DNA from: an uncultured Clostridia bacterium
Lineage (GTDB): Bacteria; Bacillota; Clostridia; Christensenellales; Borkfalkiaceae
Assembly (NCBI GenBank): GCA_947632195.1
Contig: CANROE010000002.1
Span: 62,001 to 126,000, forward strand
DNA length: 64,000 nt
Direction: 5' to 3'
The translations under genes were made by a program, and so were the position numbers. Under the pieces are notes generated by a model. The model made no database searches. It saw nothing but the letters and a program-made list of their open reading frames with translations, and was not told the origin of the DNA. Positions within the stretch are counted from its first letter, which is position 1, and every line of letters starts with the position of its first letter. Positions 1 to 64,000 of the stretch are shown piece after piece.

Positions 1-1
1 A

Positions 2-2263
2 AGTCTTACGATAGACGGCTACCATTCCGCCCGTTTCGATCGCGGCGACGGTCACACGCTGGAAGGCGACTATTTCCGCGACGCTCTCTTCCAACACATC
101 ACCTTTACGGCAAAAAACGGCGCGGAATATCTGCTCGAACTCAACCTCGAAGAGCGGTCCTACCTGAAAATGGATTGGGCGGCGGGGCGCAGCTGGACGC
201 TCCTTGACAACAACTTCTCCCCCATCCAAAACAACGTCGCCCTCTTTACCGACAACGTCTCGGAAAAGGTCGTCTCTATCCGCAATTCGGCGGGCAACGA
301 GATCTCCAAGGGCACCTACGTCGTGCTCGACAGTTTCAACGAGACATGGGGACACGAAGAATACCTCCTGCGGAACGTCTCTTTGGGAGAGGGCTATCCG
401 AGATCCAACTACCGCGTGACCTTTGCGACGGGCGGCGGTTCGGACGGGGAACAGAACGCCTGCCTGGTGTTCAATCCCGAGGCGGACGGCCTGTTCACCG
501 ATGACAGCTGGAACGTGCTCTTCCTCGACGGCTACGGGCTCGGCACATATGCCACCTCCGACTATTCGGGGAACGGCTCCTACGAGGTGATCGACTTTGA
601 GAAAAACTTTATCTCCTTCACGATCGACGACCCGTACTCCGTCATAGACGGCGAAGAGTTCTATTTCCGTCTCGACCCTGAGACGGGCGCGCTCTTTGAG
701 ACAGACTATGAAAAATTCGCGGGCGTGTTCTTTGCGGATGACTTCGAGAGCCTCTCTTTCGGCGACAACGGCACGGCCTATCTCGGCAGCCAAAACGGGC
801 CGTACTATGTGGAAAACGGCAAGGCGTATGTGTATCTCACCGACACTCCCACCGAAGTGAGCACCCCCGACGGCAAAGAATATGTGTACAACGGCAAGAC
901 CTATCACCGGTGGGACGGCGAGCCCTTCTCACTCGAAGGGAAGGTGGTCATGCTCGACAAGGACGGACATTCTTCGGAAGAGTATCCCGAACTTACGGCG
1001 ACCCTCTCCTTTACCCCCAACGGCACTACGAACAGAAATCTGGCCGCCGTGTTTACCTTTGCGGGGAACGACTATCTCGAAGACGGCAAGCCCAAGCAAT
1101 ATACGGGCTACACCCTCAGCCTCTATGCGTCGGGCGATTCGCTCATGGGCAACACAGCGGGGACCTTCTCTCCCACCATCGGCTACGGCAGGAACAGCTA
1201 TCCTGTCTCCTTTGCCTATTCTGGCGGCAAATACACCTTTACCGTAACGGCGGGCTACAACAGGGTGGAATATCTCGACCACAACGCGCGCTACGAGCCG
1301 GACATCTCTGTCCCCCGCGGCGGCAGACTGTATAAGAGTTACTTCGGGTTCGGCGCGATCGAATATGAATCTCCCACCCTCTCGGGTGACTTCCTCTACC
1401 TCTACAAGGCGGGCGATCCCGTTTACGAAAAGCCACTCCACTTCGAGAACGTAGCAGAGGAGAGCGCGCAGGTCGTGGGACATGTGCCCGGCTACGGCGA
1501 CCGCCTCGAAATCACCTTCCGTGCAAGCGACGGCAATGAGTATCTTCTCAACTACTACGAATACTACCAGGGCGGAAACTACTTCTGGTGCTACGGACTG
1601 TTCTCCTATCAGGACGTGGAGACGGAAAAATACACCGTACGGGTAAAAACGCTGCTCTATACCAAGATGTCCATCGCGCCCGGTTACTTTGACGCGCAGA
1701 ACGGCACGGGACAGGCGATCGGGAAAATCTCTGCGGTGACCCTTCTCGACAAAGAGACGGGAAAGCCCGTCGTCGCGTATGATACGGGCATTACGCCGAA
1801 CGGCTACGACCACAGCGTGTGGATCGTAGACAAGGCGGACGTTGTGGAACACGGCACGACGAATACCTGCACCTGGGGCACGGGTTACCTTGTCACCTTT
1901 ACCCTTTCGGACGACGGGAGGGTTTCGGCGGCGGACGTCAAAACCTACCGCTTTGCGCAGGTGGTGAATTACATGCAGCACCTCGTCAACCTCTTCTTCG
2001 ACGAGGAGGGAAACACGGTGCTTGCAAGCGTGCTCGTCTACAACGGGGAATTCGGCAGGTACGAGTTCACGAGCATGCCGCACGACCTTGTCAAAAATGA
2101 GGACGGCACCTTCTCCTTCTACGCCTCTTGGAGCGGGAAAGAGTACCATTACACCGTAAAAGTGGACGAGGGCGAAGATGTGACCTTCAAGAACGAAGAG
2201 GGTGAAACCGTGAAAGTGCCCGGTTACACCGTTACCGTGACCGTTTCCACCATGGCGGAGTGA
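2..2263 (+). CDS. Large extracellular/surface protein, 5'-truncated by the window edge
   Basis: Frame is open from base 2 through the listed ORF 170..2263; Tyr/Gly/Asp-rich beta-type sequence; no recognised catalytic motif. Confidence 0.7.
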   Translation, partial: SLTIDGYHSARFDRGDGHTLEGDYFRDALFQHITFTAKNGAEYLLELNLEERSYLKMDWAAGRSWTLLDNNFSPIQNNVALFTDNVSEKVVSIRNSAGNEISKGTYVVLDSFNETWGHEEYLLRNVSLGEGYPRSNYRVTFATGGGSDGEQNACLVFNPEADGLFTDDSWNVLFLDGYGLGTYATSDYSGNGSYEVIDFEKNFISFTIDDPYSVIDGEEFYFRLDPETGALFETDYEKFAGVFFADDFESLSFGDNGTAYLGSQNGPYYVENGKAYVYLTDTPTEVSTPDGKEYVYNGKTYHRWDGEPFSLEGKVVMLDKDGHSSEEYPELTATLSFTPNGTTNRNLAAVFTFAGNDYLEDGKPKQYTGYTLSLYASGDSLMGNTAGTFSPTIGYGRNSYPVSFAYSGGKYTFTVTAGYNRVEYLDHNARYEPDISVPRGGRLYKSYFGFGAIEYESPTLSGDFLYLYKAGDPVYEKPLHFENVAEESAQVVGHVPGYGDRLEITFRASDGNEYLLNYYEYYQGGNYFWCYGLFSYQDVETEKYTVRVKTLLYTKMSIAPGYFDAQNGTGQAIGKISAVTLLDKETGKPVVAYDTGITPNGYDHSVWIVDKADVVEHGTTNTCTWGTGYLVTFTLSDDGRVSAADVKTYRFAQVVNYMQHLVNLFFDEEGNTVLASVLVYNGEFGRYEFTSMPHDLVKNEDGTFSFYASWSGKEYHYTVKVDEGEDVTFKNEEGETVKVPGYTVTVTVSTMAE

Positions 2264-2284
2264 GACACGTTACAACAAAAAAGC

Positions 2285-2316
2285 AGCGGCGGCGGAGCTT
2301 TTGCTCCGCCGCCGCT
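2285..2316. terminator. Intrinsic terminator between convergent genes
   Basis: Perfect 14-bp stem AGCGGCGGCGGAGC-TTTT-GCTCCGCCGCCGCT; A-rich on the left side, giving a U-tract for the minus-strand transcript. Confidence 0.8.
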
Positions 2317-2343
2317 TTCGGTTTCCGCATCCTTAACGGCTCT

Positions 2344-3441
2344 TTATCTGATCGTTACGGTGACGAGGTTCGTGAACCCGTCTTCGTCCCCGTCCAGGCG
2401 CTCGTATCCAAAGAGCTCCGTTTCCTTTTCGAGCAACTTCAACGAGAGCATGTTGTCCGACGTTTTGGGGTCGAACGCCGCCCCGTCATATTTGAACTGC
2501 ATCTTGGCGAGCTCTTCGTCTTGCAGGTACTCCACGGTGACATTGAGTTTGAACTCGTCCGGCAGCGCGGGGAAAATGATCTGCATGCAGAGCTCTTCAA
2601 ATGCCGACTGCGTGCGGTAGATGGTCTTTTGCGACATGCGGCATTTTCTGCCGAACTCTTCCAGCCCCGTGTTGAGGCCGATAAAGTCGAAATCCTTGGA
2701 GGTGATGAGATTTTCAAACGCGTTGATGTGTTTGATGAACCGTATCGTCTTTTCGCGCTTGGGATGATCGAAAATTTCCTCGGGCGTCCCCTCTTCGTAA
2801 ATGCCCCCTTCGTTCATAAAGAACACACGGTTTGCAACTTCCCGCGCAAAGTGCATTTCATGGGTGACGATGATCATGGTGAGCCCCTGCCGCGCCAATT
2901 CGCGGATGACCGCCTGCACCTCTCCCACCATTGTGGGATCGAGCGCGGACGTCGGCTCGTCGAAGAGAATGATGTCGGGGCCCATGGCAAGCGTTCTGGC
3001 GATCGCCACGCGCTGCTTCTGCCCGCCCGAGAGCTCGTCGGGGTAGTTCTGCGCCTTGTCCGCCAGCCCGACCATGCGCAAGAGCCGCATGCCCTCTTCG
3101 TAGGCCTCGCTCTTTTGTTTCTTTAACAGATCGACGGGCGCCGCCATGATGTTCCCGATGACGGTCATGTGCGGGAAGAGATTGAAGGACTGGAACACCA
3201 TGCCCATCTTTTGCCGCACTTTGCTGATGTTGCACTTCTTATCGGTAATGCACTCGCCGTCCACCCAGATCTCCCCCGAAGTCGGGGTCTCCAACAGATT
3301 GATACAGCGGATAAAGGTGGACTTCCCCGTTCCGGAAGGGCCGATCACCGAGATCACGTCTCCGTTGTTGATCGTAACGCTGACGTCCTCGATGGGCGTG
3401 ACGTTCGGATATTCTTTTCTCAAATGTTCGATACGGATCAT
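2344..3441 (-). CDS. Polar amino-acid ABC transporter ATP-binding protein with ~115-aa C-terminal extension
   Basis: Walker [10 protein letters not shown], signature LSGGQKQR, Walker [13 protein letters not shown]; adjacent to substrate-binding/permease gene. Confidence 0.9.
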
Positions 3442-3442
3442 C

Positions 3443-4972
3443 TTACGCCTCCTTCGGCGCGCTCTTGCGCGGTTGCCGCCTGCGGGTTATGCGGCGTTGG
3501 AGAAGGGAGAGCAGCGCGGAAACTCCCCAGGTGAGCAAAAAGTAGATCACAGCCACGGTGATGAGCGGGAAAAACGCCTCATAGGTATTGCTCCGTATGA
3601 TGTCCCCCACCTTGGTGAGATCGCTGACGGCGATATATCCCACAACGGACGTCGCTTTGACGAGATTGACCGCCTCGGCGGAGTACGCAGGCGCAAACAT
3701 TCTCATTGCCTGCGGCAATACAATGCGGAAGAACGTGCGGTTCCTGCCGTATCCGAGGGCGTACGCGGCCTCGGTCTGCCCTTTGTCCACGCCCTCCACC
3801 GTCAGTTTGAGCTGTTCGTAGACAAAGGACCCGAACGTAAGGATAAAGCCGAAGATCGCAACGATCAGCCCGCTGATGTCCGCTTTGCCGAATACCACAT
3901 AAAAGAGCAACATCAAAACGACCAGCGTGGGCATTCCCGCGATGATCTTGGAATAAACTTTGGCAAACCCGCGCGCGATCGCCGAAGGGACTTTGTATTT
4001 CGATCTCGCCGCAAGATACAGAAGAAATCCGAGCACCGTTCCCCCGAGAAGGGCGCATATGCTGATGAGAAGGGTCGTGCCGATCCCTTGAAGGATCATG
4101 ACCCAGCGGTTCTCGCGGACGAAAGTTTTTTCAAAACTCTCGGCAACGGAATCCCAGAATCCGCCGCCCGCGCCGCCGTAGACCGCCATCACCACTTCCG
4201 CCACCATATACGGATCGCTGAAATTGACGCTCTCCTTCCGCTCGGGGGTCATGTAGAGGCCGCCGCAGACAAGGTCGTACTTCTCGCTTGCAAGTCCCGC
4301 GAGCCCCGACGCAAAGGAGACGTCCTCCGTCTCGACGCGGTAGCCGTATTCCTCGCAAAAGAGGCGCAGCACCTCGATCTCGAACCCGACGGGACGGTTG
4401 TTATAGAGGTAGACGAAAGGTTTTCTCGTCGTGTCGATGGAAACTTTGAGCGTCCCCGTACTGCCGGACAGCGTGTCGAGCGGCACCGATTCGTTGGGCT
4501 CGGTCTCGCCGTACCACTTGTCGATCATGCGGTCCAATTCGCCTGCGGCGCCGAGTTTTTTGAGGAGCGCATTCATCTGCGCTTGGAGCTCATACCCGCC
4601 GTCGTTCTTTTGGAACCCAAACCCGATCTCCACCGAATAGGCGGGGACGGTCACGCAGGACAGCTGCGGCTCGGAACGCTTGACCGAGTTGAAGTTGGGA
4701 CGGTCGAGCATTGTACCGTCCACCTTCCCCTGTTTGAGCGCCATCAACACGTCCGCAAAGTTGTTGAATTCGCTGATGGCGGCGTTGGGGAACTGCTCGC
4801 GGGAATAGCCGCCGTACAGCGATCCCGTCACCACGCCGAGCTTGGCGTTTTCAAAGCGGGAAAGATCGACGGTTTCCTGCTCTTCCGGGGCGTCCTTCTC
4901 CGTTTCGCCGGAGCAGCCGGCGAAACAGAACACAAGCAACGCCGCAAAAAGAAAACATAAAAACTTTCGCAT
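3443..4972 (-). CDS. Amino-acid ABC transporter substrate-binding protein/permease fusion
   Basis: Lipobox-like CFAGCSG, SBP_bac_3-like region, then HisM-type permease region ([24 protein letters not shown]). Confidence 0.9.
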
Positions 4973-5115
4973 TTTCTTCTCCTGCGCCGCGCTACTTTTT
5001 CAAAAAGGCGGCGCGGCGCATAGCGCATTTTTTTACAAAATTATGATAGTCCACTTTGAGAAAGATGTCAAGTTTTTTGCCGTATTTTTGTGCTAAACCG
5101 ATACGCGCTTTTGCG

Positions 5116-5152
5116 CGGCGCCCCCGCACGGCCAGGCCGTGCGGGGGCGCCG
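5116..5152. terminator. 18-bp perfect palindrome downstream of the MATE gene, possible terminator
   Basis: CGGCGCCCCCGCACGGCC-A-GGCCGTGCGGGGGCGCCG; no strong U-tract. Confidence 0.5.
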
Positions 5153-5159
5153 CACCTGT

Positions 5160-6560
5160 TTATGCCGCCTGCGGGACGGGTTTCCCCACGCGGGCGGGAA
5201 GTTTTTTGTGCAAGACGGCGATGAGGATCCCCGCAGAGACCGCCGCCGTGAGCGCCTCCGCAATGGGGAATGCCCACCAGACGAGTTCGGCCGCATCCGT
5301 CGCGAGCGTAAACAGCCAAACGGCGGGAAAGACGAATACGGCGAGCCGCAGACAGGAGATGAGAAGAGGGTAGAGCGCGTATCCGAGCGCCTGCAACACG
5401 CCCTGCACGGCGACGCTCAGCGCCATGAACACATACCCGATACTTGCGACCCGCACGGCGATCCCGACGGCGCGGATGAGCTCTTCGCCGCTCTCCCCGC
5501 TCGCCATGCCGAAGAGCTGCGCAAGGGGCTCAGACAGACCCTCAAAGAGCGCCGTAATGACCGCTGCGACGGCGAGGGTGATCGCGATCCCCCACCCCAC
5601 GCAGGCGCGGGAGCGTCCGATGTCCCCCATGCCGTAGTTATAAGAGAGCACGGAGATGATGGTGTTGGAGAGCCCGAAACAGGCGAACAGCGCGAACTGC
5701 ATGATCTTATAGTACACCCCGAAACTGCCTTGAAGGAGCGCGGCGTCTTTTGCCGTGCCGAGAATGAGGTTTACGCCGAGCATCATCACGGACAGCATTC
5801 CCTGCATGAGCGCCGCCGAAAGCCCGATGTGATAGATCTCTTTGATGATCTTCCCGCTCGGCAGGAGATCTTTGAGCCCGCCGCCCAATTCCTTGTTTTT
5901 GCAGTAGTGGAAGAGCATGGCGACGAGAAGGGACAAGATCTGTCCGATGACCGTCGCCCACGCCGCGCCCGCGATACCCATGCGGAGAGGGTAGATGAAT
6001 ACATAGTCGAGCACGATATTGGCGGCCGCGCCCGAAATTTGGGAGATCGTGGAAAACATCGTCTTGCCCGTGCTCTGCAAAAAGCGCTCATAGACGGTGA
6101 ACCCGATCGCGCCGAAAGAAAAACAGCAGCAGATGGTGAGATATTCCGCGCCCATCTCCACGACCCGTTCGTTCCCCTTTGCCTGCATCGCGATAAAGGG
6201 CCTTGTGCCGAACAGCCCGAAGAGGAGAAAGACGAGGTAGATGACGAGCCCCAAAAAGACGCCGTTGCCCACCGTTTTGTTCGCTTTCTCGCGATTGTTT
6301 TCGCCGAGGGACTTGGAGAGCAGCGCATTCAGCCCGACGCCCGTTCCCACGCCGACGGCAATGATGAGGAGCTGAATGGGAAAGGCATAGGTGAGCGCAA
6401 GGTTGCCGAGCGTCCCCTCTTCCCCCATGTTGATGACAAACGCCGTGTCTACGATGTTATAGACGGCTTGCAGGACCATGGAGACGATCATCGGAAGCCC
6501 CATTGCAAGAATGAGTCTGCCGACGGGCATGACCGACATTTTGTTTTGTTTGATTTGCAT
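5160..6560 (-). CDS. MATE family multidrug exporter
   Basis: 12-TM MATE-like protein; start placed at MQIKQNKMSVMPVG, upstream codons belong to a leader. Confidence 0.88.
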   Translation of the reverse strand: MQIKQNKMSVMPVGRLILAMGLPMIVSMVLQAVYNIVDTAFVINMGEEGTLGNLALTYAFPIQLLIIAVGVGTGVGLNALLSKSLGENNREKANKTVGNGVFLGLVIYLVFLLFGLFGTRPFIAMQAKGNERVVEMGAEYLTICCCFSFGAIGFTVYERFLQSTGKTMFSTISQISGAAANIVLDYVFIYPLRMGIAGAAWATVIGQILSLLVAMLFHYCKNKELGGGLKDLLPSGKIIKEIYHIGLSAALMQGMLSVMMLGVNLILGTAKDAALLQGSFGVYYKIMQFALFACFGLSNTIISVLSYNYGMGDIGRSRACVGWGIAITLAVAAVITALFEGLSEPLAQLFGMASGESGEELIRAVGIAVRVASIGYVFMALSVAVQGVLQALGYALYPLLISCLRLAVFVFPAVWLFTLATDAAELVWWAFPIAEALTAAVSAGILIAVLHKKLPARVGKPVPQAA

Positions 6561-6586
6561 GATACACCTCTTTTTGCATAAAAAAA

Positions 6587-6614
6587 GAGCGCAAACCCAA
6601 TTGGATTTACGCCC
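6587..6614 (-). terminator. Leader terminator/attenuator of MATE gene
   Basis: On minus strand GGGCGTAAATCC-AATT-GGGTTTGCGCTC (12 pairs including wobbles) followed by TTTTTTT, between promoter and start codon. Confidence 0.7.
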
Positions 6615-6638
6615 TTCAAAGCTACGCATTGTACGAAT

Positions 6639-6667
6639 ATTATATGAAATTTCCCTCAAAAAGTCAA
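6639..6667 (-). promoter_or_regulatory. Sigma-A type promoter of MATE leader
   Basis: TTGACT-N17-TATAAT on the minus strand. Confidence 0.8.
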
Positions 6668-6708
6668 CCGAAAATCAACTCTTTTCTTTTGTGGCGCTGC
6701 GCATTTTT

Positions 6709-6840
6709 TCAGTCCAACAACCGCAGCACGAACAGGGAAAACCATGTCCCGTCTGTTAAAACCTCGATCCATGCGAGAAAACCGATGAGCGCGAAAATCG
6801 CGCCGACCACAATGCCCGCGATCGCATACCCCTTCCCGTG
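6709..6840 (-). pseudogene. C-terminal remnant of a DUF4190-like small membrane protein
   Basis: Reads HGKGYAIAGIVVGAIFALIGFLAWIEVLTDGTWFSLFVLRLLD*; in-frame TAG immediately upstream and no start codon for the complete domain. Confidence 0.55.
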
Positions 6841-6978
6841 CTAACCGTTTCGTTCGGCAAGTCGTTCAAACCGATCAAGTCCTAAATACATTTTTGCTCC
6901 CTCGAAGGAAGCCGATAAGACCCCCTTCACTATAAAGCGGTTGAAACGGGTCAAATTACACGGTCTACCGAAAAAATT

Positions 6979-7428
6979 TTATTCTTCCTGTAAAAATCTT
7001 TTGAGGGAGCGATAAATTCTTTGCAAGGCGTTATTGATCGCGGCTTGCGTAACGTGAAACAGCTCGGAAATCTCCTTTTGCGATTTCCCCTCTATGTATA
7101 AAAGCCGTAGTATTTCACGTTGCCGGGGCGTGAGCCGTTCGATTGCCCCTTGCAATTCCTCGCTCTCCAATTCTTCAATGGAAAATTCCTGCTCAATGTG
7201 CTTGTCCTCGAAATCAAGGCTGTTTTCCATGTCCTCTTCCAAAGAATGCGTCCAAAACCGTTCCCGCCTTTCGCGGCGGCTGGCTTTGTATTCTTCCAAC
7301 AGATACGCATTGAGGAGTTTTTCATCCCCTGCTCTTTCAAGCAATTCTGCCGTTTCTTCGTCAAGGTAGACCGCGACGGTGCGTATCTCTCCGTTCTTCC
7401 GTGTGACTTCAAGGCTGTACTTTTTCAT
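6979..7428 (-). CDS. Sigma-70 family (region 4 type) sigma factor, mobile-element type
   Basis: IERLTPRQREILRLLYIEGKSQKEISELFHVTQAAINNALQRIYRSLKRFL; paralogue at 44279..44806. Confidence 0.85.
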   Translation of the reverse strand: MKKYSLEVTRKNGEIRTVAVYLDEETAELLERAGDEKLLNAYLLEEYKASRRERRERFWTHSLEEDMENSLDFEDKHIEQEFSIEELESEELQGAIERLTPRQREILRLLYIEGKSQKEISELFHVTQAAINNALQRIYRSLKRFLQEE

Positions 7429-7436
7429 AAAATCCT

Positions 7437-7469
7437 CCGATTTTTGATTTTTTTGAAAATCGCAATCGG
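7437..7469 (-). promoter_or_regulatory. Shine-Dalgarno-overlapping hairpin in sigma factor leader
   Basis: AATCGG...CCGATT and AAAATC...GATTTT arms separated by small internal loop; GGAGGA follows/overlaps the 3' arm; same architecture at 44818-44850. Confidence 0.6.
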
Positions 7470-7659
7470 ACGGATTCGCCCATGAAGAAACAGCCCGATT
7501 GCGGTCAGAAACCGCTTCCGAGCTGTTTTGGGAGAGCGTAAACCGTAGAACAGCTTCTGCGGTGTTCTCGTGCGGAAAAAGAAAAGCCCCGATAACGTTA
7601 TAAATATTGCGAGGAAAATTATCTTACGACGAAAAGCGGCGTAAAATGAGATGATAGAG

Positions 7660-7698
7660 AAAAAAGGACGTCCCCCCCCCATTAGGGACGCCCTTTTT
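7660..7698 (-). terminator. Terminator at esterase 3' end
   Basis: AAAAAGGGCGTCCC...GGGACGTCCTTTTTT inverted repeat on minus strand, includes a 9-nt homopolymer. Confidence 0.6.
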
Positions 7699-8440
7699 GT
7701 ATTTTCAAAGTTTGCAGAAAACCCGGCACACGCTCACGCCAAGATTTTTCATTGTGCTGTCCGTGCGGGATCAAGCGAAAATCAAACGGAACGTTCTTTT
7801 CGAGCAGAGCGCCGATGCAGCGTTCAAGCCCACGGCATTGCGCCCCGCCGTGGCTTTTTAGTTCTTCCGTGCCGTAGTCAATATAAAGAGCGACGTCGTC
7901 CGTCCACTCTGCGGCTTTTATCATCCTTCCGACTTTCTCTGGCGCGACCCAAAAACTCGGAGAAAGCGCCGCGCCGCCTCCGAACACAGCCGAATAGCGG
8001 CAAAGTGCAAACATCGTCATCAGCCCGCCCATAGAGCTTCCCGCAAGAAAGGTATGTTCCCTTTCGGGAAGCGTCCGATAGGTTGCATCAATCATCGGCT
8101 TGAACGTACCGACAAGCCAATCCATATATGCCTCGCCCTTGCCCTCAGACGAACCATATTTGGACTGAAACGGGAAAGGCGAATATTCCGTCAGACGATC
8201 TTCCCTGTCCGCTTCCACGGCTGCGACAATAATCTCGGCTTTGAACTTGTCAAGAATCTCCCCCATGCGCCAACTGTCACCGTATGGCGCGGTGTCATCG
8301 ACAAAGGCGGTTTGTCCGTCAAACATATACAAAACGGGGAAACGCTTTTTCTCGTCGTAGGCTTTGGGAAGATACACATACACCTTTCTTGTCTGTTCCC
8401 CGCTTGGCGCGGGAATGGTGATGTCAAATTGGTTGATCAT
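7682..8440 (-). CDS. Alpha/beta-hydrolase, enterochelin-esterase-like (Fes/esterase D type)
   Basis: GSSMGG nucleophile elbow, VLYMFDGQTAFVDD, conserved C-terminal HGQHNEKSWRE. Confidence 0.85.
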   Translation of the reverse strand: MINQFDITIPAPSGEQTRKVYVYLPKAYDEKKRFPVLYMFDGQTAFVDDTAPYGDSWRMGEILDKFKAEIIVAAVEADREDRLTEYSPFPFQSKYGSSEGKGEAYMDWLVGTFKPMIDATYRTLPEREHTFLAGSSMGGLMTMFALCRYSAVFGGGAALSPSFWVAPEKVGRMIKAAEWTDDVALYIDYGTEELKSHGGAQCRGLERCIGALLEKNVPFDFRLIPHGQHNEKSWRERVPGFLQTLKIQKGRP

Positions 8441-8474
8441 AATTCCCTCTTTGCAATTTACATAGGTTACTTCT

Positions 8475-8511
8475 GCAAAAAAGCCGACAGCAAAACTGCT
8501 ATCGGCTTTTT
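8475..8511 (-). terminator. Intrinsic terminator of tRNA-like unit
   Basis: AAAAGCCGATAGCA-GTTT-TGCTGTCGGCTTTTTT immediately after CCA. Confidence 0.85.
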
Positions 8512-8512
8512 G

Positions 8513-8806
8513 TGGCTGCTCCTGTCAGACTCGAACTGACGACACCGCGGTTACTTCACTACATCGCTTTCGCCTTGTAGTCCGGACTTTGTCTTTCCCA
8601 TGAGCTTTCGCTTTTAGGGATCCCGTGTAAAGTCTCTACACACGAATCCTTGCGGATCCTTGCTCGGCGTTGTCTTATCTTGCGACTTAGATTTCACCGA
8701 ATTAGCGGGATTTGTCATCTGCGGGTTTCCCCGCAGAGCTGCTATTCCTACTCTTGTTAAGTAGGCTTTACAGCCGCGTGCTCTCCCAAGCGTACAGGTT
8801 TACAGT
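8513..8806 (-). tRNA. tRNA-Asn(GTT)-like gene split by an intron; 5' acceptor strand and D-loop degenerate
   Basis: Spliced reading GAGAGCA-CGCGG-CTGTTAA-CCGCG-GTGTC-GTCAG-TTCGAGT-CTGAC-AGGAGCA-G-CCA: intact anticodon arm, T-arm and encoded CCA; no 5' match to AGGAGCA and D-loop is only 4 nt. Confidence 0.6.
8554..8769 (-). ncRNA. Group I intron (~216 nt) inserted in the tRNA anticodon loop between U35 and U36
   Basis: 5' exon ends in T, intron ends in G; core GTGTAGAGACTTTACACGGGATCCC...AAAGACAAAGTCC with P7 GACTTT/AAAGTC; P5-like GCGGGGAAACCCGC; resembles the cyanobacterial tRNA-Leu group I intron core from memory. Confidence 0.8.
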
Positions 8807-8810
8807 CAAT

Positions 8811-8840
8811 AATCTATCGGGAAACGTTTGATTAGGTCAA
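8811..8840 (-). promoter_or_regulatory. Promoter for tRNA-like/intron unit
   Basis: TTGACC-N18-TAGATT ending just upstream of the tRNA-like 5' end. Confidence 0.55.
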
Positions 8841-8872
8841 GAAAAACGCGCCTCATGACTTTTATAAGATTT

Positions 8873-9937
8873 TTAGGGCGCGATGCGATTTTGGAGAAAA
8901 TTGTCGCAATACCTACAGGTTACGCCGCAAATCTCATCATCGCAACTATGGCTTGCTTCCGAAAACCAAAAATCTGCCATCCCGTCTAGCTCCTTATTAC
9001 CTATTGTTTTCGCCGCGCCCTTCATGTACCATAGACTTGATACATCACCATCGAAATCAAATGTCATGTAAGCTTTAAGTACCCTTAGAATATCTTCTGT
9101 GCTAGCAGTTCTCCCCGTGATTTTGAATTTACAAATGCCAACTCCAGCGTATCTCGGAATATCTTCGGGCCTAATAAAGCGCAGTTTGCACCAAAATGAA
9201 CTTTTACACCCATTTCTATTCACCATGCATATATTTTGGGGATAACCACCCATAAGATCTTCTTCATTACACGTTGCATTTTCTGAATGGCATATAAAGC
9301 AGCTCTCGCGGAATATACACGGTGACATGCCTTCTCCATACAAAAATCCGAGCCCGCATAGTTCATTTACAATAAGTTCGAGGTCGCAATTGTTAGCACT
9401 TATATTTTTTTGTATTCGTATCAATCGACCTATTTCTCTGTTAAAGTACGGCGATAGGCAAAATGAGTGTACGCCGTATAATTGTCTGTAGGTTTCGATT
9501 TGATTTGCGGAAAAAATGTTCGCGATTGAGCTAAGGGTTATTTCCATCTCTGAATTTTTTTTAACAATTTCCGCCAAAAGCGGATGTGTGACTATCACGC
9601 CATCAACAGCAGCATCCTCAAGCCGGCGAACAAAATCAATAATGTCAGACTCCTTCTCTGCTAAGCTAGCTTTACTCCCTATGTATGGTGCATTTAGAGC
9701 GTAATAAAACTTGATATTTTCTGTGTGAAGCTGTTTGATGTGGCTTTCTATTTCCCTCAGTGATACTTCGGGAAGTCTATATTTAGGTCTTGCGGTAAGC
9801 CAATCAAATTCTGACGACGAGGCGTAAACGCTCTTTATTTTTGCAAAATCCGAAAGCGCATTGAGGCGTCTGATTGCACCAATGAGGCGCGAATCGAAAT
9901 TATATCCAACCTTATATTCAACTTTTCCCTGTCCCAT
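8873..9937 (-). CDS. U32-family (peptidase U32/UbiU-UbiV/RlhA-like) Fe-S protein
   Basis: Start MGQGKVEYK overlaps upstream stop; ITLSSIANIFSANQIETYRQLYGVHSFCLSPYFN..., Cys cluster CIFRESCFICHS...C, YAGVGICKFKITGRTASTEDILRVLKAYM. Confidence 0.75.
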   Translation of the reverse strand: MGQGKVEYKVGYNFDSRLIGAIRRLNALSDFAKIKSVYASSSEFDWLTARPKYRLPEVSLREIESHIKQLHTENIKFYYALNAPYIGSKASLAEKESDIIDFVRRLEDAAVDGVIVTHPLLAEIVKKNSEMEITLSSIANIFSANQIETYRQLYGVHSFCLSPYFNREIGRLIRIQKNISANNCDLELIVNELCGLGFLYGEGMSPCIFRESCFICHSENATCNEEDLMGGYPQNICMVNRNGCKSSFWCKLRFIRPEDIPRYAGVGICKFKITGRTASTEDILRVLKAYMTFDFDGDVSSLWYMKGAAKTIGNKELDGMADFWFSEASHSCDDEICGVTCRYCDNFLQNRIAP

Positions 9938-10737
9938 CACAGCTCCACTAAGTCTGCAAATCCCCCTCTGCTCCAAAGCCACATAGGGGTATGTATATCT
10001 ATGGGCGCAAATTCGCTGCCTCTGAGTGTTTCTCTCCACGCCTCTGCGACCTCTCTTTGCACATTGGTAGCATTCATGTCGTGTATCAAACCGAGTTTAT
10101 ATGATGATTGTATGACATGGGTATCAGGCGCAACCGAGATATTCTCCCTGTCGCGTAGCGGCAAGTCTGCGTACTGGGTTAAGACATAAAGCCAATAATT
10201 CGCGATTTTGTTACCACTCAAGTATGGATAGTTTTTCTTGTGCTTTAATTGTATCTCTTGAAGAATTTTTGTTACGGTATAGTCACATCTCTCAAACAAA
10301 TTGCTCAATTCCCCTCCGAGTTCGTTAACAATCGTTGTACATAATCTAATCCAAATTTCTGTGTGCTTATTGGGTTGGATTGCCACTTTATATTTTGTTA
10401 AGGCCGCTCGTAGCTCCTCTGTATTACAGCAGAGAACATCGTTTGGAGAAAAGATGAACCTAGTAGCCGCGTCGTTAAATGAGGCTAAAGCACCTTCCCA
10501 AAGTTTATACGAATTTCTCTGATAGTTGAGCGCCATCGGAAGTGTAAGATAAAGTAAATTTTCTTCTGAGTTGCGTTGCAAATGCGGATTGCTATCTTCT
10601 GGCATGAATTCCCCGCCCAGCAACCCTGCTTTCCACATCTTATATAACTTTCTGACATTATTTAGAGCTTCTGCTCCATCATAGACTTTGCTGTCTGCGC
10701 CGGCTTGATCGAACAAGCTTGTTTGCATTACGGGCAT
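9937..10737 (-). CDS. Helix-hairpin-helix (HhH-GPD glycosylase-fold-like) protein, possible base-modification enzyme
   Basis: LSGNKIANYWLYVLTQYADLPLRDRENISVAPDTHVIQSSYKLGL resembles the HhH-GPD 'K.A...vDtHv.R...RLGL' region; C-terminal APIDIHTPMWLWSRGGF. Confidence 0.5.
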   Translation of the reverse strand: MPVMQTSLFDQAGADSKVYDGAEALNNVRKLYKMWKAGLLGGEFMPEDSNPHLQRNSEENLLYLTLPMALNYQRNSYKLWEGALASFNDAATRFIFSPNDVLCCNTEELRAALTKYKVAIQPNKHTEIWIRLCTTIVNELGGELSNLFERCDYTVTKILQEIQLKHKKNYPYLSGNKIANYWLYVLTQYADLPLRDRENISVAPDTHVIQSSYKLGLIHDMNATNVQREVAEAWRETLRGSEFAPIDIHTPMWLWSRGGFADLVEL

Positions 10738-10740
10738 ATT

Positions 10741-11943
10741 TCAATACTCCTTTTTTAGTACATAGCACTCAACTATGCAAAGATCCTTTTCGTCTACCCC
10801 ATGTTTCTTTGCCGGTGTAACAATTTCCTTTGAGATATGGCTATGATAATCTATTCCAAGCTTTCCCTTTTCATATCTTTCAATAACGAACCCCAGCCTT
10901 CTTCCCAATATCTCAATCTGCTCTTTAGGATATGTGAATGAATAAACCTCATTCACGTTGCCAGAACTCCCGATAAATTTCGTCTTTATCGCACCTCCCC
11001 TGTTTAGTTGACACCATTCATGACTTGGAAGCGAAACCACCAATCTCCCGTCTCGCCTTAAAATCCTTAATAGCGAGGCAATTGCCTCTGGGTAGAAATA
11101 CGGGTCGCACAGGGATGCAAATATGACATCAAATTCTTCATCGTGCCCACGGAATTGTCTAATTCCGACATGATCCTGCTCAGCCCCAGCATTCATTTTT
11201 TCAGCGATATCAATCGATGGAATATTTTTCTTCGAGAGAGAATTCAGCCACCCATTTCCACTCCCGACTTCTAACAAGGCATCTTCACTCGTGCATTTTC
11301 TTAGTTCATCTTCAAAGAAGGAGGCGCTCGCATCGTGAAAATTTGCCGTAGTCACCCTCTTCGCGTCATAGAACTCTCCAGCAATTTGCTCATAGCCTGC
11401 TTTGTTAACTCTATCTATTTCATCACTCTGTGGCAAGTGTAGCTCTCGCTGAAGTTTGGTGGCTTGTATCATTCTTGATAGATTGCAAATTTGCGAATCA
11501 ATTGCATCGTCTGCGTTATTTGAAACCATGATATCTATGGGTGTATCAGAGGAACTATAATCTTCGGCCCGACCACGATCATCGCGAAAATCGCCACTTA
11601 GAATTTGCACGATAATCAGGTCATGACAGTATTTCCTGATTTTCTCCACATTGCTCGGATGAATTTCTTTTACAACATCTATTCCGCTTTGAGAAAAAAC
11701 AGACGCCTCCATGGCGTATTTATATCCATAGGCCTCATCTATGTATAAAATCCGACCATCATGTAGAAGCCCTCGAATTTGTTCGTCAGATACAAATTCA
11801 TACTCGTCAGATTCGTTTTTTCGTTTGGGACGTGTCGTATATGATTTAGCCCGCAAATACAAATGGGGGAACTTTTGAATCAACGCATTTATAATTGTTG
11901 TTTTTCCGCTTCCACTGGGACCAATTACGGCAATAAAGCTCAT
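10741..11943 (-). CDS. Guanylate-kinase-like P-loop kinase fused to class I SAM methyltransferase
   Basis: N-term GPSGSGKTTIINAL, SYTTRPKRKNESDEYEFVSDEQI; C-term LLEVGSGNGWL and DVIFASLCDPYFYPEAIASLLRILRRDGRLVVSLP. Confidence 0.8.
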   Translation of the reverse strand: MSFIAVIGPSGSGKTTIINALIQKFPHLYLRAKSYTTRPKRKNESDEYEFVSDEQIRGLLHDGRILYIDEAYGYKYAMEASVFSQSGIDVVKEIHPSNVEKIRKYCHDLIIVQILSGDFRDDRGRAEDYSSSDTPIDIMVSNNADDAIDSQICNLSRMIQATKLQRELHLPQSDEIDRVNKAGYEQIAGEFYDAKRVTTANFHDASASFFEDELRKCTSEDALLEVGSGNGWLNSLSKKNIPSIDIAEKMNAGAEQDHVGIRQFRGHDEEFDVIFASLCDPYFYPEAIASLLRILRRDGRLVVSLPSHEWCQLNRGGAIKTKFIGSSGNVNEVYSFTYPKEQIEILGRRLGFVIERYEKGKLGIDYHSHISKEIVTPAKKHGVDEKDLCIVECYVLKKEY

Positions 11944-11951
11944 ACTCCCTC

Positions 11952-12656
11952 CTAATGTCTAACAAAGTAAATGTTACTTTTTGTATCGCAAAAGCACTCG
12001 CCGCAATCTAAGCAATTTTTCCCGTTGGAATATTGCTCGGGACAGTTAAACATATCATCTCGGCGATGGTCATCGCCAACGATACAAAATCGCCATCCTG
12101 CTGGTGGCACCTCATTCCTTTCTAATGACGCAATCAATTGAATATTAGATTTTGCGCGAAGCCGTTCCATGTCTCGAAGCAGTTTTGGAACACGCCATGA
12201 TCTTGTATAACCCCAAAACAACGCTGATGGATTTAGGTCTACCACGCTCTCCCACAAACCTATGTAATTACTAGAAAAGAAATCGCCTGATGAGTGAATT
12301 CTAACGACGGGGTTCATAGTTCTTCCTATTTGTTCGCATAGCCTATAAATTAACTCCTCTTGTTTCTGCACCGCCCAATAGAGATTACAGCACCAACGCT
12401 CAATCGGGAAAACATCTATGCGCGTGTCCGCGTTATAACAATAATTTAGGCATTCAGAGGCGCCAGGACACGTAATAACGGGGGGCAAATTCCATACCAA
12501 AGCCGTTTGATTTTTGTCATTTTTTATGCCAGTTTTCTTGTTCCCTCCTTCCAATCCGTAATATTCTCCCTCGATCGGGAGCAAATCGCGGTAGCTTTCT
12601 AAAATCGCTCTCCGCGTTTTCAATTGCCTTTGCGTGGGTATAGTTCTCCTAAGCAT
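11952..12656 (-). CDS. GP88-like (phage 'gene product 88' family) protein, Cys-rich C-terminus
   Basis: TCPGASECLNYCYNADTR, RIHSSGDFFSSNYIGLW, FWGYTRSWRVP, NCLDCGECF; GGGAGGATGACATG ribosome site. Confidence 0.75.
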   Translation of the reverse strand: MLRRTIPTQRQLKTRRAILESYRDLLPIEGEYYGLEGGNKKTGIKNDKNQTALVWNLPPVITCPGASECLNYCYNADTRIDVFPIERWCCNLYWAVQKQEELIYRLCEQIGRTMNPVVRIHSSGDFFSSNYIGLWESVVDLNPSALFWGYTRSWRVPKLLRDMERLRAKSNIQLIASLERNEVPPAGWRFCIVGDDHRRDDMFNCPEQYSNGKNCLDCGECFCDTKSNIYFVRH

Positions 12657-12724
12657 GTCATCCTCCCATTAGCAAGTCGCCTCAGCCTGCATTAATTGCG
12701 CGGGAATTGAAATCTCTCACTCGA

Positions 12725-12755
12725 AAAATCCGATAGTTTAACACTATCGGATTTT
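12725..12755 (-). terminator. Leader hairpin/attenuator of the GP88 operon
   Basis: Perfect 12-bp stem AAAATCCGATAG-N7-CTATCGGATTTT plus a further T on the minus strand, only a few nt after the predicted transcription start. Confidence 0.65.
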
Positions 12756-12769
12756 CCATTTTCTATGTT

Positions 12770-12798
12770 ACTATAACACATTAGGGTACAATTGTCAA
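12770..12798 (-). promoter_or_regulatory. Promoter of the four-gene GP88/GMK-MTase/HhH/U32 operon
   Basis: TTGACA-N17-TATAGT on the minus strand. Confidence 0.8.
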
Positions 12799-12965
12799 GT
12801 GAAACAAATCCAATGTTTCTTACTTGTTTGTGTAGCATGGGGACACTTTCGTCATTCTTTTATCAAGAAACGCAGTTTTAACCGGCTTCCCTTACTCGAT
12901 AAAATTGACCATATTACAGACTTTTAGTACAGATGTGGAAAAAATAGAGCAATTATTATCTCTTG

Positions 12966-13014
12966 AACCACACACGTCGTATACTTTAATACGGTCGTGG
13001 GCTTTTTCTTTTTA
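12966..13014 (+). terminator. Terminator-like hairpin on the plus strand
   Basis: CCACACACGTCGTAT-ACTTTA-ATACGGTCGTGGG followed by CTTTTTCTTTTT. Confidence 0.4.
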
Positions 13015-13274
13015 GGCTTATATGGTTTTAATTTATCTTTAATTAGCTGATTTTTTCTTTCGATATCCTTGTGTAATCTCCTTGTGGCTTTTGTCTTAAA
13101 CACATGCCTTCTATATTATTAACGTTTTAGACGGGTAAAATGTTACAAAAAAATTTCGGATTTCTCCAAAATTTTTTTGTGGTATAACTATTTTCTTGTC
13201 GTAAGAAGGGTGCTACCCTGTTTGGGAACAAGCTCTTGCGTCGGAATTGCCATTATGATGAAACTTTTTACACC

Positions 13275-14840
13275 TCAGAAATCGCTAATCAAATCAAGAT
13301 AGGGTTTCTTGATTAAAACGTTTATACGGTATAGTTTGCCAATTTCTATTCTTTCGAGAAGATCACATATTATCATCTTCTTCCGCTCTCGCGTCGCGCT
13401 ATCAAATTCTTCGGCGAAACCGAGGAATTGCTCGTAACGCGCATCGAGATTCTTCAATGTGTCTTGCTCGGCGTTGACGGCTTTCAGCGTTTCCGGAATT
13501 AGCCGCTCGAGCTGCGCAATTTTCTCTCTGTGAACAACTAAGGATTGATTGATGTCCTCTAATGACAACCGAGATTTTCCAATCATTGCCAAGCCAATCT
13601 CATTATGAAGCCTTTGAATGATAAGCCCAAGTTCTTCATGCTCTTTAAGGAGCCGATTATAGTCTGCTCTTTTTTGGCGGAGCGCCTCTTTGTAGCTCCG
13701 CTCGAGAGCATCAGTTCTTACGCTACCCTTGATCTTGTCAAGCAAGTCGTGAACGACAGCAAGCACCGCCTCGTCGATCCGCGTAGACGTGTATTCCGTC
13801 AAACCATCGCACGGTCCCCTACGTCGTGCCCGATTGGGACAGACGTATTTGATTTGATGATATACCTTTTCCGTCCCATCTGCCAACGTTCGCTTTGCGG
13901 AATAAGTGCAAGCATGCAATCTCGCCCCGCAGTGAGCGCAATAAATATTCCCGCCGAGGAGCGCTGCACCCCTTGTAGTATATGCTATGTTCGATTTTCT
14001 TGCATTCACTACGTTCCGAGCTTCCAAAATCTTTTGTGCTTGCGCAAACATATCTTCACTGATAATTTGGAGGCCCTCTATGAGTTCAGACCGCTTCCCG
14101 CCGCGCACATAGTGTCCCGTATAAACCTCATTTCGTAAGATACGGTTAATCGTATTGGATTGGAACCTCGCCCCATTGTGTGTTCTGAACCCCTGTTCGT
14201 TGATAAGATTACAGAGCCTCCATGTGCCATAACCCTCGTTTACGGTCTTTTGAAATATGTATTGTACCACGGCGGCCTCTTCGGGAATGATTTCAAGTGC
14301 GACAAGTTCCCGCCCCTTCTTTGTGATAGTCCCGCTCTTCACGAACCGATAACCGAAGGCCGCTGCCCCGCCCGTAAATTTCCCCTCTTCCACAAGCTGT
14401 CCGAGGCGTGTCTTGACGCGGAGAGAAGTTTTTCTGCTCTCGCCGCCCGCTTGCCAAAACCTTATGTAGTTCAGAAGGTAATCGCAGTCGTTTTCAAAGG
14501 TCTGCTGTCCCTCTTTTGTACTCCAAACTTGGATGCCGCTCTTTACGAACCATTCAAGGACAAAAGGTGTTTCGTTGGGAATACGCCCCAATCGGTCAAA
14601 CATGAACACAAGCAGAATATCAAACTCTTTCTTCTCTGCCGCCGCCCTCAAATCTTGTATAGCATCGCGGTCGTTTGCCGAGATCTTGAAACCGGATACA
14701 CCCTTCTCAAGGAACTCCTTACAAATCGTCCACCCCATTTTCTCCGCAAACACATGACAGGCTTTCCGCTGCATGGGGATGTCGTCCTCGTCCACTTGTC
14801 CTTTGGTCGAAACGCGATATAAGCAATACACCCTTTCCAT
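13275..14840 (-). CDS. Large serine recombinase/integrase (TndX/TnpX type)
   Basis: N-term CLYRVSTKGQVDEDDIPMQRKACHVFAEKMGW, resolvase motifs, recombinase domain, zinc ribbon CAHCGARL...CPNRARRRGPCDG, C-terminal coiled coil. Confidence 0.92.
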   Translation of the reverse strand: MERVYCLYRVSTKGQVDEDDIPMQRKACHVFAEKMGWTICKEFLEKGVSGFKISANDRDAIQDLRAAAEKKEFDILLVFMFDRLGRIPNETPFVLEWFVKSGIQVWSTKEGQQTFENDCDYLLNYIRFWQAGGESRKTSLRVKTRLGQLVEEGKFTGGAAAFGYRFVKSGTITKKGRELVALEIIPEEAAVVQYIFQKTVNEGYGTWRLCNLINEQGFRTHNGARFQSNTINRILRNEVYTGHYVRGGKRSELIEGLQIISEDMFAQAQKILEARNVVNARKSNIAYTTRGAALLGGNIYCAHCGARLHACTYSAKRTLADGTEKVYHQIKYVCPNRARRRGPCDGLTEYTSTRIDEAVLAVVHDLLDKIKGSVRTDALERSYKEALRQKRADYNRLLKEHEELGLIIQRLHNEIGLAMIGKSRLSLEDINQSLVVHREKIAQLERLIPETLKAVNAEQDTLKNLDARYEQFLGFAEEFDSATRERKKMIICDLLERIEIGKLYRINVLIKKPYLDLISDF

Positions 14841-14926
14841 TCTATTGTATCACCTCTTTGCCGTTACTGTAGCTGTATGTGCCAACTTTTTCGTGATGTT
14901 TTGTGATGTTTTCTTTTCTATCGTGG

Positions 14927-15046
14927 TCAATTTTTTGCTATCCGTTCTTCGTATGCCGCCAACAGGTTATCTATCACCCTTTGAAGTGAGCCATCCGAAG
15001 GTGTATTGCCGATATAGACTTTAATATGAATTCCATTAACGTCCAT
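14927..15046 (-). CDS. Small ORF, 39 aa from first ATG (MDVNGIHIKVYIGNTPSDGSLQRVIDNLLAAYEERIAKN); frame open further upstream
   Basis: Protein-like sequence directly upstream of recombinase; AAGGAGG precedes an in-frame non-ATG codon about 57 nt earlier. Confidence 0.5.
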   Translation of the reverse strand: MDVNGIHIKVYIGNTPSDGSLQRVIDNLLAAYEERIAKN

Positions 15047-15183
15047 TTCTTTATACAGTTCACGGTTTCCCTCTTTTCTCTCAATCTCTGCGCTTTCCGT
15101 AATTCCTCCTTACGATGAGGCGCAGACGGCAAGTTACGCCTCATCTTTCGATGAATCCGCAACTTGCCTTTGCAGTTCGGTTA

Positions 15184-15399
15184 TTATCCCTCTTGTCCCT
15201 GTTCGATCTGTTTCTTCAAACTCTCATAGCCCTCTCGGATCAGCTCCACTTTTGTGATCTTATACTTTTCCAAAAAGGCGATGATCTCCTCGCACTCGCC
15301 GCGCGGCATACTTGTCCCGAAGGTGGCACTTCTTGCTTTGCGCTCCGCCTTATGCTTATCCTCATACCGCTTGTCGATGATTTGCTTTGGCGTTCTCAT
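15184..15399 (-). CDS. Small element-associated hypothetical protein
   Basis: 71-aa ORF in operon-like arrangement with recombinase and TnpV-like gene. Confidence 0.6.
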   Translation of the reverse strand: MRTPKQIIDKRYEDKHKAERKARSATFGTSMPRGECEEIIAFLEKYKITKVELIREGYESLKKQIEQGQEG

Positions 15400-15411
15400 G
15401 GCTTTGCCCCC

Positions 15412-15771
15412 TTATACATAGACAAGTTCATTTAAGATCTCTTCTTCGATCGCCGCGTTCATCGCGTTCAGCCTGCGCACGTCGGTCAAGTAATCACCCG
15501 TCCGTTTGTACTGTTCGCTCTTGGAAAGTTTCTCGCGCAGCACTTCGTCCATCTCCTCCGCCTGCCGGTCTATGCCGTGCAAGTATTCGGGAAGATTAAC
15601 GATCCCCAACATCTTTGCGGGATTGTGTTCTTCGAGATAGAGCTTGGCAAGAGTTCCGTACTTGCCGTAGACGTGGTGTACGGGCGGCACAAGCTCTTGA
15701 TACCGTCTGACTTCCTCTTCGGTCAAGCCCTCTCCCCTCTCGGCTTTCGCCAAAATTTCAGCGTCGTTCAT
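15412..15771 (-). CDS. TnpV-like transposon-encoded protein
   Basis: YGKYGTLAKLYLEEHNPAKMLGIVNLPEYLHGIDRQAEEM...RRLNAMNAAIEEEILNELVYV resembles TnpV architecture. Confidence 0.6.
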   Translation of the reverse strand: MNDAEILAKAERGEGLTEEEVRRYQELVPPVHHVYGKYGTLAKLYLEEHNPAKMLGIVNLPEYLHGIDRQAEEMDEVLREKLSKSEQYKRTGDYLTDVRRLNAMNAAIEEEILNELVYV

Positions 15772-15871
15772 GTGATTCCTCCTTTAAGAATAAATCGTAT
15801 TCATACGATACATCCTTTTTCCGTATTTGTCAATAGGTTTCGGAAAATTTCTTTGCTCAACCTTTTGATTG

Positions 15872-17773
15872 TCATGTGACAAGCGCGGCGATCCCGCGCA
15901 CGAGGTAAGGACAGGCGACGACGATCGCAAAGATGATGACCAAGCCGATGACATAATTCACAAGCATTTTCTTCGCCTTTGCCTTGTCCTCGTTTTTGAC
16001 GGCTATAATGATTGCCACGCCGATCGCAATGCTCCACAGTCCCGCCGTTGCGAGAAGCACCCAATACATATAGGGCGCGTACTGCTCAAACAGATATTCC
16101 ACATAGTTGGAAACGTTCTCGTACTGATCCCCAAGTTCTTGCGTATAGCTGTTGCCGCAGACCGAACAGGTATAGGTTCTCCGCGTATTTCCGTCGGTGG
16201 ATTCCACATTGGTGATGCTGTAATTGTGTCCCTTTGCGGCGATCTTCGTCTGTATTGTATCCCCGCATACGTCGCATACGCTTTCGTTGATCCCGTCCTC
16301 GGTACAGGTCGCCTCTTTGACGATATGGCTTGTATAAGAGTGTCCCGTCGGCACACCCGAAGGCTCGCGGTAGGTATCGCCGCAGACCGAACAGGTATAG
16401 ATATTTTCCCCTTGCTCCGTACAGGACGCAGGCGCTTTCTGTACGCCGTAACGATGTCCTGCCGAATAAAGCGTTTCTTCCCGAACGTCTCCGCATTGGA
16501 GACATTCATACTGCACCCAACCGCTTTCTTTACAGGTCGCGTCTTGTTTTTGGCTTACAACATAGTAATGGTCGATTGTGAAGTGATAGGTCTTTTGTTT
16601 GCCCGCATTATTATCGAGGGTCAAGGTGTGATCCCCTTCTTCCACGATCACGGTATCTTTGTAATACGTTCTCCCGTCGAGAGTCGCAGACCAATAGTCG
16701 CTGTCCCAAGTAAAGGAAACGCTGTTGTCCGAGCTTGATTGCTCCATTCTCCCCAGTGGTTCTTCGGTACTCAGAATCACCCACTTTGTGTCCGTCTTGT
16801 TGCCGAATCCGTCCTCTGCATAAAAATAGTACCTTCCGTTTCTCTCCGTGTCGGGGACGGTGTATCGGCTTCCATTCGTAAACCATTCTTCCGATTCGTA
16901 TTTGACATATAGTTTTGCTTCTCCGCCCGCGTCCGAAGCGGAAACCGTGAACGCCTTGCTCGTCGCCCCGCCGAAACTTACGCCGCTGCTGCAAGTCATT
17001 GTCGGCGGCAGACAGTCCATATATGCGGTTATTGTTTCCGTCCTCTGTCCCAAACTGTCTGCGGCATAAAAACTCCACTGCCCCGAATTGCTTGTTTTGG
17101 CTTCCACCGTATAGCTTTTGCTCGCGGTAGAGCGAAATGTACTTGACGAGGGCGATTTATAATAGAGCCGATCGAAATGTTCATCTTCTGCCGAAAAGGT
17201 GATGTTCTTGGCGGTTGCCGCTCCGTTTTGGAGCGTTAGCCCTCCCGCTGTAAGTTGATAGGTCGGCGCTTGATTATCCACGGTAAAATGAAACACATAA
17301 GGAAAATCCTGATAGCTTTTGTGTGCATCCCAATAAGTGCTGACATAGGTAAACTCATAAGCTCCGTTCGTCAATTCCACAGAACAAATAGTTGTTGAAC
17401 TTCTGCCCGATAAAGCGTTTGAGGAAACAACTTCGCCGTCCCGCTTCAAAGTGTATCGCGCGTGTTCATTCGTGCCGTAATCCGTGTTTTTGACCTTAAA
17501 AGTCGCATAAGTCCAATCGATCAAGGCGTAGTTCTCCAAAGTTCCCGTACCGGACGTGATTTTGGATTCCATAGTGATCGTGTAAAAATCCGTCGGCGCG
17601 TCCGCGATCACATTGCCTTTGCTTTCGATTTTTCCCTGCGTGGTGCAGACTGCCGAGCGGCTTGTTGCCGCCGAAGCCGTTTCCGCACCGCCCGCCGGCA
17701 CAAACAGAAGCGCAAACCCGAACAGCATGAGTACCGGGAAAAGAGCTATCAAAATTTCTTTCTTTTTAATCCT
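15872..17773 (-). CDS. Secreted/membrane protein with CxxC repeats and C-terminal two-helix pilin-like membrane domain
   Basis: Start MRIKKKEILIALFPVLML (signal peptide); repeats GH.Y...PASCTEQGENIYTCSVCG; C-term YWVLLATAGLWSIAIGVAIIIAVKN...NYVIGLVIIFAIVVACPYLVRGI. Confidence 0.7.
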   Translation of the reverse strand, partial: RIKKKEILIALFPVLMLFGFALLFVPAGGAETASAATSRSAVCTTQGKIESKGNVIADAPTDFYTITMESKITSGTGTLENYALIDWTYATFKVKNTDYGTNEHARYTLKRDGEVVSSNALSGRSSTTICSVELTNGAYEFTYVSTYWDAHKSYQDFPYVFHFTVDNQAPTYQLTAGGLTLQNGAATAKNITFSAEDEHFDRLYYKSPSSSTFRSTASKSYTVEAKTSNSGQWSFYAADSLGQRTETITAYMDCLPPTMTCSSGVSFGGATSKAFTVSASDAGGEAKLYVKYESEEWFTNGSRYTVPDTERNGRYYFYAEDGFGNKTDTKWVILSTEEPLGRMEQSSSDNSVSFTWDSDYWSATLDGRTYYKDTVIVEEGDHTLTLDNNAGKQKTYHFTIDHYYVVSQKQDATCKESGWVQYECLQCGDVREETLYSAGHRYGVQKAPASCTEQGENIYTCSVCGDTYREPSGVPTGHSYTSHIVKEATCTEDGINESVCDVCGDTIQTKIAAKGHNYSITNVESTDGNTRRTYTCSVCGNSYTQELGDQYENVSNYVEYLFEQYAPYMYWVLLATAGLWSIAIGVAIIIAVKNEDKAKAKKMLVNYVIGLVIIFAIVVACPYLVRGIAALVT

Positions 17774-20408
17774 CATTCCCTTCCTCCTTTTTGTTTTCGT
17801 CGAATAAGCTCTGCGCATAGTCGCCCGCTTTGATACGGATACAGGCGCGAAGTTCGGTAGAGCCTACAAAGAACGCCTGTCCCGTCACCGCCGAGATGAT
17901 CATGCGCTGTTCCTCGTCGTTAAAGCTATCCCCCGCACGGTACACGTCCAAAACGTCTTTCATGTCGGGCGCGGCGAGCTTGAAGATAAAGTTGTATTGG
18001 CTGTTCTTTAAGATCGTCGAGGTCTTATTGCGAAGTTCCTCGTTTGCGTTCCAATCCGCGATGTTCTGCGTGGCGGGAATGAACGCGCCGCCGTACTTCC
18101 TGATCCGCTTGTTCATGGAATAGAAGAAGTCGAGCGCGATCGGGAACTTCGCATCAATGAACAGGTGCGCCTCGTCCACGACGATCATGGTGTGCAGATT
18201 CGCCCCGTTCTTGTTGCGCTCTCTCGCGTTGATAACTTCCTGCTCGATGAAACGGAACACAAGCAGCATCTGCGCGTTTGCAACGACGTTGTTCTTGTTC
18301 GCAAAGAGCGATTGGAAGTCGAAGTCGATGAGGTCTGCCCCCACTTGCAATGTAGACGGCGCGTTCCAAATGTCACTGTAACGCCCCGTGACAAATTTCT
18401 GCAAGTACAGTTCCGCCGTGCGAAGATCCCGCTGTGTAAGCGCGTCCATGTCCTCTGTCTTTTTGCTTTGGAGCGTTTCCATGAGATCGGAGAAGAGCGG
18501 GAAGTAGTCCGCAGGGAAGTTTGAGCAATCGGTATTCTCGGTGATCCCCATTCTTGCATACGTTTCCACCGTAAGGTTATTGATGAGTTCGATCACGTCC
18601 GTAGGCGCATCCGCAAGCACGATCTTAAAGAAACTTTCGAGCATTTTCAAGTGCGTGTTGAATGTCACTTTGCTGTCTGCGGGCGTTCCGTCCTCGGTCA
18701 AAATCTTGTAGATATGGAACGGGTTGATCCTCCCCTCCCGCGCATTGCCAACGTTGATGATATTGCCGCAAAGATTTCTCGTAAGTGCAAGATACTCCGC
18801 TTCGGGGTCAAGGACAATGACGCGCGTCCCGTTTGCCCATTCGTTGAGAATGAGATTTTTGAGGAAGAAGGACTTCCCGCTGCCCGACTTCCCTATAATC
18901 ATTGCGTTGCTGTTCTGATACAGATTCCCTCTCTTCCAAAGATTGAAGATGAAGGGATAGCCGTTGGTCTTATTCTCTCCGAGCAAAATGCCGCCCTCGT
19001 CCATGACGAACGTCCGCACAAACGGGAACGCCGCCGCGAGGGAAGAACTGTTGATGCCCCGCTCTTGGTTTTTGAGCGTAGACACGGGCGATACCGCCGC
19101 TGTTTTGAAACCGTCAATCTGCAAGCCGTACAGCGTAGACGGGCGGAAGTTCCCCGTGAGCATTGCCCGCCGTACCGCTTTCTTATAGCTGTCGTTTTTG
19201 AGATAGTTATAGGCGGTCACGGTGAGGGTCACGTCAAACAGGCTTTCGTTCTCCGTTTGAAGTGCGTCGAGCAGGGTATTCATCGTTTCTTGATGAATTT
19301 CCGCGCTGTTCGCGTCGCTCGCCTTATCCGAGATGATTTGCTTTGTCTGCATTTCTCCGATGCACTTGTCTATGCGGCGGATGGCTTTCACTTTATCCAC
19401 GGGCTTGACGTGCATGACGACCTTCGTATTGGGGATATTGAACAGTTCTGCGCCCCATGCGTTCTTGACGCGGAGCGGATAGTCCGATACCGCAAATGTC
19501 GCCGCTTCCGTGCCGTCGATCTCGTACTTGTTGCCGCGGAATACCACTTCCTTCGGCTTGACCCACGCGACGAGTTCCTCGCTTGGAATATCCTTGCTCT
19601 CCCGCTCGTCGAAGTTGCGGGAAAAGCTGTATTTCAAGAATACCGCCGTTTCCCTCATGCCGAGAAGTTTCGTGTTCAGCCCGCACTTTGCGATCTCGGC
19701 TGCGACGTTGACCGCCGTGCTTTCAAGATCGAGTTCGTTTCTGCCATACAAAACTATGTAGTAGTCCGAAAGATACTGTTTGCGGATATTGTTGAGCTTG
19801 TCGATACGGTCGATGCGCTCCCGCAAGATATCTTCCTTGATCTCCTTGACATCGGAATATTCATCGCCCTCTGCGACCGTTGAAAGTCTTCCAAACAGTT
19901 CCTCGGCAAATCCGTCCAAGTTCACAGGGCGGTCGATCTTCACGATGTCCGCACTTTGGTTTTGGTCGAGAAGTTTTAAGGCGTTCGCAAAGTAATTGAT
20001 GTCGATGTTCTGCTCCGTAACGTCCTCGATCCCGAAGTTCTTCTGCCCGACCTTGATGACGCGCCCGAGCGTACCGCTGCCATATACGAGCAAACCGTTA
20101 TCTTTGATCTCCTTTAAGGAATAGAGCGCGTCCACGTTCTCTTTGGGGTTCTTCGCGTCCGACGTGTATTTCTTCTTCGCAAACAGGAATTTGACATTCT
20201 CAAAGATGAACGTAAAGAAGATACCGTCGGGAGTAGGCATGAACATCACCACGGCGCACAGCCCCATGATGACGGCAAACACCCATGCACCCGCCGTGAT
20301 CGCTATGAAGATGATCGCAAACACCACAAGGGCGACGATCACATCTGCCATTGAGTAGCACTTCCATACCGTGTTTTTTACTTTTATTTTTTTGGGAATG
20401 ATCCTCAT
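17766..20408 (-). CDS. VirB4-family conjugation ATPase with N-terminal PrgI-like membrane segment
   Basis: IIGKSGSGKSFFLKNLI, VIVLDPEAEY, MIVVDEAHLFID, PATQNIADW; two TM helices at N-terminus. Confidence 0.9.
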   Translation of the reverse strand: MRIIPKKIKVKNTVWKCYSMADVIVALVVFAIIFIAITAGAWVFAVIMGLCAVVMFMPTPDGIFFTFIFENVKFLFAKKKYTSDAKNPKENVDALYSLKEIKDNGLLVYGSGTLGRVIKVGQKNFGIEDVTEQNIDINYFANALKLLDQNQSADIVKIDRPVNLDGFAEELFGRLSTVAEGDEYSDVKEIKEDILRERIDRIDKLNNIRKQYLSDYYIVLYGRNELDLESTAVNVAAEIAKCGLNTKLLGMRETAVFLKYSFSRNFDERESKDIPSEELVAWVKPKEVVFRGNKYEIDGTEAATFAVSDYPLRVKNAWGAELFNIPNTKVVMHVKPVDKVKAIRRIDKCIGEMQTKQIISDKASDANSAEIHQETMNTLLDALQTENESLFDVTLTVTAYNYLKNDSYKKAVRRAMLTGNFRPSTLYGLQIDGFKTAAVSPVSTLKNQERGINSSSLAAAFPFVRTFVMDEGGILLGENKTNGYPFIFNLWKRGNLYQNSNAMIIGKSGSGKSFFLKNLILNEWANGTRVIVLDPEAEYLALTRNLCGNIINVGNAREGRINPFHIYKILTEDGTPADSKVTFNTHLKMLESFFKIVLADAPTDVIELINNLTVETYARMGITENTDCSNFPADYFPLFSDLMETLQSKKTEDMDALTQRDLRTAELYLQKFVTGRYSDIWNAPSTLQVGADLIDFDFQSLFANKNNVVANAQMLLVFRFIEQEVINARERNKNGANLHTMIVVDEAHLFIDAKFPIALDFFYSMNKRIRKYGGAFIPATQNIADWNANEELRNKTSTILKNSQYNFIFKLAAPDMKDVLDVYRAGDSFNDEEQRMIISAVTGQAFFVGSTELRACIRIKAGDYAQSLFDENKKEEGNED

Positions 20409-21622
20409 TCTCCGCTACCTCCCTCTGTTGCTCCTTCTTCCGCGCCGCTGTCCGACGCGCCGCTTTCGCTCTCCGAGTATTTGTCGCCGTCGTCCGAACC
20501 GGACGAGCCACCGTCACCCGAATCGCCGTCCTTTCCTTTCTTTTTATGGGATACAATATGCGCAATCCCCTTGATACCTTTTGCCGCAAGCCCTATCGTC
20601 ATGCCGCCGATAATTCTGCCGCCATAGAACGCGCTTCTGAGGAACCCGCCGTGCGGCATATCGTCTGCCTGCCCGAAGAGCCGCGCAAACAGAGCTTGTC
20701 CTGCGGGGATCACCATAGCGCCGCCGATGATCATGACGAGCATGAACATGGCGTTCCCGAACCCGCCCAGTCCGTCGAGTTTCATCTGCATGATAAACGG
20801 CAATATGATCGCAAACACGTTGACCGAGAATACCGCGCCGAACGCAAGGATGATCTTTGTGAGAAACATTTCCCGCCAATTCTTGAACCGCGCCCCGTCG
20901 TCGAGCGGAAGTGCAGACATGGAGATCGGCATACAGAAGTACAGATACACGACCTCAAAGATGCGCTTTGCAAGATTGACAAGCGCAATTAAGAGCGCAA
21001 TCGTCACGGCGATTCCCGCGATCAGCGCGGGAAGATAGTAGAACGTGTCGGGGTTGACCATGCCGTTGAGTTTCCACGAGGTGGGCCATATCCCAAAGAG
21101 AGCCGCATTATATGTACCGAAGATGTCACTTACTCTGAGCGACGTCACGTCGATGTCGTTGATGGAATATCCGTTGACCCAGTCCCCCACGCAGGCGTTG
21201 AACAGCGCGTTGGAGATCTTCGTCGTGTTGCCGATCTGGAATATCTGCGCGACAAGCTTGATACCCGACCCCGCGATCATGATTCCGAGGAATACCACGG
21301 CAAGCATGGCGAATGTGCCGAGAATGGCGAGGAAGAATTTGCCGACGATAGACGAAAGATTTCGGTTGTTGGCGACGAAGTTTTTGATGATGCCGACAAT
21401 GGCAAAGATACAGGCAAGCCCCACTGCCAAAATGAGGATACACCAAAAGACGTTCGCCACGACGGGATCCCCGATAATGAGTTCGAGGATATTGACCTTT
21501 TGCCCTTGATAGTTCACGTCCGCAATTCCCGTTATGGCGTTGAAAAGTTCCATGATACCGTCTATGAGCTGTAAGAGCCATAGAAAGAGTTGCAGACCGA
21601 GTTCTTGAAAAAATAACAGCAT
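20405..21622 (-). CDS. VirB6/TrbL-like polytopic conjugation membrane protein
   Basis: Multiple TM segments, Gly/Ser/Asp-rich C-terminal tail, between VirB4 and pilin-like genes. Confidence 0.75.
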   Translation of the reverse strand: MLLFFQELGLQLFLWLLQLIDGIMELFNAITGIADVNYQGQKVNILELIIGDPVVANVFWCILILAVGLACIFAIVGIIKNFVANNRNLSSIVGKFFLAILGTFAMLAVVFLGIMIAGSGIKLVAQIFQIGNTTKISNALFNACVGDWVNGYSINDIDVTSLRVSDIFGTYNAALFGIWPTSWKLNGMVNPDTFYYLPALIAGIAVTIALLIALVNLAKRIFEVVYLYFCMPISMSALPLDDGARFKNWREMFLTKIILAFGAVFSVNVFAIILPFIMQMKLDGLGGFGNAMFMLVMIIGGAMVIPAGQALFARLFGQADDMPHGGFLRSAFYGGRIIGGMTIGLAAKGIKGIAHIVSHKKKGKDGDSGDGGSSGSDDGDKYSESESGASDSGAEEGATEGGSGE

Positions 21623-21700
21623 AATTGCCTCCTGTGAAAAATATGAGGCGGCGAGTTGCCCCGCCGCCCCGTTTCATGTCAGACCGTTATGCGGCGATAT

Positions 21701-22000
21701 TTACGCCCCTGTGCCTACCCATGCGGACAGACCGTTGATGAGGAGCGGCGCGCCCATAGCGACGACGAAGATGATGATAATACCGATGATGAGGTTCTTC
21801 ACCATGTCGCGGGCATTGATCTTTTCCTCGTTGCGGTGTGCAATGGCGATCTTGATGCCGACGTATGCGCCCCAAACGACGACCACCGCCGCAAGCGCAA
21901 GCACGATGTAGATCCAAAAATTGTCCATGAGCGTTTTGAGCTTCGCCACGATTTCGGCAAGATTGCCGCTAAGTCCTTCTGCTGCCAAAAGATTAAACAT
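21701..22000 (-). CDS. Maff2/VirB2-like pilin-type small membrane protein
   Basis: Two TM helices (FWIYIVLALAAVVVVWGAYVGIKI...MVKNLIIGIIIIFVVAMGAPLLINGL). Confidence 0.7.
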   Translation of the reverse strand: MFNLLAAEGLSGNLAEIVAKLKTLMDNFWIYIVLALAAVVVVWGAYVGIKIAIAHRNEEKINARDMVKNLIIGIIIIFVVAMGAPLLINGLSAWVGTGA

Positions 22001-22126
22001 ATAATTTTTTCTCCTTTTTCTTTGATTTTTTGTTTTCTTTGATTTGAAGTTTCTCTATGATCTCTTCAAGTGTGCTGTTGAGTCCTTCGTCCATTGCCAA
22101 AATTTTTCGCATGATCGTTGTGTCCT

Positions 22127-23716
22127 CTAATTCTTTGCTTTCTTTTTCTTCTTGATGATGAGGTATGCCGCAAGTCCGCCGCCCGCAAGGACGATGAGTA
22201 CAATGAACAGCACGAGCGATGTCACGCCGCTATTACCGCTCTTTTGCTCTCCGTCGTCGGGGTTTTCGGGCGTTTCGGGATCGCTCGGCTCCTGTCCGCT
22301 CGGATCACCGTCCCCCTCGGGCGGTTCTTGTTCGCTCGGATCGCCTTCCCCTTCGGATGGGTTCTGCTCCCCCGGCTGTTCTTGTTCTTCGGGTGGCTGT
22401 TGCCCGCTTGGGTTGCCTTGTCCCTCGGGCGGCTGTTGTCCGCTTGGGTTTGAGGGGTTATCGGGCGTGGAAGGCTCTGCGGGTGGTTGATTAGAAATGC
22501 CCCGCGATGTGAGCCAAAACGTTTTCAGTTCGCTCCCCTGTTCGTCCACGATCTTCACTTCATACCTTGCGTTCAGATCGGAATAGAACACTTGCCCGTA
22601 GGCGTTTACCGTAAAGGGTGTAAAATTTGTCCCGTCTTTCGCGCCGAGAACGCGCAGACCGCCGCTCTTTACATCGCCGCAATTACAGACCCGTAGCACG
22701 ATAAAGAATTTTCCTTCCGTGTTGTCCTGTACATAGAGCTGATAGGAATGACTGTGCGGCGCGGTAGGTTCTTCGGGCTGCACGGGTTCGGGAATGTATC
22801 CCGCATCCCCGCTCGTAACGAAGTCGGAAAGATAGCTGTAATTGCACTTGATACAGATATGCCGCGTATAGCCAACGCTTTCGGCAGTCGCTTTCACGAC
22901 GACGTTCAGATATTCATGCCCTGTGGGGATCTCGTAATCCGTTACAAAGCGGTCGTGGCAAAACGAACAGATATGCTCGGTATAGCCATAGCTGATACAC
23001 GAGGGCGGTGTGACGGTGAGTACATAGTCATGCCCGAGCTTGTCCGTGTAATCGGCAACGTAGCTGTCCTCGCAGTTCACGCATATATAGGACGTATAGC
23101 CCCCCGCCGTACACGTCGGCTCCGTGACGATTTCTTCATAATCGTGTCCGAGCGCGTCTATAAAATCGTCGTTGTAGGAGTAGCCGCAAACCGAGCAAGT
23201 ATGCTTTGTATAGCCCTGCTCCGTACAAGTTGCGGGAAAGGTTTCGTCTTGGTAGAGATGCCCCGCTTCGTCCTCGTACTTGTCCGAATACTCATAGCCG
23301 CAGACCGTACAAAAGTGCGTTGTGTAGCCCTTATGCGTACAGTTTGCGGGAACGACGATCTCCACGAATCTGTGACCGAGTTCGGGCGAAGTCGTCTGCT
23401 TATATGTATCCCCGCAATATTGACAGGTGTAGAGGTCGTACCCCTTTGTCGTACAGGTCGCCGCAACCGAACGCACCGTGTATTTGTGATCGGTCGCTTG
23501 GGTGTAGTTGTCCTTCTTTGTTTCCCCGCAGAGCTGACAGGTGTAAAGCGTATAGCCTTGCTCCGTACACTTTGCGGGAATCGTTTGCGTAACTTCATAT
23601 TGATGTTCGCAAAGTTCGGCAGCCGAGGCTTCCGTTCCCGCCGCATTGCCCATAAAAAGGCACGTTGACAGCATGATCAACGCGCCCAATACGGGAATAT
23701 AAAATTTCAGTTTCAA
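22127..23716 (-). CDS. Surface protein with CxxC repeats, Pro/Gln/Gly-rich stalk and C-terminal TM anchor
   Basis: Likely TTG start behind GGAGACAG; tandem GH.Y....P..CT..GYT.Y.C..CG repeats; SGVTSLVLFIVLIVLAGGGLAAYLIIKKKKK. Confidence 0.75.
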   Translation of the reverse strand: MKLKFYIPVLGALIMLSTCLFMGNAAGTEASAAELCEHQYEVTQTIPAKCTEQGYTLYTCQLCGETKKDNYTQATDHKYTVRSVAATCTTKGYDLYTCQYCGDTYKQTTSPELGHRFVEIVVPANCTHKGYTTHFCTVCGYEYSDKYEDEAGHLYQDETFPATCTEQGYTKHTCSVCGYSYNDDFIDALGHDYEEIVTEPTCTAGGYTSYICVNCEDSYVADYTDKLGHDYVLTVTPPSCISYGYTEHICSFCHDRFVTDYEIPTGHEYLNVVVKATAESVGYTRHICIKCNYSYLSDFVTSGDAGYIPEPVQPEEPTAPHSHSYQLYVQDNTEGKFFIVLRVCNCGDVKSGGLRVLGAKDGTNFTPFTVNAYGQVFYSDLNARYEVKIVDEQGSELKTFWLTSRGISNQPPAEPSTPDNPSNPSGQQPPEGQGNPSGQQPPEEQEQPGEQNPSEGEGDPSEQEPPEGDGDPSGQEPSDPETPENPDDGEQKSGNSGVTSLVLFIVLIVLAGGGLAAYLIIKKKKKAKN

Positions 23717-23729
23717 AATCTGTCTCCTT

Positions 23730-25946
23730 TTATTCTCTTGCTTTTTCTTGCAGTTCCGCCATGCGGGGAAGGGCGTCTCCCGCAAGGTAGTCCGCAAAGT
23801 TCTGTATCTTTTGCGCGGTCGTTTGGTCGTAGTTCTCCATGAACGCATACAATAGCGTTGTCTTGTCCTCATACGGCGCACTCACAAGAGCTTTGGCGTC
23901 CCTGCCGTTCAGGATCACCGCAAATTGCTGTTGCTTGCGGATGATCTCGTTTTCTACTTCGAGCCATTGCTCGTCAAGGGTCTTGATCTTCTCTTCGCGC
24001 TTCGCTTTTTCTTGCGCCTCCGTTTGCTTGTCGCGCTCGTCAATGAGTTCGAGGAGTTCTTCCTCTTTGCTCTTGATATTCCCGCCGACAATATCAAAGA
24101 CATAGTTCTCTTTTTCAAAGAGCCGCGCTTCTCTCTTTCCAACGTCCGCTTTGCCAGCGGCAAAGTACACGTCTTTGAGCAGATAGGACGGCGTGAACTT
24201 CGTCCAAATGGGTTCGTACCCACGGACGGACACGATCGCGTCTCCCTTTTCGTCGCCGTTGAGCCGTTCGAGCATCCCAACCGTGATAAGCGGTTGATTG
24301 CTCGCCCCCGTATTGCTTGACGCGGGATTTTCGGCGTTCGTATTCACGGAGAAGTTTTTGACCTTCTTCTGTCCGCACAGCTCAGAAAACTCCTTTCGCG
24401 TTTCGGGGTCGTCCGAGCCGATGAAGATCTTGATATTGCAGTTGGTCTTGATAATGTCGCCGATGTCCTTGCCGTATTTTGCCGTGAGCTGCGAAAAGCT
24501 CTGCAAGACGAAAAGATACCGTATCCCGCGTGACCGTCCTACCGTCACCATGCCCTCTATGTTCTCGAACTTCGGCAAATTGCCGAACTCGTCAAGGACA
24601 AAGTATGCTTTGCGTTTGAGGATCGCCGTGTCCGTCTGCCCTTTGCGGAGATTGATATTCGCTTTCTCCACAAGCTCTTTATACATCTGCGTGATGAACA
24701 GGGTGACAAAGCGATGACGCGTAAAGCGTTCGTCCGGCACGATGATAAACACGGCGTTCGGCTGTTCGTCCATGTTCACGATGTCGAGATCGTTCTCGCT
24801 CGTAAGGCTCATGATCCCGTCGTCCGAGAGCTGCTGCATATAGCTATTGACCTCGGAAAGATAACTCGTGAGCGTTCTGTCGCTCGTGATAAGTACGGTG
24901 TTGACGAGCCCTCTGACTTTGGAGAACTCGTCCCTCCCCTCGAGGAGATACTCTTTGAGTGCCGTCGTGTCCTCCGAGCAATACTTCGTGATGTTGTGGT
25001 AGACATTGAAAAGAAGCAGTTGCCTTTCCTCCATCTTTCCTTTGATACAGTCCTCGCAGAACGCAAGCACCAAGCCGAAGATGAGATTTCTTGCGCCCTC
25101 CTCCCATGTCGGTTGATCCTTGTTCTGTATGGGGCAAAGGGTATAGATGAGGTCCTTTGCGTTCTCGTAGATTTCATCTTTGAGTTCCTGCACCCTCGTC
25201 CGCGCGTCGCGGTAGGATAAAAACATTTCCCCGCCGCCGTAATACTTGCCGTCCTTTTGCACAAGGTTGTTTTCAAGTTCCTTTACGAGCCGGATGCGGC
25301 GAAGCAGGACTTCCATGGGATTCCAACGCGCCGATGAGTACGGCTCCCGAAGATCGAGCATGGAGATTTTATAGCCCTCACTTTCGAGCTGTTTGGCGTG
25401 TTTCTCATAGAGTTCTTTCTTCGGGTCCGCAACGATGATAGACGGCTTTCCCTTGCTCCTGCCCAAGATCGCGATGTTCTGATCGACGAAACCCGTCGTC
25501 TTGCCGCTGCCCGTCGTGCCGACGATCAGCGCGTGGAGTTGGCTCGTGGAAATGATCTCAACGCCGTTTTTCTTCTTTTCCGCGCCGATCACGATTTCAT
25601 CATCGTGTTCCTTTACGCCGTTCCACGTCGTCACGGTGAACTCTTTCATCCTGCGCAATCTTTTCGTCGTGAGCCATTCGGTATCTTCGAGATCGTTCTC
25701 CTTCATGGCGATATTCTGCGCGTCTACACGGTACAGAAACAAAAAGCCCATGAGCAGCAACCCGTTCACCACGCCGACCAACAGCCAGTAGTTCTTGTTC
25801 CCGAAGATCCCGTTAAAGTCATTGCCGAAAAGGGAAAATACAAGCGCGATGACGACCGCCACCACCGCGAAGATAAACGCCCAAACTGCGGCAAGCGTAC
25901 TCTTCGGTTTCTTCTTTTTGTGTTTGAATGCTTCCTCTCTATCCAT
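23730..25946 (-). CDS. VirD4/TraG-type coupling protein
   Basis: LIVGTTGSGKTTGFVDQNI, YFVLDEFGNLPKF, VLQSFSQL. Confidence 0.92.
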   Translation of the reverse strand: MDREEAFKHKKKKPKSTLAAVWAFIFAVVAVVIALVFSLFGNDFNGIFGNKNYWLLVGVVNGLLLMGFLFLYRVDAQNIAMKENDLEDTEWLTTKRLRRMKEFTVTTWNGVKEHDDEIVIGAEKKKNGVEIISTSQLHALIVGTTGSGKTTGFVDQNIAILGRSKGKPSIIVADPKKELYEKHAKQLESEGYKISMLDLREPYSSARWNPMEVLLRRIRLVKELENNLVQKDGKYYGGGEMFLSYRDARTRVQELKDEIYENAKDLIYTLCPIQNKDQPTWEEGARNLIFGLVLAFCEDCIKGKMEERQLLLFNVYHNITKYCSEDTTALKEYLLEGRDEFSKVRGLVNTVLITSDRTLTSYLSEVNSYMQQLSDDGIMSLTSENDLDIVNMDEQPNAVFIIVPDERFTRHRFVTLFITQMYKELVEKANINLRKGQTDTAILKRKAYFVLDEFGNLPKFENIEGMVTVGRSRGIRYLFVLQSFSQLTAKYGKDIGDIIKTNCNIKIFIGSDDPETRKEFSELCGQKKVKNFSVNTNAENPASSNTGASNQPLITVGMLERLNGDEKGDAIVSVRGYEPIWTKFTPSYLLKDVYFAAGKADVGKREARLFEKENYVFDIVGGNIKSKEEELLELIDERDKQTEAQEKAKREEKIKTLDEQWLEVENEIIRKQQQFAVILNGRDAKALVSAPYEDKTTLLYAFMENYDQTTAQKIQNFADYLAGDALPRMAELQEKARE

Positions 25947-25949
25947 AGT

Positions 25950-27260
25950 TCAATTTTTATAGTCCTCCCGATTTTTTCTTTCCCGCTCCTCCCGCTCGCG
26001 GGCAATCTCCTCCTCGATCTCTTCCAACCGATGAGAAAAAACCCTTCCCTGTTCCTCACATTCTTTTCCGAACGTCAGAAAAAACTTTTTGCAAGCGGCG
26101 TTGACATTCCTGCGGGAAATACCGAGTAGCTTTTTCAGACGGACGTCGTTTGCATTGTATATCTTCTTCCCTTCATACAGCTTCGGCTTGATATACTTCG
26201 CAAGGTTCAAGACAAGATTCCCTTGCCGCCGCCGGTAGTCCTCCTCGATCTGCTCGATCACATGGATGTCTTCCTCGTCGATCTTCCCTTGAAACCTTTT
26301 TGGGTCGTTCTCCATCTTCTCCATGCTCACGTTCTTTTGCGAATAGACGGAGGGGTTGCTGCAAATTTGTTCCATGGCACGTTTGCGTTGCTCGAGGGCG
26401 ATCCAAAACTTTTTGTCCGCTTGCCGCGCCCGCCTGTCATATCGGAGCAGCATTTGGACGATCCTGTCCACTCTGTCGCGGTAAGGCTTCATGTTCTCGC
26501 TTCCGTAAGAAAGCCGCCCGTCCTTCGGCAAGTCCTTTGCAAGGGCTATGATCGCTTCGCGGATCTCCTGCGTTGTGTTCATGGCTTTGCTTGGGCGCAG
26601 CATCTCTTTCAAATCTTTGACCGCCTCCGTCCGCGATTTATAGAGTTTGCCTCTGCGGTCGTCCAGATATAACTCCATGCGAACAAACATATTGTCGATC
26701 GCTTTCTTGTCGATCTGCGCATAGCGGCGAAAAGTGAGTGTTCCGTCTTTGCTCTTGTATTTCGGCTCTTTCTCCCAAAATACGAAGTGGATATGTAAGT
26801 GCGACTTGTCCTTATGAAGCGCGCACATGAGGTCGATGTTGTCCTTGTGGAACCGCGCGTCCCGAAAGAAGTTCGGGAAAGTGCGCTTGATAAACTCAAT
26901 GCACTTTTCGGGCGTTTCGATCTTGTAGGAATCTTCCTCTGCGAGCGAGATGAAACCGTGGTAGATATTCCCCTTGTTCGCTTTCAGCCGCGCCTTCATT
27001 TCGGAAACTTCCTGTTCGGGGATCATGCCCTTGTCGTTGAACACGCCCGTGTTCTTTTGCAGATACTCGAACATCGACTTGAAGAGTGACTTCCCCGTGC
27101 GCTTCCCCTCGGTATTCATGTACTCGTAGATATTCTTCCCGCCCGTCATGTCGTAGAAAGAACGCTTCTCCGCATGAGCCTCCCGCTCCACGCTCGTCGC
27201 CGATCTCGGAAGGGAGTAAGGCGTATATTGGATATTGAAGATAACGGGTTGGCTGCTCAT
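25950..27260 (-). CDS. MobP-type relaxase
   Basis: ALHKDKSHLHIHFVFWEKEP histidine motif; adjacent to coupling protein. Confidence 0.85.
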   Translation of the reverse strand: MSSQPVIFNIQYTPYSLPRSATSVEREAHAEKRSFYDMTGGKNIYEYMNTEGKRTGKSLFKSMFEYLQKNTGVFNDKGMIPEQEVSEMKARLKANKGNIYHGFISLAEEDSYKIETPEKCIEFIKRTFPNFFRDARFHKDNIDLMCALHKDKSHLHIHFVFWEKEPKYKSKDGTLTFRRYAQIDKKAIDNMFVRMELYLDDRRGKLYKSRTEAVKDLKEMLRPSKAMNTTQEIREAIIALAKDLPKDGRLSYGSENMKPYRDRVDRIVQMLLRYDRRARQADKKFWIALEQRKRAMEQICSNPSVYSQKNVSMEKMENDPKRFQGKIDEEDIHVIEQIEEDYRRRQGNLVLNLAKYIKPKLYEGKKIYNANDVRLKKLLGISRRNVNAACKKFFLTFGKECEEQGRVFSHRLEEIEEEIAREREERERKNREDYKN

Positions 27261-27263
27261 TGT

Positions 27264-27728
27264 TTACTTCCGCAGTTTCTTGATCCCTCGGTTTTCGTAG
27301 CTTTCAAGGTATTCGGGCGTATCGCAGAGCGCACCCTGCACGAACTTGTTCCCCGGCACTTTCATCCCGTTGTATTCAAGCCCCTTTGCGTTGAACACCG
27401 TGGAGACCATTGACTTTATCAGCGTTTCATTCAAGAGGATCTCCCGAAGCAGTTGTATAGACAGCGCATAAAATTCATGACTCTCTTTCTCCTCTGCGGG
27501 CATTGCCTCTGCCTCCGCGCTTTTCTCCCGTTCGACTTCTTCCTCCACCGTTCCGAGCACATCCCTTCTGAGGATCGGCAGTCCCCGCACGAGCGCGTCA
27601 TTGATAAGTAGATTGAAGCTCTCCGCATAGCGGGGATCCTCGCTGATCTCGTCGATGAGCGTCCAAAGATCTATGTCCGTGATACGGATATACCGCCGCA
27701 TCCGTCTATCCGTGCTCTCCTCTCCCAT
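27264..27728 (-). CDS. Relaxosome accessory-type protein
   Basis: Start MGEESTDRRMRRYIRITDIDLW; short gap to relaxase gene. Confidence 0.5.
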   Translation of the reverse strand: MGEESTDRRMRRYIRITDIDLWTLIDEISEDPRYAESFNLLINDALVRGLPILRRDVLGTVEEEVEREKSAEAEAMPAEEKESHEFYALSIQLLREILLNETLIKSMVSTVFNAKGLEYNGMKVPGNKFVQGALCDTPEYLESYENRGIKKLRK

Positions 27729-27748
27729 CCCTTTCACCCCCGAAGGAA

Positions 27749-27803
27749 AAGTCGGTTTCCGACTTGTTCCCCGCCCCGTGAGGGGCGGCTCTCGCGGCGC
27801 CGC
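27749..27803. other. Candidate oriT: three adjacent palindromes
   Basis: AAGTCGG-TTT-CCGACTT, CCGCCCC-GTGA-GGGGCGG, GCGGCGCCGC in the gap upstream of mob genes. Confidence 0.5.
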
Positions 27804-27835
27804 AACAGGGTTGTGGCACCGCCTTATCCTGCTTA

Positions 27836-28216
27836 TCATTTTCGGTTCTCATGCAACACTTTCCCTCCCGTTTCCGCCTGTTTCTCATTCTCCCGTTTCA
27901 GATAATTTATCATGCCGGCAAGCGGGTTTTCGGCGATGATCTCTCCCGCGATCACATGAACGCCTTCGGGCGCAGCCGTCTTGTTTTTTTCCGTCGTGAC
28001 AAGCCCGCCCTTTCTGCCGTTCGCGCTGTTCATCGCGGCAACGTCAAGTTCGCGCTTGACGTAAAGGTAAACGCCTTTGAGGTATTTGTCGTTCGTATGG
28101 AACGGCTTGCCGTTGAACACATATTCGCAAACACCCTTGATGAACTCCCCCGCCTGTCTGTCCGTCATCTCGCTCATCGCATTGTAGAAACTCTTTTTGA
28201 ATTTGAAATTTTGCAT
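27836..28216 (-). CDS. DUF6291-like element protein
   Basis: KKSFYNAMSEMTDRQAGEFIKGVCEYVFNGKPFHTNDKYLKGVYLYVKRELD. Confidence 0.6.
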   Translation of the reverse strand: MQNFKFKKSFYNAMSEMTDRQAGEFIKGVCEYVFNGKPFHTNDKYLKGVYLYVKRELDVAAMNSANGRKGGLVTTEKNKTAAPEGVHVIAGEIIAENPLAGMINYLKRENEKQAETGGKVLHENRK

Positions 28217-28320
28217 ATTTATTCTCCTTTTTGTTTGATTGATAATTACTCAAAAGCTATTGACATATAATAGCTTATGTGCTATAATGTTTTCAGAAAG
28301 CAATTTAGGAGGAACCCCCA

Positions 28321-28574
28321 TGCCCACCATTTCAAGATTTTACGGAATGATCGTAAAGATGTACTTCTTCGGCTCCGAGCATAACCCGCCCCATATCCAT
28401 GTTGTGTATGGAGAATACATCGGCGTTATCGACATCCGAACCCTCGCCATGCTCGAAGGCGACCTGCCCGACAAAGCCTTAAAACTCGTCAAAGAATGGG
28501 TTTCGATCCACCAAAAAGCATTGCTCGAAATGTGGGAATCGCAGAATATCCATACTCTGCCCCCTCTTGATTAA
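28321..28574 (+). CDS. DUF4160-like protein
   Basis: MPTISRFYGMIVKMYFFGSEHNPPHIHVVYGEY; typical DUF4160 PHIH motif. Confidence 0.8.
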
Positions 28575-28585
28575 GGAGTATTCCT

Positions 28586-29053
28586 ATGTTTATGAAGATC
28601 ACCTCTGTCGCCGCTCTGCCCGACTATATCCTGCTTGTCGGCTTTTCGACGGGCGAATATAAGCAGTTTGACTTAAAGCCGCTCATCGAAAAATACCCGC
28701 CTTTCAAGTCCCTCGTTCAGGTACAGGGACTGTATGAACAGGTGAAGATCGACATGGGCGGTTACGGCTTGATTTGGAATGACGACCTCGACCTTGCCGC
28801 CGACGGCATCTATGAGAAGGGCGTTCCTTGCGAACCGCCGACAAACATAGACGACTTTCGTCAAAAGCTCTTGGAGGAACTTGTAAAGGCGCGGAGGTCG
28901 GCGGGATTGTCGCAAAAACAGCTCGAAATTCTTTCGGGTGTTCCGCAGACGTGCATTGCCCGTACCGAAAAAGGGGTTACGGACCCGCAGCTTACGACTC
29001 TCTTGAAACTGCTCGAACCGCTTGGTTTGACGCTCTCCATAACAGGTATTTGA
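28586..29053 (+). CDS. DUF2442 domain plus HTH (XRE) protein, partner of DUF4160
   Basis: N-term DUF2442-like; C-term LVKARRSAGLSQKQLEILSGVPQTCIARTEKG. Confidence 0.8.
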   Translation: MFMKITSVAALPDYILLVGFSTGEYKQFDLKPLIEKYPPFKSLVQVQGLYEQVKIDMGGYGLIWNDDLDLAADGIYEKGVPCEPPTNIDDFRQKLLEELVKARRSAGLSQKQLEILSGVPQTCIARTEKGVTDPQLTTLLKLLEPLGLTLSITGI

Positions 29054-29057
29054 TCCT

Positions 29058-29091
29058 CGGCTATCGGATACTTCCGATAGCTTTTTTTTGC
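29058..29091 (+). terminator. Terminator of DUF4160/DUF2442 pair
   Basis: GGCTATCGGA-TACT-TCCGATAGC followed by TTTTTTTT. Confidence 0.8.
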
Positions 29092-29097
29092 TTCCGT

Positions 29098-30573
29098 TCA
29101 CGATTTGGAATTGGCAAAGCGGCCTTTCCGTCTTTCGCCCGCAGCGTCCGCAGCTCTGCGTCTCTCGCCCGCCCGCTCCACAAACTGCATGGCTTCCTGC
29201 GCGAGCTTCTCATAGTAGGCGTTGGGTTTTTCGTCCCTGTATTGCCCCGACGCTTTGAACACGCGCATAAGTTGTTCTTTGTCTTTGGTGAAAACGGCGA
29301 TCTGACACATCAATGAACGCTCGTTGCTCTCCTCGCTTCCGAGCAGGGAGATCCCGTTGAAAAGCTGATCGAACTTCGTTCCGCTCCTTGACTTTTTCGC
29401 CCTTTCCACGATTTCTCTGTCCCCCATCCGTGCAAGGCTCTCCACGCCTCTGCCGCTCATATCCACGCCGCTTCTTGTCTGCGGCAAGGCTTTTGCCGCA
29501 ACTTCGCTCGGCTTGATATACACGGCGGAGGGCCGCATCTGCACTTCATCAAGATTGACTGTCTCCATATCCTCTCCTTCCTTTTGTTCCCCCTCGGTCA
29601 TGATCTGCTCTTTTGCAAGAAGAAAGTCCACGATCTTTTCCGCGTCGGCGATCGCCGTAAACAGCGCGTTAGGGTCGTTTTTGAGCTGACTATGCCACCA
29701 TTGGATATACGCAGCATTATTGTTCACGCGCTTTGGATCTGCCTCGATGCTAAACTCTTGCATGAGAAACATGGACGCAATTTCAGCCCGCAATTCTTCC
29801 TGCGCATATTCGGGTGTTCCCCTCGCCCCCATGACGCGGTTGAGCCGCTTTTCGTTTCCCGTGGAATGCCCTATCTCATGGAAATTCGTCCCGTAAAACT
29901 CCTGCAAAGAAATGAACCTACTTCGTTGCGGCGAGACGATATAATCATGTTTATGGTTGTAAAACGCTTGATTCCCGCCATAAAAGGTGGGACACTCCGT
30001 TTTGCTCCAAAAATCCAAAAAACGCTCTACCCGCTCGGAATATCCGCTCGGATCCATCTCGGGCTTTTCAAGCGCGGGGATACCGTCTATAATGTCCCCG
30101 TTAAAGACGCGATAATACTTCCGCACGGGATAGATGTTTTCGTCCATGTACTTTTGCTTCTCTTCTTCGGTCATGCCGAGCAAAGATAGTTTACTGAACG
30201 GCTCTTTGGTGTTCCTGTCCCGAAGTTCAAAGTACTCGATCGTAACGCCGGCGTTCTTGCCGAGGGTTTTCCCCTCGGCATCCCGCTTGAACTCCCAACC
30301 TTTGTCTACCATCTGCTTGTAGGTGAGCCAACGGTTATCGGTGTATCCTCTTGCCATACTCACATAGGTCAGAAGAAAGTTGTTGTTCCCTCGGTACTTT
30401 TTGCCGGTGATCGCAGACTGCGGTCTGCCCGTTGAGATCCAACCCTGCTCCCATATCCCCTTGCCGCTTTCGAGCCGCTTCAACACTTCGTCCACGATGA
30501 GTTTGCGCTGAGGCGTGAGCTTCTCGTAAACGGAGTCATGCTCCGCGGTTTCGATCATCTTCTCCTCTCTCAA
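29098..30573 (-). CDS. ArdC-like antirestriction/zincin protein
   Basis: GKYRGNNNFLLTYVSMARGYTDNRWLTYKQ and HEIGH metallopeptidase motif (FHEIGHSTGNEKRLNR). Confidence 0.85.
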   Translation of the reverse strand: MREEKMIETAEHDSVYEKLTPQRKLIVDEVLKRLESGKGIWEQGWISTGRPQSAITGKKYRGNNNFLLTYVSMARGYTDNRWLTYKQMVDKGWEFKRDAEGKTLGKNAGVTIEYFELRDRNTKEPFSKLSLLGMTEEEKQKYMDENIYPVRKYYRVFNGDIIDGIPALEKPEMDPSGYSERVERFLDFWSKTECPTFYGGNQAFYNHKHDYIVSPQRSRFISLQEFYGTNFHEIGHSTGNEKRLNRVMGARGTPEYAQEELRAEIASMFLMQEFSIEADPKRVNNNAAYIQWWHSQLKNDPNALFTAIADAEKIVDFLLAKEQIMTEGEQKEGEDMETVNLDEVQMRPSAVYIKPSEVAAKALPQTRSGVDMSGRGVESLARMGDREIVERAKKSRSGTKFDQLFNGISLLGSEESNERSLMCQIAVFTKDKEQLMRVFKASGQYRDEKPNAYYEKLAQEAMQFVERAGERRRAADAAGERRKGRFANSKS

Positions 30574-30703
30574 AACGCAATCTCACCTCCTCTTCCATGA
30601 TCGGCGGCTCGTCAAAGTCGCCGTCGTCTATATCGAGAATTTCCTCGATCTCGTAGCCGAGCGGGATCACTACTTCGGCTATTATTTCTTTGTTGTCTTG
30701 CAT
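30536..30703 (-). CDS. Small acidic hypothetical protein
   Basis: Overlaps start of ArdC-like gene; start MQDNKEIIAEVVIPLGYEIEE. Confidence 0.5.
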   Translation of the reverse strand: MQDNKEIIAEVVIPLGYEIEEILDIDDGDFDEPPIMEEEVRLRFERGEDDRNRGA

Positions 30704-30845
30704 ATTTCCCCTTTGTGCATGTTTGCACCACCTCTTTATTGTCTTTTCGTGCAAAGCAAAATTTTATCTGCATTTGCAAGCTGTTCTTCCCCAAATTTTT
30801 TCCGAAACCACTTGACTTGCTACGGCGTTTTGTCTATAATAGTTC

Positions 30846-30882
30846 TTGTCAAATCACGATTTGACAAATTTTGATTTGACAA
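30846..30882 (+). promoter_or_regulatory. Operator-like cluster TTGTCAAAT-CACG-ATTTGACAA plus third GATTTGACAA copy
   Basis: 9-bp perfect inverted repeat and extra direct copy just upstream of ATPase start at 30903. Confidence 0.6.
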
Positions 30883-30902
30883 GTTCTTTTCGAGGTATCG
30901 CA

Positions 30903-32336
30903 ATGTTCATCGGACGCAAAAACGAACTGCAATTTTTAGAGGACTGCTACCGCAGCAAAAAAGCCGAGCTTGTCATTCTATACGGCAGACGGCGCGTTGG
31001 AAAGACCGAGCTTATCAACGTGTTCTGCAAAGATAAACCGCATTTTTACTATGCCTGCCGTGAATATACCGACATTCAACAGCTTCAATCCTTCACCGAT
31101 AAGATCCGCTCCTACCATATCCCCGCCCTTGACCTCGTGGGACGGTTCGGAGATTGGGAAAAAGCGTTCCTTTCCGTATTGCAACTGCCCGCCGACAAAA
31201 AGAAGATCCTCGTCATCGACGAATTTCCGCACATCTGCAAGGCTAATCCGAGCGTTCCTTCCATTCTCCAAATTCTTTGGGATGAAAGGCTGCGTCATGA
31301 GAACGTGATGATCATTTTGAGCGGTAGTGCCATGAGTTTTATCGAGAGGGATATCCTCTCGGAGAAAAACCCGCTTTACGGAAGAACGACCGCGACCTAT
31401 AAGATCTTGCCGCTTCCATACACCGACGCCATCAAGTTCTTCCCAAATTATTCGGACGAAGATAAACTCATAGCATACTCCATCCTCGGCGGCATTCCCC
31501 ACTACCTCACGCAATTCGACCCCGACAAATCCGTCAAACAAAACGTCTTGGAACAGGTCCTGCGCAAAGGCTGTACGTTATACAACGAAGTGGAGTTCCT
31601 GATGAAACAGGAGCTGCGTGAGCCGTCTGTCTACAATACCGTGATCGAAGCGATAGCCACGGGCTGCAATTCCTTTAACGACATTCTGCAAAGGACGAAG
31701 ATCGACAAGAGCAAATTGAGCGTCTATCTCAAAAACCTTTTGGAGCTGTCCGTGATCGAAAAGGAGTTCCCCGTCCTTGCCACAAAAAATGAGAAAGCGA
31801 GCGCACAAAAAGGCAGCTATATCCTCACGGATCATTTCTTCCGTTTTTGGTATGCGTTTGCCTACCGCAACCTCACCGACCTTGAAGCCAATGCCGCAGA
31901 CCTTGTATGGGAAACGGAGATCGAAGGCGAATTGCATCGGTTTGCCTCATGGCCTTTTGAGATCGTATGTAAGGAATACCTTCTCTCGTTGAGCCGTCAA
32001 AAACTTCTTCCCTTCCGCATTACGGACGCGGGAAGATATTGGGGCAAAAAGAATGTCACGGCAAACGGAAAGACAGAGAACGTGCCCGTTGAAATTGACA
32101 TTATGGCATGTGACCGCGCACAAAATAACTTCATTCTCGGCGAATGCAAATTCACAAGCTCACCCTTTGACATGGGGCAACTGAAAGCATTACGGGAGAA
32201 GTTAGCCCTTCATGGAGCCGTTTCCTATTTCCTGTTCTCCCTGAGCGGCTTTACCGATGCGGTGAAAAAATTCGCTTCGGAAAACAACGACGTTCATCTT
32301 TTGACGGCGCACGACATCGTTACCCTCTCGGAGTAA
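30903..32336 (+). CDS. AAA-type ATPase of the DUF234/DEXX-box family
   Basis: MFIGRKNELQFLEDCYRSKKAELVILYGRRRVGKTELI; KILVIDEFPHIC; C-term nuclease-like VEIDIMACDRAQNNFILGECKFTSSPF. Confidence 0.85.
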   Translation: MFIGRKNELQFLEDCYRSKKAELVILYGRRRVGKTELINVFCKDKPHFYYACREYTDIQQLQSFTDKIRSYHIPALDLVGRFGDWEKAFLSVLQLPADKKKILVIDEFPHICKANPSVPSILQILWDERLRHENVMIILSGSAMSFIERDILSEKNPLYGRTTATYKILPLPYTDAIKFFPNYSDEDKLIAYSILGGIPHYLTQFDPDKSVKQNVLEQVLRKGCTLYNEVEFLMKQELREPSVYNTVIEAIATGCNSFNDILQRTKIDKSKLSVYLKNLLELSVIEKEFPVLATKNEKASAQKGSYILTDHFFRFWYAFAYRNLTDLEANAADLVWETEIEGELHRFASWPFEIVCKEYLLSLSRQKLLPFRITDAGRYWGKKNVTANGKTENVPVEIDIMACDRAQNNFILGECKFTSSPFDMGQLKALREKLALHGAVSYFLFSLSGFTDAVKKFASENNDVHLLTAHDIVTLSE

Positions 32337-32353
32337 GAACCTTCTACCCCGGG

Positions 32354-32383
32354 CGGCTGTCCGATATGGACAGCCGTTTTTTT
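32354..32383 (+). terminator. Intrinsic terminator of ATPase gene
   Basis: CGGCTGTCC-GATAT-GGACAGCCG-TTTTTTT. Confidence 0.85.
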
Positions 32384-35300
32384 ACGCCTTTCCGTTGCCG
32401 CCGCTGTTTCCGGGTCTCGGTGCTGCGTTGTTCGCTTTTGGAAGGGTGAGCATGGGCGTACTCTTGCAAGCCTTTCTCGCCGTGTGCTCATAGTAATCGG
32501 GCGACTTGTCGGGACGGTAAAGCCCGCTCGTTGCATTGATGCGCAACATCTGATCCACGTCGTGCCTGCACCAGAACGCAAGCATATTCATGAGCGCCAT
32601 GTCGCTGTTGGACGGGTTGTTTTTGAGGTCCTCGCCGCTGTAATACGCCTTGAAGGTGTCCCCGTTATAGGCGTTCATTGCCTTTTCTATGACCTGTCTG
32701 TCGTCCATTTGCGAAAGTCCTTCCATGCCTCCGCCAACGCCTTTCCACGTCTCGCGTTCGTCAAAATTATCGCTTAAATACTGTTGCACTTCGGGGGTAT
32801 CGAAACTCTTCAAAGAAGTTCCGCCGATCCGATCTCCCGTGACCACGATAAACTGTCCCTTCTGATACAGTTCGGTCTGTCCGTCGCGGGAGAAGGTCTT
32901 TCTATCGCCGAGTCCCGTCGTCTTGCCGAAGAAATGAAGTCCCTTTCCGCTGACCGACTTTTCGGTATAAGTCCCTCTTGTCGCTTCGAGACAGTCATAG
33001 GCATTTTCAGACCATTCTGTCCCGTTTACACAGTCGTCCACGTCGAAACAAGCGATACCGTCCTTGCCGTCAAGCGCATAGGCGAGCGCGACGCAGCCGT
33101 TGTTCTTGGCGTATTCGCAAGCGCTGTCGAAGTCTGCCCACGTCTCGGGGTTGTTGCTCTGCGCGAAGTTGTCCGTGTGGATGTCGATGAGGAATTTATC
33201 CATCCTGCCCGTGCGATTGTTTTGCCGCGTTCTCACTGCCACCCAATTCGGGCGCGAACGCATTTCCTCGGGGACGTTCTCGCGGAGCCGCTTTTCCACT
33301 TCTTCAAACGCTTTCTTGCTCTCCTCGCTCGGCTTGACGAAGTAGCCCGTGTAATCCTTTTCGGTCTTGTCCGCGTGCGCCGCCGCAAATTCCTCTGCGG
33401 AAAGACTGCACTCACGGTTATTTGCCCTGTCGGTAAGAAGCAACGTGAAATCTTCGGGCAGCGAGATCTGCTTGGTGTCCGCCGAATAGAACTTGTTCGG
33501 AATATAACACGCATATCCCGCGTATTCCCCCTTCGGCATCTTGATGAGCGCGTTCCTTTCAAACTCGCCGAGGACTGCTTTCTCGTTGACGTTGAAAACG
33601 ATGTTGTTTTCCTGCTCACGGTATTCTTCCATCTGAGCGGGATGATTCGTATAATCCTCGGCGTTCGTCCCCCGGCAAATTTCCTGTAAGTCCTTTGCGG
33701 AAATCTTGACCTCGCTGTCCCCCCAACGGACATTTGCCCTGTAAGTGTCAAAAAGGGTAACTTTCAACATTCCCTCGTTTTCACTTTCGGAAAGTGCGCC
33801 GTTCGGAAGGGTGAATCTGCGCCCTTTGTACTTGCTGCCATTCGGCATGGAGAGAATACTAAAATTCTCCCGTGCCTCAATGACCGCTTCGGCGGGGATC
33901 TCGAACTCGAATTTTTCTCTCTCGCCGAGCGCATAAGCCTCCGCTCCCTTGCCGCTGACGAGGTTCATGAACTCCTCTGCAGAGAGAATTTTTTCTTCCC
34001 CGTCCCTGTTGCGGAGACGGACCTCCTCGTCGCTCGCCATGCGTACCTCGTAGAAAGGACCGCGCCGTTCTTCGCTCTCGACGCTCTCTTTCATGCGGTT
34101 GTTGAAAAGGTTGTAGGTGTAGTCTTTGAGTTCCTCGTTGTCCTGCGGCATCCGCATATAGGTGCTTTTTTCGTATGTATGGATCGCCGCATTTGCGCTG
34201 ACCTTGAAAGTCAGCCATTTTCTTGTGTTTTCGCTGTTTTCCTGTTCAGGCATTTTTGTTTCCTCCTGTTTTTCTTTTATTTTTCTCACTCGGTCGATAA
34301 AACCGTTTAAGACATAGGGATGTGTGTTGAGAGAGAGGTATCCGCGCTGAAACTGCGACGGGATAGGATAGCTCCTTGCCCACTCCTTGTTTTCATCCGA
34401 AAATCTCCTGTCCCACTCATGCTCTCTCACCGTATAAGCGCAAAGCGTCAAAACGCGGTCAAGCCCATGTTGCTGAATGAGCTTGTCCTCGAATCCTTTT
34501 TTGAGATACTTGCCGTCAAAATTTTCGCCGATCGTCTTTTCGATCCCCTCTTTGCATTCTTCGCATAATCTGTACGACTCCCGATACATCGGAAGTTCGC
34601 CGTTCTCTCTTGCGTAATCAAATGACTGCATATACAGCGGCTGTATGACATAACTCGGTCGCTGTACGATCGTCACTCTTTCACTGTATCTGTCCTCAAC
34701 GATATCCTCATGGTAAGAATCGTTGTAGTCACGGATCATGTCTGCTATGTCCGAATAATTATTGATGCTCGCATACTCCGTACTCAAATAATAATCGTAG
34801 AGGGATTCCAAAATTTGCGGCGAGTCTGCATAGAGAGCTTCGAGATCTCCCTCCGACAAATTGTCGTGAATATCCTCGCCGAGAAAAACGCTTAATTCAT
34901 TAAAGAATCGGATCTTATAATTGTCTTTGGTGATGAGATCTTCGGGTGATTTTTTAAGTTCTTCTTGATAGAACTTCTGATACTCTGCTTCCACGCTATC
35001 GCGGATGAGCTTTTCATAGTCCACTTTTTCCGTTCCCGCGATGTGCGCGTCGAAATAGGCATAGAGCGCACCTTCCGCTTTTTCATAGCTTTCGTAGCCG
35101 TAGTAGCCCTGCCCCCACTCGCCCGTCTTTTCGTCATATCCGAACCCGAGAATGAACTCCTTTCCGCGCTTTACAATGGCATAGTCCCGCCCGTTGTGCG
35201 TTATAATGTTTTCCACATCATATCCGTGTTTCGTTCTCTCGCGGTATTCGGACGTTTCATCCTCTTTTGTCATGCGTTCTTCCAAAAGCGGGCGAAGTTC

Positions 35301-38300
35301 ATTCTCCGAAAACAAATCGTACCAATCATCGAACGGTACTTTCCCGCCGCTCTCGTCAAATTCGCTTCCCTCAAACGCGACTTTCAAATCGTCAATGAGA
35401 TCGGACACTTCGTACTCGGTAAAGCCGTTTGTTCTGCCGTCGAGCCATTTGACGTCGGGCAGCTCCTTATCTAAAAAATCTTTTAGCGTCATCTTTTTAT
35501 CTTCGGTTTCCTCCCGTTCCGGTATTCCCATAAAAAACTCTCCTTCGTCATCCTCGTCGTCATCGGGCTCGAGCGGGGCGGCTTCCGTCTTGTCGTCCTG
35601 ATTCACGTCCGATATAACCGTCTCACTCTTATCAAGGCTCAATTCCTCGTTGAGCTGTGCCTGTTCTGCCAAAAGCGCGTTGAGCTGTTCTTCATGCTCA
35701 AACGGTTGCTGTTCCTGTGCTTTTGCTGCCGCCAAGTTTTGTTTCAACGATTCAAGTCTTTCCGCAATGTTCTTTTCGACTTCGGGAAGTGCTTTTATGT
35801 TGTTGTCAAGCCTTGTGATGATGCCAAGACCGCTCGTTCCGATCTCCATCTCATACCGTCCGTTCGCGGTAAGATATACCGACCGCGTTTCACTGAGAAA
35901 TGCCATCGGTTTCATGCTGATCTTAAAACCGTAGTATTCGCCGACAACCGTTTCGGGTGGACTTGTCTGCAAAGCGGAAAGCAGCGCCTCCCCGCCCGCT
36001 TTTTTCTCCGTATAGACAACGCCGTTCACGCTGATCGAGAAAGGGTCGGGGCGGTAGTTTTCTTTGACGAGTTCAATGTCCGCGCGGATGCGCTCCAAAA
36101 TCAATGTCTGCTGCTGAATATTTTCCGGCAATTCCCGCCGTATCTTGTACTGCAAATTGTAGAGGTTATTTCGGTATTCTCCCTCCAAAAGCCGAAGTTG
36201 GGAAATCTCGTTGTCCACTTCGAACTTTCGCTTGATCTTGGGGTTTGCGGAAGTGATCGCCTTGATCTCCCCATAGGTGAGCGTTGCTTCGTCAATATCG
36301 TCCGTCACGCGGACCGTAAGATCGCCGCGATTGATCTGAGAAATGAACCGCTGTTTGTTTTCGAGTATCTGATAGGAATAGCTGTCAAAGGTACGCTCCA
36401 TGACATAGGTGAAGATCTGCACCTTTTGGTTGGTGTTCCCTTGGCGGATTATGCGCCCCTCCCGCTGCTCCATATCGCTCGGGCGGTAGGGCGTGTCGAG
36501 ATGATGAAGGGCAACGAGGTGTTTTTGCACGTTCGTCCCCGCGCCGCACTTCTCGGTACTGCCGATGAGAACGCGCACCTTTCCGCTGTTCACTGCGTCG
36601 AATAACTTCTGCTTTTGCTCCTCTGTTTTGGCATCGTGGATGAACGCGATCTCCTGTTCGGGGATCCCCCGTTCTACGAGCTTATGTTTGAGGTCGTTAT
36701 AGACATCGAAATCCACGCCATAGACATATTCCTCGTACCGTTTCTTGGGAGTCGATAGGTCGCAAAACACGATCTGCGTCCCCTTTTGCTCCGCCGTATT
36801 CTCCCACACTTCGAGAATGCGCAAGACGCATTCGTTGATCTTGCTCCCCGGCTCGTCCTCTGCCGTCCTTTCATGGCAGCGCGGATCGAGGGCAAGTTTC
36901 TTTCCGTCCGAGGTGACTTTGAGCATATTGTCATCGTGCGGATCGACGCCGCCGGAACTGATGCGCTCTGCCCGCTTTGCGATCTCTTCCGCGTATTCGA
37001 TCACCCTGTCGCTCGGTTTGAGTTTGACGATCATGCGCTCCGCTTCGGGAACGTCGAGCTTTACCTGTTCGCTCGTCTGCACGTCCGCGAAACTGCGGTA
37101 GAGTTTCAGAAGTTCGGGCAGATTGGTAAACTTCGCAAACCGCGTCTTGGTCTTATATCCCTTACCGCTCGGCGAAAGTTCCATTGCCGTCACCGTTTCC
37201 CCGAAGTCTGCCGCCCAACCGTCGAAATAGGTGATCCCCAAGTCTTTCAGTACATTCGGCTGCAAATAGGTCTGCATGGTGTACATCTCTGTCATGGAAT
37301 TGCTGATCGGCGTACCCGTTGCAAATACCACGCCCTTGTCGCCGCCGTGCAATTCTTGGAGATACTCGCATTTGAGTTTTAAGTCCGTCGCCCGTTGGCT
37401 CGCCGAAGAAGAATTGATCCCCGACACGTTGTTCATCTTGGTGTAGAGGAACAAATTCTTGTAGAAGTGCGCTTCGTCGATAAAAAGGTAGTCCACGCCG
37501 AGGTTTTCAAACGTGAGAATGCTATCCTTTTTGGTGTCGTCCATGAGCTTTTTGAGAGCCGCTTCCCTGCTCTTTTTGACCCGCATGAGGTTCTTGACCG
37601 AACTGTGACCCCCGCCGTATTGTTCTTCCTGCGCCTTGATCGTGTCCTCGATCGCTTGCAGCTCTTCTTCCATCTTTCTTACTTGCCGCTCTTTGGACAC
37701 GGGGATCTTCGCAAACGAGCTTTGCGCCATGATGATTCCGTCCCAGTCTCCCATGGCGACTTTGGACACAAACTCCTTCCGCTTTGCCTCGGTGAGATCT
37801 TCCTTTCTTGCGATCAGAAGTTTGGCGTTCGGATAGAGTTTCCGCCACTCGCTTGCCCATTGCTTTACCAAGTGATTGGGTACGGCAAAGAGCGGCTTTT
37901 TGGCGATCCCGTACTGCCGAAGTTTCATCGCCGCCGCTGCCATCGTAAACGTCTTTCCGCTGCCGACAACATGGTGCAAAAGAGTACTTTCGGGGTTTAC
38001 GATGATACGGTGAACGGCGTTCTTTTGGTGCGGGCGAAGTTCGATCGCGGGGTTCATTTCGGGAAACCGAAGATAGCTTCCGTCATAGCTCGGCAAACGG
38101 ATGCGGTTGAACAGCGCATTATACGTCCGCTCCAAGTCCTCGCGGCGGTCGGGGTCGGCAAAGACCCACTTTTGGAATGCCGCTTTGATCTGGCTCTGTC
38201 TCTCCCGTGCGGCAATCGTTTCGGGCTTGTTCAGAACGCGCTTTTCATGCCCGTCCTCCTCCACCGTGTCATAAATGGAGGTGTCCCGAAGGTTCAGCGC

Positions 38301-41300
38301 GTCCTCGAACAGCCTTATTGCCGGCGCACGAGCCGTCCCATAGACGTTTGTCTGTTTTGTCTCCGTGATACGTTTCACCGTCTGTGACTGCTCCACGCGC
38401 CAACTCGAATCATGAGGGTTATAAAACAGTCTCACCTCATCGTAATAGTAAGGGATCGCTTTTAATCCGACGAGCTCACAGAAAAACTCTTTGTAGTACT
38501 TCTTGTCCACCCAACTCGCGCCGAGCCGAACGGAGATCTCGCTTGCCTTGAGCGGCGTCGGTTGGACTTCTTGAAGCGCCTTGACGTTCTTTTCAAACCC
38601 CATGCCGGGAAATGCCTGAACGCTCCTCTGCGCCTCGCCCAACTTTTGAACAACGTCGCCCGACAAGTACTCCTCGGCTCCCACAAAACCCGTGTATTTG
38701 TCCGAAGGATCGACTTTCGGCGGGTCGCGGAATACTGCCTCTCTCAGTTCGGAAAGCACGGTGTCGTAGTCCTTTTTTGTGAGTTCTTCGATATAGGAGA
38801 TGTCTACTTTCCCGTGTTCGTTTTTGGAGATCTGCAAGGCTTCAAAGCAATCGTTCGTAGAAGTTATGACCGTGTACGGTCTGATTGTCCGCTTGGAAAA
38901 GATGTCTGCCTTTGAGACCGCCTTCGTTTCGTCGTCTATGGACTCCGCCGCAAACAAGAGTGCGCTGTCCCCGTCCTCCTTGATAAGCCGCGCATTCGTC
39001 TTGCTGTTCAGATAGCCGTAATGACGGACAAACATATCATAGTGATAATTCAACTGCCGCTGCTCTGCCGCAAGCTGTTCGTCCGTACAGCCTTTGACCT
39101 GCATGTCGAGGATGCGCCGAAGTTCGTCCCGCAACGAGATCATGTCCCGCAGGCGGTAGTACGCGTCCTTCGGGGTCTTGGGGATCGGCTGTTCCACCAT
39201 GCTGTCCCCGACGCGCATGAATAGCTTCCCGCCTCTTGCCACATAGCAAAGCGGCCTTACGTTTTCGTCCGCTTCGTTTCCCCTCTCCTCGTCCTCAACC
39301 TTTTCGGGGTTTTTGTAAAAGTCCGAAGGAAGTTTTTCGATCGCCTCCCTCAAAGCAACGCTTAATTCCCGTCCGTCCGACTTAACTGTAATGTCCTCGG
39401 CATTATACAGTCCCTTTTCTTTGGCGAAGGTGCCGAGCACCATTTCGGGATGCGACAAAAAGTAGCAGTTGACTTCAAAGCCTTCTTCGGTCTTTTCCGT
39501 CGTAAGCCATTCGGTGTTTTCCGCGGTAACAGCCGCTTTCTCTTCCCGCTTTCGGAAGAATAAAATATCCGAAACGACTTCCGTTCCCGCTGTCCTTTTG
39601 AACGCGGTATTGGGGAGACGGATCGCGCCGAGAAGTTCCGCACGTTCGGCAAGATATTTCCTCACGGCGGGGTTCGCCTTATCCATTGTCCCCTTGCTCG
39701 TGATGACCGCCATGATCCCGTTCGGTTTCAGCTTGTCAATGCTCTTTGCAAGGAAATAATCGTGGATGTAAAAATTTTGCCCCGCATATTCGCTGTCATA
39801 GACCGAATAGCCGCCGAACGGCACGTTCCCGACCACAAGATCAAAGAAATCGTTGGAAAAATGCGTCTCCTCGTAGCCCTTGATCTGAATGTTCGCCTGC
39901 GGATAGAGTTTATGGGCGATCTTTCCCGTTAGGCTGTCCAGTTCCACGCCATAGAGTTTGGCCCCTTCCATCACCTCATCGGGCATATAGCCGAAGAAGT
40001 TGCCCGTACCCATAGCAGGCTCCAAAATACGGTTATTGCCTCTTACGCCAAAACGGTGCAGCGCGGCGAAGATACCGTCTATAACTTCCCTCGAAGTGTA
40101 GTGCGCGTTCAGGGTACTGCCCTTTGCAAACTCATACTCTTGGGGGGTGAGCAAATTTTTCAGTTCTTCGTATTCTTTGTGCCACTCCGCGTTCCGTTCG
40201 TCGAACGCCTGTGAAATGCCGCCCCAACCGACAAAACCCGCAAGCGTTTTCCGCTCGCTTTCGGTGGGGTATCGCACTTCCGAGGAGAGCCTCTTGACGA
40301 GCTTTATCGCCTCGACATTGTTTTTGAAGCGCGTCTTTGCCCCGCCAAGCTCGCTTTGGTCGAAGCCGATTGCGGAAAGGTCTGTATTCTCCGCTTTCTC
40401 CGCGCCCTGCGCGGGGGAAGCGGACTGCCCGTCCGAAGCGGTGAGCGGGGGAAACCCTTCCCCTTCCTCCTGCGTGGACTCATCTTCTTTTACCTCTGCA
40501 TTCGGGCAATAATCAAGAAAGAAAACGACATCTATGCACTCGTCGTCTGAGGTAATGTCCGCGACTTCCGCCCGACCCGCAAGCTCCTTCTCTATCTCGT
40601 CGATGTGCTCCCTTACAAACGCCTCGTCCTCTCTGAAATCTTCAAAGTAGAAGATCCAACCGCCTTCAAAGGTGAGTTCCGTTCCGTTATGAACAAGAAT
40701 GTCTGCAATGCTTTTAACGGCGGCTTTTTGGTATTTTTGCCAATATTCGGGATTCCACTCTTCCAAAGAGCGATCGATCACACCATTCCACCATTTGATG
40801 AAGGCGGTTTGCTCGTCCTCGGAGGCTCTTTCAAATTCAATGCTCCCGTCCTTTGCATCCGGGCTTTCCGAGGTGATAAGGTATCCCTCAAAGAGCGCAT
40901 TTTTACGGCCTATTATTCCTTTATCGTATAGTTCCCGCAGCGGGATCGCCTCGTCGCAATCTTCCTCGTAACAGTAATATCCGTTTTCCAAAGTACCGCA
41001 TTTGATCGCTTCGGGAGATAAAATGTTCAGAGCAAGATTCTTGGCTATCATTACGCCGCCATGTCCTGCCGTTGAAACGGAATAAATTCCTTTTGCGATC
41101 GTTTTGCATGATTGCACCTCGCCCCACATGGAATCGTGCGGCTCATTGCCCATAAACCGGGCATAGAGGGCAAGTTCATCTTCTCCCGCTTTCGATAACT
41201 CCCGAAAAGGATTTTTCGTCCGGACCGTTTGCTTTTTAGGCTCTTGAAGATACTCGTCGTTTTCGATCAGAGCGCAAACTCTGTCCGCAAACTCTTTCCA

Positions 41301-43673
41301 CAACAAATTGAAGCGGTTTACAGTATTTCCCGCAGAATCGTATTCCTTGATCCATACTGCCATGCTGTCAAACTCTGCCCTGTAAAACTCGCTCGCCTCG
41401 ACGCTCGTCCCGTATTCTTTGGAAAGAAACGCCGCAAAGTCCGCATGGTTCGTCGTCTTGGCGTATTCGTCCAAAATGCGCTGTTTGCGCTCTTGCGGCG
41501 TACCGACGATGACGCTTTTCAAAAGTGCCTTCTTCTTTCTTTCGGCTTCCTCTCTGTCTCTTTGAAGCGCACTCTGCTGTTCCTTGTATTTTTCATATTC
41601 CGCTTTCTCCTCGTCCGAAAAATACAAGCCGTCATCTATGAGATCGGCAATCCTGACGGCGACTTCGTCCCATTTCAGAAACGTTTGTTGAAGATATTCT
41701 CCGTTTTCGTCGCGCAACGCCATTTTCATGCCCTTGGGGTCATGCCATTGTTCGTCGCCGCTTGGTCCGCTATAACCGCCTGTGCCATACTCGCTTTTCA
41801 GAAAGTTGGCAAAGTCCTTTTTCGTAGGGTTGGTGTTGTACCTATCGTATATGCGATATTTCCCATTTTCAAAGCCGCTGCCGTATTCGAGTTGGCGTTC
41901 GATCATCTCCTCTGCGGGCGTTTTTTCTTTCGGCAAAAAGAGATCAAAGAGCGTAGGCTGCTTGCGTTCCCGTTGTTTGATGCCCTGTTCGGGCTTTGAA
42001 CTCCGATTTTTCTTGCCCGCCGCGGGTTCTTCTGTGCTTACAACCGTTTCTTCCTCGCGATCTTCTTTCTCCCAACTTTGGTCGTATTCGTATTCCTCAT
42101 AATCTTCGCCGTCCTCCCATTCCTCCTCATCTTCTTCATCGGAAAACTGCTCCGTTGTCTCCGCTATGCTGTTTTCGGGCTGTTCGTCCTCCCGACGCAT
42201 TTCGGGAACGGGAACTTCTCCACGCGCTTCCGCCCGGGAAAGGATATATTTCGGTTCCCCCTCTTTTTCAAGGAGTATGACAGGGTGATTTTCAAGAATC
42301 TTTTCCAAATATCGATCCGTGACGTGATAGGGAAATCCGCACATGGGAACGCGCCCCGGTGCGCCTACCTCCCGCCCTGTAAGCGTCAGATCAAGTTCTT
42401 CGGAAACAGTAACCGCTTTCTCGCCGATGACTTCAAAAAAGTCTCCCAAGCGATATAAAATAACGGCGTTCGGATAGTACTCTTGATAGGAAAAATATCT
42501 TTCGTAAAGCGGAGTATATTTCGGGCGTTTCCCTTTCCTCGACGCAGACGGTTTCGGTGCGGAGAGCGGAACGGTAATGTTCTCGCTTTCCGTCTCACTC
42601 CTTTCTTCTTGAATCAGCTTGTCCTGTTCGGACAATGCCTCCCCAATCTCCTCCGCCGTCCATTCTTCGCCGTCCGTTTGGGACGGGGGCGGAAGCTCCG
42701 TGATATTCTCACGCCCCTCCTCTCGGAGTAGCTCGTCCTGTTCGGACAATGCCTCCTCGATCTCCTCTGCCGTCCATTCTTCCTCGTCCGTTTGGGACGG
42801 GGGCGGAAGCTCCGTGATGTTCTCACGCCCTTCCTCTCGAAGCGGCTCGTCCTGTTCGGACAATGCCTCCCCGATCTCCTCTGCTGTCCATTCTTTCTCG
42901 TCTGTTTGAGCGCCCGGAAGTTCTGCGATGTTCTCGCTCCCTTCTTCGGGCAAAGCAGGCAATTCACCCTGTTCGGGTTGCGCCTCTATGCCCGTTCTCT
43001 CCTGTTCGGAGGGTTCGGTACTTTCCCACGCTCTCAAACGCTTCCTGCGGTATGCTTGGATGACTTCATCGCGCATGACCGACGCAAGAAGAATGACTTC
43101 ATTGAACAGTTCGCCGTTTTCTTCATAGGAATAGGGCATACCGTGGAGCTTGATCTCCTCTTTGGGTTTGCCCGCAGAACAATACAGCGAATAGGCGACC
43201 CCCTCATATAAAAACGTGTTCCGTTTTTCATCCTCGGAAAGATAGCCGTAGTCCGATAAGTAGTGTTCTACCCCGCGTTCTATCCTTTGATAATCGCTGC
43301 CGCTTTCTTCAAAAAGATTTGAGCCGTTCAGCTCGTCTATCCCCTGCAAAAGCCGCCGTATTTGTATGTATTGGCTTTGATATTTGAGTTCGCCTTGCGT
43401 GTCTTTTTCATCAAAGACGTGCCGCCTCTGTCCGAAACGGTCAAAGTAGGCGATCCCTTTCCGTCCTTTGATGATCCATCTCCCATACGCGTTCCAATCC
43501 GCAAGAGAATAACAAATCTCCGCGTCCGGACGCGCCATGATGATTTGACAGGCATCATAAATTTCAAGGTGCGGGTTCAACGCTTTGAAACGGTAGAATG
43601 CCCGAATGCTTTCATCGTCCGATAAAATCTGCGCAAGTGCTTCCTGCCGCGACATCGGTCTATCCGGAATCAA
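32382..43673 (-). CDS. Giant 3763-aa multidomain protein: MutS-I-like, N6 DNA methylase, SNF2 helicase, DUF3849-like, C-terminal primase-polymerase-like region
   Basis: MutS-I-like YYPNAVILYRLGDFFEVIGEKAVTVSEELDLTLTGR; methylase ILEPAMGTGNFFG...NVPFG; helicase HVVGSGKTFTMAAAAMKLRQ, DEAHFYKN, ATGTPISN, QREGRIIRQGN; C-term NGCVALAYALDGKDGIACFDVDDC. Confidence 0.85.
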   Translation of the reverse strand: MIPDRPMSRQEALAQILSDDESIRAFYRFKALNPHLEIYDACQIIMARPDAEICYSLADWNAYGRWIIKGRKGIAYFDRFGQRRHVFDEKDTQGELKYQSQYIQIRRLLQGIDELNGSNLFEESGSDYQRIERGVEHYLSDYGYLSEDEKRNTFLYEGVAYSLYCSAGKPKEEIKLHGMPYSYEENGELFNEVILLASVMRDEVIQAYRRKRLRAWESTEPSEQERTGIEAQPEQGELPALPEEGSENIAELPGAQTDEKEWTAEEIGEALSEQDEPLREEGRENITELPPPSQTDEEEWTAEEIEEALSEQDELLREEGRENITELPPPSQTDGEEWTAEEIGEALSEQDKLIQEERSETESENITVPLSAPKPSASRKGKRPKYTPLYERYFSYQEYYPNAVILYRLGDFFEVIGEKAVTVSEELDLTLTGREVGAPGRVPMCGFPYHVTDRYLEKILENHPVILLEKEGEPKYILSRAEARGEVPVPEMRREDEQPENSIAETTEQFSDEEDEEEWEDGEDYEEYEYDQSWEKEDREEETVVSTEEPAAGKKNRSSKPEQGIKQRERKQPTLFDLFLPKEKTPAEEMIERQLEYGSGFENGKYRIYDRYNTNPTKKDFANFLKSEYGTGGYSGPSGDEQWHDPKGMKMALRDENGEYLQQTFLKWDEVAVRIADLIDDGLYFSDEEKAEYEKYKEQQSALQRDREEAERKKKALLKSVIVGTPQERKQRILDEYAKTTNHADFAAFLSKEYGTSVEASEFYRAEFDSMAVWIKEYDSAGNTVNRFNLLWKEFADRVCALIENDEYLQEPKKQTVRTKNPFRELSKAGEDELALYARFMGNEPHDSMWGEVQSCKTIAKGIYSVSTAGHGGVMIAKNLALNILSPEAIKCGTLENGYYCYEEDCDEAIPLRELYDKGIIGRKNALFEGYLITSESPDAKDGSIEFERASEDEQTAFIKWWNGVIDRSLEEWNPEYWQKYQKAAVKSIADILVHNGTELTFEGGWIFYFEDFREDEAFVREHIDEIEKELAGRAEVADITSDDECIDVVFFLDYCPNAEVKEDESTQEEGEGFPPLTASDGQSASPAQGAEKAENTDLSAIGFDQSELGGAKTRFKNNVEAIKLVKRLSSEVRYPTESERKTLAGFVGWGGISQAFDERNAEWHKEYEELKNLLTPQEYEFAKGSTLNAHYTSREVIDGIFAALHRFGVRGNNRILEPAMGTGNFFGYMPDEVMEGAKLYGVELDSLTGKIAHKLYPQANIQIKGYEETHFSNDFFDLVVGNVPFGGYSVYDSEYAGQNFYIHDYFLAKSIDKLKPNGIMAVITSKGTMDKANPAVRKYLAERAELLGAIRLPNTAFKRTAGTEVVSDILFFRKREEKAAVTAENTEWLTTEKTEEGFEVNCYFLSHPEMVLGTFAKEKGLYNAEDITVKSDGRELSVALREAIEKLPSDFYKNPEKVEDEERGNEADENVRPLCYVARGGKLFMRVGDSMVEQPIPKTPKDAYYRLRDMISLRDELRRILDMQVKGCTDEQLAAEQRQLNYHYDMFVRHYGYLNSKTNARLIKEDGDSALLFAAESIDDETKAVSKADIFSKRTIRPYTVITSTNDCFEALQISKNEHGKVDISYIEELTKKDYDTVLSELREAVFRDPPKVDPSDKYTGFVGAEEYLSGDVVQKLGEAQRSVQAFPGMGFEKNVKALQEVQPTPLKASEISVRLGASWVDKKYYKEFFCELVGLKAIPYYYDEVRLFYNPHDSSWRVEQSQTVKRITETKQTNVYGTARAPAIRLFEDALNLRDTSIYDTVEEDGHEKRVLNKPETIAARERQSQIKAAFQKWVFADPDRREDLERTYNALFNRIRLPSYDGSYLRFPEMNPAIELRPHQKNAVHRIIVNPESTLLHHVVGSGKTFTMAAAAMKLRQYGIAKKPLFAVPNHLVKQWASEWRKLYPNAKLLIARKEDLTEAKRKEFVSKVAMGDWDGIIMAQSSFAKIPVSKERQVRKMEEELQAIEDTIKAQEEQYGGGHSSVKNLMRVKKSREAALKKLMDDTKKDSILTFENLGVDYLFIDEAHFYKNLFLYTKMNNVSGINSSSASQRATDLKLKCEYLQELHGGDKGVVFATGTPISNSMTEMYTMQTYLQPNVLKDLGITYFDGWAADFGETVTAMELSPSGKGYKTKTRFAKFTNLPELLKLYRSFADVQTSEQVKLDVPEAERMIVKLKPSDRVIEYAEEIAKRAERISSGGVDPHDDNMLKVTSDGKKLALDPRCHERTAEDEPGSKINECVLRILEVWENTAEQKGTQIVFCDLSTPKKRYEEYVYGVDFDVYNDLKHKLVERGIPEQEIAFIHDAKTEEQKQKLFDAVNSGKVRVLIGSTEKCGAGTNVQKHLVALHHLDTPYRPSDMEQREGRIIRQGNTNQKVQIFTYVMERTFDSYSYQILENKQRFISQINRGDLTVRVTDDIDEATLTYGEIKAITSANPKIKRKFEVDNEISQLRLLEGEYRNNLYNLQYKIRRELPENIQQQTLILERIRADIELVKENYRPDPFSISVNGVVYTEKKAGGEALLSALQTSPPETVVGEYYGFKISMKPMAFLSETRSVYLTANGRYEMEIGTSGLGIITRLDNNIKALPEVEKNIAERLESLKQNLAAAKAQEQQPFEHEEQLNALLAEQAQLNEELSLDKSETVISDVNQDDKTEAAPLEPDDDEDDEGEFFMGIPEREETEDKKMTLKDFLDKELPDVKWLDGRTNGFTEYEVSDLIDDLKVAFEGSEFDESGGKVPFDDWYDLFSENELRPLLEERMTKEDETSEYRERTKHGYDVENIITHNGRDYAIVKRGKEFILGFGYDEKTGEWGQGYYGYESYEKAEGALYAYFDAHIAGTEKVDYEKLIRDSVEAEYQKFYQEELKKSPEDLITKDNYKIRFFNELSVFLGEDIHDNLSEGDLEALYADSPQILESLYDYYLSTEYASINNYSDIADMIRDYNDSYHEDIVEDRYSERVTIVQRPSYVIQPLYMQSFDYARENGELPMYRESYRLCEECKEGIEKTIGENFDGKYLKKGFEDKLIQQHGLDRVLTLCAYTVREHEWDRRFSDENKEWARSYPIPSQFQRGYLSLNTHPYVLNGFIDRVRKIKEKQEETKMPEQENSENTRKWLTFKVSANAAIHTYEKSTYMRMPQDNEELKDYTYNLFNNRMKESVESEERRGPFYEVRMASDEEVRLRNRDGEEKILSAEEFMNLVSGKGAEAYALGEREKFEFEIPAEAVIEARENFSILSMPNGSKYKGRRFTLPNGALSESENEGMLKVTLFDTYRANVRWGDSEVKISAKDLQEICRGTNAEDYTNHPAQMEEYREQENNIVFNVNEKAVLGEFERNALIKMPKGEYAGYACYIPNKFYSADTKQISLPEDFTLLLTDRANNRECSLSAEEFAAAHADKTEKDYTGYFVKPSEESKKAFEEVEKRLRENVPEEMRSRPNWVAVRTRQNNRTGRMDKFLIDIHTDNFAQSNNPETWADFDSACEYAKNNGCVALAYALDGKDGIACFDVDDCVNGTEWSENAYDCLEATRGTYTEKSVSGKGLHFFGKTTGLGDRKTFSRDGQTELYQKGQFIVVTGDRIGGTSLKSFDTPEVQQYLSDNFDERETWKGVGGGMEGLSQMDDRQVIEKAMNAYNGDTFKAYYSGEDLKNNPSNSDMALMNMLAFWCRHDVDQMLRINATSGLYRPDKSPDYYEHTARKACKSTPMLTLPKANNAAPRPGNSGGNGKA
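42610..42950. repeat. In-frame 114-bp tandem repeat (about 3 copies) inside the giant gene
   Basis: GTCCTGTTCGGACAATGCCT recurs at 42621, 42735, 42849; encodes EWTAEEI(G/E)EALSEQDxLxREEGRENITELPPPSQTDxE. Confidence 0.85.
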
Positions 43674-43963
43674 GCATGATCACCCCCTTTTCCCTCGTCA
43701 CCGAACACTTCTTGCCATACACGTTGGCGAATCCGTTCGGTTGGAAAACAAATTACTTCGAAGGCGGCTTTTGCGCCCATCAGATGGACAAGCCCCCGAA
43801 GCTGATATTGTTTGAACGCATCTTTTTCGCGAAGTTTCCGCTTAAACTCCTCCGGAGAAAGTTCCATCCTGAAAGCTATGTAGGGCTGCGTAAAACCGTT
43901 TTTGTATATCCATAATTTTAACTTGTGTTTATCAAGCACGCAGACGCTCAAATTTTCTTTCAT
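43670..43963 (-). CDS. Small XRE-like element protein
   Basis: 97 aa, KLKLWIYKNGFTQPYIAFRMELSPEEFKRKL; overlaps giant gene start. Confidence 0.55.
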   Translation of the reverse strand: MKENLSVCVLDKHKLKLWIYKNGFTQPYIAFRMELSPEEFKRKLREKDAFKQYQLRGLVHLMGAKAAFEVICFPTERIRQRVWQEVFGDEGKGGDHA

Positions 43964-44208
43964 CAGAACTCCTCTAAAATATCACTGTAGCGGCTGCGCT
44001 CCCCTGTGCGAAAGAACACCATGTCCATGACTTCTGCCGCGCCCAATTCCATGCACAAGATTTTCAGTTCTGCTCTTCCGATGGGAACTTCTTGCCTGAA
44101 ATGTTCGTATTCTTCGCGGCTGAAACCAAGTTCACCAAACAGCTCTCCTCCGCTTGCATATCCTTGCTCCTGGGCAAAGACGTCAAACCGCTCTTTGATC
44201 AGTTTCAT
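43963..44208 (-). CDS. Small element protein, weakly similar to preceding ORF
   Basis: 81 aa, immediately upstream and overlapping by about 1 nt. Confidence 0.55.
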   Translation of the reverse strand: MKLIKERFDVFAQEQGYASGGELFGELGFSREEYEHFRQEVPIGRAELKILCMELGAAEVMDMVFFRTGERSRYSDILEEF

Positions 44209-44278
44209 CTCCGTCCTCCTTTGAGTGAATTATCCATTTCACCTTAACAAGGACACGAGTTTTGAAAAGTACGTGGTC

Positions 44279-44806
44279 TCAAGACAAATTTTCTTCATCT
44301 TTCTCCAAAAATTTTTTTATAGAAGCGTAAATTCTCCTCATTGCATCGCATACCGATTGCTTTTCGATGCCAAATTGTTTTGCAACTTCGCTTTTCGTTT
44401 TCCCTTCAAAGAAAACCAATCTTATCATCTCCTGTTGCCGCGGAGTGAGCCGAGAAACCGCTCGTTGCAGTTTTGCATGTTCCTCTTCGGTTGTTTCCCG
44501 CTCTATGTATTCGGCTTCCGGATCCGAGCTTTTATCCTCGATCTCCACTTCGTAATCTACAAGCTTGTCCAAAGAGGTGATGTTTCCCAACGATGAGTTC
44601 CCTGCAAGATAATACGGACAACTTTCGCACCGCTCCTTGCACCGAACATAATAGCCGCCCGTCTCGCTTAATTTTCTGCACTTCCATGTGCGACGCTTCC
44701 TGCGCTGTTCCGCACGGATCGGACGGGTATACGCACGATACACTTCCTCATTGACCGCTACCTTTTCGCCTCTGACGATAAGATAAAACTCCTTCTTCTC
44801 TTCCAT
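44279..44806 (-). CDS. Sigma-70 family (region 4) sigma factor, element-type
   Basis: VSRLTPRQQEMIRLVFFEGKTKSEVAKQFGIEKQSVCDAMRRIYASIKKFL. Confidence 0.85.
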   Translation of the reverse strand: MEEKKEFYLIVRGEKVAVNEEVYRAYTRPIRAEQRRKRRTWKCRKLSETGGYYVRCKERCESCPYYLAGNSSLGNITSLDKLVDYEVEIEDKSSDPEAEYIERETTEEEHAKLQRAVSRLTPRQQEMIRLVFFEGKTKSEVAKQFGIEKQSVCDAMRRIYASIKKFLEKDEENLS

Positions 44807-44817
44807 TTTGAAATCCT

Positions 44818-44850
44818 CCGATTTTGATTTGCTTTGAAAATCGCAATCGG
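44818..44850 (-). promoter_or_regulatory. Shine-Dalgarno-overlapping hairpin in sigma factor leader
   Basis: CCGATT/AATCGG and GATTT/AAATC arms; same layout as 7437-7469. Confidence 0.6.
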
Positions 44851-45069
44851 GAATTTCGCGTAAAAAGAAAAAGCCCGACTGCGAGAACGATAAAATCCTC
44901 GTAGCCGGGTAAATTTGGGCGTGAAAAAAGCCGGCGAATAGAACCTCCCGATCAAAGGATTTTATCTATCCGTCGGCTTCCTCACGGTTCTTTGCCGAGT
45001 CCAAACCTCACGAATGTTGGCAAGAAACAGCAACGGCTCTTTCTTGCCCGTATTATGTTTTTTCTTTTC

Positions 45070-45252
45070 CTATGTGTTCTGCTGCAAAGGCTTGTCCTGT
45101 AACGGTTTCAGCCTGATAGATAATTCTTCACGCGTAAGCGTTACCAACGTGGTTTCTCCGCACTTCGGACATACAATTTCCAAGTCAACCTTCGCGCCGG
45201 TCTCAGCTTTGCAAAGACGACGGCCGCAAGTGATGCACATCACATATTTCAT
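45070..45252 (-). CDS. Small zinc-ribbon protein
   Basis: CITCGRRL...VCPKCGETTLV. Confidence 0.6.
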   Translation of the reverse strand: MKYVMCITCGRRLCKAETGAKVDLEIVCPKCGETTLVTLTREELSIRLKPLQDKPLQQNT

Positions 45253-45305
45253 TTTTCACCTCAAAATTTAATCCGTCCTTGCGTCGGGGTTAGGCAAGTA
45301 AACAG

Positions 45306-45905
45306 TTATTGAAACATTTTGATACATGATACCAATACCCCCTGTACTTCACAGCTTGGCACGATTATATCTTTCATCTTATGATTTTCCGGGTGTAAAA
45401 CGATCTTCTTTCCTCGGTGGTAAAGCCTTTTCAACGTAGCATTGCCCTCGATCATGGCAACAACTATTTCCCCGTCGTCTGCACTGCTTGTCCTTTTCAG
45501 CACAAGAAGATCCCCCTCGGCAATTCCCGCCTCTATCATACTTTCACCGGCAGCGCGAAGCATAAACAGCTGCCCGTCCCCAAATAATTCTTTGGGAAGT
45601 GCGTAGTTGCCTTCTATATTTTCCACGGCAAAGTTTGGCTGTCCGCAAGCAATTTCTCCTAAAAGCGGCGTTACGGTCAAACCGCTTGACTTCAACTGCG
45701 GTAATGGACATATTTTTCCAAACTTCGTTCGCGTTATTCTACCCTCCTTTTCCAATACAAGGATATATCTTTGGACTGTGGCAAGCGAACTGAGCGAAAG
45801 TGCTTGCATAATTTGTCTAAAACTCGGCGATATTCCGTGTTCCTTTTGATAATCGATATTGTATTCCTCCACTCTTTGCAGAATTTCTTGATTCAAGACT
45901 CGCAT
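45306..45905 (-). CDS. LexA-like repressor (SOS type, S24 protease domain)
   Basis: N-term winged helix; GEIACGQP cleavage region, LFMLRAAGESMIEAGIAEGDLLVLKRT. Confidence 0.85.
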   Translation of the reverse strand: MRVLNQEILQRVEEYNIDYQKEHGISPSFRQIMQALSLSSLATVQRYILVLEKEGRITRTKFGKICPLPQLKSSGLTVTPLLGEIACGQPNFAVENIEGNYALPKELFGDGQLFMLRAAGESMIEAGIAEGDLLVLKRTSSADDGEIVVAMIEGNATLKRLYHRGKKIVLHPENHKMKDIIVPSCEVQGVLVSCIKMFQ

Positions 45906-45971
45906 GATTTCTCCTATGTAAAACAGAACGGTGTGTTTCGTTATGAACAGCCAAATTATACCAAAAAATAA

Positions 45972-45995
45972 GACACTTCGCAACCGCGAAGTGTC
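45972..45995 (-). terminator. Intrinsic terminator of WYL regulator
   Basis: GACACTTCGC-GGTT-GCGAAGTGTC then TTATTTTTT on minus strand. Confidence 0.85.
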
Positions 45996-46016
45996 CCATT
46001 GATGTTACACCATGTG

Positions 46017-46997
46017 CTAATTTACATTTTTCGATAGTATTTTTATAAAATCGACGTATTTTTCCCGAAGTGCTTCGGGGGCTTTGATTTTTACCCGTCC
46101 TTCAAAAGTAGTCAACCAAGCAAAGAACGTGTTGCCGGCCTGTATCTTTGAGTGAATGATATATTCATCATCAATATGGTCGAGAGCAATATTTTCACCG
46201 AAACGGTCTATGGCAACTTCCAAAAGTTCTTGGGGAAATGCAAGATCAACTTCTTGTTCTTCTCCGACATCCATATCGAACAGAGCTTGGCGATATGCTT
46301 CGAGATCAAAGTTTTCAAACTCCTTCATCGGCTTTATAATTTTGTCCGTCACTGCCGTTTCGTCCATGCGGTCTATTCGATAGTGTACAGGGTTCTCATG
46401 ATTATCGTGATAACAAATGAGATAAAGATTGTCGCATGAATAAACCATGCCGAGCGGATTTACAATGTATGGTTCTCCGTTCTCCCGATATTCACGCTTC
46501 CCGTTTGCGCCGTAGTTAAAGTAGAGAAAAGATAGTTGCTTTTTCTGCAATAATGCGGTCGTGATTGCGTCTATGCTATAATATACTCGCTCGTTACTAT
46601 GCTTTGTTGAACTGATCGGAACAAGGTTACAGAGCTGAGTTGCTTCGCCGATGCCGAGAAGCTGCAATAGCTTTTGCAACAATTTCTTTGTCTTGTTCAT
46701 CGGAAGCGTCTGCGTTGCACCTATCGCATTGAGAAGTATCTGTACTTCGGGGCGTTCAAATTTACGCTCGCCGACAAAATAGCGATTGCTCCGTCCTCTG
46801 ACACAAATCACATCATATCCATACTCATTCAAAAGCGCTATGTCATCATAGAGCGTTTTTCTGCTCACGGATATACCGCGTTTATCGAGAGCAGCAATCA
46901 TCTCTGCGATAGACGCGGTGTGATTTTCGTCCGTTTGACTTTGTAGAAAATCATATACAATAAGTAATCTGATTTTCTGTTGTGCCGTCATAGACAT
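46017..46997 (-). CDS. HTH_11/WYL-domain transcriptional regulator
   Basis: N-term winged HTH; LSFLYFNYGANGKREYRENGEPYIVNPLGMVYSCDNLYLICYH. Confidence 0.85.
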   Translation of the reverse strand: MSMTAQQKIRLLIVYDFLQSQTDENHTASIAEMIAALDKRGISVSRKTLYDDIALLNEYGYDVICVRGRSNRYFVGERKFERPEVQILLNAIGATQTLPMNKTKKLLQKLLQLLGIGEATQLCNLVPISSTKHSNERVYYSIDAITTALLQKKQLSFLYFNYGANGKREYRENGEPYIVNPLGMVYSCDNLYLICYHDNHENPVHYRIDRMDETAVTDKIIKPMKEFENFDLEAYRQALFDMDVGEEQEVDLAFPQELLEVAIDRFGENIALDHIDDEYIIHSKIQAGNTFFAWLTTFEGRVKIKAPEALREKYVDFIKILSKNVN

Positions 46998-47271
46998 GTT
47001 CGGTCCGATTATATAAAGGCCAACGAATAATGCAATCGTTTTCTGTACCCTTTCGTTTATCGTTCACGATAAGCGAATTATGGGTAGACGTATCGTCTCG
47101 GTTTTCTTCCACAGATGCGTGTAGTTAAAATCCTTTATCTCTGAGTTGCGGTACCCGCACAACTCGCTCCCTATCGCCTCCCCTCGCTATTTTTAAGGAG
47201 GAATTGGGTAATCTTGCAGGGGGGAGGCGTGGGAACATTTTGGATAACAGCATCGACGCGCGATACAGTTT

Positions 47272-47665
47272 TTATTCAGCAGTCACCATGTTCATCTCAA
47301 TTGCCGTGATGATCCCAAGCTGATTGAAAGTCACGGTAAATTCAACGGTGAGGTTGGAAGGGACTTCAGTTCCGGTGTACCAGAACTCATATCCCGTATC
47401 GCTCTTTTGGAAGTTGCCGCTCGTGATCGCTGTTCCACTAACGTCAATTACATTCTGCACCCCCGAACCGTACCAGTAGGAATCCCAAAAGAAACCATGA
47501 GAAATGTCGTTAGCAGTCACAAATTGGAATATCGGCCATACACCGGACATATCCGCAAAGTTGTAGGTGAAGGTCAGCATCTGATTGTTTGCTTCTCCGT
47601 CAACGGTGACGTAACCGCCGTTGCATAGATGTTACCCTCGTCTGATAGATTGCTGATTGGTTGTT
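47272..47665 (-). pseudogene. Truncated, frameshifted copy of the C-terminus of the 915-aa protein at 51944..54691
   Basis: MLTFTYNFADM...FTVTFNQLGIITAIEMNMVTAE shared; a 1-nt deletion (ccgttTgcatag to ccgttgcatag) breaks the frame upstream. Confidence 0.8.
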
Positions 47666-47675
47666 TGGCCGTTGG

Positions 47676-47720
47676 CTTCTTTGCGGCAATTCCCCCAAAA
47701 AGGGGATTGCCGCAAAGAAG
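47676..47720. terminator. Long hairpin downstream of the 1367-aa gene
   Basis: CTTCTTTGCGGCAATTCCCC / GGGGATTGCCGCAAAGAAG with one bulge; weak U-tract. Confidence 0.5.
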
Positions 47721-47732
47721 ATCGGTAAAATT

Positions 47733-50700
47733 TTACAGCGATTCCCTGCGCTTAAAATCGCAAATCAGCGTGATGCTGTTTACGGGCGCAGCTTCTTTTC
47801 TCAGTGCCTCCTGTCCGTTGACAACATGCTCCAAACTCTCAATGCCTGTTTCATCGTAATACCATGTTCCACCGAAATACTTTTCCCATTTCGTCCCGAA
47901 ATTGGGGTGAAGTTCTGTTCTATCCTTGGGAACATACGGAAATAGTTTGCCGATCAGCTCAGTATTGCCGCGTAAAATATACTCATTATAAGCGTTGCGC
48001 ACTATATCTAATGACGTAGCTGTATAGACGGCCTTCAAAGAGGAACATCCTTCAAATGTACTGGCCCCAAAATGCCAAAAATCACTGCTCCTTAATAATA
48101 CGTATTCAAGAGAAGTACATCCCTTAAAATCCGCGCCTTCAAGTTGACCGATAGAGGAACTGATTTCGACATACTTCAAATTTGTGCATCCCTCAAATTG
48201 AGCTCCACCTTTAATGTACCTTACAGAATCAGGCAATATAAGGCTAATAAGATTCACGCACCCAGCGAAACATACTCCGTTTAATCTTAGGATGCTTGAA
48301 GGAATCGTTAAAGACATTCCAAGATAGCCTTGAAAAGACTGTGAAAGCTCAATTATGTGAGGCTTTTCCGCCCAAACAATTTCGGCAGAAACGCCACTAA
48401 AGGCCTCGACTCCTATTTGAGAGACGGTATCCGGAACCATAAAAGAAATCAATGATGAGCAATCCTTAAAGGCATACATCCCAATGGCGGTAATTGCCGC
48501 ACTTCCGAAATCTATACGCGTAAGACCCGTGCATCCATCGAATGCCCAATCTCCGATTTTTATTATAGTATCGGGCAATTCAACCTCTATAAGGTATAAG
48601 TTTTCCGCAAAAGCACTGTTACCGATCCTTGTGATTTGCTCACCGTTGATTTGAGAAGGAATTTGGAGCTTTGCAATCTGCCCATTATACTTTGTAATGA
48701 TCCCGTTCTCCACGGTATAGAGATTGTATCCGCAGTCGGAGCAACGTCCGTCGTCGATATACCAACCGCCCGCATAAAGTTTGAAGTTGTGTTCGGAAAC
48801 ATCCACTTTCCCCGCGCCGCAGACATCGCAAGCATGGAAATGATACTGACCGTCAAAATCCCACTGATCGTCCCTTACGTGTCTGTCGGGGGTTGTCGAA
48901 TAGCCGCACTCTGCGTCTGTACAAACTTGCCAGTGCGATTCGTTATTGCTCTCAAAGACGAGGTGATGCTCGGCGAGTACAGTGATCGTAACACTACCTT
49001 CGATCTCGCCCACTTTACAGGTAATTGTTATAGGAATGTCATCATTGGAAAATTCTGCATTATTAACCGTCACCGTACAAAGATTTTTTGCATTGTCGAA
49101 GTTTAACGAAACATAGTCTTTTCCATCTCCTTGCGAAACGCTCCAAACGATCTCTTGCGTCGGTTGCGCAAAGCGGGGACCGAAGGTAAGTTGGATTTGC
49201 GCCGACCCTCCCTTTTTAACTTCCGTCGTCGAAGATCTTAGAAAGACTTCATGAAGCGTTTCTTCTTTTTGATTGATCGTCCAGCTGACTCTTTGTTCGC
49301 TTAGATCCAACTCCAAAACATAGACGCCCGTTTGAGTTACGCGAAGATTGGTTTGATGGGGGCTGAGCAAATCGGTATTGTAGCAGCCTGATTGATCTAA
49401 GAATGAGTATGTGATTGCGGACTCCCACGAATCGTTCATCCCGAGATGTGCAATTTGGAACCCATATTCCGGGCGTCCCTTTCCCACCTTTTTCCATTCT
49501 TCCAACGTTACGGTAAGCGTAAAGCGGGTCGGTGATTCCATGGTAAATTTATACGCGGCAAATTTCGTCCCATCCAAGGATGTTTGGCTGACGGGCACAT
49601 AGTTGAAATCCGTCGAATCGTTAAATTCGCCCACGAGATAAAAAGTATCCGAGTAAAACGTCACGGTGCAATATGCCGTAATGCTTTCATCCCCCACCGC
49701 AGTCGCACAGATCGTTACAGTACCGAGACGCATTGCCGTTACGACGCCCGTATCTTCATTGACGGAGAAAAACGAATCAGAACCGATGTGCGAGTACTTC
49801 ACAGCTTGAACGGTGGCATCCTGATTGACGAGAGCGCGCACTTGCTGTTCCCATGCCATGCCACCGTTATTGACATTAAACGTATATGCTTCCTGTTCAA
49901 AAGCAAGTGATGTAACGGGGACAACATTCTCATCAATGACGAACAGCTCTATACTGCCGATTATTTCCTTGATCGAACAAGTCAAGACAAAAGAACAAAC
50001 CGATACGTTCTGTTTTGCCCGAACCGTGAGCATCATATTCGAAAAATCAAGCTCATAGTCAAAATTGTTCTCTTGCCCTCCGAGCGAGATGTGAACATCT
50101 TCTTCCGTAAAAGTTGCACGGCTCGGATTTACTTTGACATTGAGTTTAACCGCCTCGCCGCCATGCAACAGGACAGATCCTTCTTCTACGGAAAGTGAAA
50201 CATTTTCGACATCTACGGAATCGGCTTTGATGGAAACCTTTGCGCTTTCATCACGCAAGTCGAGCGTCACTGTATAATTGCCTGCATATTTTACCCTGAA
50301 CTGCGTGGCAAGGTTGGAAACAAGTGCATCATCTGATTGGCTTGAGTCATAGTAGGTAGACGCAGAAACAAGCTCAGACGGCATGTTCTTTCCCCATTCG
50401 CCGTTTTCATCCTGCAAATTTGCGTTATCTACGCTCGGGAAGATAATTTGGAATCCGTTCGTGGGTGTAAAATAACGCGTCAGCGTATATAGCCCGCGGC
50501 TCTGCTCAGTAAAAAGCAAATTGCGATCCTCGGCTGCACTGCGGTCCGAAATGTAATTTTGCCAACTCCAATCCCCTTCTTCCACGAGGCCGATACCGTA
50601 AATAAAGAAGTATTCATCGGTAACGAGAATGTCTGTTGTCGCAGTATAAACAGTGTCCCCTTGGGTAACGGTGACTGTCACCGCAGTGGATCCAAAGTTT

Positions 50701-51818
50701 ATGCCCGAAATTCCTACCGTTTCATCTTTGCCGTCGAGCGTGACAACATCTTCGTTTTCCACCTCCCAACTGATAGAATAATTCTCAATATGATTTACAG
50801 AAACAGATAATTTTTCTTCTTGCCCGATCGTCACTTTAAGACTTTGCGGCATATTGATAAACGCAGAATTTTTCTCAACGACCTCTACAACGCAAGCCGC
50901 GTCAATCCCGCCATCATCCGAAATAACTATGATCGTTGCGTCCCCCACAGCCAAACCCTTGATATTCAGTGCAGAGACGTTTTCGTCACGGGATAATTCC
51001 ACAAACGAATCTCCTGATTCAATCGTGTAGCTGTATCCTTGATTGGTTGCTTCAATCGGTGAAAAGTTGATTTTCAGTGATGTCGTCGTACCGACTTCCA
51101 GTTTCAAATGGGTATATTCGAGAGTTAAAGAAGAAACATGTTGCAAAACCGTAACTTTACATGTGGCAGTAAATTCTCCGTTATTCGTTGTTACGGTAAT
51201 ATTAGTGCTGCCGTAGCCGACAGCCGTTACAACGCCGTCTTCGACCGTTGCGACAGTTTTATCTTCGGAATCCCACAAAACGCCCTTATCTTCGGCATTC
51301 TCGGGAGAAACCGTTGCCGTCAGTGTAAATGTGTCCCACTTATCAAGTGAAATTTCCGATTCATTGAGATTTACTCCGTCCACAGGTGCCGTAACGATCG
51401 TGACGGGCTTAAAGGTATAGGACACTTCGTTTTCTGTTTTATTGAGTTTGAGCGAGTATGTACCCGTTTCGTTGACCTTAAAACTTCCGTTCTCTCCGCT
51501 TTCAAGTTGCGTTAAAGCGGAAAACAGCGCAGAAAATCCAATTTTTTCGTCTGCGCCGATTTGATTTATCGTAAATTCTTCGTCTTTATTGAGGTCGATT
51601 TCAATAGTAAACACCTCATTGTCTTCGCTATGAAATTTGACCTGTTCGGGAATGTCTTTTTCGGATTGATAAACTTGATAGGAGTTCGATTTTAATGAGA
51701 GATAGTAAAATGACGCCTCATCTTTCGGTTTTGAACCGCAGGCAACAAGACCGATCATACAGACGAGGGACATGAAGATTGAGATGAGCAGGGTATATTT
51801 TCTGATCCAACTTTTCAT
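47733..51818 (-). CDS. Secreted lipoprotein with BIG2 Ig-like domains, glycan-binding-like modules and BspA-type leucine-rich repeats
   Basis: Lipobox GLVACGSK; TLTATVSPENAEDKGVLWDSEDKTVATVEDGVVTAVGYG; LRR_5-like GNSAFAENLYLIEVELPDTIIKIGDWAFDGC. Confidence 0.85.
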   Translation of the reverse strand: MKSWIRKYTLLISIFMSLVCMIGLVACGSKPKDEASFYYLSLKSNSYQVYQSEKDIPEQVKFHSEDNEVFTIEIDLNKDEEFTINQIGADEKIGFSALFSALTQLESGENGSFKVNETGTYSLKLNKTENEVSYTFKPVTIVTAPVDGVNLNESEISLDKWDTFTLTATVSPENAEDKGVLWDSEDKTVATVEDGVVTAVGYGSTNITVTTNNGEFTATCKVTVLQHVSSLTLEYTHLKLEVGTTTSLKINFSPIEATNQGYSYTIESGDSFVELSRDENVSALNIKGLAVGDATIIVISDDGGIDAACVVEVVEKNSAFINMPQSLKVTIGQEEKLSVSVNHIENYSISWEVENEDVVTLDGKDETVGISGINFGSTAVTVTVTQGDTVYTATTDILVTDEYFFIYGIGLVEEGDWSWQNYISDRSAAEDRNLLFTEQSRGLYTLTRYFTPTNGFQIIFPSVDNANLQDENGEWGKNMPSELVSASTYYDSSQSDDALVSNLATQFRVKYAGNYTVTLDLRDESAKVSIKADSVDVENVSLSVEEGSVLLHGGEAVKLNVKVNPSRATFTEEDVHISLGGQENNFDYELDFSNMMLTVRAKQNVSVCSFVLTCSIKEIIGSIELFVIDENVVPVTSLAFEQEAYTFNVNNGGMAWEQQVRALVNQDATVQAVKYSHIGSDSFFSVNEDTGVVTAMRLGTVTICATAVGDESITAYCTVTFYSDTFYLVGEFNDSTDFNYVPVSQTSLDGTKFAAYKFTMESPTRFTLTVTLEEWKKVGKGRPEYGFQIAHLGMNDSWESAITYSFLDQSGCYNTDLLSPHQTNLRVTQTGVYVLELDLSEQRVSWTINQKEETLHEVFLRSSTTEVKKGGSAQIQLTFGPRFAQPTQEIVWSVSQGDGKDYVSLNFDNAKNLCTVTVNNAEFSNDDIPITITCKVGEIEGSVTITVLAEHHLVFESNNESHWQVCTDAECGYSTTPDRHVRDDQWDFDGQYHFHACDVCGAGKVDVSEHNFKLYAGGWYIDDGRCSDCGYNLYTVENGIITKYNGQIAKLQIPSQINGEQITRIGNSAFAENLYLIEVELPDTIIKIGDWAFDGCTGLTRIDFGSAAITAIGMYAFKDCSSLISFMVPDTVSQIGVEAFSGVSAEIVWAEKPHIIELSQSFQGYLGMSLTIPSSILRLNGVCFAGCVNLISLILPDSVRYIKGGAQFEGCTNLKYVEISSSIGQLEGADFKGCTSLEYVLLRSSDFWHFGASTFEGCSSLKAVYTATSLDIVRNAYNEYILRGNTELIGKLFPYVPKDRTELHPNFGTKWEKYFGGTWYYDETGIESLEHVVNGQEALRKEAAPVNSITLICDFKRRESL

Positions 51819-51872
51819 TCTTTTCACCCCCTTCATATTTACTTGCCCGAAAGAAACTACGGGCGTAGGGAA

Positions 51873-51902
51873 TTCTGCGCCGGCATTTCTGCCGGCGCAG
51901 AA
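51873..51902. terminator. Hairpin between adjacent secreted-protein genes
   Basis: Perfect 13-bp stem TTCTGCGCCGGCA-TTTC-TGCCGGCGCAGAA. Confidence 0.6.
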
Positions 51903-51943
51903 CCCCTCACATCCAGTAAAGATGAAAGATCAGATAACTTCCG

Positions 51944-54691
51944 TTATTCGGCAGTCACCATGTTCATCTCGATTGCCGTGATGATCCCAAGCTGATTGAA
52001 AGTCACGGTAAACTCAACGGTAAGGTCGGTAGGGAATTCGGCTCCTGTGTACCAGAACTCACATCCTGCGCCGCCATTGGTGAAATAGCCATCGTCAATA
52101 GCAGAACCGCTGATTTGAACATCGTATGTCGATCCGGCTCCATACCAACGTGAACCAAAGAAAGCTCCGTTGGAAACCTCGGTTGCTGTCACAAACTGGA
52201 AAGTCGGCCATCTGTCGGGCATATCCGCGAAGTTGTAGGTGAAGGTCAGCATCTGGTTGTTCGTCGTGCCGTCAACAGTGATGTAACCGCCGTTTGCATA
52301 GACGTTACCCTCATCAGATAAGGAGCTATCCCATGCGCCACCGGATCTCTCAAGATAGAGATATTGAGTAAAAGAAGTGAATCCCTCGGGAGCAGATTTA
52401 TACACAACCGTGAAAGAAGGTCTCGTCCCGGAAAGATCAAGGGTCACAGTATAAACCGCAGCCGCATTCATTAAAAGATCTGTGCGTTCAATTCTCACGT
52501 AACCTGTGCTACTCGCAGTCGTATTAAAGTATGCGCTGTTGATACTCGCATACCAATCTCCCGCCATGCCGAGGAAGGCAATCGAGAACTGATCGTTTTC
52601 CGCCAAAGTGAAGTCGGCTTGATACTTGGTCAAAGATTCGTCAACGGGTTTCAGTTCCCAATCGGCAAAAACCGTTCCTTCAAGCGTTCTCTGATCCTGA
52701 GAAAGCGCATTCCATTCATTCACCATGGTTCCGTCAAGGATCCCGATGAGATAGAATCCGGAGGAATAGACGGTAAGAGTCGTTTCCGCTACAAGGTCGG
52801 GATTGACAACGGACTTTGCATAGATCTTGAACGTGCCGAACGCATAGACTTCCACAAGGCCGGTATCGGCATGAACAAAAATCTGTCCAAACTGATCCTC
52901 AGGCATATAATACTGCACGCCCGAAGCAACGTTTTCGGAAAATCCTTCATAGGTCGGCGTTGCATGAAGAGTAATCTCCCAAGCAGCGCCGCCGTTGTTG
53001 AGGTCAAGGTCATAGGACTCTTGATCAAATGCAATCGCATCGGGAACGTTAATTTCATCGGGGAGCACAGAAATTACAATGCTGTCGCTTGCTTCAAGGA
53101 AGGAACAGGTGATAGTAATCTCATATTGTACTACCGCTGCCTTGGTAAGCGTAAGGGTGAACTGACCGTCTGCGTATGCAACATCTACTGCATTATCTTC
53201 GTTGCCCGCTACTACGTAGGTAAGATCTGCGGGATCATAAAACGCATTTTCGGGGATGAAATTGACATCGATCTTGATTGAATCGCCTTCACCTTGAAGA
53301 TACTGCGCATAATACTTCGGTTCTTCTTCCTCGTCGCCTTCCTCCTTGGGCATCTCAGCCATTGCAAGATCAATGGTCCTGACTTGCAAGGAAACCATGG
53401 TAATGGAAACCTTTGCTCTGCTACCGGTGAGGTCGATCATGATCGTGTAAACGCCGATTTCCGAGACTGCGAAGAAGTTGGTTGAATTGGCTACATAATA
53501 GGTCGTGGATTTTTCCGCATCATACCAATAGGGATTGAGGAGCGTCGTCCAGTTTTCGTTGATGCCACTATGGATGATCTGGAATTCTTCCGTTCCGTTG
53601 ATTGTACGGGTGAGCTGATAGATGCCGGGTTGTACTTGCAAGAAGAGTTCTCCCGCAAGCTCCGCTTCGTCTGCCGTATCGTGCATCTGCCAATCGCCGT
53701 TCAACCCAACAACATAGAAGTAGTCGGCGGTGACAAGGACTTCCGCGGAAGCAACATAGACGGTGGGATCCCCTCCTTCTTCTTCGGCGGGAACCGTCGC
53801 CGTCAAGGTGATGATCGTAGAACCGAAGTTCCATGCCGTGATCGTGCCGATCTCGTCTGCCGTAAGATCGCCATCGGGAGAGGCCGCTTCCGGGTTCAAA
53901 GAAGTCCACTCATAAACGGTATTGTCGGTCGCTCCCGGAACAGTAGCCGTGATGTCTGCCTGTTCGCCAAGGGCAAGCGTGAGGCTCGTCTTGTCGAGAA
54001 TGGAGTTGTCAAGGTCGCGGACTATTACTTCGCAAGCGTCAAACTTGTCGTCTGCAATGGCCGCGGTGATTGTAGCGGTCCCTTCCGCAACTGCCGTCAC
54101 TACGCCGTTTTGCACGGTCGCAACCGATTCATCGGATGTCGTCCAAGTTACGGTCTTATCCGTTGCCGTGAAAGGAAGAACAACGGCAGACAGCGTATAG
54201 GACGCGCCGATGTCGAGCGACAGGTTTTTCGCGCTCAAAGACACACTGTTTGCGGTCGTAAGGCTTTCGGCAGGAGCAATTACGCTTACGGTGACTTCCA
54301 CGGGGTCAACAATCGCCCCCTCCGCATGGCTACCCGTATAGGTAGCGGTAAGCGTGGTCTTGCCCTCGGCGACAGCCGTTACAAGTCCAAGCTCGCTTAC
54401 GGTGACGGAAGTCCCTTCGGAAACCGCCCACGAAAAGCTGTGGTCATAGAGTTCTCTTTCGGTTTCCGCCCTGCTATCGGTGATGACGGTCCCCATATAG
54501 GTATAGGTCGCGACGAAAGACACTTCCTCCCCTACCGACATATAGGGAGCGTAGGAAGTAATCGACGCATAAGGAGGCTGCTCCTGCGCCGAAGCCTTCA
54601 CATTGGAGCTGACATAAATCAGCCCGGCGAGACTTGCAAGAAGGAAAACCAAGCAAGTCAAAATACTGATGTTTCTTGTTTTAGTCGTCAT
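51944..54691 (-). CDS. Secreted BIG2/Ig-like multi-module surface protein
   Basis: Signal peptide; VTWTTSDESVATVQNGVVTAVAEGTATITA; repeated FYVVGLNGDW...FQIIHSGINENW-type modules. Confidence 0.8.
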   Translation of the reverse strand: MTTKTRNISILTCLVFLLASLAGLIYVSSNVKASAQEQPPYASITSYAPYMSVGEEVSFVATYTYMGTVITDSRAETERELYDHSFSWAVSEGTSVTVSELGLVTAVAEGKTTLTATYTGSHAEGAIVDPVEVTVSVIAPAESLTTANSVSLSAKNLSLDIGASYTLSAVVLPFTATDKTVTWTTSDESVATVQNGVVTAVAEGTATITAAIADDKFDACEVIVRDLDNSILDKTSLTLALGEQADITATVPGATDNTVYEWTSLNPEAASPDGDLTADEIGTITAWNFGSTIITLTATVPAEEEGGDPTVYVASAEVLVTADYFYVVGLNGDWQMHDTADEAELAGELFLQVQPGIYQLTRTINGTEEFQIIHSGINENWTTLLNPYWYDAEKSTTYYVANSTNFFAVSEIGVYTIMIDLTGSRAKVSITMVSLQVRTIDLAMAEMPKEEGDEEEEPKYYAQYLQGEGDSIKIDVNFIPENAFYDPADLTYVVAGNEDNAVDVAYADGQFTLTLTKAAVVQYEITITCSFLEASDSIVISVLPDEINVPDAIAFDQESYDLDLNNGGAAWEITLHATPTYEGFSENVASGVQYYMPEDQFGQIFVHADTGLVEVYAFGTFKIYAKSVVNPDLVAETTLTVYSSGFYLIGILDGTMVNEWNALSQDQRTLEGTVFADWELKPVDESLTKYQADFTLAENDQFSIAFLGMAGDWYASINSAYFNTTASSTGYVRIERTDLLMNAAAVYTVTLDLSGTRPSFTVVYKSAPEGFTSFTQYLYLERSGGAWDSSLSDEGNVYANGGYITVDGTTNNQMLTFTYNFADMPDRWPTFQFVTATEVSNGAFFGSRWYGAGSTYDVQISGSAIDDGYFTNGGAGCEFWYTGAEFPTDLTVEFTVTFNQLGIITAIEMNMVTAE

Positions 54692-56864
54692 AATAATTCA
54701 CCTCCGTTTTTCTTTTTTTGATTATGACATCTCTACTGGTTTGTAAGTTACTTATACTTGCGGAAGCAGGCCAATCTGCGATTTCGCCATCGGTACCATA
54801 GTACCATGCTCCGTATGAGCCGAGGTCCGTATTCGGATACGGATTCGCGGCAAAATAAAGTTTGATGCTGAGTGTCGCGCTACTGGACAATCCAAGGGTT
54901 GATGAAGTAATTCCCGCCGCATCAACAAATTCTTTCGATGCTTTGAAACAAAGCGAAATGATACGATTTGCTCCTACGCCGTTCAATATCCTCGCCTTAA
55001 ACTCAGGAATACGAGAACTTTCAAATATGATTGCCTCGATTGTCTTGTTGTTGGAAAATAAATAGGGCCCGAGTTCATTGATCGATGAAGGAATAATTAC
55101 CTGCAGCAAATTCTTGCACTTTGTATTCCCTGTTGCGAAAATATTAGGAATTTTTGCAGAGTTCGCATTCGCTTTACCAACAGCGATAATACCTTCCTCC
55201 CCTATCTTTTCGGGGATCGCCAGTTTTTCATAGCTCCCCGTGTAACCCGTTAGCCTACCATTTCCGTCTGTCGTGTAGACCATCTGATAGCCGCAGCCGC
55301 CCGCACATGTGCCGTCTCCGCGATACCAACCGTCGGATCCCGCCACAGGAGTGATGTGATCCGCCTTGGGCGTTGTGTAACCGCAACCGGCATCGGTACA
55401 CTTCTGCCAATGTTGCGTTGCGTCGGATTCCCACACAAGATGATGTCCCGCTTCGCGCGTTTCGCCGCAAACCGAACATCTTTCTTGTCCTTCTTCAGCG
55501 CCCTCGCTCGTCCAAGAGTGATCGTCCTCCTGCAAACGCTGGCCGCAGCTCTCGTTCTCGTCAGCAAACGTACATGTCTTCCAATGCTTGTCGGCGTTAT
55601 GCGACCAGGTTTGCGATGCAACGTGAGACTCTGATTTTGACGTGTACTCGCATTGGTCGCTTGTTGCTCCATACGTACCGGTGCAAATATAGTAATGACC
55701 TTCCGCATCCCAGGCGAGCTTTAAGGTATGAGCGCTGGCAGCGCCAAATCCGCACAAGGAGCATTTGCGCCAATGCGAATCATTATCGAACCCTGTCTGA
55801 TATGAATGATCGCTTTTGGCTTCCGCTTCATAATCGCAAACGCTACACGCCTCATGATGCCCGTTCTGAATATCGGAAACATACGTCGTCAAATGCTGCT
55901 CCGTTTTGGAATAGCTGCAAACCGAACAAGAAATCGTATGATTGCTCTCGCCGTTCGACTTTGTAGACAGCGTGTGCGCTACGCTCACCGTTGCCTGACA
56001 ATCGGGGCAGGTATAGGAATGTTCTTCCTCGCCCTCGCTTGTGTAAGCGGACGGATCTGTGGGTGCGGTGTGCTCATCGGGACGCGTTTCGGCGTTGCAC
56101 TTCGTACACAGACGATAGTGGTGCGCATTATCCTCAGTGGGCTGATAGGAACCGTAGACATGCTCCTCACTCACGTCCGCGCCACATTCCGCACACGGAT
56201 ATGTATGACCGGTGCCGTCGGACTTTTCCGTGTATGTAACGTTCGCCGCTGCCGTATGGACATGTTTTGTAACGATGACTGTGCAAGTCGCGCTCTTTTC
56301 ACCCGCTGTTGCGGTGATGATCGCGTCGCCTTCGGCTTTCGCCGTTACAATGCCGCCGGTAACTTCTGCAATGTTCGGATCACTGGACGTCCAAGTTACG
56401 GTTTTTTCCGCCGCCTCGGCGGGAAGAACTGTTGCTACGAGCGTCGCAGTGGCATCCTCGTCTCTGCCGCCGACCTCAAGAGAAAGTGCGTCGGGAGTCA
56501 AAGTGACAGATGTCACCGGGATTTCCGTTGTCTTGAAGGTGGCAGTAATAGTCGCGTCAGCCGAGACGGTCAGCTCGTACTTCCCGTCTGTGAGTTTTGC
56601 ATTTGCGTCTGTGCTTACGGTGAAGTTTTCTATCTCATAGCCACTTTTCGCCGTTACAGACACCGTGACTTTGCTTCCATCTTCATACATGTTGTCTGCT
56701 GCCGCAGGTGCGAGAGCGACGCTGCCCTGTTCGGAGTTGTAGTTTAACGACACTTTATACTTTTGCGTATCTTTTGTGCCGCCGCAGGCTGCAAACCCGA
56801 AACAGAGGATTGCCATCGACAGAATACAGAGCAGAACTGCCAAATTGGATTTCTTAAATCTCAT
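54681..56864 (-). CDS. Lipoprotein with BIG2 domain and CxxC/His-rich repeats
   Basis: Lipobox CFGFAACGG; repeats SHWRKCSLCGFG, GHHEACSVCDYE, KHWKTCTFADENESCG. Confidence 0.8.
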   Translation of the reverse strand: MRFKKSNLAVLLCILSMAILCFGFAACGGTKDTQKYKVSLNYNSEQGSVALAPAAADNMYEDGSKVTVSVTAKSGYEIENFTVSTDANAKLTDGKYELTVSADATITATFKTTEIPVTSVTLTPDALSLEVGGRDEDATATLVATVLPAEAAEKTVTWTSSDPNIAEVTGGIVTAKAEGDAIITATAGEKSATCTVIVTKHVHTAAANVTYTEKSDGTGHTYPCAECGADVSEEHVYGSYQPTEDNAHHYRLCTKCNAETRPDEHTAPTDPSAYTSEGEEEHSYTCPDCQATVSVAHTLSTKSNGESNHTISCSVCSYSKTEQHLTTYVSDIQNGHHEACSVCDYEAEAKSDHSYQTGFDNDSHWRKCSLCGFGAASAHTLKLAWDAEGHYYICTGTYGATSDQCEYTSKSESHVASQTWSHNADKHWKTCTFADENESCGQRLQEDDHSWTSEGAEEGQERCSVCGETREAGHHLVWESDATQHWQKCTDAGCGYTTPKADHITPVAGSDGWYRGDGTCAGGCGYQMVYTTDGNGRLTGYTGSYEKLAIPEKIGEEGIIAVGKANANSAKIPNIFATGNTKCKNLLQVIIPSSINELGPYLFSNNKTIEAIIFESSRIPEFKARILNGVGANRIISLCFKASKEFVDAAGITSSTLGLSSSATLSIKLYFAANPYPNTDLGSYGAWYYGTDGEIADWPASASISNLQTSRDVIIKKRKTEVNYYDD

Positions 56865-57059
56865 AACTTTCCGCTTTCTTCTCCTTTTTCCTTTTTGGGA
56901 AATTTTACTGCGAATGGGCGCAGAGTCCCGTCCCTCCTTGGGGACATTCCCGTCTGTAAATTCAGACGGCAGATTTTGCCTTACCCTACTTAAATCAATT
57001 CGTTAGCCCATTGGAGTGCCCTCCTTTTCCCTTTTTTTTATCAATGACTGTAAAAGCCG

Positions 57060-59648
57060 TCACTCTTCGAAATAGAATTGACAGTTGTCAATGTTTCCCC
57101 AAGGACCCGCCCCCGTAAATTCGGCATAAACGGAAATCCCGACTTCTACGGACGAAATCCTGTCCAAATCAAGCTCTACGCCGGAGAGCCGCGTTGTTTG
57201 CCATTTCTTCCAACCGAGCAGTTCCCGAACCGCTTCTGCGGATTTGATCTCCTCCGAACCGTCTTTATATTTGATCTTCACATAAGCGTGAATGTCGATC
57301 TCCACGCCGTCATTACCTTGGAAATCAAAGCTGCAACCGTATTTCCCGCTTCCGAACTGCGCAAGCTGCTCGGATGTGAGCGTTTGGGAAAGCGTGAACG
57401 AAACATTCCCCTCGTCCCAGAAGTGGAACGATTGTGTTCCCATACGTGCATTTCCCGTGTTGTTGCTGACGTAAAGTTGCAGAAGAGAAGTCCCGCCTGT
57501 ATGAGTTACGTCCCAATCTCCGAGCTGAGACTTCGGCTGCACATATTTGACCGTGCCGTCGCCATAGCTTTTGAAGGACTCAAAACTCCCCTCGGAAAGC
57601 AGATTGACGTTCATGACCCACACATTGCAAATGCAATCCCCACCGTATTTGGTGGAACCGTGGATCTCATAGCGGTTGACTTGGGTGATATACTGATCAA
57701 GGTTTTCCGGCTCAATCGCCCAAACCACGTCGGTCTTTAATTCGGAACCGTTGTTCAGAATAACGTCTACCGTTTTGGGCAACTCAATCGCGCCCTCATT
57801 CACAGTGCAATAAACCTCTTGGTCCTGCAAATAGTCGGTGGTAATCGCTACCGTGTGCCCTTCTTTGACATACTTGAAAACTTTAAGCGCCTCGATCGGG
57901 GTTCCGTCAGACATGAAGAATGCGTTATTGTCTACCATGCTGCCGCCGTCGTTTGCGTCGTCGTCATAATCCTTTGCATAGCTTGTCGCCCAACCGCAGC
58001 CGTACTCCTTGCACAGCGCACGATTCGTAGCGCCCAAAGGATCTGTCGAAGCGGAAATCCAAATGCCGCCCCAATAACACAGCCCTAATCCCCAATCTCC
58101 GAGATCTGCCATTCCCGCGATAACGTCCCGCACCGCGTTCGCCATACCTTGGACGGTCACAGGGCGCGTCGTTGTTTCGAGCGCAGTATTGCCGCAGCCG
58201 TCAAAGTCTTCCTCCGTCCACGCATAAGCGGTTTCAAGAATCATCGCTTCCTTCCCATAAGTGTTATGGATATTCGTGAACTGTTTTTTGAGATTGGTAA
58301 GCGTTCCGTGGGAAGTATAATACGGATACCAAGATGAGCCAAAAACATCGTAATCGACATCGTTATCGTCCAACGTTTTGGCAAGTCCCATGTAACCGTT
58401 CCCGCCCGCATTGGTGAAATGGACCGCCACTTTTGCGCCGCCCTCCGCGACTTCTCCCGTCACTTCACGCACCGCTTCCGCACCTTTATTTATGTAGCGG
58501 CAAATTGTGTCCCAATCGGAGGACCCTGCCAACATACTTGTCGTCTCATTCCCGATCTGCACCATGGTGATTTTTACTTTTGTGTCTTTGAGCTTAGTAA
58601 GACTGTCTTTCGTAAAGTCATAGATGCTACTCGCAATTTCCGTTGTGGACTTACCCTTCCATGCTTTGGGCAAGGTCTGTTTGCCGGGGTCTGCCCAAAA
58701 ATCGGAGTAATGAAAATCAACAATCATGCCAAGTCCAACGGTCTGACACCGTTCCGCTATTGCAACAGCGTTATTTATATCGCAGTTTCCACCGCCATAA
58801 CTATTCCCGTTCTCGTCTTTGGGATCGTTCCAAATGCGAACGCGTATGTCGGTCACGCCGCTGTCTTTGAGTACTTTGAAAACATCTTCTTCCTGTCCGT
58901 CAAAATTCTTATACAGAGGTTCGTTCTCCGCTTTTCTTGCCGCTTCGATCGATAACACTTCGGAAGCGTCTATCCCCATAATGAAATCATCGCGATTTTC
59001 CAACCCAGGGACTTGTGCGACATAAAGTCCTTCGTCTGCAATGACGCTTTCTCCCGCGACATCCACAATACAGCTATCCTCATAACCGTTTTCGCTCTTT
59101 GCAGATATGATCGTACGGCCGCCGCCGAGCGCGGTAACAACGCCGTTTTGATCGACAGCTGCGACTGCGGGTTTGGAACTCGTCCACGATATATTCTTGA
59201 AAGTGGTATTTTCGGGTTCGAGCGTAGCTTGGAAGGAATGGGTTTCGTTGACATTCATAGTAATAGAATGCTTATCAAGCGCAATACCTGTTTCGGGAAC
59301 AGGCATACCGCTCGGGTCGTTTACGGTCACGTTGCAATCGGAAAACTTTCCGCCCACCGTAACACGAATCACGGTTTTTCCTTCGTTCAGCGCCTTCACT
59401 TTTCCGTTGTCCACAGAGGCAACCGTCGCATCGGACGACTTCCATGTCGCTTCCGCTGTTCTTGCCGACTGCGGGAACACGGTATATGTAAGCGTTACCT
59501 CCTCGCCGACATTGAGGGTAAGGGTGGATCGGTCCATTTCAACGCTTTCCGCAACCGCATCGCTTTCTCCGCAAGCCGCAATAGGCGCTGCCATACAGAT
59601 GACCAGTAGCATGGATATGAGCGTTGTATAAAGTTTTCTGAATCTCAT
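57060..59648 (-). CDS. BIG2-containing lipoprotein with GH53 arabinogalactan endo-beta-1,4-galactanase domain
   Basis: FIMGIDASEVLSIE...VTDIRVRIWNDPKDENGNSYGGGNCDI...GLGMIVDFHYSDFWADPGKQTLPKAW...ITMVQIGNET. Confidence 0.88.
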   Translation of the reverse strand: MRFRKLYTTLISMLLVICMAAPIAACGESDAVAESVEMDRSTLTLNVGEEVTLTYTVFPQSARTAEATWKSSDATVASVDNGKVKALNEGKTVIRVTVGGKFSDCNVTVNDPSGMPVPETGIALDKHSITMNVNETHSFQATLEPENTTFKNISWTSSKPAVAAVDQNGVVTALGGGRTIISAKSENGYEDSCIVDVAGESVIADEGLYVAQVPGLENRDDFIMGIDASEVLSIEAARKAENEPLYKNFDGQEEDVFKVLKDSGVTDIRVRIWNDPKDENGNSYGGGNCDINNAVAIAERCQTVGLGMIVDFHYSDFWADPGKQTLPKAWKGKSTTEIASSIYDFTKDSLTKLKDTKVKITMVQIGNETTSMLAGSSDWDTICRYINKGAEAVREVTGEVAEGGAKVAVHFTNAGGNGYMGLAKTLDDNDVDYDVFGSSWYPYYTSHGTLTNLKKQFTNIHNTYGKEAMILETAYAWTEEDFDGCGNTALETTTRPVTVQGMANAVRDVIAGMADLGDWGLGLCYWGGIWISASTDPLGATNRALCKEYGCGWATSYAKDYDDDANDGGSMVDNNAFFMSDGTPIEALKVFKYVKEGHTVAITTDYLQDQEVYCTVNEGAIELPKTVDVILNNGSELKTDVVWAIEPENLDQYITQVNRYEIHGSTKYGGDCICNVWVMNVNLLSEGSFESFKSYGDGTVKYVQPKSQLGDWDVTHTGGTSLLQLYVSNNTGNARMGTQSFHFWDEGNVSFTLSQTLTSEQLAQFGSGKYGCSFDFQGNDGVEIDIHAYVKIKYKDGSEEIKSAEAVRELLGWKKWQTTRLSGVELDLDRISSVEVGISVYAEFTGAGPWGNIDNCQFYFEE

Positions 59649-59679
59649 AACATTGTCTCCCTATATCCTAAAATTTGAA

Positions 59680-60957
59680 TTACTTCATTCTCCGCCACTT
59701 TTTCTTCGGTTCTTCTGCCGGAGATTGGGCGCTTGGCGCTTGCGCCGTAGGCATCGCAGCTTTGCAAGCAACGTCCGCAAGCAGATTGCACCCGTTTTCT
59801 GCGCCGAAAAAGTGCATGACTTTACTGCGGAAAGTGATGAAAATTTTAACCCCCGCATGGAGTGCGGCAAGTTGGTAAGTATCCAAAGACACCGTGGGGA
59901 TTCTCACAATAATCTGCTCTTGTTGCGGGGTGAGCACATGCAGATGAACTTCGCTACCCATCATCTCATTGACTTGAATCGTGCAGGGGATCGCAGAAGG
60001 ATTGTCGCGCTTGGTGAGCGACACATGTTCGGGGCGAACGCCGAGAACAACATCCTGCGCTTGTATGTTTCGCGCTTTCAACGCGTCTCCCTTTTCGCCG
60101 TCTATCGCGATTCTCACGCCGCAGGGGGAAACGAAATAACCGTTTGCGTCCTTTTCAAGACGGGTTTTGAACGTGTTCATCTTGGGCGATCCGATAAATT
60201 CTGCGACAAATAAATTGTTCGGCATATCGAACACTTCCGCGGGCGTTCCGACTTGTTGTATGTAACCGTCCTTCATTACGACGATCCTGTCGCCCAAAGT
60301 CATCGCCTCGGTTTGGTCGTGCGTGACATAGATAAACGTCGTGTCGATCTTTTTACGGAGCAATATGAGTTCCGCGCGCATTTGATTCCGTAATTTTGCG
60401 TCGAGATTGGAAAGCGGCTCATCCAAGAGAAAGACCTTTGAATCCCGTACCATTGCCCTGCCGATCGCCACGCGTTGCCGCTGTCCGCCGGAAAGCTCGC
60501 GCGGACGGCGCATGAGATATTCGGTGATGCCGAGAATTTCCGCCGCCTCCATGACGCGCTTCGTGATCTCTTCGTTCGGAAGTTTTTCGTATTTCTTCTT
60601 GACTTTTCCCGTTTTGGGGTCTGTTTCGTCCTTCGGGGTTTTCAAAAGACGGAGCGGGAATGCCATGTTCTCGAACACGGTAAGATTGGGATAGAGCGCA
60701 TAATTTTGAAAAACCATCGCGATCCCTCTTTCCTTGGGCGGAAGATCGTTTACGACCTTACCGTCGATCTCAATCGTGCCGCTCGTGATTTCTTCAAGTC
60801 CCGCGATCATGCGAAGAGTCGTCGATTTGCCGCAACCGGACGGCCCGACAAAGACGATAAACTCCTTATCCGCGATTTCAAGGTTGAAATCACACACAGC
60901 GGGCGTTTGGCTTTTCCCGTACTTCTTTTCAACATTTATCAATTTGACGTTCGCCAT
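59680..60957 (-). CDS. MalK/MsmK-type sugar ABC transporter ATP-binding protein
   Basis: GPSGCGKSTTLRMIAGLE, LSGGQRQRVAIGRAMVRD, TOBE-like C-terminus. Confidence 0.92.
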   Translation of the reverse strand: MANVKLINVEKKYGKSQTPAVCDFNLEIADKEFIVFVGPSGCGKSTTLRMIAGLEEITSGTIEIDGKVVNDLPPKERGIAMVFQNYALYPNLTVFENMAFPLRLLKTPKDETDPKTGKVKKKYEKLPNEEITKRVMEAAEILGITEYLMRRPRELSGGQRQRVAIGRAMVRDSKVFLLDEPLSNLDAKLRNQMRAELILLRKKIDTTFIYVTHDQTEAMTLGDRIVVMKDGYIQQVGTPAEVFDMPNNLFVAEFIGSPKMNTFKTRLEKDANGYFVSPCGVRIAIDGEKGDALKARNIQAQDVVLGVRPEHVSLTKRDNPSAIPCTIQVNEMMGSEVHLHVLTPQQEQIIVRIPTVSLDTYQLAALHAGVKIFITFRSKVMHFFGAENGCNLLADVACKAAMPTAQAPSAQSPAEEPKKKWRRMK

Positions 60958-60967
60958 AATTTCTCCC

Positions 60968-62074
60968 TTATCCCTTTACCGCGCCGCCCGTCACGCCTGT
61001 AACATAGTACTTTTGCAAGCACATAAACAAGACTGTTATGGGGACTGCAACGGTCACGCCGCCTGCACAGAATGTTGTATAGTAGTCGTTTTTCATCGAG
61101 TCGGTCAAGAGCCATTGCAACCCTGCGGCGACGTTATATCCCGAGGAAGCGTTGTTCGCCATGAAAGTAGCCATTACAAAATCACCCCAAGGCGCCATGA
61201 ACCCCATCAGAATCGTATAAATAATGATAGGCTTTGAAAGAGGCAAAATGAGCTTACGGAATATTTGAAATTGCGTCGCTCCGTCAATTTTTGCCGCCTC
61301 ATCGATCGAGTGGGAAATCGTATCGAAAAAGCCCTTTGCAATATGATAGCCCATGCCCGAACTTGCCGTATAGATGATGATCAATCCCCACATGGCGTTT
61401 GCGTCCGTCAAGTTCCAGTCGTGCATCCATGTGTAGAGCAGAATGAGCGTCAAAAAGCCCGGGAACATACCGAAAATGAGCATGACGTTCATCAAAAGTT
61501 TTCTGCCCTTGAACCGATTCCGCGAAAGCGCATAGGCAACCGCGAGCTGAAATATCGTCTGTACAACCGCCGTTGCGAACCCCATAACGAGCGTGCTTCC
61601 GAACCAACGGGGAAACTTTGTTTCCGTGAAGAGCCGCACATAATTTGCGATCCCCCACTGCTTCGGCCAAATATAGCCTGCAAGCCCCGTACTTTCGCAA
61701 CGGAAAGATTCGAGAAGGATTCCAACAAAGGGAAGGATCCAAAAAATGCACAATGCCGCAAGCGCAACGTGGATAATCGTATTGACAACCGTTCTTTTCG
61801 TCCTTTGCCCGCCGGGTTTCTTTTTGGACCTTTGCTCTTTGGCGGATTTCTCCGCAACCGACAGGCGCGTGGCTCCGTCTCCGCTAAACCCGGTGTCCCA
61901 TTCGGCGCTCGCTACGCTCTGCTCCGCATTGGATTCCCTTTCACGTGCGGCATGTTTTGCCGTCGCGACCAACGTTCCGTCCTCGCTCTCAATATCAAAT
62001 TCCTGCTCGGCGGCAGTCCCCCATCCGGCATCAAGATCGAGAACTTCCTTGTTATCAAAAGACGTATCTCTCAT
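60968..62074 (-). CDS. MalG-type sugar ABC permease with N-terminal cytoplasmic extension
   Basis: EAAKIDGATQFQIFRKLILPLSKPI permease loop. Confidence 0.9.
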   Translation of the reverse strand: MRDTSFDNKEVLDLDAGWGTAAEQEFDIESEDGTLVATAKHAARERESNAEQSVASAEWDTGFSGDGATRLSVAEKSAKEQRSKKKPGGQRTKRTVVNTIIHVALAALCIFWILPFVGILLESFRCESTGLAGYIWPKQWGIANYVRLFTETKFPRWFGSTLVMGFATAVVQTIFQLAVAYALSRNRFKGRKLLMNVMLIFGMFPGFLTLILLYTWMHDWNLTDANAMWGLIIIYTASSGMGYHIAKGFFDTISHSIDEAAKIDGATQFQIFRKLILPLSKPIIIYTILMGFMAPWGDFVMATFMANNASSGYNVAAGLQWLLTDSMKNDYYTTFCAGGVTVAVPITVLFMCLQKYYVTGVTGGAVKG

Positions 62075-63861
62075 GAGTAGTCGTTCTCCCGTTTGTTTGA
62101 TGGCATGAGGTTAAATAGGATGAGCGAGATGACCGCACATACAAGGAAAATCAAGATGCCGATCACCGAAGCCATAGCATAATTCGCTTCCGCACCGGTG
62201 GTAATGCCGTAAAGCCAAGTGATGAGAATCGTTGTATCACCCGGGATATATCCGCCCACTGCACCCCACGAATAATGAAGCGGACCACCCTGCGTCAGAA
62301 GGTAAATGACATTGAAGTTGTTGATGTTCGACACAAAGCTCGTCAAAAGATACGGTCCCGTAACAAACAGCATATACGGTAGCGTGATTTTACGGAATTG
62401 CTGAAAAGCATTTGCGCCGTCGATCTTCGCAGACTCATAAAGGTCTTGGGGGATATTCATAAGAATGCCCGATGTAATCAGCATCAGATAGGGAATACCG
62501 ACCCAAATATTGATGACGATCACCATGACTTTGGCAAGCGTCCCGTCCGTCCAAAACGGTATGGGGTTATCGATCCAACCCCAATCCATCAGGATCCCGT
62601 TGATAAACCCGTTCTCGGCAAACAGATTGGAGATATACAAGAGGGAAATAAACTGCGGGATCGCAATCGTCATGACAAGAAGCGTCCGCCACAGTTTTTT
62701 GAGACGTATTCCTTTCCTGTTGATGAGCATCGCCACAAACATTCCGAGAAAGTAGTTCGTAAAAGTTGCAAACAACGCCCAAATCAACGTCCATCCCAAT
62801 ATCTCACCGAAGGACAGCGATAGCTTGGAGCCAAAGGCAAATATTTGATTGAAGTTTTCAAATCCAACCCATGTAAACAGATTGTTGTATCCGTCATTCT
62901 CGAAAGTATAGTTCGTAAACGCCACGAGGATCATGAAGATGATGGGCAGGATCGTGAACATGACCATTCCGATCACGGGAAGGGAAAGCAACGTTTTATG
63001 GAACTGGTTATCGATCACCGCGTGAAGATCGTCTTTATTTGATTTAACCTTTTTCCCGCTCGCCGTGATCTCATCGAGAATACGCGCCTGTTTTACATTT
63101 AATCGCCAAGTATAGAGAAAAGCGACGATAAAGAATATGGTAATCAGACCGTAAAGAAGGATCTTGAACGAATTGTCAACATGTTCTGTTGTCCAAACGT
63201 CAAGAATCGGATCGTACTTCTCAATCACCGCGATTGTTCCGAGAGACCCAAACTTTGAAAGCCAATAGCCGCCCCAAAAAATCATATAGAAGATAAACAC
63301 CGCTTCCATGAGGAAGAACAGCGTTCCCCTCAACCATTGCCCGTGGGCATAATTGGCAAATCCCATAAAAAGATAGCTCAGCCGGGTTTTCCAACTTCCG
63401 TTTTTGAACGTCGTCCAAATATCCGCCACATTTTCGGCGACCTTGCGACCAAAGTTCTTAACGGCCTGCCACAGCTTTTTGAACTTTTGCGCGAACCACC
63501 CGGGAATGGCCTTGAAAAATCTGCCTGTCTTGTACAGAATTTTTTGAAGCCGGTTGAGCCTTAAATATTCCGTAACGGAAAGCGTTGCGTTTTTGCCCGC
63601 CGTTGCAGCTTCTTCCGCTTCGTACCTTTCCAAAAATTCGTTGAACAGCGTATCCGCAAAATCACCTTCTATGACCTCGTATTTGCCAAAAGAATTTCTT
63701 GCTATGGCAATTTCCCCTTCGCCGGAAGAGGAATCCTGCGTTACGGGGGTAAACGCCGCATAGCGTTCTTCCCCATACGCAAACGACAACACCTCACGCA
63801 TGGGAACCGTTTTGCCGCTCCCAAGTGTGATTTGGTAAATTTGCTCTTTGCTCTTACCCAT
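62071..63861 (-). CDS. MalF-type sugar ABC permease with N-terminal DUF1292-like extension
   Basis: YESAKIDGANAFQQFRKITLPYML; N-term ITLGSGKTVPMREVLSFAYGEERYAAFTPV. Confidence 0.9.
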   Translation of the reverse strand: MGKSKEQIYQITLGSGKTVPMREVLSFAYGEERYAAFTPVTQDSSSGEGEIAIARNSFGKYEVIEGDFADTLFNEFLERYEAEEAATAGKNATLSVTEYLRLNRLQKILYKTGRFFKAIPGWFAQKFKKLWQAVKNFGRKVAENVADIWTTFKNGSWKTRLSYLFMGFANYAHGQWLRGTLFFLMEAVFIFYMIFWGGYWLSKFGSLGTIAVIEKYDPILDVWTTEHVDNSFKILLYGLITIFFIVAFLYTWRLNVKQARILDEITASGKKVKSNKDDLHAVIDNQFHKTLLSLPVIGMVMFTILPIIFMILVAFTNYTFENDGYNNLFTWVGFENFNQIFAFGSKLSLSFGEILGWTLIWALFATFTNYFLGMFVAMLINRKGIRLKKLWRTLLVMTIAIPQFISLLYISNLFAENGFINGILMDWGWIDNPIPFWTDGTLAKVMVIVINIWVGIPYLMLITSGILMNIPQDLYESAKIDGANAFQQFRKITLPYMLFVTGPYLLTSFVSNINNFNVIYLLTQGGPLHYSWGAVGGYIPGDTTILITWLYGITTGAEANYAMASVIGILIFLVCAVISLILFNLMPSNKRENDYS

Positions 63862-63933
63862 TGCTTTCCTCCCTTATCATTACCCGAAAGCTCAGGCGGT
63901 AAGTGTTAAATCATATTCCTTTTGAATCGTTCC

Positions 63934-64000
63934 TTACAATGCAACCGCTTCGCCATCAGAACCTTTCAAGCCGTTCAGCTGCCCTTCGTATGTATTCAGA
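63934..64000 (-). CDS. C-terminal end of a probable sugar ABC solute-binding protein, truncated by window edge
   Basis: ...LNTYEGQLNGLKGSDGEAVAL*; position directly upstream of malF-like gene. Confidence 0.5.
   Translation of the reverse strand, partial: LNTYEGQLNGLKGSDGEAVAL

Follow-up and report, generated by a model that had tools for sequence, protein, structure and literature searches.

A mobile-element-borne four-gene operon from an uncultured Clostridia bacterium: a candidate pathway to a C5-oxygenated pyrimidine nucleotide

What could a GP88-family protein, a kinase fused to a methyltransferase, a protein with a DNA glycosylase fold and a U32-family protein make together? The four genes are co-directional on the minus strand, from 12656 to 8873, in the window analysed here (a 64,000-nucleotide stretch of contig CANROE010000002.1, from the chromosome of a gut bacterium), and all four open reading frames were confirmed. 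The combination appears to be undescribed in the literature searched. Tentatively, we favour the reading that the operon encodes an accessory, probably O2-independent pathway to a C5-oxygenated pyrimidine nucleotide, most likely one of cytosine. The features are the following.

8440..8787, minus strand: tRNA-Asn(GUU) gene truncated at its 5' end and carrying a group I intron, boundary at the operon's far side (context)
8873..9937, minus strand: U32-family protein of the PHROG 5757 subfamily, 354 aa, by family an Fe-S oxidase (Pfam, PHROG)
9937..10737, minus strand: HhH-GPD (DNA glycosylase) fold protein, 266 aa (AlphaFold model and invariant residues)
10741..11943, minus strand: guanylate-kinase-like P-loop kinase fused to a class I SAM methyltransferase, 400 aa (Pfam)
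11952..12656, minus strand: GP88-family protein (PF17338), 234 aa (Pfam profile and Cys pattern)
12725..12755, no strand assigned: palindrome of 13 bp with a 5-nt loop, just 3' of the operon promoter
12770..12798, minus strand: sigma-70-type promoter TTGACA-17-TATAGT with an extended TG, 11 of 12 consensus positions
13275..14840, minus strand: large serine recombinase belonging to the adjacent mobile element (context, outside the pathway)

The GP88 and kinase-methyltransferase genes are separated by 8 nt, and the latter and the HhH gene by 3 nt, as the sequence-only reading had stated. The ATGA overlap that it placed at the last junction is really TGATG, a 1-nt overlap in which the TGA stop of the HhH gene and the U32 ATG at 9937 share one base. 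A mechanical ORF list starts the U32 gene at a GTG at 10039, probably wrongly. The single strong promoter proposed ahead of the operon is confirmed, and the palindrome that follows it may be an operator or a 5'-UTR hairpin.

The serine recombinase previously noted beside the operon does adjoin it and carries Resolvase, Recombinase and Zn_ribbon domains. Next to it are genes for TnpV, TraG/VirB4-type, T4SS coupling, MobL relaxase and ArdC proteins. The operon is absent from every congener searched. At the other boundary, an assignment of the truncated tRNA gene to tRNA-Thr was rejected; ARAGORN identified the intact copies as tRNA-Asn(GUU).

All four genes recur in the same order in L089, a distant clostridial metagenome-assembled genome (36, 37, 51 and 37% identity), where they likewise overlap or nearly touch. 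Because L089 keeps the whole set in order at such divergence, the operon is a real, if rare, unit, more than a chance neighbourhood. The idea that four unrelated cargo genes simply came to lie together draws on the often mixed cargo of mobile elements and on the few operons known (two complete and one partial relative only, all in metagenome-assembled genomes). The conserved order and tight spacing in L089 speak against it and its probability is next to negligible. The small number of operons also counts against the favoured pathway. The kinase-methyltransferase fusion was sought in the host's phylum (300 genomes), in the phylum of a cyanobacterial cassette described below, L083 (294 genomes), and in L089's order (218 genomes). 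Apart from the known loci, only guanylate-kinase-sized partial matches came up. Scans of viral contigs with the HhH protein, the fusion and the single U32 sequence gave nothing, and a U32 alignment search of viral contigs retrieved T4-like phage contigs only. U32 relatives were thus found in phages, but not the HhH family or the fusion.

The U32 protein matches Peptidase_U32 (PF01136, E=3e-11) and PHROG 5757 (E=3e-58 over 41-384). Full-length matches with 33-35% identity are present in 218 phage records, and the L089 protein is 45% identical to the copy of phage HX01 (PHROG 5757, E=5.5e-101). Residue E187 and eight cysteines (194, 207, 213, 237, 332, 337, 341 and 344) are common to the window, L089 and the phages. 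A PDB sequence search with the U32 profile gave no match. In T4-like phages, the U32 gene is located inside the arabinosyl-5-hydroxycytosine cluster, between arabinose-precursor genes and a thymidylate synthase (TS)-like gene. The gene of the TS-like 5-hydroxy-dCMP synthase is found near the phage U32 gene in 15 of 15 loci.

The nearest kin of the U32 protein therefore belong to a phage family within the 5-hydroxycytosine cluster, and this sequence relationship lends partial support to the earlier proposal that the protein hydroxylates a base or nucleotide. In RB69/NP-type phages, 5-hydroxy-dCMP is made at the mononucleotide stage by the TS homologue (PMC13390438). In the literature, hydroxylation is attributed to the TS homologue, which counts against the favoured nucleotide pathway. 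The authors of a recent paper on such a modified phage state that they have no valid hypothesis to explain attachment of the hydroxyl (PMC12838424). The window operon has in common with the 5-hydroxycytosine and arabinosyl-5-hydroxycytosine DNA modification of Mosigvirus (RB69, NP, HX01) and related Straboviridae the PHROG 5757 U32 protein (about 35-45% identical) and a nucleotide kinase. It lacks the TS homologue, the arabinose-precursor genes and the glycosyltransferase; its methyltransferase, HhH-GPD protein and GP88 are additions. It is also cellular instead of phage-borne.

RlhA, TrhP and UbiU/UbiV share with the window protein the Peptidase_U32 domain and the conserved Glu and Cys, and by analogy an O2-independent hydroxylation would be expected. 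The window protein belongs to another subfamily and has an extra C-terminal four-Cys motif. Whereas known U32 oxidases show the motif C-x6-C-x15-C-x3-C, its cysteines after the conserved Glu (194, 207, 213 and 237) are spaced otherwise. Formation of ho5U and ho5C by U32 enzymes needs prephenate (PMC6599085). According to genome analysis the host makes chorismate. A CM_2-type chorismate mutase was not found in the host genome (about 90% complete), which also counts against the nucleotide pathway.

The fusion protein is composed of a Gmk-like kinase domain (about residues 1-150; Guanylate_kin, E=1e-11) and a class I SAM methyltransferase domain (about 210-400), for which matches are weak. Its TIGR03263 score of 52 bits falls short of the 160-bit cut-off. 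In the window, L089 and L083, the residues that contact guanine in Gmk are lost (E to Y/N/T, GT to AM/GM, D to H), whereas the phosphate-binding Arg and Tyr are kept. The view that this is something other than an ordinary guanylate kinase is therefore upheld. Fusion of a nucleoside-monophosphate kinase to a methyltransferase points to a small substrate. This bears on RNA modification, in which the U32 protein would hydroxylate tRNA or rRNA, the methyltransferase would form the methoxy derivative and the other two genes would be ancillary. The nucleic-acid-modifying U32 enzymes of known substrate, RlhA and TrhP, do act on RNA (PMC6599085). Hydroxylation followed by methylation is also the route to mo5U at the tRNA wobble position (ho5U, then TrmR), and its logic of C5 hydroxylation and SAM-dependent methylation would be alike. 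However, the mo5U pathway acts on tRNA and involves neither a kinase nor an HhH protein, and the window U32 belongs to the subfamily of the DNA-modifying phages, not to that of RlhA and TrhP. Together with the fusion, this makes an RNA target very doubtful.

The proposed nucleotide pathway is backed by the cyanobacterial cassette L083. It shares with the window operon the kinase-methyltransferase fusion (about 35% identity) and the HhH protein (51%). A radical SAM protein and a TS homologue replace GP88 and U32, and a Ham1 hydrolase gene lies downstream. The TS homologue is of the dCMP type, with an Asp at the base-contact position; a dCMP-type homologue is likewise part of the phage 5-hydroxycytosine system. 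A TS homologue of the L083 type had no match in the window genome or the L089 genome, so that U32 would have to hydroxylate alone there, a further point against the pathway.

The first enzymes of nucleoside-antibiotic pathways can be a CMP hydroxymethylase and a nucleotide hydrolase (MilA/MilB), and the L083 kit of TS homologue, HhH protein, methyltransferase and radical SAM protein recalls the enzymes of such pathways. The operon might accordingly be a small natural-product pathway, with the HhH protein as an N-glycosidase freeing the base of a modified nucleotide. The nearest solved fold of the HhH protein is that of a nucleotide N-glycosylase, and other U32 proteins are found in biosynthetic-type clusters. 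With only four genes, no exporter, ligase or resistance gene, and a mobile element as its site instead of a biosynthetic island, this origin is quite improbable.

No Pfam, PHROG, NCBIfam or PADLOC model matches the HhH protein, and PDB sequence searches with the protein and with its profile were likewise negative. A single-sequence AlphaFold prediction (pLDDT 35) was discarded for a model from a 17-sequence alignment (pLDDT 87.8). The top PDB match of this model is Qng1, the queuosine-5'-monophosphate N-glycosylase (E about 1e-4, TM 0.55-0.60, 10-14% identity), yet the DUF2419 family of Qng1 is undetected by sequence. Further structure matches are Ogg, Mig, MutY and Nth. Two invariant residues, K177 and D205 in an APDTH motif, correspond to the Lys and Asp typical of HhH-GPD glycosylases. 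By its modelled fold and these residues, the protein is a member of the HhH-GPD DNA glycosylase superfamily, and it may make, remove or police the pathway product. Of three refutation tests set beforehand, two leave the sequence-only reading unrefuted, because the four families co-occur in L089 and the HhH protein has a glycosylase fold.

Phage thymine hypermodification, which employs a hydroxymethyl-dU DNA kinase and a glycosylase-fold pyrophosphorylase/transferase, also sets a P-loop kinase beside an HhH glycosylase-fold protein. By post-synthetic DNA hypermodification, the U32 protein would hydroxylate a pyrimidine in DNA, the kinase would activate it, the HhH protein would swap the leaving group and the methyltransferase would finish, yielding marked DNA in the host or the mobile element. 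In fold, the HhH model distantly resembles an 'Amino acid:DNA transferase' encoded by the Mycobacterium phage LilMcDreamy (TM 0.51, E 0.11). Halovirus HGTV-1 supplies the best viral fold match, an HhH protein whose gene lies three genes away from a Mom-like DNA-modification gene; annotation of the HGTV-1 regions examined lists neither a U32 protein nor a Gmk-like fusion. The kinship of the U32 protein with DNA-modifying phages and the operon's place as mobile-element cargo are in line with such a role. However, the similarity to the transferase is weak, and the kinase belongs to the nucleoside-monophosphate (Gmk) class and is not a DNA-base kinase. Neither a DNA-targeting domain nor a restriction partner is encoded in the operon, and sequence searches of phages did not turn up the HhH family. 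The operon also differs from the thymine system in that the HhH protein is structurally closer to Qng1 and DNA glycosylases and a hydroxymethyl-dUMP synthase is missing. We consider DNA hypermodification unlikely. The thymine-type transferase role once suggested for the HhH protein is so far not borne out, as a nucleotide N-glycosylase is the nearest structure and the stand-alone relatives of the HhH protein adjoin nucleotide house-cleaning genes.

Genes of the Nudix, Ham1, UDG-like or DUF4406 kind lie no more than 2 kb from these relatives in 16 of 33 loci. This setting argues for a toxic antiviral nucleotide, made in the manner of viperin by three of the genes and cleared from the host by the HhH protein acting as a DNA glycosylase or nucleotide hydrolase. 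The chemistry would be that of the favoured pathway, with a specific role added. The invariance of the glycosylase K and D, the presence of Ham1 also in L083 and the lack of the operon in congeners agree with it. Against it, PADLOC defence models gave only generic P-loop and methyltransferase partial matches on the fusion, and the radical SAM protein of L083 gives a viperin-like signal that falls far short of the cut-off. A toxic nucleotide is in our view rather improbable.

The GP88 protein (PF17338, E=3e-19) has seven invariant cysteines (C63, C69 and C73; C205, C215, C218 and C221). It does not match the radical SAM profile PF04055, and the spacing is C-x5-C-x3-C instead of CxxxCxxC. A PDB sequence search gave no match. 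A possible function is that of an Fe-S/radical-type enzyme. In two GP88-bearing viral contigs (L045 and L046), the other three genes are absent in the stretch examined.

In the C5-oxygenated nucleotide pathway that we favour, U32 would add a hydroxyl at C5 of a pyrimidine (d)NMP, probably taking the oxygen from prephenate, and the guanylate-kinase-like domain would phosphorylate the odd monophosphate. The fused methyltransferase would cap the product, for instance by converting 5-OH into 5-O-methyl as TrmR does after tRNA uridine hydroxylation. The HhH-GPD-fold protein would target the product's N-glycosidic bond, by base release, removal from DNA or a group swap. GP88 might, as a guess, contribute another Fe-S/radical step. 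The points that we counted for this pathway are the order-conserved operon of L089, the U32 kinship with 5-hydroxycytosine phages, the chorismate mutase gene beside U32 in one phage, the prephenate requirement of U32 enzymes, chorismate synthesis in the host, the resemblance to Qng1 (an enzyme with a nucleotide monophosphate as substrate), the L083 cassette and the lost guanine contacts of the kinase. The operon may play a part in conflict with phages or other mobile elements.

A wider proposal, which we regard as somewhat unlikely, is a mobile, cellular, O2-independent pathway that would direct a new C5-oxygenated (e.g. methoxy) cytosine nucleotide against phages or rival elements. The glycosylase-fold partner would shield host DNA, and there would be a U32 branch and a cyanobacterial branch using a TS homologue and radical SAM protein.

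We know of no earlier cellular counterpart to the phage 5-hydroxycytosine pathway. If a C5-hydroxylated pyrimidine nucleotide is indeed made, the operon would be the first. U32 oxidases would then gain a free nucleotide as substrate, and a DNA-glycosylase-fold protein would stand beside Qng1 in nucleotide metabolism. In Proteus phage Pm5461, a chorismate mutase gene adjoins the U32 gene. The phage U32 genes next to 5-hydroxy-dCMP synthase, with chorismate mutase in this one phage, offer a testable case for prephenate-dependent U32 chemistry in viral 5-hydroxycytosine.

The operon spans positions 12656 to 8873 on the minus strand, and its four genes are separated, in order, by 8 nt, 3 nt and a 1-nt overlap. 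The sequence-only reading had placed an ATGA overlap at the last junction, but the sequence there is TGATG.

12798-12770, strong promoter TTGACA-17-TATAGT, ahead of GP88
12725-12755, 13-bp palindrome, ahead of GP88
12656-11952, minus strand, GP88 ORF
11943-10741, minus strand, guanylate-kinase-like kinase fused to a SAM methyltransferase
10737-9937, minus strand, HhH protein, 266 aa, without any database family
9937-8873, minus strand, U32-family protein

The operon is conserved as a unit. Scanning a genome collection with the 266-aa HhH protein as query identified 39 relatives. The clostridial MAG RGIG8724 (L089) carries all four genes in the same order, overlapping or nearly touching, with identities to the window of 36% (GP88), 37% (kinase-methyltransferase), 51% (HhH protein) and 37% (U32). 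Thus, the gene association proposed earlier from the window recurs elsewhere. In a cyanobacterial MAG (UBA11371, L083), the order is kinase-methyltransferase fusion, radical SAM protein (PF04055, E=4e-12), thymidylate synthase (TS) homologue (PF00303, E=1.5e-21), HhH protein and Ham1-family protein. GP88 occupies the position held in that cassette by the radical SAM gene. It has seven invariant cysteines in two groups and the motifs RxHxSGDF, FWGYTRSW and ASxxxS-like, and gave no PF04055 match.

We tentatively read the operon as directing synthesis of a C5-oxygenated pyrimidine nucleotide, a reading that falls somewhat short of an even chance. Its gene order, conservation and family identities are established, as are the HhH fold, the loss of guanine contacts and the connection of U32 with 5-hydroxycytosine phages; enzyme activities are only predicted. 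Like guanylate kinase, the kinase domain has a P-loop and the Arg and Tyr that bind phosphate. The guanine-contact positions (Glu, Ser/Thr, Asp), whose roles we take to be those in yeast guanylate kinase, are altered in the window, L089 and L083. Because phosphate contacts are kept and guanine contacts changed, the substrate is probably a nucleoside monophosphate other than GMP. In the L083 TS homologue, Asp replaces the Asn of thymidylate synthases, as in phage 5-hydroxy-dCMP synthases; assuming the role generally attributed to this position, the replacement points to cytosine.

The U32 protein links the window to 5-hydroxycytosine phages. PHROG 5757 matches its full length, and tblastn retrieved 218 phage records, of which those listed are T4-like. 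The L089 copy matches PHROG 5757 at 5.5e-101 and is 45% identical to that of phage HX01. Glu187 and eight cysteines are common to both proteins and their phage relatives. The phage gene is flanked on one side by DNA polymerase/arabinose-precursor genes and on the other by a TS-like gene, the latter being nearby in 15/15 loci checked. In Mosigvirus, 5-hydroxy-dCMP synthesis has been ascribed to the TS homologue (PMC13390438). RB69p050, the RB69 'peptidase', already figured in a previous survey as a gene with a presumed part in the modification (PMC8056088).

Chorismate mutase produces prephenate. In Proteus phage Pm5461, a chorismate mutase gene (L026:5402-5788) adjoins the TS homologue within the arabinosyl-hydroxycytosine-type region, one small ORF away from U32, an arrangement suggesting that the phage provides prephenate for the U32 reaction. 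Since U32-dependent C5-hydroxylation of RNA pyrimidines needs prephenate (PMC6599085; review PMC11574389), we infer that the PHROG 5757 subfamily may share this dependence; we found no literature report testing it. RNA modification is one main rival explanation of the operon. Three observations count against the C5-oxygenated pyrimidine reading. No TS homologue was found in either U32-bearing genome (window host, L089). No CM_2 chorismate mutase was found in the window host, where chorismate synthase is present. Finally, few copies of the system are known. Sampled surveys of 300, 294 and 218 genomes contained no additional kinase-methyltransferase fusion, so the system is rare. HhH and GP88 genes were not found in 36 congeneric genomes searched.

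U32 enzymes also occur in other clusters. On a Bacillus wiedmannii plasmid (L024:7989-15150), genes for 4-amino-4-deoxychorismate mutase and genes of pabA/pabB and ATP-grasp type adjoin U32. This may be a natural-product cluster, and an amino-prephenate could serve its U32 enzyme. L040:64-3364 encodes consecutively a radical SAM-like protein, U32 and a short Asn/Tyr/Trp-rich repetitive peptide, and looks like a peptide natural-product locus; similar U32 copies occur in L041-L044. For the operon itself, a nucleoside natural product pathway is another main rival.

The HhH model, built on a 17-member alignment, is confident (pLDDT 87.8, pTM 0.82). Its first solved-structure match is the queuosine-5'-monophosphate glycosylase Qng1/DUF2419, followed by HhH-GPD DNA glycosylases, in agreement with the glycosylase fold assigned from sequence. 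Among viral proteins, an 'endonuclease III' from halovirus HGTV-1 matches best (TM 0.75/0.83). An amino acid:DNA transferase matches weakly; direct DNA hypermodification is a further main rival. K177 and D205 are invariant in the family. A Nudix, Ham1, UDG-like or DUF4406 gene lies within 2 kb in 16/33 loci with an intact HhH gene, at about 3 times the density further out in the same loci (a simple count ignoring relatedness). This enrichment fits a role with non-canonical nucleotides or bases. The remaining main rival is a toxic antiviral nucleotide, with the HhH protein as self-protection. Stand-alone HhH-GPD proteins of a family that neither Pfam nor NCBIfam names (L070-L103, ~46-59% identity to the window protein) are mostly clostridial, often with Nudix, Ham1, UDG-like and DUF4406 genes adjacent. 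A distant relative (24%) on a Halalkalicoccus plasmid (L131:6851-7681) adjoins DUF429, with DUF3883 genes nearby. The parts of the operon come from known families; as first supposed, their assembly into a conserved operon matched nothing in the literature searched or in PADLOC.

The operon is flanked by a serine recombinase with conjugation genes and, on the other side, by a tRNA-Asn(GUU) gene that lacks its first 17 nt and bears a group I intron (Rfam RF00028, 28.4 bits, under the gathering score). The intron is ~215 nt long, and the tRNA genes that it interrupts are at window 8440-8800 (minus strand), L058:18558-18848 and L059:214-504. The window genome has two intron-bearing copies; the intact one lies 73 kb off in the same contig and orientation (C2:143558-143848). 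An intron-bearing copy in congener G035 is likewise intact and is followed by the same downstream DNA as the window's, and the gene is intron-free in G023. This arrangement would fit an element inserted at tRNA-Asn, but putative galactose-metabolism genes, read from ORFs, also lie between the two copies. The conjugative module includes an ArdC-type antirestriction protein (ArdcN + metallopeptidase, 29098-30573), near a MobL relaxase (25950-27260). A possible defence pair lies at L058:13847-18102, where a SIR2-like protein and one of 1005 aa that matches no Pfam family are encoded beside the intact intron-bearing tRNA-Asn, at the end of the contig.
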